Shown: positions 1-64,000 of the stretch, one piece after another
Layout of the letters: each line of letters opens with the position of its first letter
How positions within the stretch are numbered: position 1 is the stretch's first letter
From: Dysidea avara
Taxonomy: Eukaryota; Porifera; Demospongiae; Dictyoceratida; Dysideidae
Assembly (NCBI RefSeq): GCF_963678975.1
Contig: NC_089281.1
Location: 24,098,765 to 24,162,764, forward strand
DNA length: 64,000 nucleotides
Reading direction: 5' to 3'
The notes under the pieces: generated by a model
Database searches by the model: none
Told to the model about the DNA's origin: nothing
What the model saw: only the letters and a program-made list of their open reading frames with translations
Made by a program: the position numbers and the translations under genes

Positions 1-2790
1 GGGCGCTTATGCTGCTGAAAGAGTGGGGTGCTTATAATTTCAAGTGCTGCACGTGAAACATAAATTAAGGCTGCTGAGTTCAGTGAGTTGTCCCTTCAAC
101 TTTTGCCAACGCCTGGACTGCAATTGACGAAGAGATTTCTTATTTACTAGACGGACTGATACTCGATGGCTTGTTCCTCTGAACACCCGGATGGCGAGAT
201 CAGCAAGTGATTGGATAGTACTCGAATGGAAATTGTATTACTTCATCCTGTTAATCGAGACTAAGCTCCAGACAACTGAAAGGGCATGTTCATTTGAACA
301 ACTTCCAGCCCTGGTGAATAGAACACGGACCATCGTCAACAGGTCGTAGATCTGAGCGCCACTGCTACTACGATCAAAGGTAAGCTATTACCCTTCTAAC
401 TACTACGGGCCTATGTGTTGGCACAGTACGTACTTTAAGTACTTTAATAAGTTGTACAGGAACTTAATAGCTAACTCACAAGTTACACTTTAACTAGCTG
501 TGTAGCTAACTAGCTGTGCTACAACAAAAAAACTAAACAAACTAGTATTTTAAAAACTGTTAATTAATGTGCCAAAGTAGGGACTTTCCTAACGAGCTAT
601 GCTGTAATACCATCATCTCTTGTTTCACTACTTTTTATTGCGTAGATCCCTACATTACTTTTAAATTAACAATTTTTTAAAAATACTATGTAGTGTAACT
701 TGATATTAAGTTACATATTACCCATTACTTTAGAAAGAGGCAAAATGTATTACAGTTACTTACCTTTGTATTAGCTACACAGCTATTGTAAGTTTATTAA
801 TCAGTAGCAGTACTGATCACAGTACTGCTACTGGAGTCAGTACCAATGGTGCTCGCCTCAATTACACCACATAGACAATAAGGCACCCACAAACGTATTT
901 TAATGCATGCTCCTGCCCAGACTTCCGGAATACTCCGTGTTTGAGAAACTGCTGTTGTAGCACATATAGTATAGCTAAGTGCTGTTACCTATTTCCTTGG
1001 CAGGGCAGGCTGGTGTTTTATGCTGCTACAGTTCACAAGAAGCTTTGATTCCAGGGTAAGTTTCACTACACTCGCACATGTTGTTATATGGCTTCTCATA
1101 CAAAGTACAGTGTCGTCAGAGCACTAAATTAAATCACGTGAGTGCTAGGAAGCTGGAATACAGTTTGTCCCATTTGTATACTGGTTTTGCAACTCAGGTA
1201 ATTAGAATTGAATGACAATTGATACAGCTAATATGCACTGCTAATATGCACTGTGCTATAATACCATCTTGCGATCTCATTACATAATAATATTACTCGA
1301 CATTGTTACTGACATAATATTACTTTTGTCGTTACAGTAGCGAGTCAGAAGTTAGAGAAAGTAACTTAAGTTATATTACTGTGTATTAGAAAGTAATGCG
1401 TTATATTACTTCAACACCAAAAATGTAATAATTATTACAAAACATGTTACTTCAGTAACACGTTACCCCCAACTCTGATGATCCATGTACACTACTACAT
1501 TCTGTAGACTGTGTGACTGGTACATATACCCACACTACAATACACCAGATACTACACTACTAGTACGGAGAATGCAATTGTAAAGCACATATAGAAAAGC
1601 AATCTTTCAACAGCATAGAGCTCAAGAAGTTAATAGAAAAGGCAACGAACAAAGACAGCTGCAAAGCCTGGAACTAGTGGTAGGTTGAGCCAGTTAGCAT
1701 CATAAAAGCTACTGCTCGATGAGGTTTACATGACTCCAGAGCAATACAATTTGAACTGGTGAGTTCAATGGATTTCTTCCCTCAGAATTAATTATTTATT
1801 GAACCAGGAATACACAAGTACTGCAAGATGGCAATTATGTGCTCCTGATCACGAACACAGCTCCTTCAGCCTCATCCAGTGACTCAAGTGTACTGCGTAA
1901 AAACAGCCAAACAAACAATTGTTAAGATTTCCACTAACACCAACTGCATAGATGTGGACTAAGTTCTAATGATAACAAGCGCACCAGTAAAACTCAGCAT
2001 CAATATTGTCAGTTCTAGTGGCAGCGGTTCTCAGATTGTTCTGTGCTGATTACCACTGTGGGGAAAGCCACCATATTTGTTGCCATTATTCATAGCCGAT
2101 CTGATAGAGCTCTACTTCCCAATCACTAGACAACACTTCCATACATGCACTTTTTAGCATGACCACCGACCAAACAGGAACAAGATGACAATGGTACGGG
2201 TAACCTGTTAATTGTACCAACAGTCACGTGTAATTCAAAAGCCTTTGTTTCTTCTCTGAGTATCAGTGCACACATCCTGGATAAGAGGGATACTGGTTAA
2301 ACTGAAACTAGATGCTGAAAAGATCATTGAGGAAAGTGTAACAAGAAACTAAACACATGGCCACCTGAATTTAAAATTCCAATCATGTGTTGCACATGTT
2401 TTTGCTCTACCACTTCAGACCATGTGAGTATCTCAGGAAAACCCTCATCATTAAGCCTATTACAGAGTATATTGGAATTATAGCAGTGTAGGCAGTAGAA
2501 TGAGCAAAGAAACTAATTTGTACTGTGAGAGCTAACCTAAAAATATACTGGTGTTTACATCAGCAGCCAAAACTATCCCGATATTCACTAACACAAACAA
2601 GCAGGATGGCAATCCAAGAAGATTGCTATCTTCTATGTTCAAATGGCAACTGTACTGATGAAATGGAGCAATAAAGAAGATTTAGGCAATGATCAGGGAA
2701 GAACAGCCTTGAAAACAAGTATGTCAATGAATAAGTAATGGAGTTATCATAATTGCTCCTTATTTAGGATCATAATTTATTATTTCATAC
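1..2790 (+). other. Possible non-coding spliced transcript or decayed gene
   Basis: No open frame of useful length is present, but exon-like segments end in good splice donors. One segment ends at about 380 before GTAAGC, a short one sits at about 1004-1052 between an AG and GGTAAG, and another ends at about 1759 before GTGAGT. From about 1600 to 2760 the base composition is coding-like, yet every frame is broken by stops. This fits a multi-exon long non-coding RNA or an old pseudogene on the plus strand. It could also be an unrecognised repeat. No protein family was recognised. Confidence 0.25.
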
Positions 2791-3535
2791 ATAGTTTTTT
2801 CAATGCATTTCATTAGAACAGTACATTCACTGCAGGCTATTAGTTGTAATAGACATGGTACATATCAGGTGTATCACATTTGTACATGAATGTAATGGCT
2901 GTATCATAAACCAGATTGATTTACCTGATACAAGAGGGGTATGGGGTATATGTACACTTTTGCCCTCAGGACTGTCGCACTGGTAAATCATTTGGGCCTA
3001 CGACACAACTAATTTATGTAATTACAATAAAAATGTAACACTTTCCCTCCTTCATCCAAAGGACTCCTCGCAATTCAGATGTTGTAATTTAATTTACACA
3101 GAAACTGTAGCTTGGTTGTGTGTGTACAAATTAACACTTACTAATCACATTATACCATCTAATTACTAAACACATAACAATTAAGCTATAACTTAACCAC
3201 ACATTCTGTTGTGGTTCACAGAGTTCACACAATTTATTCCAAGAATTCTTTGTACAATATGTCAAACAACTTATCAGCCAATCTTTTAAACTAGAATCTG
3301 GCAAGTCCCTTGCTTGTTGGCACCAGCATCACAATAAATACACTGCTATTGCTGAGCTGTACTGTGCAGCAAAAAGGCTGGTATGATTATAGCTATATGC
3401 ATATGGTGTTTCTGTTGCCATGGCTACATGGCAGAATATCATTACGGTTTTCAATAGACAACTCTTTCTCATTTTGTTCCAGTTCAATGTACCTCATTCA
3501 TCCCTTAAAGTCTTATAAAACACATACACCATATC
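2791..3535. other. No recognisable gene
   Basis: AT-rich sequence with no splice-framed exon, RNA gene or clear repeat that I can see. An open frame beginning at 3310 runs into the inverted repeat that follows and does not resemble a protein. Confidence 0.5.
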
Positions 3536-3539
3536 TACA

Positions 3540-3975
3540 TACTGTAAGCCACTACAATGACCTCTATATGAAATTATGTCACAAACATAAAATGGCTGCC
3601 AATAGTGGGGGGACTTTAATATCTTCAAGTACAGATGCCTATGTGAACGGTCATATTTCAGCTGAGAAAAAAGATATGGAGCTACAGCCGGCAGGTATGG
3701 TTATAAGACATTACAATAAATCACATTTAAGCATACTTTTTTTGATCATAGATTTCAACTATAGTGTAAGTTGATCCTTATATTATTTATATGTAACCAT
3801 ATACCTGTAAGTTAGAGCTCTGTATCTTCTATCTCGGCTGAAATATGATCAACTAAAAAAATTTTTCCCCATATGCTCCTGTACTTGAAAATATTAAAGT
3901 CCCCCACTATCGGTGGCCATTTTTGTTTGTGATGTCATTTCGGATAGAGGATAACTCATATACGAAAGATCACAT
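3540..3975. repeat. Imperfect fold-back inverted repeat
   Basis: The segment at about 3545-3670 recurs in reverse complement at about 3828-3970. Shared blocks include ATGGCYRCCRATAGTGGGG, GACTTTAATAT, TTCAAGTACAG and CATATTTCAGC. The arms are roughly 120-140 bp with a loop of about 160 bp. This is the shape of a fold-back or MITE-like element. No target-site duplication was established. Confidence 0.6.
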
Positions 3976-3979
3976 GGAC

Positions 3980-4345
3980 TTACAATTTAGGTTTTTGGAA
4001 TGCTGACATCATAAAGAACAAAATTTCACCAACTGCAATGTTCTTTTGCCATGCTATGATGGTTTAAACACAGGAGTGTAATGTTTTAAGGAAGAAGCAA
4101 TCTTTGAGGTTTACAAACTGTAGATTCTAGTAATGTGAAAAGTATATTTGTTGTTCATATAGTCCACTGTGGAACGGCACTGTGACACTATCCAAACAGT
4201 GTCATTTTCATCCAAGACCAGTCACCTTGTTGTCTCTTAATAGGCGGAGCCTTAAAGTAAGCTATTGGTGATTCTTGTCAATCAAGGACAGATTTTCAAC
4301 TGAAATCAAGTGAAGAATGTGAAAAAAAGTAGAGAAACACTACAA
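3980..4345 (+). repeat. Diverged dispersed repeat, copy 1
   Basis: This segment aligns, with many substitutions and small indels, to 5425-5795. Shared landmarks in order are GGAATGCTGACATCA, TATGATGGTTTAAACACAGG, TCTTTGAGGTTT, GTCCACTGTGG, GTCACCTTGTTGTC and GGACAGATTTTCAACTGAAA. The copies share orientation and lie about 1.45 kb apart. The family is unknown. Confidence 0.65.
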
Positions 4346-5017
4346 ATATCTGTATAATTATCACTTTTGTTACCAAAACAGTTGTTAAGAAACATCATGT
4401 ATTTTTTATTTATTTATTTTTTTTAATTTTGCCGCCATAATGGTTTATGCACTTTTAATGGTCAACTTCTACTTCTAATTTTTTTGGATTTCACTACTGT
4501 AGCTTTAAAAATCATACAAAAAAATTTTTTTACTAAAATTTTTTTTACACAATATGTGTAACTATAGAAAAAAGTGGAAACAGAATTCACAGCAGTTAGC
4601 ACAGAGCTACTGCAAAAGATCGAGATACTCTAATAAAGCAGTCACAGTACAGCTCCGTTGACTACTAGTAATTTACTGGGTATGGTTCCACTTGTGCTGC
4701 CACAAAAACCTTTTTATGTAGCTAGCATTTGTTATCATAAACTTCTAAAGTGTAAAATTTTTTTTTTGCTTAGTGCAAAATCACACAAAAATATTTACAT
4801 AAAAGTTTATATAAGCAAATGGTGAACTCAGAACACGTTCTTTGAACTGAACAACCCACCCCAGCCCATTTCACCGGCCAAACTGACTCCAAATTTAGTT
4901 TATTCTGAGCCATACCATAATGTACACAGAGGCAACAGTGAAAAGCAGTGATATGGATTTTCACATGTTAACTAGCCACAAAATACAGTTAATTCCTTTA
5001 ATTGTAGTTGCTTACTA

Positions 5018-5300
5018 GGGATGGACAATTATTCGGTTATTGCGATAATCGTGATTACTTTTTTTGGCAATAATCAACATTGGCTAATTTTTATCAGCTA
5101 TATACAGCGATAATCAAAATTGGCAATTATCATCAAAATTGGCAATTATCATGTAATAATTGAGGAATTTACAAAAAGAATAATCATACTCTTTAAAGTT
5201 TTGTTGAATATTTTAGTTGCAGTGGTTAAGTGGACAACAATTGTGGTAATCATGATAATGGCTCATGAGAAATGTCAACATTGTCATATACATACTGTTT
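5018..5300 (+). mobile_element. Possible truncated hAT-like MITE end
   Basis: The segment starts TAGGGATGGACAATTATTCG and continues with short self-complementary ATTATCG/CGATAAT blocks. This resembles the TAGGG-starting termini of the two hAT-like MITEs at 8518 and 22300. No matching right terminus was found, so it is a fragment or a chance likeness. It contains a small direct duplication of AAAATTGGCAATTATCAT at about 5118-5150. Confidence 0.3.
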
Positions 5301-5424
5301 ACCATTAATCCTTAAAGCCACATAACACCTTACAAAACACATGCACCATATCCGCATCAGCCACAACAGTGGATGTCGATATTGATCGATTGATAACCCG
5401 TATAGGGAAGAGTTTGCAATTAAG

Positions 5425-5795
5425 ATTTTCGGAATGCTGACATCACAAAGAATAAAATGGTGTCCAAGTTTTACCAATTCTGATGCTCCTTAGCCAAGTT
5501 ATGATGGTTTAAACACAGGGGTGTAAATTCGCATAATGTTTTAGAGAAGAATATATCTTTGAGGTTTGTAAACTCTGTGGACTCTAGTCGTGTGGAAAGT
5601 GTTTCCGTTGATCTACAAGTTGATATGGTCCACTGTGGCACTGTTCAAGCAGTGTCGCTTTCAACAAGTCCCTCAAGATTTGTCACCTTGTTGTCATCTC
5701 ATGAGAAAAGCGTTCAAGTGAGCTGATGGCGATTCTTGCTGATTGAGGACAGATTTTCAACTGAAACCAGAAGACAACGAAACACATGGAGAAAC
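5425..5795 (+). repeat. Diverged dispersed repeat, copy 2
   Basis: Second copy of the repeat at 3980-4345, in the same orientation and with the landmarks in the same order. The divergence shows as scattered substitutions and short indels, so the duplication is not recent. Confidence 0.65.
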
Positions 5796-6311
5796 AATAA
5801 TAACTGTTTCATTATTGATACCTGTGTACATTACAGTCGTTAGTTAGACATCATGTATTTTCCATGTTTTAATAGTGACTTATTCGCCTTAAGGGTTAAT
5901 GGACAGTACAAAACTATCTGGTCAGTTGAGGAAGCCATATGCTACTGTACGCTTTCTGGATATTGCCTTTCATGTGTTGCAAGAAGTAGTAAAACTCTTG
6001 TAGTATTGTACACATAATGTTGGTCAACCAAAAAGTTGAAAACAAATATCCAACAGTGAAAATTCAAACTCCGTAGCCCTTCTTAGAATGTTAATACATA
6101 CCTTATAGTTAATACATACCTTATAAGGTAGTAGTATGTATCTAAACGCTTGACTGAATTTTAAAGACCAATTTTGCAAGCACGCTTTGTACTTGATGTT
6201 TAGTGAGGTGCATGTGATCAATACAATTGAACTTTAATTGACCCAATTAGTATTGCCACCTTTTGATTCCATAGATTTATATAAAATGTTGAAGCTGGCC
6301 ACTGCAGTATA

Positions 6312-6664
6312 AGAGGAGGTATGACACATTCACGAGAACGTATTTCTTAAGGGTACAGCTAAAATCTATGAACCAATCAATAGCTTTTCATACAGTAAAT
6401 TCAGCAGTGTAATTAACCCCATTCAACCCCTGAAGGATATACATATGGTTTATTGGAGACTTCATTACATGATAAGTAACTTAACATATATAAGCAGCTA
6501 CCAGGGAAGAGAGCACTGCTGATAATGAAGTAAAGAGTGTCCATAGAGTGTTGAATTCTTTCAAAGTCTTTTAAATGTTACTTATCGTGATTTAGAAATT
6601 CTAAGTAAAAGCAATCAACACGAATTCTTTCCGGTGGCACTTATTTTATGTCATACCTCCTTTG
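6312..6664. mobile_element. Candidate MITE with GGAGGTATGACA termini
   Basis: The left end reads AGGAGGTATGACACA and the right end TATGTCATACCTCCTT, an inverted pair about 350 bp apart. The element at 42573-42893 has closely similar ends (AGGAGGTACGACACA and TGTTATACCTCCTT), which suggests one family. It has no coding capacity. Target-site duplications are not clear. Confidence 0.45.
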
Positions 6665-8509
6665 CTGCGCTATTGCCAAAACATGTATTCAGTGTTTTTA
6701 AAAGAGAAACAAATTAAACACAATGTGAAATGGCCTTTGATGGTTGCGGGCAATTAAGATCAAACTACACAACACCATACTGTGATGGGTGCAATTTCAA
6801 TTACAGATACAAATCTTATTCAGCACCTATTCTACATGGATACCTCATTCCTCTAACATGACATGTTTGTCCTCTCAACACACTGTACCTAACACTGTTT
6901 ATAAACAAGAAAAAAACAACCATTGACAGAAGAAACTTAATGTCACGGTTTGTGAAACACAAATGTCAACTCATAGGTAGGAGGTATATAATATCAGTAA
7001 ATGTAACAGTGGGATGATCTTTTTAAAAACTTGGGGAGTTAGAATACTTTGTGTGTACATGCATGACATGTAATGATCCTGCACTGATGTGCCAAACGCA
7101 ATACAGAGTACCACCTACTTTTTTCATGCATACCTATAACAAACATTTCCCTTCTCTGTCAAACCTACTGTGCGTACAACACTATAACCCTGAAGTATAT
7201 AGTGAACACAGTACATGACTGACTCATGAGCTATGGTGTCTTAGTTGTGTGCAACTGTCTACCAAGGGACCAAACTAAATACCAAGGGACCAAACTAATC
7301 CTATTTACAACTATCCTTGCACCTTACTGGAGGTCATTGCTGTAGTGGGATGGTCTACATAATGAGGTAGTGACATAAACATACAGTAGATTGCAAGACG
7401 GTTGTCAGCTTATTTCACTGGCAATATCATGTGAAAAACAGCCAATCAGATACTTCGAAAGAATTTGAAAATGTTTGGCCGCCTATCATTGGTTGCTTTT
7501 CATGCGAGTCCTATTAAAAAATTTTGTACGACTGACAACCAACATACAAAATACTATAACTATTTGCATAAAAGTACTTGTTGTTGTGTCATTCCACAAC
7601 TTCACAGGAGGTAATGTCCTTGTGTACCAAGCTAGTTTGAACTTGGCTTACTACTTATGCAAATAATGGGTACCTGTAACCTACACTTGTAAATATTTCC
7701 CAAGAATATACAACCACAAGTTCACAGGCACATCACACTATTGTGTACAACTGACCACATTTTTGTTAAAACATCAAAGTGGTCACTTAATTAATTGGAA
7801 GGTTTAAACATTAAAGTACTTTTCTCATTGTTACCATAACAACATTACTAAACACCACAACAATGTCAAGCAACAAATTGTCATAGCTACCACCAGTGGC
7901 CATGAATAAGCAGAAAATGTCCTGGCATTAAGGAACTGTTTATCAAATATTTCAACACCTAAATCTCAAATGATTCATTCCTTGTGTCTTCAAATAACAC
8001 CAATTTGTAGTGTATAACTTATTCATTGCTACATTTAGTGCAACATCAAATATTACAAATTGCAATTCACAAGTTATTTGATTCATTTCAGCCAATCCAG
8101 TCACTGACTTTCACTTGAGACACCAGGCTCCTTTTTAAAAGGTTGACAGTTGGTATAGAGTGAATAATGAATATAGTCTCCTGTGGTTTGGTTAGTGAGG
8201 TTTGGTTTTGTCATATTCATTACATACACTACACAAACACACATTACACCTCCCAGCCACACTCCACACTGAACACTTATACTACACAAACTCTCTCACT
8301 CACCTACTAATACACATAAAAAGACAATGTAGTAAAGTGATGGTAACAGGCTTGCCACACTCTACACACCAACTAGTAACCATAGAGTAATGACCACAGA
8401 ATAGAATTTATTCATCTTTATAACAGACTTGGGACCTAACTGTTGCAAGACAGATGGCCATTCTGAGTAAGCTTGCATTGGGAAAGTACAAGTTCAAAGT
8501 CTCACGTGT
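6665..8509. other. No recognisable gene
   Basis: AT-rich DNA without convincing exons or RNA genes. The only local structure seen is a short direct duplication of ACCAAGGGACCAAACTAA at about 7261-7300. Confidence 0.5.
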
Positions 8510-8517
8510 ATTTATTC

Positions 8518-8836
8518 TAGGGTTCAAACGAATATTCTATTATTCGAATATTCAGAGAATATTCGAATACCATTTCTGGTATTCGAATATTCGTTTCAAA
8601 GGAAATATATAACATCAGTGGTAGAGTACATGGAAATTCTTGATCCTACATAAGCATATCTATGACATAAGTGATCAAATCGTGTTGATTCTGAATTGTA
8701 TTAAAGAGACATCTTGTACAGCCGCAGGATTATTGATATCTCATCCATATCAATGTTGAAAAAGAATATTCGAATATTCGGTAGTTGTGAATAAAGAATA
8801 TTCGAATAGTAAAAACCACTATTTGTTTGAGCCCTA
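8518..8836. mobile_element. hAT-type MITE (319 bp) with 8-bp TSD
   Basis: Terminal inverted repeats are TAGGGTTCAAACGAATA on the left and, read inward, TAGGGCTCAAACAAATA on the right. They are flanked by a perfect 8-bp direct repeat, ATTTATTC, at 8510-8517 and 8837-8844. An 8-bp duplication is the hallmark of hAT transposition. The interior contains several GAATATTCGAAT-type palindromes and has no open frame, so this is a non-autonomous element. Confidence 0.85.
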
Positions 8837-8844
8837 ATTTATTC

Positions 8845-9155
8845 AGAGGCCTCTGTAAAAAAAACTTCTATTGTATGTACGCAGTGTATGATGTACTTTA
8901 CACTTTGTGGTACAGAATTCAAATGGTTGAATGATTACCATATTATGGCCTGGGAATTTATTTCTTTCAAGCAACTTTCTACCCCAGCTACTAAATGAGA
9001 CCAACAACTACATGAGATCGGCATTTATACGTGACTAAGGAAAGACCAACCATAATTCAAGGCAATACAGTATATAAATATAACATTAAATTTGCATCTT
9101 ATTTACAAGCCGTTTATACGTAGGGCTCATGAGCCCACGTAGCCAGTACACGTAT
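8845..9155. other. No recognisable gene
   Basis: Unremarkable AT-rich spacer between the MITE and the CA microsatellite. Confidence 0.5.
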
Positions 9156-10113
<958 letters not shown>

Positions 10114-12663
10114 CTTGATGGCAGCTTTCTTGTTAGTAGTTGAGATGAAGAGTTTAGCCTCATCAGTGTCAGGACCATCAGCCTGATTATTAGTACTACA
10201 AGAATGACCATAATATATCAGTGGTGCTCTGTATATATGGACAGATATGATTCAGCATGAGCAAGAAGAATTAATAAATTCTTACACATGAAATTATCTG
10301 AAATAAATGGAGTACATATTACAGACATCACTATTTCTGGGTACTTAAAAGCCCTTTTAAACGTTCCATGCGCCAAATTGAATTTTTTAACAAGTTAATT
10401 CAAGAATTTACCACTGACCATGAAAAAACTGAGGTTACATACTGGCTAATCCAACTATGTTAAATATTTAGCTTAACAAGCACCTGCAAACAATAAGGTA
10501 AACAAGTTTACAAAACTATTATTTATCACTTCAACAACATACTGCACAGAATGTGTTTACAAAATGTCACCTTTACCCAAACACAAACACCTGTGATAAC
10601 TAGACCAAATGTACACACAACATGCACACATACCATTGTACAATCTTTTGTTTGACCTCTGAGTACAGGGCTGTATTGTGAGTCTGTTCAAGCTCTCTCA
10701 AAGCCAACCTGTTGTAAATAACATGTTAAACAACCCTAACACATACATGAAACACGCTACAACATGCTCCACTGCACCAAGGTTTATCCACTTAGGTGAC
10801 CAATACTAATTGTCATAGATGAGGTTTAGCAAGTATGAATAAACTAAACAAACCAAAATATGCACATAGGGAACAACACACTTGAATAAACACATCTGCT
10901 GCAAGCCACTAAAGTGTGTCAGTGCACTACCACACTTATGGTGTAGTGATCTAAATTATACATCAAGTACTTGTTACATACTTCAGTGCTTCCACTCGTA
11001 AAGGAGGGCAATGTCTGGCTATGAAGAGCATCCTTCTTATCTTGGTTAGGCCAACATAGCTGCTTGCGTATACATCAAGATCCTATAATAGGAATACAAG
11101 AAAAGTAACCACATTTATGTATTTGTAAATGTATGTCCACGTGTTCTGTATGTAAGTACATGCATACACATGTACACAGCACACTTAACATGTCCACACA
11201 AAACTAAAAATAATATGACAAAGATTTGATAAAGCAAAATACATTACACACAATTAAAACACTTAGGATCTTCCTATAACTTGATCAATTTTGCCCAGTA
11301 TTTACAGAAACCTTATATAGAGGCAATTGGTGATTTAATTCCAGTTGGAGAGAAATTATAAACAAGGCCATAATGTCGTCACTAGGCCATAATGGGGTCA
11401 TTAATCTTATCATTAGTCATTGAATAAGGAGTCAGAAACAAGTCGGCAGATTAAACAGAATTAAAACCACCTATTAGAAGAATGCCCATAAGACAAATAA
11501 ATATCTGTGATCAATAGGTAAATCCACTTTTCTAAGAAAACCATAAAGTAAACAATTATACAAGAATAACTGCATGACAAGTCCCATACAATGTGTGGGG
11601 CCTGATTGCTGTACACATGGCAGAGATATCCTCTTCATGACCTCAGTAATATGATTAGCACGCCATGATTCATCCAATGGGTGGGCCCTATTAATGAGGC
11701 TTCACTCCCTAACATTTCCGTATTTCACAGCAGACAAAACCAACTGTATGACACAAATGTCAGTAATGTTGCCCAACACAAAACACACTCTATAGAGGTA
11801 CTGTATAAATACTACCAGTACCTGTTAATGATAAATGAGCCTTATCAGCAATCACAAAATTTGACAACATAATTGGTAGGGACTTTATTACACAGTAATT
11901 GAGCTCATTTTTGTTTGTTCAACATGGAACCATTAGATAGCAAAGGTAAGAGATATAGTATAGTACACGTATTGTGGTGTGCTGTAAAATGGGATGGTGC
12001 AATGAAACTATTATTTAGACGACACTCATTTGTATTGAAAGTAAGTTTTGTAATGGAAGTATATTACACATGTATGCCTCACCTTCACCACTTGTTTATA
12101 AACATTATCATAGCAAATGCTATCCCTACCAATACCCTTCTATACAAAATTTCTTACACCATCACTGCCATTTTTGTTTGTGATTGTCACAATGTTGGAA
12201 AAGGTACAGCAACTCTTTTCATCTGAATACACTAAATTTTTGCTATGGATTATTGCTTCAGTTTATCAGCGTTTCTATTTTATGAAGTGAGGGACCATGC
12301 AAATAGTACGAACTGTTGTTCTAATGAATCATTGGTGTTTGGCTAATATATCAGTTGTCATGAAACACAACCTGTTCTGCATTATAGTGCAAAATTAACA
12401 GTAGCAATGAAAATGGTATACTGGGTCAATTGACAGACCACAATGCTACTCTATAAAAGTTCTTCCTCAACAAATCAGAACAGAATCTAGATCACTATAA
12501 AGGCTCAATACATATGTACATCCTCCATTGCTTTTCAGTGATTGACAGCAAGGTGTCACTGGACTGCAGGGAAAAAATCAAAATACGTAACAGGCAGTTG
12601 GGTGAAAGTCCAAACAGTATGTGACCTCACATTTTACAATAGTAAATGACAGAAATGTGGTGG

Positions 12664-12694
<31 letters not shown>

Positions 12695-12990
12695 AACCTG
12701 GGGTTTATAGCTTTTGTATGTTGTGAAATCATCTATTAAGAAAAACAATTTGAATCATGCTACATTGGCAGAGTTGCATCTCACCCACGTACAATTGATT
12801 ACTGGGTTGCGCTTTTCAAAATTCAATACACCAACGTGGACGACCCCCAGCACACAAAACAACAATTACTACTACTCACCAGGGATGGTTCTGTGACGGT
12901 GTAGTTACGCTCGGCGGATTCATCCATTGAAAGATTATCGTCCACCTGCATCGGCTCAACATCGCCCTTACAATAGTACAACACAATCAT
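10114..12990 (-). CDS. GPS1: COP9 signalosome subunit 1, N-terminal exons only
   Basis: Four phase-consistent exons, read from high to low coordinates: 12880-12990, 10982-11082, 10634-10708 and 10114-10195, giving 123 codons. The protein carries a VEPMQVDD motif near residue 11, a [12 protein letters not shown] stretch and [16 protein letters not shown] followed by LRVEALKLAL. These match the N-terminus of animal CSN1/GPS1 (VEPMQID, LRVEALKMAL). CSN1 is a PCI-domain scaffold of the complex that removes NEDD8 from cullins. The chosen start, at 12990, gives an N-terminus of family-like length; an in-frame ATG at 13014 is the alternative. The fourth exon ends in phase 0 before GTATTA. The remaining ~350 residues, including the PCI domain, were not found down to position 1. 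They lie beyond the window after a very long intron, or this is a 5' fragment. Confidence 0.85.
12667..12694. repeat. (TA)n tract in GPS1 intron 1
   Basis: A run of TA dinucleotides inside the 1.8-kb first intron of the COP9 subunit gene. The rest of that intron (11083-12879) shows no other recognisable feature. Confidence 0.85.
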
Positions 12991-13411
12991 TGGTTGATGG
13001 TTTATATATTTCAACTCATCTGCTTACTTGGTTACGTGGCAAAGGCATTTTTGTCTGCAGCGAAATTTGTTCTCTACTTGATTAAACGCGCACCAACTCC
13101 AGTACTTCACGCCATGTGGTCACGTGCGCTTATTATAAACCACAAACTTCGTCTACCAAGCCACAATCGACACACCCACCATTATCAAATTAACAAAGTT
13201 TACACAGTGTCCAAACAACTAACGCGCGTAGTTTAGTATTCTGACAGTTGTAAAAGTGAGACAGGTAGAATTCCAAGTCAGTGTTATTTTTTGTTGTGAA
13301 AGCCAAGAGAAGCAGATAGCGATAACAAGTACTACTACTTCAACAAAGTGAGTGGCTTCGCTAGATGTTTTGTATTGAACCTCAGTAAATTTTTCATGTG
13401 CAGGTGATCAA
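12991..13411. promoter_or_regulatory. Divergent promoter region, GPS1 / pseudokinase receptor
   Basis: About 420 bp separate the two start codons, which point away from each other. On the plus side a non-coding exon appears to end at 13347 (AACAAA before GTGAGT). A 56-bp intron follows, and the start-codon exon begins at 13404, just after TGTGCAG. A CACGTGCGCT segment lies at about 13122. No TATA box is clear. Shared regulation is inferred from the geometry. Confidence 0.5.
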
Positions 13412-16400
13412 ATGAAGCTGTATCTACTGGTCATCTTCAGTTTACCATTGCTTGCAGCATGTGCCGGTGCGGGCAACCAGGCATCTGGTGAGTGTTAATG
13501 AATAGCAAATACGATAGCTATCGTTATCACTGTCAGCTATACGGCTTATTTGAACCCTTAGCAGCATGTACTTTCCGATAGCTAAAATTGTGGCCAAGAT
13601 CAAACCGAGATAGCATTTTTTTAATAGCTACTTGACTTAAAACATTAATTTTTAGCCGGCTGCCTTAAAACATTAATTTTTAGCCGGCTGCCTAATTTTT
13701 ATAATTAACTTCTCTGTCATCATCAGATAGCTCGCGATTTGAGTGACTAAATGTTTTCGCAATAAATGTGGGTTCGTGCCTTGGTTTATACCTATTGCCA
13801 GGCTTCGTGTTGTTTCCAGCTAGAGCTCGGCTAGCTATAGCTACTATAGTTGTTGCATAAAGAAGCCATGCATAATCCTTGGGACAATTTGTGGGTTTGC
13901 TGTAATCTCATTACTAATATCAACATCAATGTCTATTGATTACTGACTGATAAGTCTGTCTTTCTTTCTTTAGATGTTGTCAGTGCTCATCCTCCATCAC
14001 AACTTATAGCTGCTGGACAAAATGCTATTCTCAGATGTGTAATTCACAGGAACGTTTCTGACACCATTGGATGGTTTTATGAAGGAGAGTCTGGGTCAAT
14101 GAATATCCTGCCAGGGGGACAATACAATATATCCCCTGATGGTCTGATACTCACTATTATGAATGTGCAAAGCAATAATGTCGGTAATTACTGCTGCATC
14201 GCATTTACCAACAATGGTGATTTCTATAGCAACACCAGTGCTCTGAACATCTGTGGTAAGTGTGTAAGTAGTGTACATTTGTGTTATGTGCCTGCACATA
14301 TAGTTTTTTGTGAGGTTGCCAATGCAATGCCCTTCACTTGTTTTCATAGTGGTTTTTTATTGTCATCTTAATTGTTGGCTCCCCCTCCTACTTCACTGTG
14401 GCAACCATAACCTATTCATAACTTGTGGCCACTAGCAAATACAAAATTTATACAGATGTGTACAAGGACCTGTTTATCCTGTTTGTGCTATTGTTGTTAC
14501 AGAGCATGCATCAGTGACTGTTACACGCTACAACAATGATGGTGTGGTTGAACAAAATGCGAATCTGAATGTTGTCGTTGCCGGTATCCCTTCTCCAGTT
14601 GTTACACTACAGAAGAGAAACGGACAATCTTTTGAGGACCTTTCTACAAGCAGATTTACTGTACTGAGCAATGGCACACTGGTAATTAATAGTACTCTGG
14701 TAGCTGAGGATGAAGGAGATTACAGAGCTTGTGTGACAAATAATTGTGGTGGTCCTATGCAGTGTGGACTGTTCAACTTAACTGTGATAGGTAAGTGTAG
14801 TAGAGGTCTCTAGGGAAATCACAATGACCCATGTTTGTGTGGTGATGACCTCAAGTTCACCCTACCCTAGCCACAGTTTTATTGCTTCACATGTGTACTA
14901 TATCTGTACATTTGGTTGTATTTGTGGTATTGCTACTGTCTCATGGGTAACATGCATACATTGTGATAAGCTCATCACATCTGTTAGATACACTCCATGA
15001 TGTTATATGTGTTACTTCCTCAAGTTAAATCATACATTGATTACATAGCTGACATTTAACACATGTCCATATGTCATTCCATTAGGTCCTCCTGTTTTAA
15101 GTGATATTCCACAAATGACTGTTAAAAGAGGAAGAGATGCTGTGATTATTTGTTGCGTTGTTGGATCATCTAGTGCTGATTTGGAGATAATGTGGCGAAC
15201 CACAGACTCAATGGTAATTTCAGAAGGAGTAACACAACTGAATGATACTGCAATACAACTGATAGTTGAGAGTGTTACAGAAGCTGTGCATTATCAGTGT
15301 GTGGCTAGCAATTCAATCGGAAATGCTTTTCAGGTGGTGAGAATCGATGTTGTAGATGTCCCAAGTCAGCCTAGGAACCTATTAGTGGTAAATACTGGGA
15401 ACATGATCACTACATCATGGGAAGCCCCAGCAACAGACAATGGTCAACCACTGACTGCTTACTATGTAACAATTCAAGAAGGAGTTAATGCCCCACTTGT
15501 AAAAAGAGTGCCAATTGACACAACTTCCGACAGCACAGCAACATGTGGAAACCTAACTGTTATGGTGGTAGCAGAAAATGATTGTGGAAACAGTACAAAT
15601 ATAACTCGTACCTTTAAAGCTGAATGTCCAACACGTAAGTCTTGAGACACTGTTATAAATGTAACACTTTCAGTATTTAATCCCTATACAGCATCTGGAG
15701 AAGAAAGCACAGACACTTTGCCAGTTGTTGTTGCTGGAGTTGTAGTTGTGATCGTATTTGTAGTACTAACCATCGTAGTGATTGTTGTCTTCGTGTGCTG
15801 GTACAAGAGACAAAGGAAACAACTGGAAACTAAATCATCTGTGTACGGCATAGAAGCACCTGTAAGAAATATTAATGTAGAAATGTATTGTGTTACTATT
15901 ATGTTCCATTAATAGCCTATGGACAATGGTAAAGTGAATTCCTTAAAGATGACAGTGGCTACATCACCTCCACCATTCATTAAGAGGACGTCGTCGATTC
16001 GTCAGTATCGCAGCTTGTTAGAAATATCAAGGGAAAATGTTGTTCTCAGAGACACTCTCTGTGATGGCACCTACTATGAACTATGCAAGGGTCTTGTGGC
16101 CTTACCAGAGAATGGAAATAAGACTCATGAAGTAATGATAAAGAAAGCTAAAGGTTAGTCATATTGTTTACATTGCTTTACAATTTACTGATGTGATTTG
16201 TGTGAAGGTTCTGCTCCAGTGGAAGAAGAGCACAATATCAAAGAAGAAATTAAAATGATGAGCAGCATTGGAATTCATGACAATGTTGTCGGGTTACTAA
16301 GAACTTGCCTTACAGAATGTAAGATGATCATCTTCTATGTAAACTAACTTCATTGTGGTTTTATTATAGCTCCAGTTTATTTGATAACAGAGTACTTTGC

Positions 16401-17334
16401 TCATGGAGACCTTCTTGGATTTTTGCGTTCATCCAGAGGTCACTATGGGATGTACGTTATATCACCGGGTACTGGATACAAGACACACCCTTGTACTGTT
16501 CAAGCTCAAGACTTGCTCAAGGTAGCAACACAGGTTGCATCTGGAATGAACTTTCTTGCTGAGAGAAGAGTCACTCACAGATCTCTGTGTGCTCGAAATG
16601 TACTAGTAGGAACTGGACTACAAGTAAAAGTTTATAATTACGGACAAAAGGCAGACAATGAAGTAAGTAGTATAATAGTTAATGCAGCGTAGTATTATTC
16701 TAAGCTAATTTTGTTACACACAAACTTTTGTGGAAAATAGAATCAACAAACTCATTGTGTGTTTGTTTACTTTGTTATTGTATATGTAACATTATCTAAT
16801 TTCCTGTCTCCTTTTGTTTCAGGTTACACCTCACAATTATTCAAAGTGGATGGCTCCTGAGATGTTGTTTGATGGCACTGCTGATACAATGAGTGACGTA
16901 TGGTCATTTGCTGTGACTCTGTGGGAAATAGTGACCATTGGAGGATCACCATATCCTAGAGCACATCCCGGACAAATGAGGGAGCTCCTACAAACTGGCT
17001 ACAGAATGCCTAAACCAGCACACTGTACAGATGAATTGTAAGAAACTTGTTAATAAAGTTTGGTCGTACGTATTTACAACATCATTGTTCTTACAGATAT
17101 AGTGTAATGGACCAATGCTGGAAGCACAGTCCGAGTATGCGACCAACCTTTGCAACCATATACAAACAATTAGATACTATGTGCAAATCTAAACTGGTGA
17201 GTATCTTGTAAAACAAAGCGTAAACAAATTTATACACTTTTTACTTATTATAGAGCTATTTGGATTCAGCATTATATAATGATGCAGAATTTTCACAATT
17301 TGAAGATGCAAACCAGCTGATGACAGCACTTTGA
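13412..17334 (+). CDS. Ig-Ig-Ig-FN3 receptor with tyrosine pseudokinase domain
   Basis: Eleven coding exons in consistent phase: 13412-13487, 13974-14255, 14503-14790, 15086-15634, 15692-15861, 15916-16153, 16208-16318, 16370-16662, 16823-17037, 17097-17196 and 17254-17334, giving 800 residues. A signal peptide (1-20) is followed by Ig1 (26-119), Ig2 (120-215, lacking the usual B-strand Cys), Ig3 (216-308), FN3 (310-395), a transmembrane helix (about 409-435) and a kinase-like domain (about 490-780). The domain keeps a VMIKK lysine (531), a WMAPE motif (APE 680-682) and DVWSF. However, the glycine loop is degenerate, the HRD aspartate is Ser (HRSLCARN, S643) and DFG reads NYG (661-663). This is the layout of a sponge receptor tyrosine kinase, but it is predicted to be catalytically dead. 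It is a paralogue of the gene at 28218. Its role is unknown; a co-receptor or docking function is likely. Confidence 0.88.
13636..13692 (+). repeat. Short tandem duplication in receptor intron 1
   Basis: A unit containing AAAACATTAATTTTTAGCC followed by GGCTGCCT occurs twice head to tail, with no visible difference. It is a recent small duplication inside the first intron between coding exons. Confidence 0.85.
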
Positions 17335-19481
17335 TATACATAACTACTACAGACTTTTTCTTGTACTATATCTCTCAATGACTGACTGAAGTTGACAAAT
17401 CTACAGAAAATCCATCATACAACAAAACTGACTCACTGTTTTTATAATTATGTAATTATCAATTATTGTTATAATTATAATCTTTTGTTACAATGTACCA
17501 AATTAACAGATCAATGTATTATTGTATTTTATTTTACGTTACGTGTGTTGGGTGATGTACATTAGTATCAATTGTATACAAATGGTGGCTTGATGTAAGA
17601 ACAGGAGTAAGATGAAGTACTATGTTAACAGTGTCAGTGTACATGCCCCACTGTATTAGCCCTAGGCCTATTTCATTGAAATTCAAACAAGCTATGTTTT
17701 TCCTTCACTTATTAGGGATACTTTTAGCTATCAAAAACACTCCATATAGGTAGTGTATGAGGGTAGTGTATGATGGTTTCTATGGAGTTAATTTTGTACA
17801 CAAAGAAGCTTTATAACAGTACAGCACAAGGGATGTAATGCAATGCAGGGACAAGAGATGCAATGTAGGGACACATTTTACCATATTTGTCATAATATGA
17901 TGATCTAATAATAACGTCTCACTTAGTTAGACCACCCATTTGATCAACTACAATTGCCAAACACACATCACAAATTGCATTGCATAGAAATTATTCATGA
18001 AAGCGAATGTATTTTGTTTTAAAATGTTGCTTTTTCTGGATAACAAATGCAATTGCTGACAGACCTATGTGACCAAATTTGGGAAAATCACCCTTGTGGG
18101 TGCATTCGACACATTAAGTATTTAGTTCTGAAACACAGCATTATAAGTTAAATTCCTACCCATTTAAGGGTAGAATAAACCATAGATACCTTGAATCACA
18201 AGAAAAATATTTGAAAAGTGTTTTCTGCTACGTATTAACAGCACCATGCTAGTTTCAAAAATTCCAATTGTTTCAGGCACGAGCATAAGAGAGATTTTCC
18301 AAAATTCGGTCACATGTACTAGTAAAGTTTTTAGTGGTAAACCGGGCCACTGGCAGATAAATAAACATGATCTGCTAAAATAACTTCAGTGCATATGATA
18401 ATTCCCTAAAGCTGTCAACCTGGCACTACATATACTCATCAGCTAACACTTGGCCGTTATGTTTATTCAGATGTTGCTGCAAAACAGTTCATATAAATAT
18501 TATTTTTCTGAAACAAGTTGTGTCATAGTTAATAGTTTTGATACAGTGATTAAAAAAAACTATTGTGGATGTGTAGTTGATACTAAATGCTAATCAATTT
18601 TGCAGTAGTATTTATTCTCATAATGGTGGCAAAAAATGTAGTGATCAGCTATATGAAGATATGACAAAGTATTGGTGGAGGCTGATCTCAGTGTGCAAAG
18701 CAAACTCAGCACGTGTATTTGGAAACAATTTTTGGTCAAATATTGGACTGAAATAATAATCAAACCAACAGCTAGCTCAAAGTCAACCTTTCAGTTCCCT
18801 TTCAGCCCCAGTTTTGATAATACTAGCCCATAAAATTAGTAGCACAATCTCTGATCATGTGAAAAAAATGTGCACATACGTATGGTAAATATAAACTTGT
18901 TTGTGTACCAGTGAGCCATTATTATATAGCCAACTTAATAATTCAAAACACACACACACACATACAATCATGAGCCTCAGGGCTACCCTCCTTTTGGAGA
19001 GAACAAATGATCCACTCAGAGTATGTATGTAGTAAAAGGACAAACGTCTCTAGTGGATACATGTATGTACATAGGAATGTACCTATGCTGCTAACCTCCA
19101 GCTCCCAGTAGTAATACACCAGTTGTTGGTGGTTATTGGTAGTATGACAAGTGGTGTATAGCACTTCTGTCTATATAAGACTATGCAGTGGAGACCAGAC
19201 AGGATCAAGGCTCCCTTGAAATGGTCTCGCAAGCCAACAACAGAATGTGCATCATAATGCTTTAGAGGAGGGGAAGGTTTTTGTTCTCGTAGACTAGGTT
19301 CCTGATCCAGTTCCCCTCTTATTGTTCTTTCATACGTTTCCCAACACACCCTCCTCACTTGATCAAGCTTGTAATGTGTAACTTGTATCCCTTGTCTAGG
19401 TTGGGTATGTCTCCCATGAAGGTAAGAATGAAGATTGGTACTAGTGGAAAGTGTGTATGCGAGTGTGAGTGTGCTGCACTA
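17327..19481 (+). repeat. Tandem segmental duplication, copy A
   Basis: Copy A begins at the end of the receptor gene, at its TGA stop codon, and contains its 3' untranslated region and downstream flank. Copy B follows directly. Landmarks in both copies include TGATATACATAACTACTACA, the GTGTACCAA-like blocks, AACACTCCATATAGGTAGTG, GATAAATAAACATGATSTGC and CTATGCTGCTAACCTCCAGC. There is no open frame of substance in either copy. Copy A is the longer by about 300 bp because of indels. Confidence 0.85.
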
Positions 19482-21310
19482 TGATATACATAACTACTAC
19501 AGACTTTTTCTTGTACTATATCTCAATGACTGACTGAAGTTGATAAATCTACAGAAAATCCATCATACTGCAACAAAACTGACTCACTGTTTTATACTCA
19601 TAAAAATTATGTAATTATCAATTATTGTTATGATTATAATCTTTTGTTACAGTGTACCAAGTTAAGATATCAATGTACAAACTTGTTTTTGTAGTGTGTT
19701 GGATGGTGTACGTTACTATCAATTGTATACAAATAATGGCTTAATGTAAGAACAGGAATAAGATCTTCCTTTGTTAACAGCGTCAGTGTACATAACCCAT
19801 TGTAATATTCCTATATATTTCAATGAACATGAACTATGTTTTTCCTTTTTAGGGATAGCCATCAAAAACACTCCATATAGGTAGTGTATGATGATTTCTA
19901 TGGAGTTTATTTTGTACACAAAGAAGCTTTATAACAGTACAACACAAGAGTGACCGGCATAAAGAGATGAAATGTAGGGACACATTTTGCCATATTTGTC
20001 ATAACAATTATGATAATCTAATAACGTAGACCACCCACTTGATCAGCTATACATTTGCCAAACACATAAAATTCTTCATGAAAGCAAATGCAATATTTGT
20101 TGGGTAGCAAAGATGTATTTCATAAATGTTGCTTTTTCTGGATATTATATAACAAATGCAATTGTCAACAGACCTAGCTACATACCAGTAAGTATTTAGT
20201 AATACACCAGACCACAGGTAGATAAATAAACATGATGTGCTAAAATAACTTCAGTGCATTTGATAGTTCCCTTAGCTGTCAGTCTGGCACTAATACACTC
20301 GTTAGCTAACACTTAGCCATTATATGTATTCAGATATTGCTGTAAAACAATAGTTCTTGAAATAGGTTGTGTCATATAGTTTATATATAGTTTAACACAG
20401 TGGTTAAAAAACTATTTTAGTTAGTACAAAATGATAATGAATTTTACAGTAGTATTTTTTCTCATCATTGTGGCAAAAATGTATTGATCGGCTATATGAA
20501 GATATGACATGTGTGTCAAAGTATTGGTGGAGGCTGAAGGGAGTTTTCAGTGTGTGAAGCAAACTCAGCAAGTGTATAGAATTTGGAAACAATTTTTGGT
20601 CAAATATTGGACTGAAATATCAAATGAACAACTAGTTCAAAGTCCTGAGATTCATGATTGTGTGTGTGTGTGTGTTGTGTGTGTGTTTTGAATTACTCAG
20701 TTGGCTATAGGGGCTCAGACTAGCTTACATTTATCATATGAATGTACACAATTTTTTTCACAGGATTAGTATAGAGATTGCGCTACTAATTTTATGGGAT
20801 AGTATTATCAAAACTGTTGCTAAAAGAGAACTAAAAGGCTGGCTTCCCTCCTTTGAAGAGAGCACATGATCCACTCAGAGTAAAAGGGTAAGTGTGTTTG
20901 CTTTGCTATGTCTCTAGTGGATGCGTGTATGTTCGTAGGAATGTATGCATGTGTGTACCTATGCTGCTAACCTCCAGCTCCTAGTAGTAATGCTTTAGTA
21001 AGTGGTATATATAGCACCTTTGTCTTTGACTGTCCAGGATGGAGATCAGACAGGATCAAGGTTGCATGATGCATATACATGAAGCTTTAGAGGAGGGGGA
21101 TAAGATTTTTGTTCTTGTGAGCTAGGTTCCTGATCCAGTTCCCCTGCTATTGTTTTTTCATACGTTTTCCAACACACCTTCCTCATCTGACCAAGTTTGT
21201 AAAAGGACTTGTATCCCTGGGTATATCTCCCATGAAAGTAAGAATGCTTGGTACAAGTGGCAGAATTGAAGTGCATATGGGAGTTTGAGTGTGCTGTATA
21301 TAAGGTAAAG
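19477..21310 (+). repeat. Tandem segmental duplication, copy B
   Basis: Head-to-tail second copy of 17327-19481. It starts again with TGATATACATAACTACTACA and ends at a GAGTGTGCTGTA that matches the end of copy A. Deletions relative to copy A are visible, for example around 20170-20200, where the copy A segment 18070-18340 is largely missing. A GT microsatellite at about 20660 replaces the CA run of copy A at about 18950. Confidence 0.85.
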
Positions 21311-21380
21311 CTACCCATAGAGATGACAGCTATCCTAATAGAGCAGTCACCCACATTTGTACAATTGTATTGTATTGTAT

Positions 21381-21600
21381 TGTATTAGTGCTTTACAGTG
21401 ACCAGCACTGAAGGTCTGCAGCAACATGTGCTGCAGCCTTAGGATTACCTAACCTAATTTCAAGGACTTAGACTTAGTGACTTATAGCTGAAAAGGTGTA
21501 ACAGAAAAGGGGCCAAAGTAAGGAAAAAAAATCCCTCCAACCCCAGGAATCGAACTGCAGGTCACCCAATGTCTAGTCGGGGCCACACTCAGTCTCCTCC
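21381..21600 (-). mobile_element. tRNA-derived SINE-like element, copy 1
   Basis: Read on the minus strand, the head contains AGTTCGATTCC, a good RNA polymerase III B box, preceded by an A-box-like GACTGAGTGTGG. A 186-bp body follows. The body (21381-21565) is repeated almost exactly at 21641-21826. The plus-strand flank has a TATTG pentamer run, which may be the SINE tail read in reverse. The tRNA origin is inferred from the two boxes. Confidence 0.55.
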
Positions 21601-21640
21601 AGGAGGGATGGATTTTCTTCCTTAATCCTAAAGTATTTAT

Positions 21641-21826
21641 TGTATTAGTGCTTTACAGTGACCAGCACTGAAGGTCTGCAGCAACATGTGCTGCAGCCTT
21701 AGGATTACCTAACCTAATTTCAAGGACTTAGACTTAGTGACTTATAGGCTGAAAAGGTGTAACAGAAAAGGGGCCAAAGTAAGGAAAAAAAATCCCTCCA
21801 ACCCCAGGAATCGAACTGCAGGTCAC
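21641..21826 (-). mobile_element. SINE-like element, copy 2 (body only)
   Basis: Near-identical direct repeat of 21381-21565 with a 260-bp period. One clear difference is TATAGGCTG here against TATAGCTG in copy 1. It stops at the B box, at GGTCAC, and so lacks the A-box part. A local duplication of the body is more likely than an independent insertion. Confidence 0.6.
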
Positions 21827-21978
21827 AATTGAACATGCATTCTAATATATGTACTATTAGAATAGTTTGCATGAAATGCTCAGGATTTTACAGCTTTGAA
21901 TTTACTATCAACTATAATTACATAAACAACTAGTTATAGCTACATTGTAATAATATGATGCCACAGACGTTTCTTGTA

Positions 21979-23011
21979 CAGCCAAACCTCTATAATCCGG
22001 AGCCATAAATTTTGCTGGATTAAGGAGGTTGTTGGATTATCAAGTCACCTCTGTAATCCGACGTACAATGTCTAGAATTATGTCGGATCGTGCAGTAAAT
22101 TACAGGTAAATGGACCACACAATGTTTTTAACAGGAATTAATTTTAGAATTTGCAAGTATTACAGTTTTTTTTTCTAAAAATTATTTTCTGTGATTGTGT
22201 TTAATGCTGCTATTATTCTCAGTCAGATTACAAAGGTCAAAAACAACGTATTTCCAAGTCTAGGAAATCAAATTTTGTATCAGACTACAGAGTACAGAGT
22301 AGGGCTGAGCGATACTACCGTTTTAGCGATATATCGCGATATTTTGAAAGTATCGATATCGTGATATTTTTGTTATTAACTATCGTGATACCATGCCTGT
22401 ACATTATTGTCATTAAAATTCATTTGTTACAGTCTATTTCCGGTTGGTTGACTACAGAAACAAAGTGTTAAAAGTCACGTGCTTGAAAGTAGCCAATGAG
22501 ATCAGCAGCCTTCAGTTTAAACTAGCGCCGTCCGCCTGGTGTGAAATTTCATTGGTTATTTCTATTCACGTGATATTTTTGCATTTGGCTTACGTGGACA
22601 ACCAACCTGAAATAGACTGTATGCAGTACTTGGCTAAGAATCCTTGTAAATCATAACCTGGTTACCCCTGCAGAGAGGTGTGAACACCATAACATAACTT
22701 CAAAGCATGTGTTACAATAACTGTTACTGTAAACAAGGATGACAGTGGCTAGTTAGATGCTACTTTTAAAGACTTCCTGGAGGAGTACACAGCTATGATT
22801 GACATATTTGTAAGTATCGTGAACTTTCAGTATCGTGAATAGTGGCTTTAGTATCGATCGTGATATTAAAATGGCAGTATCGCTCAGCCCTAGTACAGAG
22901 GTGTCAGATTACAGAGGTTGTTTTCTATACAAAAGTCTTGGTAAATAACATTCTGGTTGGATTAGATAAGATTCTGGATTACGCAGGTGTCAGATTAGAG
23001 AGGCTCGACTG
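21979..23011. mobile_element. pogo/Tigger-type MITE interrupted by a hAT MITE
   Basis: Left terminus CAGCCAAACCTCTATAATCC and, read inward, right terminus CAGTCGAGCCTCTCTAATCT form the terminal inverted repeats. Each is flanked by TA (21977-21978 and 23012-23013), the Tc1/mariner/pogo target. After removal of the nested insertion and one copy of its target duplication, the element is about 432 bp. It has no transposase frame. The termini resemble those of the Tigger group, and a decayed Tigger-like transposase occurs at the right end of this window. Confidence 0.8.
22300..22892. mobile_element. hAT-type MITE (593 bp) nested in the pogo MITE
   Basis: The left end TAGGGCTGAGCGATACTACC is matched by an inverted right end that reads inward TAGGGCTGAGCGATACTGCC. 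A perfect 8-bp target duplication, GTACAGAG, sits at 22292-22299 and 22893-22900. Near the termini lie ATATCGCGATAT-type palindromes. The interior (22435-22632) is also found at 44104-44275 inside the GLRX3 gene. An interior open frame does not resemble a transposase. Confidence 0.9.
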
Positions 23012-23013
23012 TA

Positions 23014-26000
23014 ATACATATATTATTTATTATATCAGTTTAGGATTTCATAACATAAGTGTGTAGAGTAAAACCATTGATAAAAGGCAATGTATTGCAA
23101 CCTATCTACTCAATGAACAACTTTAAATTTCATATAAGTTCTTTTATTTCTAAAGTCTGACTGCAGCCTCTTATTTTGTCAAGCAGATGAGATCGAGCTA
23201 CCTGTACTTTATGTATACAAAAATCCACAGTACAGAAATTAACACCAACAAAATGTAGATAGATTCTTCTTAGCCTTGGCAAAAGTCAAACGTTATTGTG
23301 TTTCTGTGGGTAGCTATTTGTATGTGTTTAAAGGATTACATTTGCAATGCAATAATCAGGTGTATACATTTCAGTAACAAAGCATGGGACATAGGAGTTA
23401 CATGTACACCGCCTACTAGAATGTCACATACCATTCATTTCACTTGAAGGTTCCATCAACTTTGAAATTAATAAAAATGTCTGGTCAGTTAACAACCGTG
23501 TTATTATTGTAGAGCCACTTTGTTAATTCCCAATAAGTACAAATTCACTATAACATGTAATTGCCCTTTTAGAAAATTACATACCAATGACTGGAAAATT
23601 ATCTAAATTGTGAACGTATCTATCTCATTACAAAAGGACAGCCTGTATCATGCATGCATTCACGAATGGTTTGTTTTACTTACTATAATCAGAAAACTAT
23701 TATACTACCACATGTCCTCGTCTCTATTAAATGAATGAGGAAATATGTTTAGAAATTTTCGTTAACTGACCCATGGCACTCCCTTGCATCTGCACATCCT
23801 ATGTAAGATTTTCAAAGATACCTTCAGAAAAGAACCTACAGATTACGTCCATGTGCTTTGTGCAGAAGCATTGGAAGTAGGACTACATCATCTATACTCA
23901 GTCTGCTGTGTGTAAGCCTACTAGCAGACCTAACAAAGATTAGTGGAACAATTTTCTTTATATAAACTAGTACAGCTAGACCAAACTGTTATACTTTTGT
24001 CTCATACAATTAATACAACATCAAATAGAAAATACCAGAATTCAAATCTGAGATCTGCTCCACTGGCTATGACAATAAACCTCAAATGTGTCATTTGCGT
24101 ACAAAGTGAACTGCCACCTTCGTAATAAAGTTGGCCCAAAGGGAATCAGAATAGAAAGGTTTACTCCCAAAACTTAAAAATATACAACCTGAAATTGAGT
24201 TATCGTTGTAGCTAAGTTGCCATGATTTACAAAGGATAGAAAACATGCCATCCTTTAATGTGTTTGAAACAATTTCTTACATTATTAGATGGGATGTTAA
24301 TATTATCACAATAAATCACAGTTGCTACCTCCCATGGAGAATAAATGACATAAGGGTTTAATTTTTTTTTCTTTAATGTCAACAACTTTATTAACCACAT
24401 AACCAATCTAGACTGGTCTTGGTTACAATAATGGAACACGTATCCTTTGTACAGAACACACCCCAAACACTTGGTCTATAAAATTGTTTTCACATGCTGG
24501 TGCCAAACATCCCCACACATGCACATAACCACAATCCTTGTTTGTGATTACCATCGGTTCTTTGTTTAACTGAAGTCGTATTATCAGTTTAAACTGCCTG
24601 AATTGTGTTACAGTTTAATTCCATTACAAGTAGGATACTGTAGTTATCAACTAGAGTTGGGCATTGATAAACTACATGAGCGCATCCTACATGTGACGTT
24701 TTATCAGCCACTAAATTATACAAGTTTAAAGTGCACAGAGACTATAAACTTCTCCCCATGCACAGCTCTTCCTACATACATCATGTACTTAAGAAAAAGT
24801 GCTAAGTGCCATTCCTTGACTACAAGTACAGCAAATTGTCAGTTATATAAACCCTAACCTTGTCAAAACCAAGTGTGAATGACTTCACATAGTGGTAAGC
24901 CATGTTACGACTATGAATGTTCTCTTGAGTAAATGGGACTTTTCCCACAAATTATTTTAAAGTGGTAGACATCTGTACCTGATTACCTACCCGCAGCTGT
25001 CAGGGTAATACAATGTTCAAGAGGACAGTAAAACAAAGTGATTTAATACACCTAAACACAACCCAAATAACAAGATAATTAGTTTGTAAACATGACTGTG
25101 ACAAACACTGAACCTAATGTACACAGAGAGTAGCCAGATCAGTAACTATATACTATAGAAATACTGACAAGTAAGGACGAAAGATGATCGTCACAATTTT
25201 CTTTTAACAAAAGGTATCATTCTTGAGCTAAGTATGTTTAAAATCCTACAGGAGGCCAGGCCAATAAAATCAATGAACTGCCACAGAAGTATAGTAAGAT
25301 CACTGATTATAAGCCTTTGCAAGTTTACAATTCCTTTGCATACTGCAAAACAGCGGCATTGTCATGCAAAGTATAGGCTTCTTGACCACAGGAATGATTT
25401 ACCATGCTAGCATAATGTAGCAGATCTAATAGTAGAAATACACAAGAGACCTGCATGGTTTTTAATTCCAACACACAATGTGGTCATTGTGGTTGTATAG
25501 GTGAGTGTATGTCAGTCTACGTTAATACCCTGCAGGCAATGAGAAACATTATCCATAGGTTTGTGTTATTTGTATAATGGCTATGTCTCCTTTGTCCACA
25601 CAGCTGTAAAAGCGAAATGTTACAGGAAATTGTGTATTGAACTCATTGTTCCACTAGAATCTTAAAGAAACTATCTATAAGATGTGTATACATACAAACT
25701 ATAATAACGCAACAAATTTCAGTGTTCACAATAGCAAATTTAATGGGTTCAGTAATAAGACTGTATCTAACTTATTATGGAGACTTTGAACTCTTTCTGT
25801 AAGGTGCCTTTGTAGCACATGTGATATGGGGACGTCCTGCATAACAAGCCTGTAGCTACATACATAGGTCATTGAACAGTAACAAGTAGTTAATTCCAAT
25901 TTGTCCACAGCAAAGTACCATGCTGGGCTTTCTTGATGGAGCTTGCTGAACTACCTGCACAGTGAATATGCAAATCGCATCCTAACTGCCATTTGAGTCA

Positions 26001-26590
26001 CTACATGGGTCTCTCAAGTCAGCAATTCAACCTACATGTCACTTGGTCACTAACTACCTCAACTAAAAGAATATTGGTGGGGGAGTTCTTTTCCAAGTAT
26101 GTGAAAATAGCAATCATCTCTCCATTAAATGATTAAACTTCTTTGACTTGGCTAATTTTGAGGTTAGCGGTTATTACAAGCAAACAAATTCATACGTCAT
26201 GTGACCACAATGCACAACATTGACAATGCCTACAAAATAATGGTGGACAGTGTTCTATCAATTCCCATACAAATAAGATTTGAGCTTGCCGGGAGGTGCA
26301 GATATTTAAATAGTCAAATACAGTAGCTAGCCATTCATTTGCATACACGAATAGTGCAACATAATATGATCACGCATATGCATCTCTGGAGCAAGCAGTA
26401 TAATATAAGTATTATTTATGTACACAACTCAGAGTTGAGTATATGGTACATGCGAACACTTGCAAATGTAGATGAATTTCTAACGTCATAATACGCGCCT
26501 CTTAATTTTTATATGATGTAAGAAAACCCAAAAGAATATTATTGCACACGTGCAGGTTAATCAATACAAATAGACTCTGTATACAGTTAC
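23014..26590. other. 3.6 kb without a recognisable gene
   Basis: AT-rich sequence with many stops in all frames. I saw no receptor-like, LIM, kinase or transposase exon, no tRNA-like fold and no long repeat. Small undetected exons cannot be excluded. Confidence 0.45.
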
Positions 26591-28217
26591 TATAACAGTA
26601 AGATTACTTGCTTTTCGCCTGACCTGCGTTGTTCTGGTAGCAGTGTTCTAAAGGCCGCTTTTTAACGCCCGCTCGTTTATAAGACGGGCGATCGTTAACT
26701 AGGTAATCACGTGCGCTGGCATGTAAACAAACAACCTACGCCTTTCTTTGTGCTAGATAACCACACTCGATCAGTATATGACCACAGTCGCCTTATAGTT
26801 GGATTGGTTATGACGGTAAGTCTGTAAAGATCAAATTGATCATAAGGCCGTCCTTCTCAGAAGACGATTAGTAGCTATACGTACCTCGTGACGAAAAAGA
26901 AGGTGGGTCCATGGTAAAGATGCACACGAAATCTAGCACGTGTTGTTCTTGGTGTATTGTGTCATTGTAGCTTGCGTATTGTATAGTGTGAGCCCGCACA
27001 ATATGCTGCTGTCAAGTAGCAAGCAGGCCACTAAATACATGCAACAGAGCTCAGTAGCAGTCATCTAAGCGTCCTGCCTGTATGTAAAATTTAGTTATCA
27101 CTGACAATGTAAAATGCAATGTGCATGGTAGCTACTAACTTTGTGTGTAGCAATTAATGTTTGCAAAAACCATCAAATTCAGGTTACAACTGTCTAGCTA
27201 AAAAAAAACTGTCTAGCTGATAAAAGTAGGTAAAACATCAAACAAAACACCCTGCAGATTTATAAACAGGAAGCTACACAGCCTTGGCTGATGCTGTCAT
27301 CCTCGTAAAAATAAAATTTAAAAGGGCAACCATAACACCTTTGTCCTTTTTCCTAAGTTTACACTTTATACCTAGCTTATATAATGCAGTGTACATTTGC
27401 AGTAGCTAATACATGTTCAGTGGTGGGCTATAATTGTGCATAACTATTGGGTGGGAAGATTATCTGTAAGCTTTCAGAAACTGGAAGGTTTGTTCAACAA
27501 AGATCTAATATTCATTAGTATCCTAATTGTATTTACAAGGTGGCACATCAGACTTATATAATGTTTGCCTTATATGTTTCTTTGATCTATGCAATGCCTC
27601 CACACAAAGATATTAGGCCTATGCACACAGACTCTTTGCATCAGTAGTCACATACCTGTATAACATTTTATCACATTGTAACTTTCAGCTTGTATGTATG
27701 GTATACATACATATTAGTTAAATGGCACACGTGCAGCATTTAAGTTAGCTGGTACATTCATTTTTATTACTGAACCATTACATACGTAGCACATTGTTTT
27801 GTGAAGCAGCATCTGTAAACAGTTAATGGCTTGACTGATTAGAAATACTTTCATGGCTTATTGAACATGTTATTTTTGCAGTGAATGTTTACAACTAAAC
27901 AATTCTTTTGATGCGTATCGAAATAACAGTAAGTACATTCTTGTATAACTAGCTGCAGTCCAAACAATGTGTTTTCCTTTCAAGAAGATAATAGGTATAG
28001 TTATAATTGAACAGATGTCAACTTCTGTACACAGATTTATATGATAACCACAAGTCTGTCTAACAATGAGCATTAACACTCAATTAACATTCTGAACATA
28101 CGTGTTTAATTTTCTTAAATGGCATTCGCCTGATCATAAATACATTGTAGCATTTATAGCTGGTTATGTTCGGTTTGTGAATAAGTTTGAAATGTTTCAT
28201 CTACAGGTGGAGACAAT
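26591..28217 (+). promoter_or_regulatory. Upstream region of kinase-less receptor
   Basis: The start-codon exon of the receptor opens right after TTTCATCTACAG at 28205, as in its paralogue (TTTTCATGTGCAG). A non-coding first exon therefore lies upstream. A candidate ends at about 26815 (TTATGACG before GTAAGT). Near it is a relatively GC-richer stretch with an inverted GCCCGCTCG / CGGGCGATCG motif and CACGTGCGCT, a string also present in the paralogue's promoter region. Confidence 0.35.
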
Positions 28218-30756
28218 ATGAAACTCAAGTATTTACATATATTACTTGTCTTCAGTTTGCAAATATTTGTAGCATGGAACCAGCCAGCACCTTCATCTGG
28301 TAAGTTGCTAGAATAAACGTAATCTCATGTCTATAGCTAGTGTAATGTGCCATTAAATCACAGCACAGGAATTCTCCCGTGTATGTAATTGCTAGTCTCA
28401 ACATTTTAATGATTGTGCTATTTATGCAATTTATGCAGTTATCAAAATTGCTGAGTAGGATAAAATTGTGTTTGATGTGGTTAATTGTTACACGTAATTT
28501 GTGGGCAGCCCTGCAGTAGTAAAGATAAAGCAATTATGTTACATGCTTTCACACCTCCCATGAATATAATTATTATCTACATTTAAGGTAAAAATAGTAA
28601 ATGTTTTGGATAGCTGTAATTAGTACATTGCACTGATACTGAACATGTCCACTACATGGCAAATTCACTTCCAATGGCTCACTTTGGTATCACTGCTTAA
28701 GCATGTTATCACATAATCGATAGAAATTGCGGTCAGTTATGATGACTATTGTATTATACATGTAGCCTTTGTATGCATTTGTAATACAAAACTATATCAT
28801 GGTCTCCATATGTATGTCGTTACTGATTTATTCATGTAGGATTTCTCAGCATTACTCCTGTGGCACATCTTGTAGTGGTCGGAGAGAATGCCACATTCAG
28901 ATGTGAAGTTAACGCAAACCTACAAACTATCCATGCTGTTGCATGGGAAAGAGTTAATAGCAGCAATACAATCTTCAATATCCTACCAGGTCCCCATTAC
29001 CATCTCTCGGCCATGGACACTGGACTAACTCTTACAGTCATCAATATTTCAGCCAATGACATTGGTGGGTACTACTGTGTAGCTTATAGGATGGATGGTG
29101 AAGATGAATACAGCAACCATAGCTTGCTGCAAGTTATTGGTTAGTTTATTTTGAGGTACATGGAAGCCGATATATTAATATGTGCCTTCCTATTTTTTAG
29201 AACGGACCTCAGTAACTGTTACACAGTCCATGGTTGAAGCTATAGTCCGACAAAATGTGACTTTAACTATGCTAACATCTGGCATGCCAAATATCACCAT
29301 CTTACAAAAGAAGAATGAACAGACTGGAGAATTTGAGGACATTTCTCCCAGCAAATATTCTGTCCTAAACAACACAGTTACTCTCTACTCCCTGTTTGTG
29401 ATAGATGCTGGAGAATACAGAACTTGTGTTTTCAATTTACCAAGAAACAGAGCATGTGCCTCCTTTAGTCTGACAGTAACTGGTACGAATAGTATTACAG
29501 CGTACATAGCATTACATGTGTGATATATTACATGTGTGTATGTGTGTGTGTACATGTCCCATGGGATACTATGTGGTAGTGACCTCAACCCAACAGTTTT
29601 ACTTGTCACATTTGACGTGGTGTATTTTGTTGGTTAAAGTGGCCTGGTATGAAAACATTGTGGCACTAGGTCTTTGTGCCAACTCATATATTGTGGTAAT
29701 CTATATAAACTACAAACTAGTTACAAACCACATTTGCTTTAAATATTTTAAACTGCTGGTTGATAGGTTGATGCTTTTAATCATTTTTTATGGCCATGCA
29801 AACTATTAGATATTCAACAGATGGCAAAAGTACTTCGTACACCAACATAAACCAAAAAAGCAACAACATAATTCATGTACTTCATTCCTACAACTAATGA
29901 ATGTATTGTGTGGTCTCTATAATTTTACAGTGTGCATAATGTGCATTATTTTAGGCTTTCCTATTATTTCACTTGCTCCTGTAATTACAATTGATAATGG
30001 AAGTAACTGTTCAATAATTTGCCACGTAACTCAGTCAGTATCAGTCACTGATGACTTCAGTGATCTACATATAAGTTGGCAGGGAATTGATGGACAGCCT
30101 GTACTAGGTCAAGTTACCAGACTAACTGATACTAAATCACAACTGTTTATTGAGAAAGTTACTGATGTAGTACACTACATGTGTATAGCAACCAATGCGA
30201 TAGGAACTAGTGCAATGGTCACTAAAGTTAATGTAGAAAATTGTATCCCTGATCCACCAACAAAGCTCCAGTTAAGCTGCAGAAACAACAGTATTGCTGT
30301 CAGCTGGATTGCTCCTGAAAGAGATGTCGGTAGACCACTTACAGCATATTATGTAGAAGTTAATGATATGGATTCTGATGTTACTACTTCAGTAAGTGTT
30401 GGACCAACTGAAACCAGTGTGGAAATTGGAAGTTGTGTTAAGAATACAGTGCTACTGAGAGCGGAAAATGACTGTGGAAACAGCAGTGAAATTGTTTCTA
30501 CTATCTATGTTGAGCATTACAATCAAAGTAAGTTATCCAGTACTTAAGCTGTGTAACAACCAGTAAAATTTTATTATCCTCTGTAGCTGCTGTTCATACA
30601 ACCTCAAATGATGATCATGCGATAACACTTGTGTTCATTAACATCATCATAGCCGTAATTTTTCTTACTGTCACACTTATCTTATTGATTGTGGTCCTTT
30701 CTAGCTGGTGGAAAATTAAGGCACTTAAAAATGAGTTGAAAACAGAAAAAGAATGA
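28218..30756 (+). CDS. Ig-type receptor paralogue lacking a kinase domain
   Basis: Five coding exons, 28218-28299, 28840-29139, 29201-29482, 29955-30527 and 30587-30756, give 468 residues. A signal peptide (about 1-20) is followed by Ig1 (28-127), an Ig2 without the B-strand Cys (128-221), a combined Ig3 plus FN3 exon (222-412), a transmembrane helix (about 425-450) and an 18-residue basic/acidic tail that starts at WWKIK and ends in a stop. Exon phases (all phase 1), domain order and many residues (AENDCGNS in FN3; GRPLTAYYV against GQPLTAYYV) match the gene at 13412. The last coding stretch is 170 bp, the length of the paralogue's transmembrane exon, but here it ends in TGA instead of a donor. 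No kinase exons were seen downstream. A decoy or co-receptor role is inferred. Confidence 0.85.
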
Positions 30757-30867
30757 GTGCTATGTACTTATTGTATTGGGACCCATATCTAACTTAATGT
30801 GTATATATTTATGACTGTCACAGCATATATCAATTTTGTACAATGTCAATACAAATATAATATAATA

Positions 30868-30930
30868 TATATGTGTGTGTATGTGTATGTATGTATGTAT
30901 GTATGTATGTATGTATGTATGTATGTATTT
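30868..30930. repeat. (TGTA)n microsatellite
   Basis: About 13 TGTA/GTAT tetramers with minor interruptions, preceded by a TATA-rich and TGTG-rich stretch, in the 3' flank of the kinase-less receptor. Confidence 0.9.
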
Positions 30931-31377
30931 ATGTATGTATATCACTTAAATGACCTCCTTTGGCAAATGCTACAATGTGTACATACATAATGCCGTTCTG
31001 ATTGCGTTTGATACTAATGTTTAGTAATCTGCAATTATTTTGAGTCTTGATGTATCTAAAGCTTTTAGTTGTTCATAACTGTGCTCATCAAATTAAATTA
31101 ATGTGCTGGCCATACCCAAATTGATAATAATGATTGATTAACATAAGAAAAAACCATGTTACCCTTTGGTGAATTTCTGAATACTTTCAACAGTATATAT
31201 AATACATGTATAGTGAGTGTTTGGTATATACTTTTTTAGTCATATATACATAAACGAAAAAGGCAGTCTGGCTACTTATTTATGCTGGCCAAAGTTGCAG
31301 AGCACATATACTCATACACACATGCCAGCATGCACAGAACGGCATACATGCACACATGTATACATATTACACACGTG

Positions 31378-32410
<1,033 letters not shown>

Positions 32411-32590
32411 TCTGTGAAAATCTAGAACTGCTGGAGTGTTTACAAAAATCTCAAATGTTATCCCAAGTACATATGATATTTCTGTAGTAGAGTATCAACT
32501 TTCACACTGGCAATCACAAAATGTTACCACTCAAAAATTCTGACATGACACCATACAGAGATGCACACTGTGCTAACTCTTCAAGGAGTC
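32411..32590 (-). repeat. Dispersed repeat, inverted partner of 34733-34890
   Basis: Its reverse complement aligns with 34733-34890. Shared blocks are AGTTAGCAYRGTGT, GGTGTCATGTCAGAATTTTT, GGTAACATT and CTACTACAGAAATATCATA. The two copies lie in opposite orientation about 2.1 kb apart, which could let the intervening DNA invert or fold back. Confidence 0.75.
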
Positions 32591-33675
32591 ATATAATTAT
32601 AGTGGTCTTGCATAGGCTATAAACATAGCTAAGGTGTACATCATGCCCTTATTAATTCACCTCATCCATACTGATTGGTCCAATATCTTAATATAATGCA
32701 AGATCTTACTGTATGTTACTTTCACTCTTGTTTGCAGAACATTGCAAGGATAATCTGCAATCTTGTAATCTCTCAAGCTGGCACAAATTTTTTTTTTGAT
32801 CATCTGCCACTTCTTGGTGGAATTCTCTCACTGCTGTAACACCTGTTACTTACAGCTATAATGAATTTGTATCCTTTGCCAAGGACTTTTACCTAAAGTA
32901 ATTATGTGGTATAGCAGTTTTATATGTGTTTTGTATTGTGTGTATTGGTGTGCTGTATATGTATGTGTGTGTGCTCTGGTAGGGAAGAACAGCTATTGCT
33001 GACTACCATGACATTAAATCAACCAATCAATCAATCACAGGATGAGATGAAAATAGTACAGAGCTGGTGACAGCTGCCACTAGTGACAAGTCAGCCAGTT
33101 TAATAATACCATGTCCGATGTCCATACATTGACAAGGAAACTTGAGATCTCTGCGTAATACCTTGTGAGAGTGACAGAACACTACTCCAATCTTTGTGTG
33201 ATGTAGGAGTGGACTTATCCATTCTTTGTGTTATATCTCATCTCTAAAGAAAATTATCAAGGCAAAGCAATATCTCATAATACAACTTCATAACCTTTGA
33301 AGTTATTCTGGTTGTGTTACTATAGAGAAAACCATTAACACATGAACTGGACAGAGAGTATCAGCTCTTAACACTCTCAGCCACCTGTACTTTTGTGACA
33401 TCAAACTGCCAAAGTGTTTGAGACAATGTTTAGCTCACTTCATCGCATAGTACTTTATAGTTTGCAATATATTATAATAGGTGTGTGCACATGATTTGAG
33501 AGGGACTCGTACTGAGGCAAGTGGTTGGAACATTGCTTAGTACAGGTTTCAGATTCTACCTAGTAAGAAAGCGATTACTATAGTCTACCCAATTGGGACC
33601 TGCTGCAATTGCAGGTCTGGTCACCATGGTCACCATGCATATATAGTATAACAAAAACTGGTAGACATGTTACAT

Positions 33676-33714
33676 CATAGATAGTATACCACAGACTGTG
33701 GTATACTATCTATG
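33676..33714. repeat. Perfect 19-bp palindrome
   Basis: The left arm CATAGATAGTATACCACAG and its exact complement are separated by a single A. It abuts the left end of the inverted-repeat element that starts at 33714. It could be a cruciform or hairpin end, or two abutting copies of a short terminus. Confidence 0.9.
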
Positions 33715-33968
33715 GTTACATCAAGAGTTAATAATAGTGGAGGGAGAGTGTCTAACTCTCAGTATGGCCTGTACAAACACCCTGCGTAAAGTTCACCTTT
33801 CATCAAATCAACACCTTTATTGGGGGATAGAAAACTGCTGATTGGTGTTGATGAAGGTAAAGCCTTTGTTCTGAAATAAGGCTGAGCTGTTACTTTACAT
33901 AGGGTGTTTGATGAATGCATTCAAGTTAGATACTCTCCACCTTACAAATATTATGAACTCTTGGTTAC
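33714..33968. mobile_element. Fold-back/MITE-like inverted repeat element
   Basis: The left end GGTTACATCAAGAGTT is matched by the right end AACTCTTGGTTAC. Internal inverted blocks include AAACACCCTRYGTAAAGT and AACACCTTTATT-like segments, so most of the element can pair with itself. It has no open frame. Confidence 0.65.
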
Positions 33969-34317
33969 ATGCACCACATGGCTGAATTAAATTAATGCAA
34001 ATCATCGCACTGTTGCTAAGTCATGGGCACCCATACAATTATAGTACATGCTCACTGTATGTACTAGAAATGAATGTTCTACAGAAATCCCTTTAGATCC
34101 AGCACGTTCATTGCACAACAGATAAACAATATTACAAAACTACTAAATGTAAACTGTTATCAATCGTTCAAATGTTAACCTACCTGAAATATGTATAAGT
34201 CTGGGATGATGTGCATCAAATGGAGTACATATCATACAAAAGCACACAAGTATAGAATAATACAAAAATGTGTGTACATAAATTTATAGCACTATTAGTA
34301 AAATATATATATTTTTT

Positions 34318-37300
34318 TCAAAAAAGATATGCGTTTTTCTTTAAACTAATTTGCTTCCACTTTGCAAGTTTGTAAAACCCTTCTTTGGCCATGTTAAATA
34401 CTTGGTAGAATTCTTCGTCACTCAAGTGACGCTACAGAAACAGATACAAGTAAACACTGATGTGCATTTTATATATGAGTACAATTATACCTCTAGCTTT
34501 GTTCTATCAACGTCAGCGGGAAGCTTCATTTTTCCGATGAGTTGTAATTCCTTTAGTGGGTACATCATCTACCAGAACCAATGTTACAACAATCTTACAA
34601 TAATACACTACAACTCACCACCACATTGTCACTAGTGGCTGTCACCGGCTCTGTACTTTTCCGTCTCATCCTGTTCTCAACTACAAAAAAGACCATCGAA
34701 GAGTTAGTACATTATTCGTGTAGTGTCTAACAAGGTGGACTCTTTGAAGGGTTAGCATGGTGTTTGTATGGTGTCATGTCAGAATTTTTGATGGTAACAT
34801 TGTGTGTTAGAAAGTTGACACGACATTCTACTACAGAAATATCATACACAACATTTGAAACTTTGGATAAACACTCTATTATTAGATGGTAATATCAATG
34901 TCAATTCTAAAATATGATAATCATACAATTCAATACAGTTCATTTGGTAAGAATTTGGAAATTTCAGTGGCGAAGTGATCGGCAGATTTTTTAGTTCAAT
35001 GAATTGTATTGTGAGAGAAAAAAAAGTAGATACAATAGAAAGAATTTAATTATGGGATGGAAATGTATAACTATGTATAATTGAAGTGCTAATGGGTTTC
35101 ATATAGTCAAATTGTTCAATCAGCCCAGACAATTTTCTGCATTGTAATGAATGGTGCCACACAGACAATGGTACACTAGATTCCATAGATGTGAAAATAT
35201 ATGAGGACAATAAACTTTATGTAGTAGAAGCTGAAAGGCATATCATCATTTCTGTTATAATATGATAGCACTCCTACCCACCAGTTGTAACAAATGATCA
35301 ATCCACAGATAACATCCTTACAAGTATTGATACACATCCAAAAAACGTGGGAGAGCAGCGATTTTCATTTGTAGTTTCCACTTGAAATTTTTACAAAACT
35401 ACTAAATCAAAATCACTGCCAAGCGTATTGTAATACAGAACCCCATTAACATTGAAATGATTTCACTAATAATGTTAACACCAACGTTTCTTATATCATC
35501 ACTTCATTCATTGTTGCAACATGAAATAAATTGTAGTGGTCTCAAGTTTCCAGTGATGCCTGTACAAGTCACAAGTTGTCATGCATGCATAAGCCCATAA
35601 CAACGGTATTGGTCATTTGAGAAATGATCACTTCAAGTCAACCATTCAAATTTGGTGTGCTATTTTTACTTGGCTCTTCACATAATTACAGGTGAGTATA
35701 TATGTAAGAGTATGAAATCCACTGAAGCATTTAATGAAAACTATTTTGTTATCTATGATCGTTTTTTTTTCCAATGTATTTTAGTCTACAGTAATCGTCC
35801 ACCAAAACCTGCACACACTCATGGGAACCGCTCCAATTAATCACGCATGACGTAGAAATGATGGGACCTCTAAGCTAATCATCAACATACATGAGCAGGA
35901 AGACAAAGATATAAACCAATCATAACAGTAACCTTACATAACCCCATACTTCACCCACACTACACACTTTGTACTCACAACTACTCAGACTACTCACAAC
36001 TACTCACCTGGTGTAGGTAATTTTCCATTACTGGACACGGTTGGAGGTCTGGCAGGCTTGACGATGGGCTCTATCTGGGGTTGGCTAACAGTATTACTTT
36101 CACACTTCAAGTGCCAAATGGTGTTAGCTAGTGAGAAATGACTACATAATACACAACTTGCATTACAGAGTTGTAGTCTTTACCTGACATACACATCTCA
36201 TCGCCTTCCACAAAATTCTGATGGCATTTGGAGCACTTGGCACATTTAGTGTGGTAGTGGTTCTCCCCAGCCTGTAATGTAACACAACCAACACTAAATA
36301 CATGGACAACATCTACTATTACAACATCACTTATGTTCTATGACATGTAACTGATACTACAAGTGTATAGCATTCGTAATGATTCCTGACACCCTATCCT
36401 CATGCTAGGGACACAATAGCTTGTAACTGATATATACCCACAAGGGGTCAGGCATGGATCATTGGTGAAAGAAAGCTGTACACAAAAGGAAAGATACAGC
36501 TTGATGAACTGATGAAATTTTGTTAAAGGCAACAATTAGGGTAGTGCCCTATGGCACTGTCCAGGCATATCTCAATTTCTTGGTTACTTGCACAAGACAC
36601 AGAACTATGTAGCAAATACAGATTGTAAAATGTGTTGCTCTGAGAAGCACACCAAATTTCCATTACAAAATACACATATACTGGAGGTGTTTACAAGTGC
36701 TGCTAACGTCATGGTAACTTTGTTGTGAGATGACCAAGCCAAATTTGAGATGATCTCAGTTTGACATACTGACCAATGGAATGAACAACAGAAACAACAA
36801 GGTGGAAGTTTATGGTTGAATTTGTACACAATGTATTGTAGTTTGGTCATTGGTTTATCCCAGCCCACAATGAGGGTGTAGCATTAGATGGCAAGCCTTG
36901 CCAGACTTCACTACAACAAACTTGAATAAGGGAATTAGTAATGTCTGTAGCTGCTACACCTAAAGAAACAGCCAATTCACTAGTGTAAAGAAAGATACTA
37001 GTAAATATTATCATTGTATGTTGGTACTAGGGACATCAAGCATAACAGCAACCCATTCCATATCAAGCTATGCTCAGCTACACAATACCTCAGTGTAAAC
37101 AGATCTGTTATAGAACAAGCATGAAACGAAACACCAAATATTTAGTATCCTCCTTATCAGAATTTTAAGCTTAAAACAATATTATTAATGTTCACAAGCT
37201 TGTCTAATATTTCGTTGCATTCATTGTAGAAGGGTTCAGTAATCACCGTAACACCATCACAAACTAATGTTAGAAAGCTAATAAAATGTTGTCATATATG

Positions 37301-39588
37301 TATAGCTAATGTAATAATGTAGTGGGCACAGGGATCCATACCCTATTTGGCCATGGTTTGTACTTAATTACATTAATCCAGTGAGGCTTCACTTTGCAAT
37401 ATCACACAACAAACGATATGGACAGGTGATGTATCAAAAAGAGATTAAGTACAAGTTAAAAATTGTATGCAGTACAATGTCTTAAATATGGGAATATTCA
37501 ATTTGTCCCTTACATACAAGGGGTCCATTTAAGGAACTACCAATACAATTCTACTGATATAGGACCTACATACGCAGGTATCAGGGGTATCATAGTATGC
37601 ACAGCTTTCAACACTGAATCTGTATAATTCGTTAAAACCTCATATGAATATTTATAAATGTCTTCACTGAAGTTTATAAATTGCATTTCTGTATTACAAA
37701 GTGTGCACCCATTAAAATGTACACACAGAGTAGTTGTCTAATGAATCTTCTCAGAAGTGTTGAAATTCTCTAAGTGACACATGAACTAACCTCTAGTACA
37801 GTCCCCATGATGAACTGCTTGCATGCTATGCAGACAACTCCAAACAACTCATGGAAACATGTCTCACAGTATGGCTTGTCATTTCTAGGTACAAAAAAAG
37901 ACATAAAGATATGTATATAAACCTGTTGCATATAATAGTACACTGTAAACTCACTTGCCGATGTATTCATTGCTCAATGCGGTCCTACATTTATTACATA
38001 CAAAACACCCAATATGCCAGTGACGATCCAATGCCAAATAAGACTGTTCACTTTTGATGGTTTTCTGACAGCCAGCACAAGCTACAGAATTGATTAAATA
38101 CTGTGAATTTATGTATGTACAACACTAGTATGGTACTATGAAATCCATACAATTTATACAGGTCTAACTCCTATGCAGACATAGATTCTGCTGTATAAAT
38201 GGATTACAACACTAGAGCTCTTTACATAAGGTTTCTTATTAACAGCAAGTCTGCAGCTGTAGATTATTGGAATGCTTACTTCCAAGTCTTGATCGTACAA
38301 TATGATCAACGTCCATCTCAGTCAACGAACCATCCGGGAAATCGTTAGTGTCTAGTTTGTTTTCACTGTGGTGGTTATCTAAAGATTTTATTACCAGCGA
38401 TGTCTGCCTCAAATCTTTAGAATAGCTTCCTGGTTTCTCGCTCTTTGTGAGCGTGTTACTAGCACCATCAGGGGATAGCCGATCATTCAGAGTAGCATCA
38501 GGGTGTCTTGTGCTTGGACTGGGAGGAGGCTGCGAGCTACTACGTGACCCCTGCATGCCTACTTTCTCTGATGAAGCAGAGATATAGTGTGGAAGGTTTT
38601 CAGCACACATTTTACATAGAACCTCCTTGCCATCATAAGTCAAAACAGCTCCTGCTTGAATCTGTGCCCTAAAATATGAGATAAACACACAGTGTTTTAT
38701 GACAACACAAAAGAGCACATGATTGTTGCACTATTAGGAAAGCACATATATATTGGAGATTACCACACAAACATTCCTGTACAACACCCATACAATTATA
38801 ATGCCTACATGTCCTCCCAGAGAAACTCATTGTACAACAGAAGCCAACTATTGAAAACATGAAGGCATACTAGTACAAATAACTGGAATAATTGTGCACA
38901 AATCCATGTTAATGGTTTCATACCTGCACCGATCACATGTGAAACATCGTGGATGGTAGGTGTTACCAAGTGCTGTGACCACTCGTCCCTCAACATATTG
39001 ACCACAAGCTTTACACTTTATACCAAAAAGTATCTCGTAATCTTTTTTGCAATAGTACTTATCATCTTTCAGAAAATAGCCCCCTTGGGCTAGAGAGCCT
39101 TGACACACTACACAACAGATACAAGAAACCATATGAACACATATTAAAACTTGGGGTGATAATAGGAACTTAATTTTGGGGTCTATTTACACTATCACTG
39201 ATAACAACTCACCATTGCAAACAAAGCAGTTAATGTGGAAGTGTCTGTCCTGCACTTTTAAGACTTCACCAGCACAAACGTCCCCACAGGCGTAGCACAT
39301 AACAGCTACGAAGAGAATACAACAATGAATTTATTACTAGCACTGAATAAATGTGAAATACGAATTACAAAGCGTACGCGCAAGATTTATGAGCTTACAA
39401 ATCGTGTTTGTAAAAGGGTAAGAGTGATCGAGAATCTCAATCACACTAATCTAGATTTTTGTTTGTTTGTAACTATGTGAACGCCATTATGACACGCCCT
39501 TCGAGATCACAGCACACAAAACCACGAAAACTTATCTTCTATCAAATTTAAAATATTGCATACGAACAACGCACAAAAACTCACTCAT
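34318..39588 (-). CDS. abLIM/UNC-115-like protein: four LIM domains and villin headpiece
   Basis: Eleven phase-consistent exons, read from high to low: 39585-39588, 39213-39305, 38924-39107, 38280-38668, 37955-38081, 37791-37884, 36184-36271, 36008-36127, 34619-34680, 34491-34568 and 34318-34431, giving 450 residues. LIM1 spans about 5-60 (CYAC, HFHINCFVC), LIM2 64-115 (CKAC, HPRCFTCDRC, CKMC), LIM3 225-285 (CAGC, HIGCFVCNKC, CETC) and LIM4 285-340 (CIAC, HTKCAKCSKC, IWHLKC). A Ser/Pro-rich linker (about 120-222) separates LIM2 from LIM3. The villin headpiece (about 389-450) begins YPLKELQLIGKMKLP and ends in the hallmark KKNAYLF. abLIM proteins bind F-actin through the headpiece and signalling partners through the LIM domains. 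The first coding exon holds only ATG plus one base; a downstream in-frame ATG three codons on could also start translation. Confidence 0.9.
34733..34890 (+). repeat. Dispersed repeat, partner of 32411-32590, in an abLIM intron
   Basis: Inverted copy of 32411-32590. It lies in the intron between exons 36008-36127 and 34619-34680 of the LIM-headpiece gene. No terminal inverted repeats were identified. Confidence 0.7.
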
Positions 39589-39748
39589 TGTTAACAGATT
39601 ACTTGACGAATGTCTTTTCAAACTGCTGGCTTAACTATACACTCCACAACAAACAGCAACTTTCATAACGCGACCTTGTACTGATGCCCGGCTTTATTAC
39701 ATGAACTAACTAAACGCGCATCCTCTGATTTACACGCAAGGAGAAAAA
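39589..39748. promoter_or_regulatory. 160-bp divergent promoter, abLIM-like / cupin gene
   Basis: The start codons of the LIM-headpiece gene (minus) and the intronless cupin gene (plus) are 160 bp apart, so both must be transcribed from this interval. It contains two CGCG motifs (about 39667 and 39713) in otherwise CpG-poor surroundings, and no obvious TATA box. Confidence 0.65.
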
Positions 39749-40951
39749 ATGGCAGAAAACGCCCAACTTATTCGGGATGTTTTGGCAAAACAGAAAGGAG
39801 TGTTGTTTGCAAGGCCGGCTATTGTGTGCAGGCAAATGTACGCTGGTAGAGACATTATAGCAAAGAACAGCAAATTTGAACCTGGGTACATGGACAACAG
39901 GGGCTACCTACCAGTGGAATGGTGGATCATGTCTAAAACACACGCCAAAAATCCCATAGAGCAGGAAAATGAAGGAATAACGCATCTTTTTGTTGGTGAC
40001 GAAGAGATTCTTTTTTCATCAGCTCTGACATATGCTGGTGAAGAACTGTTGGGAGGTTACATTGACACTTGGCCACTCACAAAACTCCTAGATATTGGAG
40101 GTGTCCCTGTGGTCCCACGATACACTGAAGATACGGGTATTCCCCCAACTGCTGAAGTACCACCCATTCCCTGTCATGTACATGCTGGGGAGGTAGTCAA
40201 TGGCCACTGTGTACCCCCAGGAAAGTCGGAGGCATATTTCTTTCCTCCTACAAATATACCACCTTATAATTTGGATCTGACTGGGACCATAACTCGGTTA
40301 GGATTAAAACCCGGTGTGTCTAAGGTGCAGTTGGTGAACAGCTTAAATGAGTTTGGAAAAAATGATGACTTGTACAAGTTGTTGAATGTGTACGAGGTGT
40401 CACCATGGGAGAGTTGGTTCATCAAAGAGAAGGCAATCCATGCCCCTGGTCCATGGCCGACATTTGAAATCCAGCGACCACAAGATGATTATAACCTGTT
40501 TGCTTGGAAACTAGGAGCACCAATCGAGTCTAGTCAACTAGATGTAATCAAGGCAGATAATCAGATGAAGACTCTTCCAGATGAAATGACTGTGGTTGAA
40601 GAAACAGTTGACTGGGAGTTGAACAGCAAGTGGGATAAGTCAGCTTGGTTCAAGAAATGTGATATAATTGAACAAGGAGATTGGGGATGTTCTCGGCAGC
40701 TCTTTTACCATATGTTCTATGGGGAAGGATATGTTGTAGAACCTGGGAAGAGCTTCAAACGAGGTCAGGATGTGAGACCATTTGCAGGTATTGTCTGGAG
40801 TGGAGTTGGATACCTTAATGGACTGGAAATCAATTTTGCTAACAAACATAAGAGAGAATTCCTTATAACACCCAACACTGAAATGACCTTTGAGAACACT
40901 GACCCTTCTCAACAACTTATTGTATTTGTGATATTTCCAATGAAATTATAA
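39749..40951 (+). CDS. Intronless double-cupin protein, phosphomannose isomerase-like
   Basis: A single 400-residue open frame, with ATG in a strong AAAAATGGC context and no introns, sits among intron-rich neighbours. A metal-binding HVHAGE motif (H143, H145) followed by SEAYFFPP (E161) is the HxH...E signature of a cupin. The C-terminal half (about 310-400: YHMFYGEGYVVEPGKSF, then FLITPNTEMTFENTD, LIVFVIFP) looks like a second beta-barrel. The layout recalls bacterial class I mannose-6-phosphate isomerase-like sugar enzymes, but I cannot assign a reaction. Absence of introns points to lateral transfer from a bacterium or to a retrocopy. It shares a 160-bp divergent promoter region with the LIM gene and converges on GLRX3, whose stop codon is 15 bp away. 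An ATTAAA at about 40959 is a likely poly(A) signal. Confidence 0.75.
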   Translation: MAENAQLIRDVLAKQKGVLFARPAIVCRQMYAGRDIIAKNSKFEPGYMDNRGYLPVEWWIMSKTHAKNPIEQENEGITHLFVGDEEILFSSALTYAGEELLGGYIDTWPLTKLLDIGGVPVVPRYTEDTGIPPTAEVPPIPCHVHAGEVVNGHCVPPGKSEAYFFPPTNIPPYNLDLTGTITRLGLKPGVSKVQLVNSLNEFGKNDDLYKLLNVYEVSPWESWFIKEKAIHAPGPWPTFEIQRPQDDYNLFAWKLGAPIESSQLDVIKADNQMKTLPDEMTVVEETVDWELNSKWDKSAWFKKCDIIEQGDWGCSRQLFYHMFYGEGYVVEPGKSFKRGQDVRPFAGIVWSGVGYLNGLEINFANKHKREFLITPNTEMTFENTDPSQQLIVFVIFPMKL

Positions 40952-40965
40952 AATGCACATTAAAA

Positions 40966-43900
40966 TTATTTCAATGTACTAGCAAGTTCTCCATTCTCCT
41001 TCAGCTCCTAAATAACACACAAAAAGTCATCACAGCAATCACGTTACTGTTGTAGCTACAATAGCACAGTGGCTTGTGCGTGCATGGAGAAGTGTAATTA
41101 AATCATACAAGTACAAGAAGGGCAACATAGCATTGGTTCGTTCACATACCTTAACAATATCTAATCCACCAATGAGTTCTCCCTTCACATAAAGTTGTGG
41201 GTATGTGGGCCAATTGGAGTATGTCTTGAGTCCCTGACGTACCTACACACAAACATACGCTAAGACTGAAGAATTTAAAACTTGGTACTCCTTACTTCTT
41301 CATCTTGCAGTATGTCAAACGTACTGTACTCCACCCTAGAAATGATAATACATTCAAGACACAGAAAAAAAACTTTGCATGAGATAACTTATCAATAATT
41401 CCATCATAGAATAGTTTTAAAAATGACAGCAATGTATGTGTATAAACTGTGCATGGCCAGTCTGTCTGAGATAGTTTTGTATGACCAATTGACTAATCTA
41501 CCACTATAAAAGATGCCCCATTTACTGAAACTACACACACAATTACATGCTCACCTAGTCTCACTTAGTATCGCACACATGGTCTTGCTGAACCCACATC
41601 TCGGTTGCTACAACAACAGTTGGAAAATTTTCACTGCTACATAATTCACTACATTTTCATGTACCTCACAATCCCCTTTCATAAACAGCATCACAGGGGA
41701 CTTGTTAATCAACTGCTTTAATCTTCAGCACAAGTTACATGTCAACAACAGCTTGTAAGATAAAGTATGTATGCTATTACCTTTCATTGAGTGGCTGCTG
41801 TTTGGGAAGAAGAGTATCCAGTGTCTGAGATTCCTTCATCTCTTTGACAATATCAAGTCCTCCAATTAGTTCACCGTTAGCATAGAGTTGTGGGTACGTT
41901 GGCCAGTCAGAAAATTTCTTTAGACCTAAAAAGTGACTTACAATGGAGTTCCTTAAGTCAACGAAGGCCTTACCTTGTCTAACTTCTTCATCTGAGAGGA
42001 TGTTGAAGGAGCTGTATTCAATGTTGTCTTCATTCAGCAATGCCACCATTTGCTTACTAAACCCTACATAATACAATACACAGGTGTTGTTCAAATATAA
42101 CTGGATAGAGTCCTACCACAGCGAGGCTCTTCTGGTGTTCCCTTCATAAATAACATCACGGGTGCAGCATTGACCAGCTGTTTAAGACGTACATCTAATG
42201 GCTAACATTGAACATGTGTATGTTACTATTGTTATTGGATTATTTCACATACTGGCTTGGTAGGTTCTTGTGTTGCAATAGCAGATAGGGGTGGGGCTAT
42301 GGTTGAAGAATGCTGAGCAGTTTTTTTGGTCACCTCAGGGACATGAGCACCATTAACGCGATCCACTACTTTTTTACCCTGAAAAGATGTGTACATGTAC
42401 ACAGAACAGTCACTGTCAATAACCGTATTTGCATTACTACAAACACATATTATGTAACCTGTTGAGCAAAAACCGGACTAGTTTGCAATTTTCTCAAACT
42501 TCCTTTTACGACTTCTTTGTTGTCTAAAGGGAAAAACCAATGGGCTGTTGAGGTTTCAGCCTTATTTGGTGAGCAGAGGAGGTACGACACACATTAAGTT
42601 CTATCAAAAGAAATTGTTATTTTGACTTTTAAAGTGATCCCTAAACTGGATTTATGGAAACCTTGAATACAATTTCCAGTGCTATTGTTGCCGTTTGCCC
42701 TCTGTTTCAGGTGGTAAGCTGTTCATCATGTGACAATGTCTCCAATCACCCTGCTGGGTTCAGTGGGGCTCACCTCACCATTATACATAAGAGCAACTGG
42801 CACCTAATTTTCAATGCAACCCTCTTAAACTTTTTAATTGCTCCATACAAAAACTACAACTCACGTGAGTGTGTTATACCTCCTTTGTCTGGTGAGTACT
42901 TTTGGAGTTAGAGCGATAGAGCTAAATAATCAATTTGTAAAGTGTCTATATGAAAAATAAATTACAGGCGTTTCTTTAATCAATCCTAAGTCATGAGTCA
43001 ATGAAGTTGGGACTTGTGTCATTGTGTTTACCATGAACTGAGGAATTTATCAAATTACAGTACAGTTCTTGGCCTATATCCACCCAAGCCTATATCCACC
43101 CAAGCAAGAAGGCTGTTCAAACTTAGAAATGGCAACAATAAAGCTACAATGTAAACAAACAAACATAACTCATGGTACAAAAATGAAACAAAGACATTCT
43201 TACTTCTCATGAAGAGGCAAATGCAGTAGTGTATTACAGCCTGTTTACACTAGCCATCTATATCGAATCAGAGTGATCTCCAAGTCAATGTAAACACGCA
43301 CCGCATCAAATTGAACCATGTCTAACCACTTTGAAATGGACCTGCTATGGGTGTGGGTCTGTAGTTCGCTCCACCTACTCAATGTACACAGTTGTGACTC
43401 TGCAGTTCGATTTGGCTTTAATAAACCGAGTAAAGATATGATTATATGATGATGCGATGATATATCATGATTATATGAAGATATGATCATAAAATTATTA
43501 TTTTTGTAGCATGCATCCAATGTATTTCAACGGTATTTATCTCAAAAAAATTACATAGTCCTCTAGATCTGGTTTTTGCTCAGTGGGTCACATATTAATA
43601 CACAATATCACTATCTAGCTATGCTTGAACACAGTTTACAGTGTATATCTATGATATCATTTGCTGGCATAAAGTATATATATATAAAGTGAATTGCAGC
43701 TAAGCACAAACAATATTGCCAAATTTTGACAGTTGAAACTAAACATAGCTTTTCTTTAAGCTGGTATATGTAGATTATAGGAAGTTGTTAGCCTAAACAT
43801 ACAATGTAGTATGTTATGCTTGATGCAGTATTTGAGAGAGGTAAGGGAAATTTCATATGTCGGAATTCACAAAATATGTATACAAAATTTTTACGGGAAA

Positions 43901-45297
43901 ATAAAGTGAAAGATATTTCCGAAAGAAGGAATATTGCACCTTTGAAATTTTGTACATGGGAGAATCAAAGTGTCGCCGCACACTGTATTCTCCATACAGT
44001 ACCAATTAACTACATAACTGTACTGTATGAGTCATACAGTACAGTTAGGCACATAATTGGGCAAATGCAGTACAGTTATGCGGATAATTGGACAAATACA
44101 GTATAGTCGATTTCCAGTTGGCAACACAGTATTAAAGTCACATGCTTGAAAGTAGCCAATGAGATCAGTAGCCGTCCACCTGGTGTGAAATTTCATTGAT
44201 TATTCGTGTGATATTTTTGCATTTGGCCAACGTGGACAACCAACCTGAAATCAACAGTACACTTGGGTAAATACAGTTATGTAAGGAATAAACCCACTCA
44301 GAAAGCACGATTGATCATGTGCATGACATCATAAATCACTAAAACTAGCCAGACTAATCCTACTAGTTGGCTCTACAACTAGAAATAAAATATATGGATA
44401 CTTACTGCATGGGCACGTGAGATGAACACTCCAAGCAAGAAGACCAGAAAGTAGCCTCTTGACATGTCCCTTGTGCCGTATTTTATGTACTCATGACGGT
44501 GCTTTAATTACTGTAAATGGGGAAGTTTCACAGTTAAGGCTTAAACATAGCTTTTTAGTACAGTGTAAGGTTATTGATTTAGCAGGGAAACTCTCTTGAC
44601 TTGCTTTGAAACCATGAAAAACGTGAATATTTCCCCCGATATATAGTCATCACCAGGAGCTTATGAGCCGCTGAAGGAGCATGAAACTTACGCTGCCTGC
44701 CGGGTGCCATTGAAATCCAAATTCATTAGCAATTAGTTTCCATATGAGGAAAGCAAAATCTCATTAGTCAATGCCGTATACTAATTGCGCGTGACACTTG
44801 TAGCAATTTATTCAAAAACATGATATAATTTGGATTGTGATGGAATCAAGTTTCATGCTCCTTCACCGCCTCATAAGCTCCTGTCATCACTGAGACATGC
44901 AACAATTAACACACCTTAATGTATATCACAGTTGGTACAGCAACTATTTCATATTTTAAGGAAACTTCTGGAAGTGATTCTGCCTCAACCTGTGGGTAAT
45001 CAATCAGTACAATTGGTGCACTAATCATATTCACTTATACTTACTTTCATAAATTTGACATTTTCATATTCTCCTGCCAATTCTTCTAGTACATCATTCA
45101 TCTGTTTACACGGATCAGACCATGATGCCCAGAAGTGAACCACAAGGAGACTAAATACATTATTAGCAACGCCAATTCTCTAAATAACGCGCACATATGG
45201 TGGTAATTGTTTCTACGCACCTTGCCGAGGTGGTGACATGTTTATCTAATTCTTCTAACGTAGATATGCTGATAACTGAAGGCTTTTCAGACGACAT
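40966..45297 (-). CDS. GLRX3: Glutaredoxin 3 (PICOT): thioredoxin-like plus two CGFS glutaredoxin domains
   Basis: Complete in twelve exons, read from high to low: 45221-45297, 45045-45150, 44915-44989, 42253-42378, 42117-42201, 41974-42063, 41781-41925, 41665-41722, 41555-41607, 41296-41335, 41150-41242 and 40966-41007. All phases agree and give 329 residues, close to the 335 of human GLRX3. The thioredoxin-like domain (about 1-115) has FWASWSDPC in place of the redox CGPC, as usual for PICOT. Two monothiol glutaredoxin domains carry PRCGFS (C156 and C258) and WPTYPQLY followed by [12 protein letters not shown]. Such proteins bind a bridging [2Fe-2S] cluster with glutathione and serve cytosolic iron-sulfur trafficking. 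Intron 6 (41926-41973) is only 48 bp, keeps the frame and has no stop. Intron 3 (2.5 kb) is packed with repeats. Confidence 0.96.
42573..42893. mobile_element. Candidate MITE in GLRX3 intron 3
   Basis: Inverted ends AGAGGAGGTACGACACACA and GTGTTATACCTCCTTTGTC enclose about 320 bp. The ends resemble those of the element at 6312-6664. An open frame inside it has no recognised similarity. Target-site duplications were not established. Confidence 0.45.
43040..43110 (+). repeat. Short tandem duplication CCTATATCCACCCAAG
   Basis: The 16-bp unit CCTATATCCACCCAAG occurs twice head to tail in GLRX3 intron 3. Confidence 0.8.
44104..44500 (+). mobile_element. hAT MITE-related and other repeat in GLRX3 intron 3
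   Basis: 44104-44275 corresponds to the interior of the nested hAT MITE (22435-22632). Shared blocks are GCTTGAAAGTAGCCAATGAG, CCTGGTGTGAAATTTCATTG, GTGATATTTTTGCATTTGGC and GTGGACAACCAACCTGAAAT. 44275-44500 instead matches 52160-52560 in the kinase-macro-Deltex gene (CACGATTGATCA, AAATCACTAAAACTA, CTCTTGACATG, GTGCTTTAA). The terminal TAGGGCTGAGCG repeats are absent, so this is an internal fragment or a related family. Confidence 0.6.
44654..44883. mobile_element. 230-bp MITE with 7-bp TSD in GLRX3 intron 3
   Basis: The inverted ends are about 36 bp and begin CAGGAGCTTATGAG; both continue to GAAGGAGCATGAAACTT. A direct repeat TCATCAC flanks the element at 44647-44653 and 44884-44890. The interior has no open frame. 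The superfamily is not certain. Confidence 0.75.
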
Positions 45298-45571
45298 TCC
45301 TTTGCCTACAAACCGTGACGAATTATGATGTCATAAACTCGCGTGATTAAGCCAATCATACTACAGGTATGGGGATTTACCTCACATTTACAAGTTGTAC
45401 CATATTAAAGCACAACTGTCCCCCAACACGATCTCATCAGTTCATGCAGTTTAGGTACCCACCCAAAAAGCTATAGATAGACTTCACTGAATCCACGCAG
45501 TTTACAAAATGCTACAATAAAATACATCTGTGTCAAATATTATTGATATCAGTCATGATCTCAGGCAAATA

Positions 45572-47808
45572 TCACTCTTTTATTCCTTTAGCTGCAAGTT
45601 CTTCAGTCACTCTGTTCAAGTAGGTTGGATCTGGATAACCATTACTACATAAAAAATAAACCCATTAAGGTACGTAACATGATCAACAAAATGATAACTA
45701 TTTTTACAGGTACTTACCATGTAAGATAGGGAAGGCAGTTTTTAACAACAATTTTACAACAGAAGAAAGATAAGGGTTTTGACACTGAAAGTTAGTTGTA
45801 TTAGTTACACCAAACTTAAAAAACATATGTGTGCAGCCCCCTTTAGATCTGCCACTGAATTTATAGACACAGTTATAGCTAGCTATATCAGATGGCACAA
45901 GAACAATGAAAACACTGTGACTCTTCAGTATAGCTATATAGCTAGTATAATGTCATATAGGTAACTTTATACAAAGGTACTTCAGTAGCAGATGTAGCAC
46001 TCCTAGATGAGATTCAGGTTTTCAATGCCACTATAGCTGCAGCACAGTGGGTTACTGATGTAAATGTGGTGGGTAATTTTTTCAGTTCACAGTAATGGAA
46101 AATCCTAAAATTCAAAACTTTGCATAATGTAATTCCATAATAGTAGAGTTTCTTTTCACTTTACTGAATAAATCTGTGATATAGTTACAAAACATAGAAA
46201 TTTTTAAAATTCAGGTAGGGATCATAGAAGAAAAAGTAACAAAACAAAGAGGTCGCCAACATCTGCAGATATACTAGTGGAAACTTAAGAAGTGTTCAAA
46301 TGTCCACTAGTATATCTGCAGGTGTAGGCGATCTCCTTGTTTTCCTATTTTTATTTCTATGACCATAGACTAATCACATTCCTTGTGCTTTTTGTTTATT
46401 TTTTTTGTATGACTGGTGAAGCTGCACACACTACATCAAAAGAAACAACAGTGCCAAACATAATTGTTTATTTTGCATCTGAACACACATTCCACCTATC
46501 AATTACTGAAAAGTGAAGTGGCCATTATACGCTATATTTTTTGAGCTCATTACACAGTGTTATAGCTAGTACAAGAAGCATCTCTACAATCAATCCAGCC
46601 ACTACAAAATATATGGACAATTCCTATTATAAAAGCATATGGTAGAGTTAACTGCAGTGAAACCTATTGTGAATTGACACCTTGTGCTGCCAGTGAAAAG
46701 AAACAGAACACAAAGGAGGACAAAGGTAAGTCCTTGATGTGTGCATTGTATGTATTCCAAAAGACACCTGTCGGGCTGAAGCAACGTCTAATGGTGAAAA
46801 CATCAATTCCATAGTCTTAGCCGTTAATCAGTTACACTGGCCTGTCAGTCAGTCAGTCAGTCAGTCAGTCAGTCAGTCAGTCAGTCAGTCAGTCAGTCAG
46901 TCAGTCAGTCAGTCAGTCAGTCAGTCAGTCAGTCAGTCAGTCAGTCAGTCAGTCAGTCAGTCAGTCAGTCAGTCAGTCAGTCAGTCAGTCAGTCAGTCAG
47001 TCAGTCAGTCAGTCAGTCAGTCAGTCAGTCAGTCAGTCAGTCAGTCAGTCAGTCAGTCAGTCAGTCAGTCAGTCAGTCAGTCAGTCAGTCAGTCAGTCAG
47101 TCAGTCAGTCAGTCAGTCAGTCAGCAGAAACTTCCACTGCACAACTTAAAAATTGTGTAGCAGCAAATATTTTGTTGTGCTGCTTGACTACATGTCTACA
47201 TCTAACCAAAACTGCCAAGGCTGGTTTCTGGTTTATATATATTTTTATGAGAAAGTGCAAAACTCCATGACCCCTACTATTCTACTGTATGATGAATACT
47301 TTTAGAGTATACTTGACCATTCAAAATCTTGGTTGCATTTTAAGTGGAATTTTTATGATTCGTGTGATTGTAATAATTACAGCTGGTGTAGACCATCAAG
47401 AGGAAACAATGGGCATAGAAAAGACAGTCCTTTCCAAGGTCTTTATATTAATGTTAGTAGCATGACAAGATAGCTGAAGTATGAAAACTCACCACTCAAC
47501 TACCTAGCTCAAATGTGGGATGAAGACAAAACAAGAATGGACAGCTACTCTATCAAAGTGATGAGACATAACAATCAAATTCCACGCAGGAGTGCTATGT
47601 GCTATCAGTGAATCTTATACCATTATTTGTGACAGTATATTATAATCATATGCGACACACTGAAAGAAAATTTATTTATATTGCTGCAATCACAATCGCA
47701 CACACACTGGATATATAGGTACATCTTTGTTTTGTTTAAATTAACACATTACAAATTGAATCAAAACACACTAATTGAACAACAATCTGTAAGCTACCCA
47801 TTTCACAT

Positions 47809-47888
<80 letters not shown>

Positions 47889-50800
47889 GCACGCACGCAC
47901 ACAGGTACGCATGCACACACCTTCTGTTGTAAGACAATGGCATGGTCCTGGATCCAAAGAACTGGACCATACCAGGCACAAATATAGGTTAAATAACAAA
48001 CACTATTTCTAGTGCCAAGTAAAAGTCATTGCAGTAATAAATTGTGCTGTTATGTTTAGCTATACATAGTTAAACATGCATGTACACAAAGATCATCATC
48101 TCTTACTACCTGTCCAACAATAGTTTATGTTCACCTGGCTAAGGGATACTGAATAACAAAATAAAAGCTTTGAATTTAGACCACGTGCAACAACAGCTAA
48201 AGGAGTAGACCACATCTTTATTAATGATCACCATGGAATGTTAACAAGAACAGCTACACGTATGTGGGTTATATATATACAAGTACACAAAAAAATTTGG
48301 AATTTTCAACTAGAGGAGGGACCATAGCACATCAACAAAAAGTACTGAAACAAGTTGGAGTAGTCCATGATATTAAATCACCGTAAAACAATAAGTATTA
48401 TATCTCTACTGTGCTCAAGATACCATAATGGAAATGCACAGTAGGGATATAGAACACTTCTTATTGTTTTCTGTGATTTAATATCATGCACTACTCCAGC
48501 TTGTTTCAGTACTTTTTATTGATGTGCTATGGTCCCTACTCCAGTTGAAAATTCCAAATTTTTTTGTGTACTTGTTTGTTAACTTTTTTTGTAAATAATT
48601 TTATTAGCTAAGACAGATGAACCCACGCATACCGCATCTGAAATGCACCGTGCACCCCAGCTATATCAATTATCGTCTGAAAAGTGAAGTATCCATTACG
48701 CTTCGTTGTCAGCTATGCTCAGCCCGTTACACAGCATTTCGAATCAAGAACTGTTCAAAAAGCACCTCTACAATCCAAAAGAAAGAAACAGTACCACATG
48801 CCACAATTATATTAATTATCGTCTGAAAAGTTAAGTATCCATTACGTTTCGCTGTCAGCTATGTTCAACCCATTACACAGTAGTACGAATCAAGAACTGT
48901 TTGAAAAGCACCTCTGCAATCAAAATAGCCACTATGAAAAATACATTACGAAGGGAAGCCATCACGTGCTACCACCAAATCGACACCATTTGCTGTCAAC
49001 AAAGATGAATGGGACACAAAGAAGGACACTGGTAAGTCCATGAAGAATACATTGTACGTACTGCGATACGCCAAAAGGTACCTGTCAGGCCAAAGTGACA
49101 TTGAACAGTGAAAAAATCAAGCCCGCAGCCTTAGTTGTTATCAAGTTACGCTTGTCTGAAGGCATCAGTCAGTTACTTACTTACTCAGTCAGTAGAAAAT
49201 TCCGTCAGATAATTTTTTAAAAATTCCGTAGCAACTTGTTGAAAGCATTTCGGGTCGATCAGAAAGCTTGCTTGGGCTTAGTTTTACCTAATCAATACTG
49301 CCTCATCATCATCAGGGAAAATTGAGGCTGGTTTATGGGTGATATTATTTTGTGGGCCACGCCTACTCCTTTGTGGTCCCTACTATACAGTTACTATCGT
49401 ACTGTATGATATATCACATAAGAAGTTAAATTACAAAAAATACAGTTATAGTGTATATGGAACCCTCTTGTTAAAAATTATTTGTTAAAGCTTCAGGGTC
49501 AAACTCTTTTTGGTTGCTAGTGAAAGTGAAAGAGTTACCAAAACTACGTATAAGTAGAGACAAAAGATAGAAAATTTTGGGGCTCCATTTTTGTCCATAA
49601 TTCATGCTAACTTTAGCCAAAAAACAAAGTAGCTAATTTTCACTTTTAAAATACCCAAGAAATGTTTCGACTTCCTACATGAGCAGCTAGCTAGCTGCAA
49701 CCATCCTGCCAAAATTATTACTTGAAATGTTAAAGAAACCACCTACCACCTGTATAACTTATCACATTGTACTCTCTTGTATTCTTTACTATATCTCTTT
49801 ATTAATAAGGCCATCAGATATCAAAAGAGAAATTACTTTGTAACTTAACCATAAAACTATCATACAGTTATCTACTATTGAACTGCATGGATTAAAAATG
49901 CTTTGCCAAATTGTTGTGATGCATGTGAAATAAAATTATCCAACAATGATAATAACCTTTGTGGTCCTCCTGTCATGTTTGTCTTGTGATGGATGTCATT
50001 CCAGATCACTACGCTAGTACCAGTTGTATGGGAGGTCCCAATGGTGAATATTAACCTAGCATCAAAAGCCTTCCTGAGTAGTCTAGCAACTTTCCTTCCT
50101 TCAATAGAGTCTGGTAGATAAGCAGTACATGATGTGCCATAAAAACGTTGTCCAGGATTAGGATGACCTGGGCCTTGTGTTCCACCAGGAATGTGGTAGG
50201 TAATAGTGATGGTACCATACTTCTCATAACCTGGTAAGCTCGAATATTCAGTGAAAGATATCATGATACCACCTATTGGTTGATTTCCAGTTAATTTCCT
50301 CAATGGTAAGGCACAGGCAGGACAGTATGGCTTGTGTTTTAGAGCCTCATCCAGACATGACTTACAAAATACTTGTTTGCAGTGTTTACAGCATGACACT
50401 GCTGTGGGTGGTTTATTGGTTGCTTCCTCAGAGCAGATTGTACAACTTAGACAATGAGATTGAACATTATGCAGCATGTTTATACATGCACCCTTAACTC
50501 ACTGTTCTTTTCTATATTTATGGCTCGTGGCAAAGAAGTTGTACATAAAGTGGTGTGTACTTTAGGTCCATCAGATGATCTCTTCTCTTGTCTGTTAGTT
50601 CCCTGTGAGGGTTCATCTTTGTGCTGCCTTAAGGGATCATCACTAGTTAATTCCAAGTTAGGATAAAGTAGGCTTTTTGTAACTGGGTTAGCAGCAGGGT
50701 TTATTATGGACACTAAAGGAGAATTGATATTACTTGAATGGGATTTGTTAGCCAAGACAAAGTCATGCTTTGCATTGCTACTGGCGTCCTTAACTTCCTT

Positions 50801-53800
50801 GTCATTAATTATATTATTGCTTGTACCTCTCTTGCAAGATTCAATGATAACATCACTGCCATTTTCAGCCTCTGTATCTTTAGACCCTCTCCTATTCTTT
50901 GTGGCAGTGCTAATTGGTAAAATGGACACATCTGGTGGAATACTATTAGATGGACTTGTCATACTATGAGTCTGGAGTTTGAGAGGTCTCATTATCCCTA
51001 AGGTGGAAGTGGTAAAATTTGGGACAACAACTGGATGAACAGGTACTGATCCCAAATGATGTTTCTCTCTATGGAACACACTGAGGAATACCTGATAAGT
51101 AGGATCATCAATGATGACAATGCGCACATCTGTCAGAAGTACAGGACTGTGACATTTGTAACTACAAAGTGTTGAGAGCATAACATTAGCCACAAGTTCC
51201 TTTGACACAGCATATATTCCTGAACTGATTGGTGGAAATGAAATAGATTTGCATTCAAATCGTTCTGCTATGACCATTGCATTATTACAAGCACTTTTCA
51301 ATAGGGGACCACAGCTCTGTTTGTGCTGGTATGCCATAGGACCAACTGCGTGGATAACCATTTTGCATTTCAACTTTCCACCAGCAACTGTTGTTGCGAC
51401 TGCATCACCAGTAGCTACACTTCCACGTCGACTGATCAACTGGTTAGATGCTTTCTGAACTTCACCATCACTGGCTCTATCAATAGCAGCAGCCACACCC
51501 CCAGCATGTTGCAGACGATCATTTGCAGCATTCACTATGGCATCAACATCCTCATCTACAATATTACTGAGCTTTATGGTGACTCTCCTGGAGATCTTGG
51601 GCAAGTCAATAAAAACTGATTTTGTTGTAAGGCTTTGTACTAAGGCAGAGCTTTGAGCTGAGTTAGAGCATCGAAATGAAACATTAAGTTGCTTTCTTAC
51701 ATGCTGCATCTGTCGAGCATCAGTAGATAAGCATTTGATTTCTCCTTTCTTTGCATCATACTTGAAATAAGTGTGGTTGAAGGTTTTGTTGTACTCATCA
51801 ACTATTGCACTTGCCTGTTGTACATCACTAACTGATACTGAATGTTCCTTTAGTTTACCACCCATCATCAGCTCACGGTAGGCAGTAAACAGTTCCTCTT
51901 TGATCTTCTCCTCTGTGACATCATCACAGTCAATGTTGATGGTCATTGTCTGTTGATCATAAGACACTGCTGAATGTTGGTAGGCTCCTGTCTTCTCCAT
52001 TAAAGCAAGGATATCAGGATTGAGGTTAGATTCTTTAGCAAAAACAGTGTGTACTTTCTTTGGACTAGGCGAAATATTAGCAGCAGCCAAATATTTCTAA
52101 CAAAGGAATCAAAACAAATTATACTAAAATATGAGTCATACAGTACACATACAGTTATGTGGACAACTGGGCAAATACAGTACAGTTTTATGCAGAACAG
52201 TTATGTATAGGAATGTTACAACTCAGACAGCACGATTGATCACGTGAATGACATTGTAAATCACTAAAACTAAAACTAAAGCCACTGACTATAGATTACA
52301 TGGACACATACTGATTGCTGACCAATGAAAACTGAAGTGTTTTGGGCATGCGAGGTAAATGTTCCAAGCAAGCAGACCAGGAAGTACAATATAACACTTA
52401 AAGCTTGCACACGTCTATGCTTACGTGTACAGCACTCATGTGATGTCTTAAGGCAAATACAGCACTCCTTGTGTTATATTAGCCTCTTGACATGCATATG
52501 CCTCCTTGTGCTGTATTTTTTGTACACACACGTAGTAGTGCTTTAACTATAACCTAAGACAGTTGCCTAGTTTGTCTCAATGGTATGTAGCTACATCATT
52601 GGCTACTGTTGATGAGTATTCAGCTGTTAAGACTACAATACAAGACATTATAGTGCATTGTGTGGACTGGTATGACCCTGTCATCAGTAGCTATAACCAG
52701 TACTGTCTGCCTGAATGCAATAAAAGTGTAAATTATTATGGCAGTTATAGTGTAGTAAGTCATGACTAGTGAATACTAAGTACGTGACATCAGACAAGTG
52801 AACATGGCCTACGTGAGCTATACTTGCAAATCCAGCAACAATGACAACCTCTCTATATAACAGACCACGTTTTATGGTCTTACTTACTTTCTTTGGTGTA
52901 GTATCATCCTTAGCATTTTGCATTACTGTATCATTTTGTTGTTCGCTACATGGCACTTTTTGTTCTGATATTTCCTCAATGTCAGCCTTTTGTTTTAAGA
53001 TATTATCTAGTTGTTGTTTCTTTTGTTCTAATTCTTTTTGAAGTCGATAAATTTGTTGATCTCTTTGTTGCAATTCTTTACAATTACGCTGCAATTTTAG
53101 ATGATTTTCAGACAGCTCCTGGTTTTTCAAAAGTATTTCTTCATCTTGCTGTTTCAGCTTGCGATTATTTAGGTGTAATAGTTGGTCCTTCTGAAATAAT
53201 ATTTCATTTAGCTTTTGGAGTTCTTTATCTGACTGCAATTTTTGTTCCTTGATTACTTGATCTTTTACCTGAATCACATTTCTACACTCAGTCAAGTTTT
53301 GCTCATGGCGTACAACAGTGTTGAAAAGGTCAATAATGCTATCACTCTCATGTGGCAAGTGGCTATATTCAGTACCTCTCAAGCTCCTAATCACTTCTCC
53401 AATAGTTGGCCTATCAACTGGTTTTTTCTGCAGGCATCTCTCAACTAGACGTCTCAGTGCTGGTAAACTAGACATCTTAACAAGGAGGTGTTCTCTTCTC
53501 TGTACTTCTGACAGAATGACATCATCATCAGTTATTTTATCCTTTGGTGTTGGCCACTTCATGCTGGTAACATGCATACATACGCATCCAAATGAGAAGA
53601 TGTCGATTGGAGCACCATACACTGGGTTAACTGATAACGCCTCTGGAGGCATAAACACCATGTTACCAGGAGTTTGGGTGTGTCTATTAAAACCTGGTGA
53701 AATTATCTTAGCCATTCCGAGGTCACTTATTTTAGCTACTAGATGTTTAGTAAGAAGAATATTACTGGAGTAAAGATCCCTGTGGATGATGTTCTGACTG

Positions 53801-54216
53801 TGGAGGAACTGCAGACCCTGACACACATCTGTATATATGGAAAATTTGAAGTGTAAAGGAATATCTGTTTTCTCGTATTTCTCAATCAGGTCGGTTAGGC
53901 TGATGTGCATCAACTCCATCACTAGCCATGGCAACTTCGCTTTCTTTCCTCTTTCACTAGGGTAGTAAATTCCCAGGAACTGCACTACGTTAGGATGAAG
54001 AATTTTGCTACAATTTTCACACTCTGTAAGAAAGACTGACTTCCATTTCGAGTCCTCAGTATTAACCAGTATGGGATGCATTTCTTTCGCGGCACACACC
54101 GTCTCGTGCACGATCACTTCGTAGACACTTGCATACGAGCCGACTCCTATTGGCTCTTCTTTTGTCTTTGTCACCACAGACAGTTCAAAACTACTTTGTC
54201 CCTTCAATGTCGCCAT
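45572..54216 (-). CDS. Kinase - coiled coil - macro domain - RING - Deltex C-terminal fusion
   Basis: Four exons, 52888-54216, 50499-52096, 49957-50445 and 45572-45644, join in frame to 1,162 residues. The kinase (about 10-280) has GVGSYASV (24-31), AAK (K44), HRDLYSSN (145-152), DLG (165-167) and PPE (190-192), so it looks active and TKL-like. A coiled coil rich in Gln/Leu/Lys covers about 305-415. A putative KH/RRM-like stretch (about 465-585) precedes the macro domain (603-785: [28 protein letters not shown]), which should bind ADP-ribose. After a disordered linker comes a RING-like finger (977-1020, CTIC to CPAC, C-x2-C spacing) and a Deltex C-terminal domain (about 1027-1162: [31 protein letters not shown]). 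The ATG at 54216 (AGTATGGCG) is the first in frame. The second donor is GTTAAG; a stronger GTGAGT four bases upstream would break the frame. GLRX3 starts 275 bp downstream. A role in stress or immune signalling is inferred. Confidence 0.85.
46216..46367. mobile_element. Fold-back MITE in the 4.3-kb intron
   Basis: The left half (TAGGGATCATAGAAG, then GGTCGCCAACATCTGCAGAT) is mirrored in the right half (ATCTGCAGGTGTAGGCGATC, then TTCTATGACCATA). The arms are about 65 bp and include TCTGCAGATATACTAGTGGA. There is no open frame. Confidence 0.7.
46440..47170 (+). repeat. Repeat copy 1 carrying the expanded TCAG array
   Basis: Flanks of the tetranucleotide array match 48600-49240. Shared landmarks are AAAAGTGAAGT with a CATTAYACGCT block, CATTACACAG, AAGCATCTCTACAATC, GACACCTTGTGCTG / GACACCATTTGCTG, GGTAAGTCC and AGACACCTGTCGGGC / AGGTACCTGTCAGGC. 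It lies within the last intron of the kinase-macro-Deltex gene. Confidence 0.65.
46844..47124. repeat. (TCAG)n array, about 70 copies
   Basis: About 281 bp of uninterrupted TCAG/GTCA tetramers. All three forward frames stay open as a consequence of the repeat, giving an artefactual Ser/Gln/Val frame. The related repeat at 48600-49240 has only a few degenerate units at the same position, so the array expanded here. Confidence 0.97.
47811..47900. repeat. (CA)n microsatellite with CACG end
   Basis: About 36 CA units followed by several ACGC units. It lies inside the last intron of the kinase-macro-Deltex gene. Confidence 0.95.
48280..48574. mobile_element. 295-bp fold-back MITE in the 4.3-kb intron
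   Basis: The ends are CAAGTACACAAAAAAATTTGG and its complement CCAAATTTTTTTGTGTACTTG. Nearly the whole element is a hairpin: GACCATAGCACATCAA pairs with TTGATGTGCTATGGTC, and GATATTAAATCAC with GTGATTTAATATC. It has no coding capacity. Confidence 0.8.
48600..49240 (+). repeat. Repeat copy 2 with internal duplication
   Basis: Homologous to 46440-47170. A segment of about 160 bp is duplicated in tandem: 48650-48790 and 48810-48930 share AATTATCGTCTGAAAAGT, AGTATCCATTACG and CGAATCAAGAACTG. The TCAG site here reads only CAGTCAGTTACTTACTTACT, the short, pre-expansion-like state. Confidence 0.65.
52130..52560 (+). repeat. Dispersed repeat in kinase-macro-Deltex intron 1
   Basis: Matches 44275-44500 in GLRX3 intron 3 (CACGATTGATCACGTG, AAATCACTAAAACTA, CCAAGCAAGCAGACCAG, CTCTTGACATG, GTGCTTTAACTA). 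It fills more than half of the 791-bp intron (52097-52887) that separates the kinase exon from the macro exon. Confidence 0.65.
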
Positions 54217-54388
54217 ACTTAAAGTATCCCCACTCCTCCTAGCATAAATCACGTGCTGGAGGCTGCACGTGCTCAAACAAACTTGGCGTATTATGATCGT
54301 TGTATTAGAGTATTTTGCTATTTTGTAAATTTAATAATGCTCATCGTCATTACGGTCTTTTAACGTTTTTTTTCTAGGGACCATAAAA

Positions 54389-55077
54389 AGGGTTTCCACT
54401 CAAAATAGAAAGGTGTTTCATTTGTTGTTTCTAGAGATTTTCACACAGATTTAGCTACCTTTAAGTTAAAGCAAATAAGTGCTAATTTGTTATTGGAATG
54501 TTTGCAGCATTCGATATCAGCACAATTTTACCATGTGTAAATATCCAAAAAGTGGTCACGTGACCAAAAATCCCTTCATATAGGATTTCCACTGTAAAAT
54601 AAGATGATGCCTTAGCCTTTTTCATTGTTTCTGATGATTTTCATGCAGGTTTACCTTAAGATAAAACATATACAAGTGCTAATATATTATTAAACTGTCT
54701 ATTACTTTCAATATCAGTGCAGTTTTAACTGTTAATACCCAAAAATGGTCATGTGGCCAACAATCCCATTACAGCTATAAAGGATGTGCTATGACACTAC
54801 AAGATGTAGAATCCTTCATTATAAGGCAAGAAAATAGTGACTTTGGTCACCCTAAAATACAATGATTTTCTAATCAGATGTCTAGTTTAACTATTTTTGG
54901 TCACATGACCACTTTTTGTATGTTTTTGAGTGTTAAACTTATGCTGATACCTAATGCCACAAGCAATCCAATAATAAATTAGCACTTGTTTGCTTTATCT
55001 TAAAGGTCAGTCTGTATGAAAATCACCAGAAACAAAGTAACAAAAGGAAGCACTTTCCTATTTGAGTTGGAAACCCT
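54389..55077. mobile_element. Compound fold-back repeat upstream of the fusion gene
   Basis: Outer inverted ends are AGGGTTTCCACTCAAAATAG and, read inward, AGGGTTTCCAACTCAAATAG. A unit containing GATTTTCAYRCAG, AAGTGCTAATWTATTAT, TATCAGYRCA and TGGTCACGTGACC-like blocks occurs twice in direct orientation (about 54389-54570 and 54585-54760). It occurs a third time inverted (about 54890-55077). It begins about 170 bp upstream of the fusion gene's start codon, so it may abut or include its promoter. Confidence 0.65.
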
Positions 55078-57125
55078 ACCAGAAATTATTGTTACTGAGT
55101 AGGCAGTGTTCATTGATTATGCCTCGGATTATGCCCAGGGAGAAGAAAATTACAAGGGAGGGGATTTACAGGGAGGAACATAATGTACAATTAGCTATTG
55201 TCAAATGATTAGTTAGGATATGTATCACTACTTTGTATTTCTAATTTGGGTCATATTTTTGGCAGCAAAATCTTCTACTAGCTAGCTATACAGAATTATA
55301 GCTACCTAACTCAAATCTAAAATTCTATTTTCTTTGTATTTATATAGCTACGCAATCTTGCATCTTTCAGTTGATTATCACTGAACCAAATTGAATTTGA
55401 CCTGTTAGCTATACCCATCAAAAATCATGCACATTATATTAAGCTCAATTCTGAATGTTATAGAGGTGGATTCTGTAGAATTAATTGTGCATTCTGGACT
55501 GCATCTGTATTGACAGAAAAATTATTTGTTTGTTACTGTAAAACCATAGTTCCTTTTATCATGAAGCTGTACTCAACTGCTAATGAAAAGTTTCTGTTTT
55601 AACCAAGGAAGTTAGTAATGATGGTTCTGTCAATACTGCCTTCAAATTTTATCATAGGAAGTGTTGTTTTTAGATCACTGGTTTTCCCCAATGGTTGTGT
55701 TAGCCAATCTACAAAGAGTAAACAAGGTCATCATATTATAAATCTTGGGGAAAACCAAGGGCTTTAACTGGTTTAAGCAAATTTAGTAGAGTAACTATAC
55801 ATTGTAATAATTAATCTAATATTAAATTTATTTATAAGGATTTACAGCACCAGTGGTGAACTGGCTGGTCCTGCAGTCTGCTGTGTAATGATGTTAAGTA
55901 CTGTATGCTTGGAAAGTTGATGACAACAGAGAAAATTCATGACTGGACCGGCTGGGCAGCCTTGAACCTGCAGCCATTCAATTAATTAATGCTTGAATTG
56001 GAGAACCACTGCTGCAAATTCAGGATAAAATATGTAAATGGGATGGACTAGCTAGCACCCTCACATGAATTATGAAGTAGCACTAATTCTAAATAAGTGT
56101 ACGGTGTTTCCATGTGATTAATACAAGAATATAAAGCAATCAGGAAGGACAGGACAGACAAGAGAAGATACTGTAGAGACCTGCTTGTATATACAACACT
56201 TGTCTGGGAAGATGAAAGGTTATTGTCCTTTACTTTTAGTTATAATAATGTAACTATGTATATACTTCATTCAGGCAAGTGTTTTATTTGTTGTGCACAG
56301 TGCAGTATATCAACAGGGTAGTAGGTAGCTAGCTCATCATAATGCATTAGTGTACTTCCAACTTTAAATTGCATTCAATTATTAATTCTGAGCACACATA
56401 GTTTTGCTAAACTTTAATAGATCAGTCAACTACTCTAATAGAACATTCATCATTAAAATTCTTTACTATACATACTCCTAGACCACTTGAACTTCCACTC
56501 GAACTCGCCTGATCAGACACACATTCAGAGTTAACTACATAGAAGCAAAAAGTAACTGTTTGCATTTCACTATAGTTCAATCACAATAGCAATTTTATTG
56601 ATGTATACTCTCAACAGCTGAACAGCCGATTCTGAGAAGATCTGCACAAGCACCAAAGCTTAAGGAGACCTTAGTCAAGTAACACTTAAACTAAGAGGGA
56701 GGAGATGTAGTATATTAAGAGTGCACTGATTATCTGGCTCACATATATTATTGTTTTTGTTGAGTTTTGTGCATGTAGACTAGTTATAAATTTGCCTTTT
56801 AGCTTTGTATGATTGCTGTCATTATGATTGATAATTATTCTTAATCAAACTCTTAATTACTATACCATTGTAGCTAGTAGCTACGGTTGTACTAATAAAA
56901 AGAAATGTGTGATTGCATTAGACATCTAGACCTAGTACAAAGGTACATGTATAATTATAAGTTAGCTATAATGTATGGTTTAAAATATCACAGTAGGTGT
57001 ACAGAACATCTTAGTTACTGACAATTCATTATTCACATGAGTCAGAGGAAAGATATTCTACTCCTGCTGCGTGTGACTTAATGTAATGTGCGACTTAATG
57101 TAATATATGACTTTAGGCTTTGCTT
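55078..57125. other. 2 kb without a recognisable gene
   Basis: AT-rich spacer between the fusion gene's upstream side and the NLR's 3' side. No exon, RNA gene or clear repeat was seen. Confidence 0.45.
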
Positions 57126-57434
57126 TAGTGCTGAAATGAATAACAATTTTTACTATTCGAATAATAGTTGTGAACAAAATGATCAATTATTTGATTATTC
57201 TTTAAGGATGAATCAGAACCAAATCTTTGTTGGGCAGTAAGGCAAAGCATAAGAGCTATTTCTATCTCTTCTAAATGAATTTTTTCAGTATGAAAATGCC
57301 GCTTTTACGAGCTTCTAGAATGGCTTCATCCATCTGATCACTGCTTGCTACAGTGGTAACAAATTTTTGAATAGTGTGTTAATGAGTCATGCTGACCGAA
57401 TAGTTGAATATCCGAATAATTGTTTTCAGCACTA
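57126..57434. mobile_element. hAT-like MITE, TAGTGCTGAAA termini
   Basis: The left end TAGTGCTGAAATGAATAAC is mirrored by a right end that reads inward TAGTGCTGAAAACAATTATT. Internal ATTATTCGAATA-type palindromes resemble those of the MITE at 8518. The 309-bp length also agrees, but no matching 8-bp flanks were found. Confidence 0.6.
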
Positions 57435-58294
57435 GTTACAGTATAATTATTATAATTACACTGTATTTGCTTTTAAGGTGATAAATTAATTAAACACCTT
57501 ACTGGACTGTATGGTATAGTTTCGAAACTCTTTGAAATATGGCTTCATTCAAGTTTTTGTAAAAAATCCAAACTACTAATTTCCTAACCCTATACTAACA
57601 AAATTCCTAGAGAATTTCCTATCCCATGAATCTCCTAACTACTAATTCCCTAATTGAATTTCCTAACTCCACTAGCCAATTCTCCTAACCCCAACAGCTA
57701 TATCTCTAAACACTTGCTATACTGTAGATTTTCTAATATAAACAGTAAATCCAATACTGGAAACCGATGCCCACAATTAAATCTCCCTTGCTATAGCTAC
57801 GTATATGCTATTATACAGTAAGTAATTTGTCAATTGTGGCATCCTACCTCATTTTTGTTTTGTATGTAGGTTTTCAAAACCAGCTGTCAAAATCAGTAAA
57901 AAAATTTTTTCAAAATTGGCACATTTTCTGGCAATTTTTTTCAAAAATTGGCCAAACCATCTGCAAAATTGGCAAGACTTTCTAGTTAACACTGTTTCAT
58001 ATTTGGCAAAAATCAACTTTCCAAAATTGGTAAAATTAATTATTCACAGAACATGTACATTTAGCAAAATAATACTTGTTAATTGGCAAGTGTGCATGCT
58101 CAAAACTAATAGTCATTTAAAAGTAAGTTTATTCTAATATGTATATATGTGTAGATGAATAAGAATACAGTAAATGTTTGTATAGCGAACAAAATAATCA
58201 TACTACACTCTATCTAAAACAAGTACATGAATGTATTATATACGATTTATTACATAACTTCAAGCAGCTTTGGTTGAAGTTGGCTATATACATC
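57435..58294. repeat. Degenerate short-motif DNA downstream of the NLR
   Basis: Two motif-rich patches are visible. 57565-57720 repeats TTCCTAACTMCTAA-like units. 57880-58090 repeats AAAATTGGCAA-like units about eight times at irregular spacing. Neither looks coding. The NLR's 3' untranslated region probably ends in the second patch. Confidence 0.5.
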
Positions 58295-61200
58295 TTAAAA
58301 TGGCCTCAAGTATAAGTGTAACTTATCAGAATTGCTGCCTCTATGATGATTTACTTCTGTAACTTTACTCCCTACTTCATGAATCAACGAAACATTGCCT
58401 CTCACTTCAGTATTAATCCACAGTGTTAACTCCATTAGACTACAGTTATGGTATAAATAATCAATGAACTGGGTCAGTTGTTGCTCATTGAGGTGTTCAG
58501 TATGTCTAGCTGGCCATATAGTAACAAGTTTCAAATTTGACCCTACATGTATTGCTTTTCCTATTGCAATGATGTCACTTGATAATATATCCACATTGAT
58601 CAGTTTTAAAGTAGCTAAAAACTCCAGCATTTTCAAAAGATACAAAACTGCACAAGAAGTTAATGATCCCAGATTTATTATCAGACTTTTAACAGTAATA
58701 CTGTCTGTGCAAGTGGAAAGGACGGTTTCAATCCCATCTGTGCTTCCTTTTACTAATGTTATTTCTTTCAAATAGCCAGATGTTCTAATAAATTCATTAT
58801 CAACTTCACTGCAGCTTCCAGTTGGAGTAAACGCAAAAGATTTTAGACTGGTTGAAAAGTACAGCACTCTTGCTATCGAGCTGTTCACTTTAGTTGTTGC
58901 CAAAGTCTGCGATATGTTTACATTCTCAAGAGAGGCAGTGGCGAACAAAATGTGTATCAGAAGATCAACACCCTCATCTTCCAAGGGATTGCCAGCAAAA
59001 TTGACTGCTCTAATACTAATGTTGGAAGATTTTTCAAGCAAAATAGATTCGAAGAGTCTTATTCCTTCACAAGATATTTCATTATTGGATAGGTCAATGC
59101 TCCTGATCATATTCACATTAGATTTCAAGAAGGACAACAGATGAACAAATTCCTGATCTCCTATGGCATTATTTTGCAGTTCAACAAACTGGAGACAAGT
59201 GTAATACATAAATATAGAACACAGTTGTTCAAATTCAGCCTTGTTTATTAAACACTGATTCAATTTAATTGTGAGAAGCAAGATGTTCTTATTAGACAAA
59301 GGATTTAAATTTTCAATGCTAAGTTCATTTCTGCTCATTTCTAATGAAGACACCTTACAGCACTGCGACAACAACAATTCAAAAACTTGATGATCAGCTG
59401 ATGTATAATACAAGCTAAGTTCTCGTAAAGAAGAAGAGGACATTGCCTTAGATGCAATATCACATACTCCTGTTGACAACCTGTAGTTATGATCTAATAT
59501 TAGTGTCTGCAACGAAGGAATTGTTGTAATCACAGAAGAAATGATGCGAGAACTAACTTTAGTCAAATTGTTGCGTGCTATGTCTAAAGTGACTTTCAAA
59601 CCATGGTCAAATGGTTTGCATCTTAATAAGCCATTCAGTATGACTTCCAAGCCTGCATCGCCCACATTAGAAGAAAATAAGTTTAATTTACGTATTCTGT
59701 TCCCATAATATTGTAAAAAGTATCCCAAGGCACTGCAGCATCTGGAGTCAACTTGATAATAACTGAAATTAATTTTTCCCTTTAAGTGATCACCAAAAAT
59801 TATTGATAGCTTGGAATTGTTGGCTTCGTGAAGTGCAACAAGAACACGAGCAATATTTAGCTTTGTACTCCAAGATTGCACAAAAATGTTACAAAAGTTC
59901 ACCATTTTATGAAATAACTTTTCATTTACCAAATGGGTAATTCCTGCAAAAAATTGCCACATGACATGAAATCTTGGTGAGTGATAAGTGTTGGTGAAAA
60001 TATTGCACTGTTCAGGTTTTGATAGTTGGGATATGTGCCAGGCAGCACAAAATTCTTGCACTGTTAAGTGTAAAAAATTGTACATCTTAGAAACACCGTA
60101 AGGAGAATTTGCTATTGAAATAACAAGTAATCCCAGTCCATTAATATTGTCAGTTGCGCTGCATAAGATCTCATTTACAGCATCAGCGGTGAGATAAATT
60201 TTATCACGGAGGATCGCCCCATAAGCAATGTAGCAAATTTGCTTGAACTGTAGTCTAACATCTTCAGGCAGGTGATTTAGTGACCGTAAAGATATAATTT
60301 CTTCTTCATTACAGGTGCGCAAATTGACATAGCGCAGAATCAATTGGATACATAACAAAGTGTATAGCTCTGTGATTTTATCAGGAAGACTACCAACTGT
60401 TATGTACAAATGAATGATAATTGCAACATTAATTGGCACATTGAGAAGGTTCTGGACTGTTGAGTTATTTTCAATGGTTTTGATTAAGCCAGGAATTCTG
60501 TTTTTCAAAGTTTGTTTGGGTTCTAGTGTTGTATGGATATACTGATATGCTTGTTCCAGGTTAAAACCAAGAATTTGTATTCTCTGTGAAGCTCTACGCT
60601 TTATGCTTTGGCATGACTCAGGCCGAGAGGTGTAAAGTGCTGTACATTTTGGCAAGTCTTCAGTAAGTTTAGAAAACAAAGGATGCTTCCTTAATTTTAA
60701 AGGCAACTCGTCAAAACCCTCAAAAATAAAGCATACATTCTCCCCATTAGTTCTTGTAATTTCTTGGAAAATGCCCTCTTTCATTTTTTCATCTAATGTC
60801 AGCAAAAAATCTTTAACTGATTTTGCTTCCTGTAGAGGTGGGTTTCTTAATGCTAGAAGAATAAGAGCAGAATACTGATTAAATATGACACCCTTTGACC
60901 ATAGCTTACAGATTTGCATTGCTAAAGTTGTTTTGCCCATGCCTGGGCCACCTTCAATGAGGCATATTCTTTCTCTTCCTGCTGGAAAATTTAATAACTC
61001 ATTTAGTTTAATGCATTCATGGTGAGTTATAACGTCTTCGACAGAACCCACAATTGCATCATCATCTTGGCCTAGTTTAACAAGTGTTAAATTTATATAT
61101 TCTGAACTAACATAACTCAGGGATTCATCAGCTGAGGCTGAGATGGTAAGATTATCATACCTAAGTTGTAGAAATTTGCGATATGCAGTAAAGCTTGTAG

Positions 61201-61870
61201 AGAAATATTGGTTTTGTGTCAAGTTCAGAGGAGTAGTGGCTATGTACTGCAACGCATCAGCAGCTTGTTTGTTATTGGCCTTGATTAAACTGCTCATTAG
61301 GCGATGATACGTAGCAAGGTCTTGATACTTCTCCTGCCATTTGACAAACAGTTCATGTTTCTGTCTTTCATAGTCATGAGGATGGCAATGAATGATTACT
61401 CTTTTGTCTGCTTCTTCAAGACCAAGATAAGGTACCAGTGATTCCCATTCACACAATACTCTACAAAAGGTACGTAAATGAACTTGAGTACATTTACTTG
61501 TTGGTAGATTAGGGTAGACTTCATCATATGATGGTGGTAGTGGTTTAGCTAGAAATTTTGTGACCATACTCTTGATGGTTGACTTAAGAAGTTCGTTGCG
61601 AGATTCTGAAATGCAATTCAGAAAATTTTCAAAAGTAGCATCTTTACCGTTTAGCTGCTTCCATTTCAACAGAAGCTGATACTTTTGCTCTGTGTAATGA
61701 CGTGGATAATCCTTCATAATTGCATTACGATGCATATCATTCAATCCCAAGAAAGGGACAAGGCTTTCCCAACTCACTATTTCTTCTGAAATTACTCTAA
61801 GGTGATATTCTTGACACTTGCTGGTCCATGACACACGTTCACTTGATGATTCTTCAGTTTTCTCAACCAT
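58295..61870 (-). CDS. NLR: two death-fold-like domains, NACHT, leucine-rich repeats
   Basis: One uninterrupted exon of 1,191 residues. Two similar death-fold-like modules lie at about 16-90 and 128-200; each has a WESLVPFLGL / WESLVPYLGL core followed by an HxYERQKxELxxKW-like helix. The NACHT domain starts near 300 with Walker A GGPGMGKTT (307-315), Walker B FIFEGFDELP (381-390, Glu where Asp is usual before GFDEL) and a YTSRPES sensor (413-419). From about 720 onward are degenerate leucine-rich repeats such as LQNNAIGDQEF and IDLSNNEISCEGI. This is the plan of the bona fide NLR intracellular immune receptors that are abundant in sponges. I place the start at the ATG at 61870. The frame stays open to 62059, but that part is TACTGTA-repeat-rich and unlike protein. 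An AATATTATAG just upstream may be the end of a 5' intron. Confidence 0.9.
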   Translation of the reverse strand: MVEKTEESSSERVSWTSKCQEYHLRVISEEIVSWESLVPFLGLNDMHRNAIMKDYPRHYTEQKYQLLLKWKQLNGKDATFENFLNCISESRNELLKSTIKSMVTKFLAKPLPPSYDEVYPNLPTSKCTQVHLRTFCRVLCEWESLVPYLGLEEADKRVIIHCHPHDYERQKHELFVKWQEKYQDLATYHRLMSSLIKANNKQAADALQYIATTPLNLTQNQYFSTSFTAYRKFLQLRYDNLTISASADESLSYVSSEYINLTLVKLGQDDDAIVGSVEDVITHHECIKLNELLNFPAGRERICLIEGGPGMGKTTLAMQICKLWSKGVIFNQYSALILLALRNPPLQEAKSVKDFLLTLDEKMKEGIFQEITRTNGENVCFIFEGFDELPLKLRKHPLFSKLTEDLPKCTALYTSRPESCQSIKRRASQRIQILGFNLEQAYQYIHTTLEPKQTLKNRIPGLIKTIENNSTVQNLLNVPINVAIIIHLYITVGSLPDKITELYTLLCIQLILRYVNLRTCNEEEIISLRSLNHLPEDVRLQFKQICYIAYGAILRDKIYLTADAVNEILCSATDNINGLGLLVISIANSPYGVSKMYNFLHLTVQEFCAAWHISQLSKPEQCNIFTNTYHSPRFHVMWQFFAGITHLVNEKLFHKMVNFCNIFVQSWSTKLNIARVLVALHEANNSKLSIIFGDHLKGKINFSYYQVDSRCCSALGYFLQYYGNRIRKLNLFSSNVGDAGLEVILNGLLRCKPFDHGLKVTLDIARNNLTKVSSRIISSVITTIPSLQTLILDHNYRLSTGVCDIASKAMSSSSLRELSLYYTSADHQVFELLLSQCCKVSSLEMSRNELSIENLNPLSNKNILLLTIKLNQCLINKAEFEQLCSIFMYYTCLQFVELQNNAIGDQEFVHLLSFLKSNVNMIRSIDLSNNEISCEGIRLFESILLEKSSNISIRAVNFAGNPLEDEGVDLLIHILFATASLENVNISQTLATTKVNSSIARVLYFSTSLKSFAFTPTGSCSEVDNEFIRTSGYLKEITLVKGSTDGIETVLSTCTDSITVKSLIINLGSLTSCAVLYLLKMLEFLATLKLINVDILSSDIIAIGKAIHVGSNLKLVTIWPARHTEHLNEQQLTQFIDYLYHNCSLMELTLWINTEVRGNVSLIHEVGSKVTEVNHHRGSNSDKLHLYLRPF

Positions 61871-63345
61871 TTTATCTATAATATTGGAAGAAGACAAAAT
61901 GATAGCCAGTAAACTGTACTGTATGTACTGTACCATACTGCTGTACTGTATGATGTAGCTCTGTTCATTAGAATTTTGACTACATCTTAGCAAAATGTGA
62001 GTTTTCTTATGTAAATACTTTAGCATGCCCACACAGTATACACACCTATTATTCGCCATATCTCTATATAACTGTATGGCATAGCCAATTTTGGTCAGAT
62101 GAAATTTTTCTAAATTTTTCTATCTATGTATGATTGAATATAACCACTTATTCAGCAAACACCATTTACCTCAGTGTACACTTCTGATGAATCAATTTTT
62201 AGACACTCGATATATCTGTGTATGCATAATTTATAGTTCAACTATGGATTTAAGCCTTACCAGTTATGTACTACAGAGTTTTACCAGAACTGACCATTCT
62301 ATTAGAGGATATTGTTTACAATTGTGCATTCCTATTAGAGTAAGTGTGTGTTCTATTAGAGTAATTAAACGTATAAACAAATAGGCTACATTTATCTGCA
62401 GAAATTAGCATTTTTGTGGTTGAACTGGCACACAGGTGTTTGGATTATGTAGGTTTTATTATGAAAACACAAAAGAAACAAGAGTCGAGCAACCAAAACT
62501 ATACAATGGAGCACGTCAACCCTTATATGCCAAATAAATCTCTGTTCCATCTCAATGGATATTGTACATCTGATGATGGTGATATACTATACATATCATT
62601 GGATAAGTAGTTTAGCTTGATGAGTACACATAGATTACTGCCCACACAATGCCACACTGCTAATTGTCTGCTAAGGATTTAGTACATAGCTGTCTTTGCC
62701 ATGCCTAAAATATAGTATACATTTATACCAGAGTTATTGCAGTGTTAATCCATTGAACATAATATCCATCGAGTCCAAATAGAGATCTGTTAGACAATTT
62801 TAAGCATTAGGCATTGAAGGGTAAGTGCAAGTGAAAATGTTGCAAGTGTGCCTAATTTTGGACAGCACAGTTTGGTCTGTTACTTCAGAATATGTAAACA
62901 ATGAAATTTTCATTGTAAGTATATAGAGCTACTTAGTGTTCACACTTATGTACCAAAACATTGGAACATGAGCATTTGTTGGACCTGCGTCTACTGTTGT
63001 GTTGAAGCTTGTTGTTTAAAATATAAAAATTAAACTTCTGGAAGTAATACACAACCATATAGCTATTCTATTGCCAACAAAAGCATCTTTCAGAGTAAAA
63101 TAATATTTAATTTGCAGGCTTCTTCTTTGTCGCTCAGAGTTGGTGGCAGTGTGCAGGTCATAGCATATAACTTTTGTCTAGTTGATGGAATGATCATACT
63201 TACTAGTGCTATTAGATGTAACGTACAATGTTACAAATATGTAAGGTTTGCACTTATAAAAGTTCTTTTTCATTTGCTACCCTGGGATACAGATCGAATT
63301 ATAACATTGTGTAGTTTTTCATAAAGTGTGGTTGCAAATGCTTGA
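61871..63345. other. NLR upstream region, no gene recognised
   Basis: 61905-61955 contains several TACTGTA/TACAGTA palindromic units, like a patch at about 43980-44105. Beyond it is AT-rich sequence with no convincing exon. The NLR promoter must lie here. Confidence 0.45.
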
Positions 63346-64000
63346 ATGGCTTCTAAGAAGAACCAGTGGGGAACTCCTGAGTTGAAGGCTTCGCTCAAAA
63401 AAGTATTAAATAAAGAGATATCATTAAGGTAAGCTACACTTCATTATGGCATATCCCAAAAGTACTCTTTCAGACCACAAAACTGGTAAAAACACAAGGC
63501 TATGCTCCCAACAGTTTCGAGCCAGTCTGAGGAAGCTGAAATATATAGTAGTTTTTAGCTGAGATGGGATTTTCCTTGGATTAGACTTATATGAGTGCTG
63601 TTGTTGTTGTAAGTGATTACCGTAAACAACAAGCAAAACAGCCCTTATATAGGAGAATTAGGTATTTCTGGAAGAAAATAATGAAAGTCATCATCCACAG
63701 ATTGCACAAAGGAACCCTAATACTCTTTAAATTTCCAGAAGTAAACAATCCTGTGAATGGATTGGAAAGGGACGATGCTTACTTGAGACTTCTAAATTGA
63801 AAGAGACCAAAACATATAGGACAGAGGGTGTGGAACTATGATGAGACTGGTTTCTGTAGCATCCAAATTAGTAGGGTAGTTGGAAAAGGCAGATACAGTT
63901 GGACGCGGACATTTTCAAAAATCACTTTTACATTTATATAACAGTTATTTTTCATACCTAACGCTGCCTTTACAGCAGTCTTCGCTTCCAGACCCAAGCG
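63346..64000 (+). pseudogene. Decayed pogo/Tigger-type DDE transposase, runs off window
   Basis: The reading starts at ATG 63346 with MASKKNQWGTPELKASLKKV, then NKEISLR, a psq-type helix-turn-helix. A stop (TAA) follows at once where a Gln is expected, then ATLHYGI, and a one-base shift leads to PKSTLSDHKTGK. Further pieces follow in changing frames: HHPQIAQRNPNTL near 63690, and NYDETGF at 63834, which contains the DDE-type aspartate. Several stops and shifts make it non-functional. It belongs to the Tigger/jerky/CENP-B-like group. Its relation to the pogo-type MITE at 21979 is possible but untested. The remainder lies beyond the window. Confidence 0.75.

Follow-up and report, generated by a model that had tools for sequence, protein, structure and literature searches.

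The minus strand of the window, the whole 64,000-nucleotide stretch of Dysidea avara DNA analysed here (a locus on contig C10), on balance appears to encode a DTX3L-type Deltex E3 ligase with a PARP9/PARP14-type macro domain of its own. The original 5' end of this gene would be gone, and a first exon, encoding a kinase and a coiled coil, would have come in by exon shuffling from a very large kinase family. All of the parts are members of known families, and it is the combination with a kinase that looks new. The preliminary description of this DNA, made from the letters alone, had known of no described protein with this domain order, and none was found in the open-access literature that was searched (a scope outside which most subscription journals lie), whether as a kinase-Deltex or as a kinase-macro-Deltex protein.

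Exon 1 (52888..54216, minus strand, as are all parts of the gene) starts with an ATG at 54216 and has 443 codons, which encode a kinase (Pfam Pkinase 9.4e-40) and a glutamine-, lysine- and leucine-rich tail that resembles a coiled coil. It has a match of 81% identity at C10:23885282 and ends at a phase 0 donor, AAA/GTAAGT (slashes mark exon boundaries). Intron 1 (52097..52887, 791 bp) runs from GTAAGT to TTTGTTAG, and its acceptor, TTTGTTAG/AAA, is in phase 0 like the donor. Exon 2 (50499..52096) begins with 16 residues that lack homology, followed by a conserved region (52048-51617), the macro domain (Pfam Macro 4.7e-28) and a poorly conserved linker, and it can end in two ways: in phase 2 at the donor GA/GTTAAG, or at 50503 in phase 1 at the donor A/GTGAGT. 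Intron 2 (50446..50502) has, by comparison with the paralogues, an altered acceptor, TCTAA/GT. Exon 3 (49957..50445) encodes a RING finger and positions 1-112 of the 133 of the DTC domain (Pfam DTC 8.8e-43), and its donor is in phase 2. Intron 3 (45645..49956) spans 4.3 kb and contains interspersed and simple repeats; the interspersed ones lie at 46189-46885 and 48271-49411, with copies that are about 65-89% identical in many of the fetched loci. Exon 4 (45572..45644) supplies the final 23 DTC residues after a split codon, and then the stop. The RING-DTC match to DTX3L extends to chain residue 158 of 159, so the end of the DTC is supplied by exon 4 and the domain is complete.

These matches bear out the kinase, the macro domain with its motifs and the complete DTC of the preliminary description. 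Its intron phases (0, 2, 2) are arithmetically right and give a four-exon model of 1162 residues with no internal stop, but the family intron between the macro and RING exons is in phase 1 (see below). The finger that it called RING-like has the C and H ligands by eye, but its zf-RING_2 score of 26.6 bits is slightly below the Pfam cut-off of 27.3; the RING of the paralogue L016 passes several RING models.

Active protein kinases carry a beta-3 lysine, the HRD aspartate and asparagine, a DxG motif and an APE-like motif. All of these are present in the window kinase, where the last one reads PPE, and by these conserved catalytic motifs the kinase is active-looking. Among solved kinases, TAO2 is the nearest in sequence (2.9e-25). 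For the proposed coiled coil in the tail, the rough heptad score is attained by 77 of 2000 shuffles, so that the coiled coil goes only weakly beyond shuffled sequence and rests mostly on composition. At another kinase locus, L031 (reverse strand, 156-3251), a kinase and coiled coil are followed by what look by eye like pieces of a second, different kinase.

The macro domain has its best PDB matches in PARP14 (9.3e-27) and PARP9 (9.6e-23) and keeps the NAAN and GG (glycine) loops. One macro loop reads SSGIYA in the window; the five aligned paralogues have SSGIFG (three), SSGVFG (L009) and SCGLFG (L016). The RING-DTC part matches DTX3L (4.4e-47) better than DTX2 (3.3e-42) and DTX1 (1.3e-37), and exon 3 alone still matches DTX3L with an E of 4.6e-36. 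Exon 3 of the paralogue L010 slightly prefers DTX2 (1.2e-35) to DTX3L (2.6e-34). The link to PARP9 and DTX3L that had been drawn from the vertebrate proteins is upheld by the best matches of both domains. The Deltex half would in our reading be, by its best PDB matches, a ligase of the DTX3L type that carries a macro domain like those of PARP9 and PARP14.

The DTC catalytic residues given in the available text of PMC11460948 are H582 and E608 in DTX2 and H707 and E733 in DTX3L. The two DTX3L positions given there align with a His and a Glu in the window when the numbering is counted along the 159-residue chain. Exon 4 was sought in 11 loci (the window and L009-L018) and found in 10 of them, being missing in L010 only. 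The position of DTX3L Y719, which lies in the DTC pocket before GYPD, is a Tyr in seven of these ten, a His in two (L016 and L017) and an Asn in the window. A KH fold ahead of the macro domain was suspected from the likeness to DTX3L and PARP14; neither the window's conserved region nor three paralogue pieces gave a Pfam match above the cut-off, whether RRM or KH, and a single-sequence AlphaFold model of the window piece has a mean pLDDT of 35.

A fusion of the kinase and macro exons appears likely, and the join itself looks fairly well supported by phase 0 consensus sites, by the lost 5' end of the Deltex part and by the same order at a second locus. The macro exons of L009, L010, L011 and L012 have a 5' extension, about 125 residues long in L010, which is absent from the window. 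The DNA homology of exon 2 to its paralogues begins at 52044, just inside the exon, and no DNA homology to the 5' extension of the paralogous macro exons was found in intron 1. The region preceding the macro domain is likewise missing at L016, where kinase, macro and RING-DTC follow each other in this order on one strand, with phase 0 sites offered by the kinase and macro exons.

Profile searches of the 550.8 Mb genome, in which the window was located on C10, gave 16 DTC matches in 11 loci (all on C10 except one on C13) and 1427 first-look kinase candidates, 95 of which were scored. The window aside, two of the 95 scored kinase matches have a DTC no more than 10 kb downstream on their own strand, with 0.0095 expected by chance in a comparison where the loci are related by duplication and so are not independent. 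The excess is weaker with all 1427 first-look candidates (0.14 expected, P 0.009).

The abundance of genes of this kinase kind, as seen in these 1427 candidates, also fits two neighbouring same-strand genes, of which one would be a kinase gene that stops within its own exon and the other a Deltex gene truncated at the 5' side, whose first exon has escaped notice. This arrangement is unlikely. The kinase ORF does stay open for 67 codons beyond the proposed donor, up to a stop at 52684. Among 12 kinase loci (the window, L016, L022 and L031-L039), six have no recognised partner in the approximately 3 kb read downstream, and three are followed by RING-DTC. A small 5' exon of a separate Deltex gene may also exist, which would count against the fusion. 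However, a consensus donor lies right where the coiled-coil region ends, and the Deltex part no longer has its own 5' coding sequence, with an in-frame stop immediately upstream of exon 2 and no in-frame ATG ahead of the conserved region. The identical order at L016, with its phase 0 sites, also speaks for one fused gene.

The join between the macro and RING exons is weak. In the three paralogues where its splice sites were read (L009, L010 and L011), this intron is in phase 1, and the acceptor is TTTAG/GT in L009 and L010 and GTTAG/AT in L011. In the window the acceptor AG has become AA, and the sole AG near the 3' end of intron 2 is that of CTAAG, one base further. Joining the shifted AG to the family-type donor A/GTGAGT, as in L009, shifts the frame, and translation would end at codon 1010, ahead of the DTC. 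The donor GA/GTTAAG gives an in-frame join and sits four bases after the better GTGAGT. GTTAAG is a poor donor by the general splice consensus, which is the standard used here for donor strength, in place of a scored model. Because the RING-DTC join depends on this shifted, weaker donor, the window copy may yield mainly a kinase-macro protein, or may be losing function. The single protein from four exons of the preliminary description is fairly well supported at the kinase-macro join, with its phase 0 sites and the order of L016, but not secure at the macro-RING join with its AA acceptor. One molecule with all the activities is uncertain for the window copy because the macro-to-RING acceptor is altered.

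It is possible, though we lean against it, that the fusion is real and that the window copy makes the shorter kinase-macro protein by using the GTGAGT donor with the shifted acceptor. The predicted product would end at codon 1010, the acceptor differs from the AG of the paralogues, the DTC pocket has Asn where seven of ten loci have Tyr, and the RING-DTC branch of the window is the longest (0.25) within its own five-row group. However, an in-frame join is available, and both the RING-DTC exon and the distant exon 4 are open, with RING-DTC dN/dS values of 0.36, 0.25, 0.21 and 0.25 against the close relatives L009, L010, L011 and L015. Values for the other parts are 0.22 for the kinase (window against L022) and 0.34, 0.38 and 0.33 for the macro exon (against L009, L010 and L011). 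This dN/dS pattern favours a gene that was functional for most of its history.

The window copy is quite unlikely to be a pseudogene of recent origin: despite synonymous distances of 0.29-0.94 to close paralogues, the in-frame model keeps 1162 open codons, and these weigh against the altered splice acceptor, the altered pocket residue and the repeats within intron 3. The acceptor itself is decided by one base, and the change could be an assembly error or one allele, with the gene fully intact in the animal. Aligned to L009 without gaps, the site looks like a substitution of AG to AA and not like a length error, and this explanation, too, is very doubtful.

That the fused gene preferred here is ancestral, as had been suggested as a possibility, is not supported. 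The kinase seems to be a derived feature, added more than once, because eight of the 11 DTC loci show none in the upstream stretches searched and the three kinases that do lie near a DTC do not form one clade. At three loci (the window, L016, and L022 with L015) a kinase lies at most 10 kb upstream of the DTC; at the other eight the stretches without a kinase match span some 15 kb (L009-L013) or some 7 kb (L014, L017 and L018). In the tree of 12 kinases, the window and L022 are grouped (100/99), and L016 falls with kinases of contig C11 with moderate support (84-87/88-91). The clade of window, L022 and L016 kinases, defined by gene neighbourhood but tested after the tree was known, is rejected (p-AU 0.0008). 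In the tree built from nine RING-DTC exons, L016 falls into one group with L012, L013 and L014 (100/100), three loci where no kinase was found, and a clade of window, L015 and L016 is rejected. A single ancestral kinase-Deltex fusion for L016 and the window is thus rejected by both trees, where a later kinase swap would look alike. It follows that Deltex genes acquired the kinase on two or more occasions, or that a kinase swap took place.

The L022/L015 locus is less clear. Its kinase and RING-DTC have similar synonymous distances to those of the window (0.80 and 0.84). The L015 RING-DTC groups with that of the kinase-free L011, and a clade of window and L015 is rejected (p-AU 0.008). Since no macro exon was found at this locus and no phase-matched join was settled, the kinase-Deltex pairing there may be mere adjacency.

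L033 (127-3795) has a similar kinase and coiled-coil exon with an HSP70 ORF about 80 bp further on (4.3e-206) and phase 1 compatible sites, and at L036 an HSP70 match lies 4.9 kb downstream on the same strand. A wider but tentative reading is that the kinase and coiled-coil exon is a shuffled signalling cassette, which may have been plugged repeatedly onto ADP-ribose-reading Deltex ligases, HSP70 and a second kinase. The resulting proteins, some of which would read ADP-ribose, phosphorylate and ubiquitinate, could form a combinatorial innate-immune arm.

The genome has 63 PARP-domain matches, of which 14 are on C10; seven of these are near DTC loci, and the remaining 56 of the 63 are elsewhere. 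The seven lie at 23.65-23.76, 26.18-26.23, 26.87 and 26.95 Mb of C10, with macro matches nearby, and the DTC loci near them are at 23.80-24.15, 26.13-26.25, 26.91 and 26.96 Mb. No PARP match lies so near the DTC at 26.55 Mb of C10. The RING-DTC copies of L013 and L014 are nearly identical and lie 367 kb apart on C10, perhaps after a recent duplication.

Upstream of the gene, about 4 kb from the kinase exon, the window contains an NLR, an ORF on the minus strand (62119-58297) that matches Death (in two stretches), NACHT and LRR. The neighbouring NLR was considered as proof of an immune locus, and as such it is weak, because NACHT is so common in this genome, with 703 first-look candidates of which 105 were scored. 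Immediately downstream of exon 4, at about 45330-44500 on the minus strand, is a region that by eye resembles the start of what we take to be a glutaredoxin-3 type thioredoxin gene. A 413-codon ORF on the plus strand (39710-40948) has no Pfam match at an E of 0.01.

The protein is probably an oligomerising innate-immune or stress effector. The coiled coil would oligomerise it, while the macro domain and the DTC pocket would bind ADP-ribosylated targets, perhaps made by PARP14-like enzymes encoded nearby ("PARP14-like" being a label from domain matches and not from gene models). The RING would recruit E2-ubiquitin, and the DTC would help to attach ubiquitin to ADP-ribose or close to it. The kinase would phosphorylate the bound targets or itself, or control the protein. 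In vertebrates, ADP-ribose reading (PARP9) and ubiquitin transfer (DTX3L) reside in two partner proteins, and a reader and ligase in one gene family near PARP genes bears on the origin of that antiviral module. Repeated kinase addition would be a natural experiment, with phosphorylation, ADP-ribosylation and ubiquitination coupled within a single chain. It would also suggest a kinase cassette acting like an immune plug-in.

Wheat kinase fusion proteins and tandem kinase resistance proteins also have a kinase module joined to other domains, as the available parts of the reports on them describe. They are plant proteins for which these texts report a resistance role, and the likeness to the sponge gene is mere analogy. 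PARP9 and PARP14 macrodomains are the best PDB matches of the window macro domain, which shares their NAAN and GG loops, but no PARP domain was found on the window gene, and its loop reads SSGIYA. Human DTX3L is the top PDB match of the window RING-DTC, its catalytic His and Glu positions are kept, and its Tyr before GYPD is common to seven of the ten loci with exon 4. It differs in having this Tyr where the window has Asn and, as described in the available text of PMC13224862, in having neither a kinase nor a macro domain. The vertebrate PARP9-DTX3L-PARP14 cluster, as presented in the same available text, is resembled by the Deltex-bearing parts of C10 with their PARP and macro matches. In contrast to the vertebrate locus, the macro reader and the RING-DTC ligase are here in one gene, with a kinase in some of the copies.
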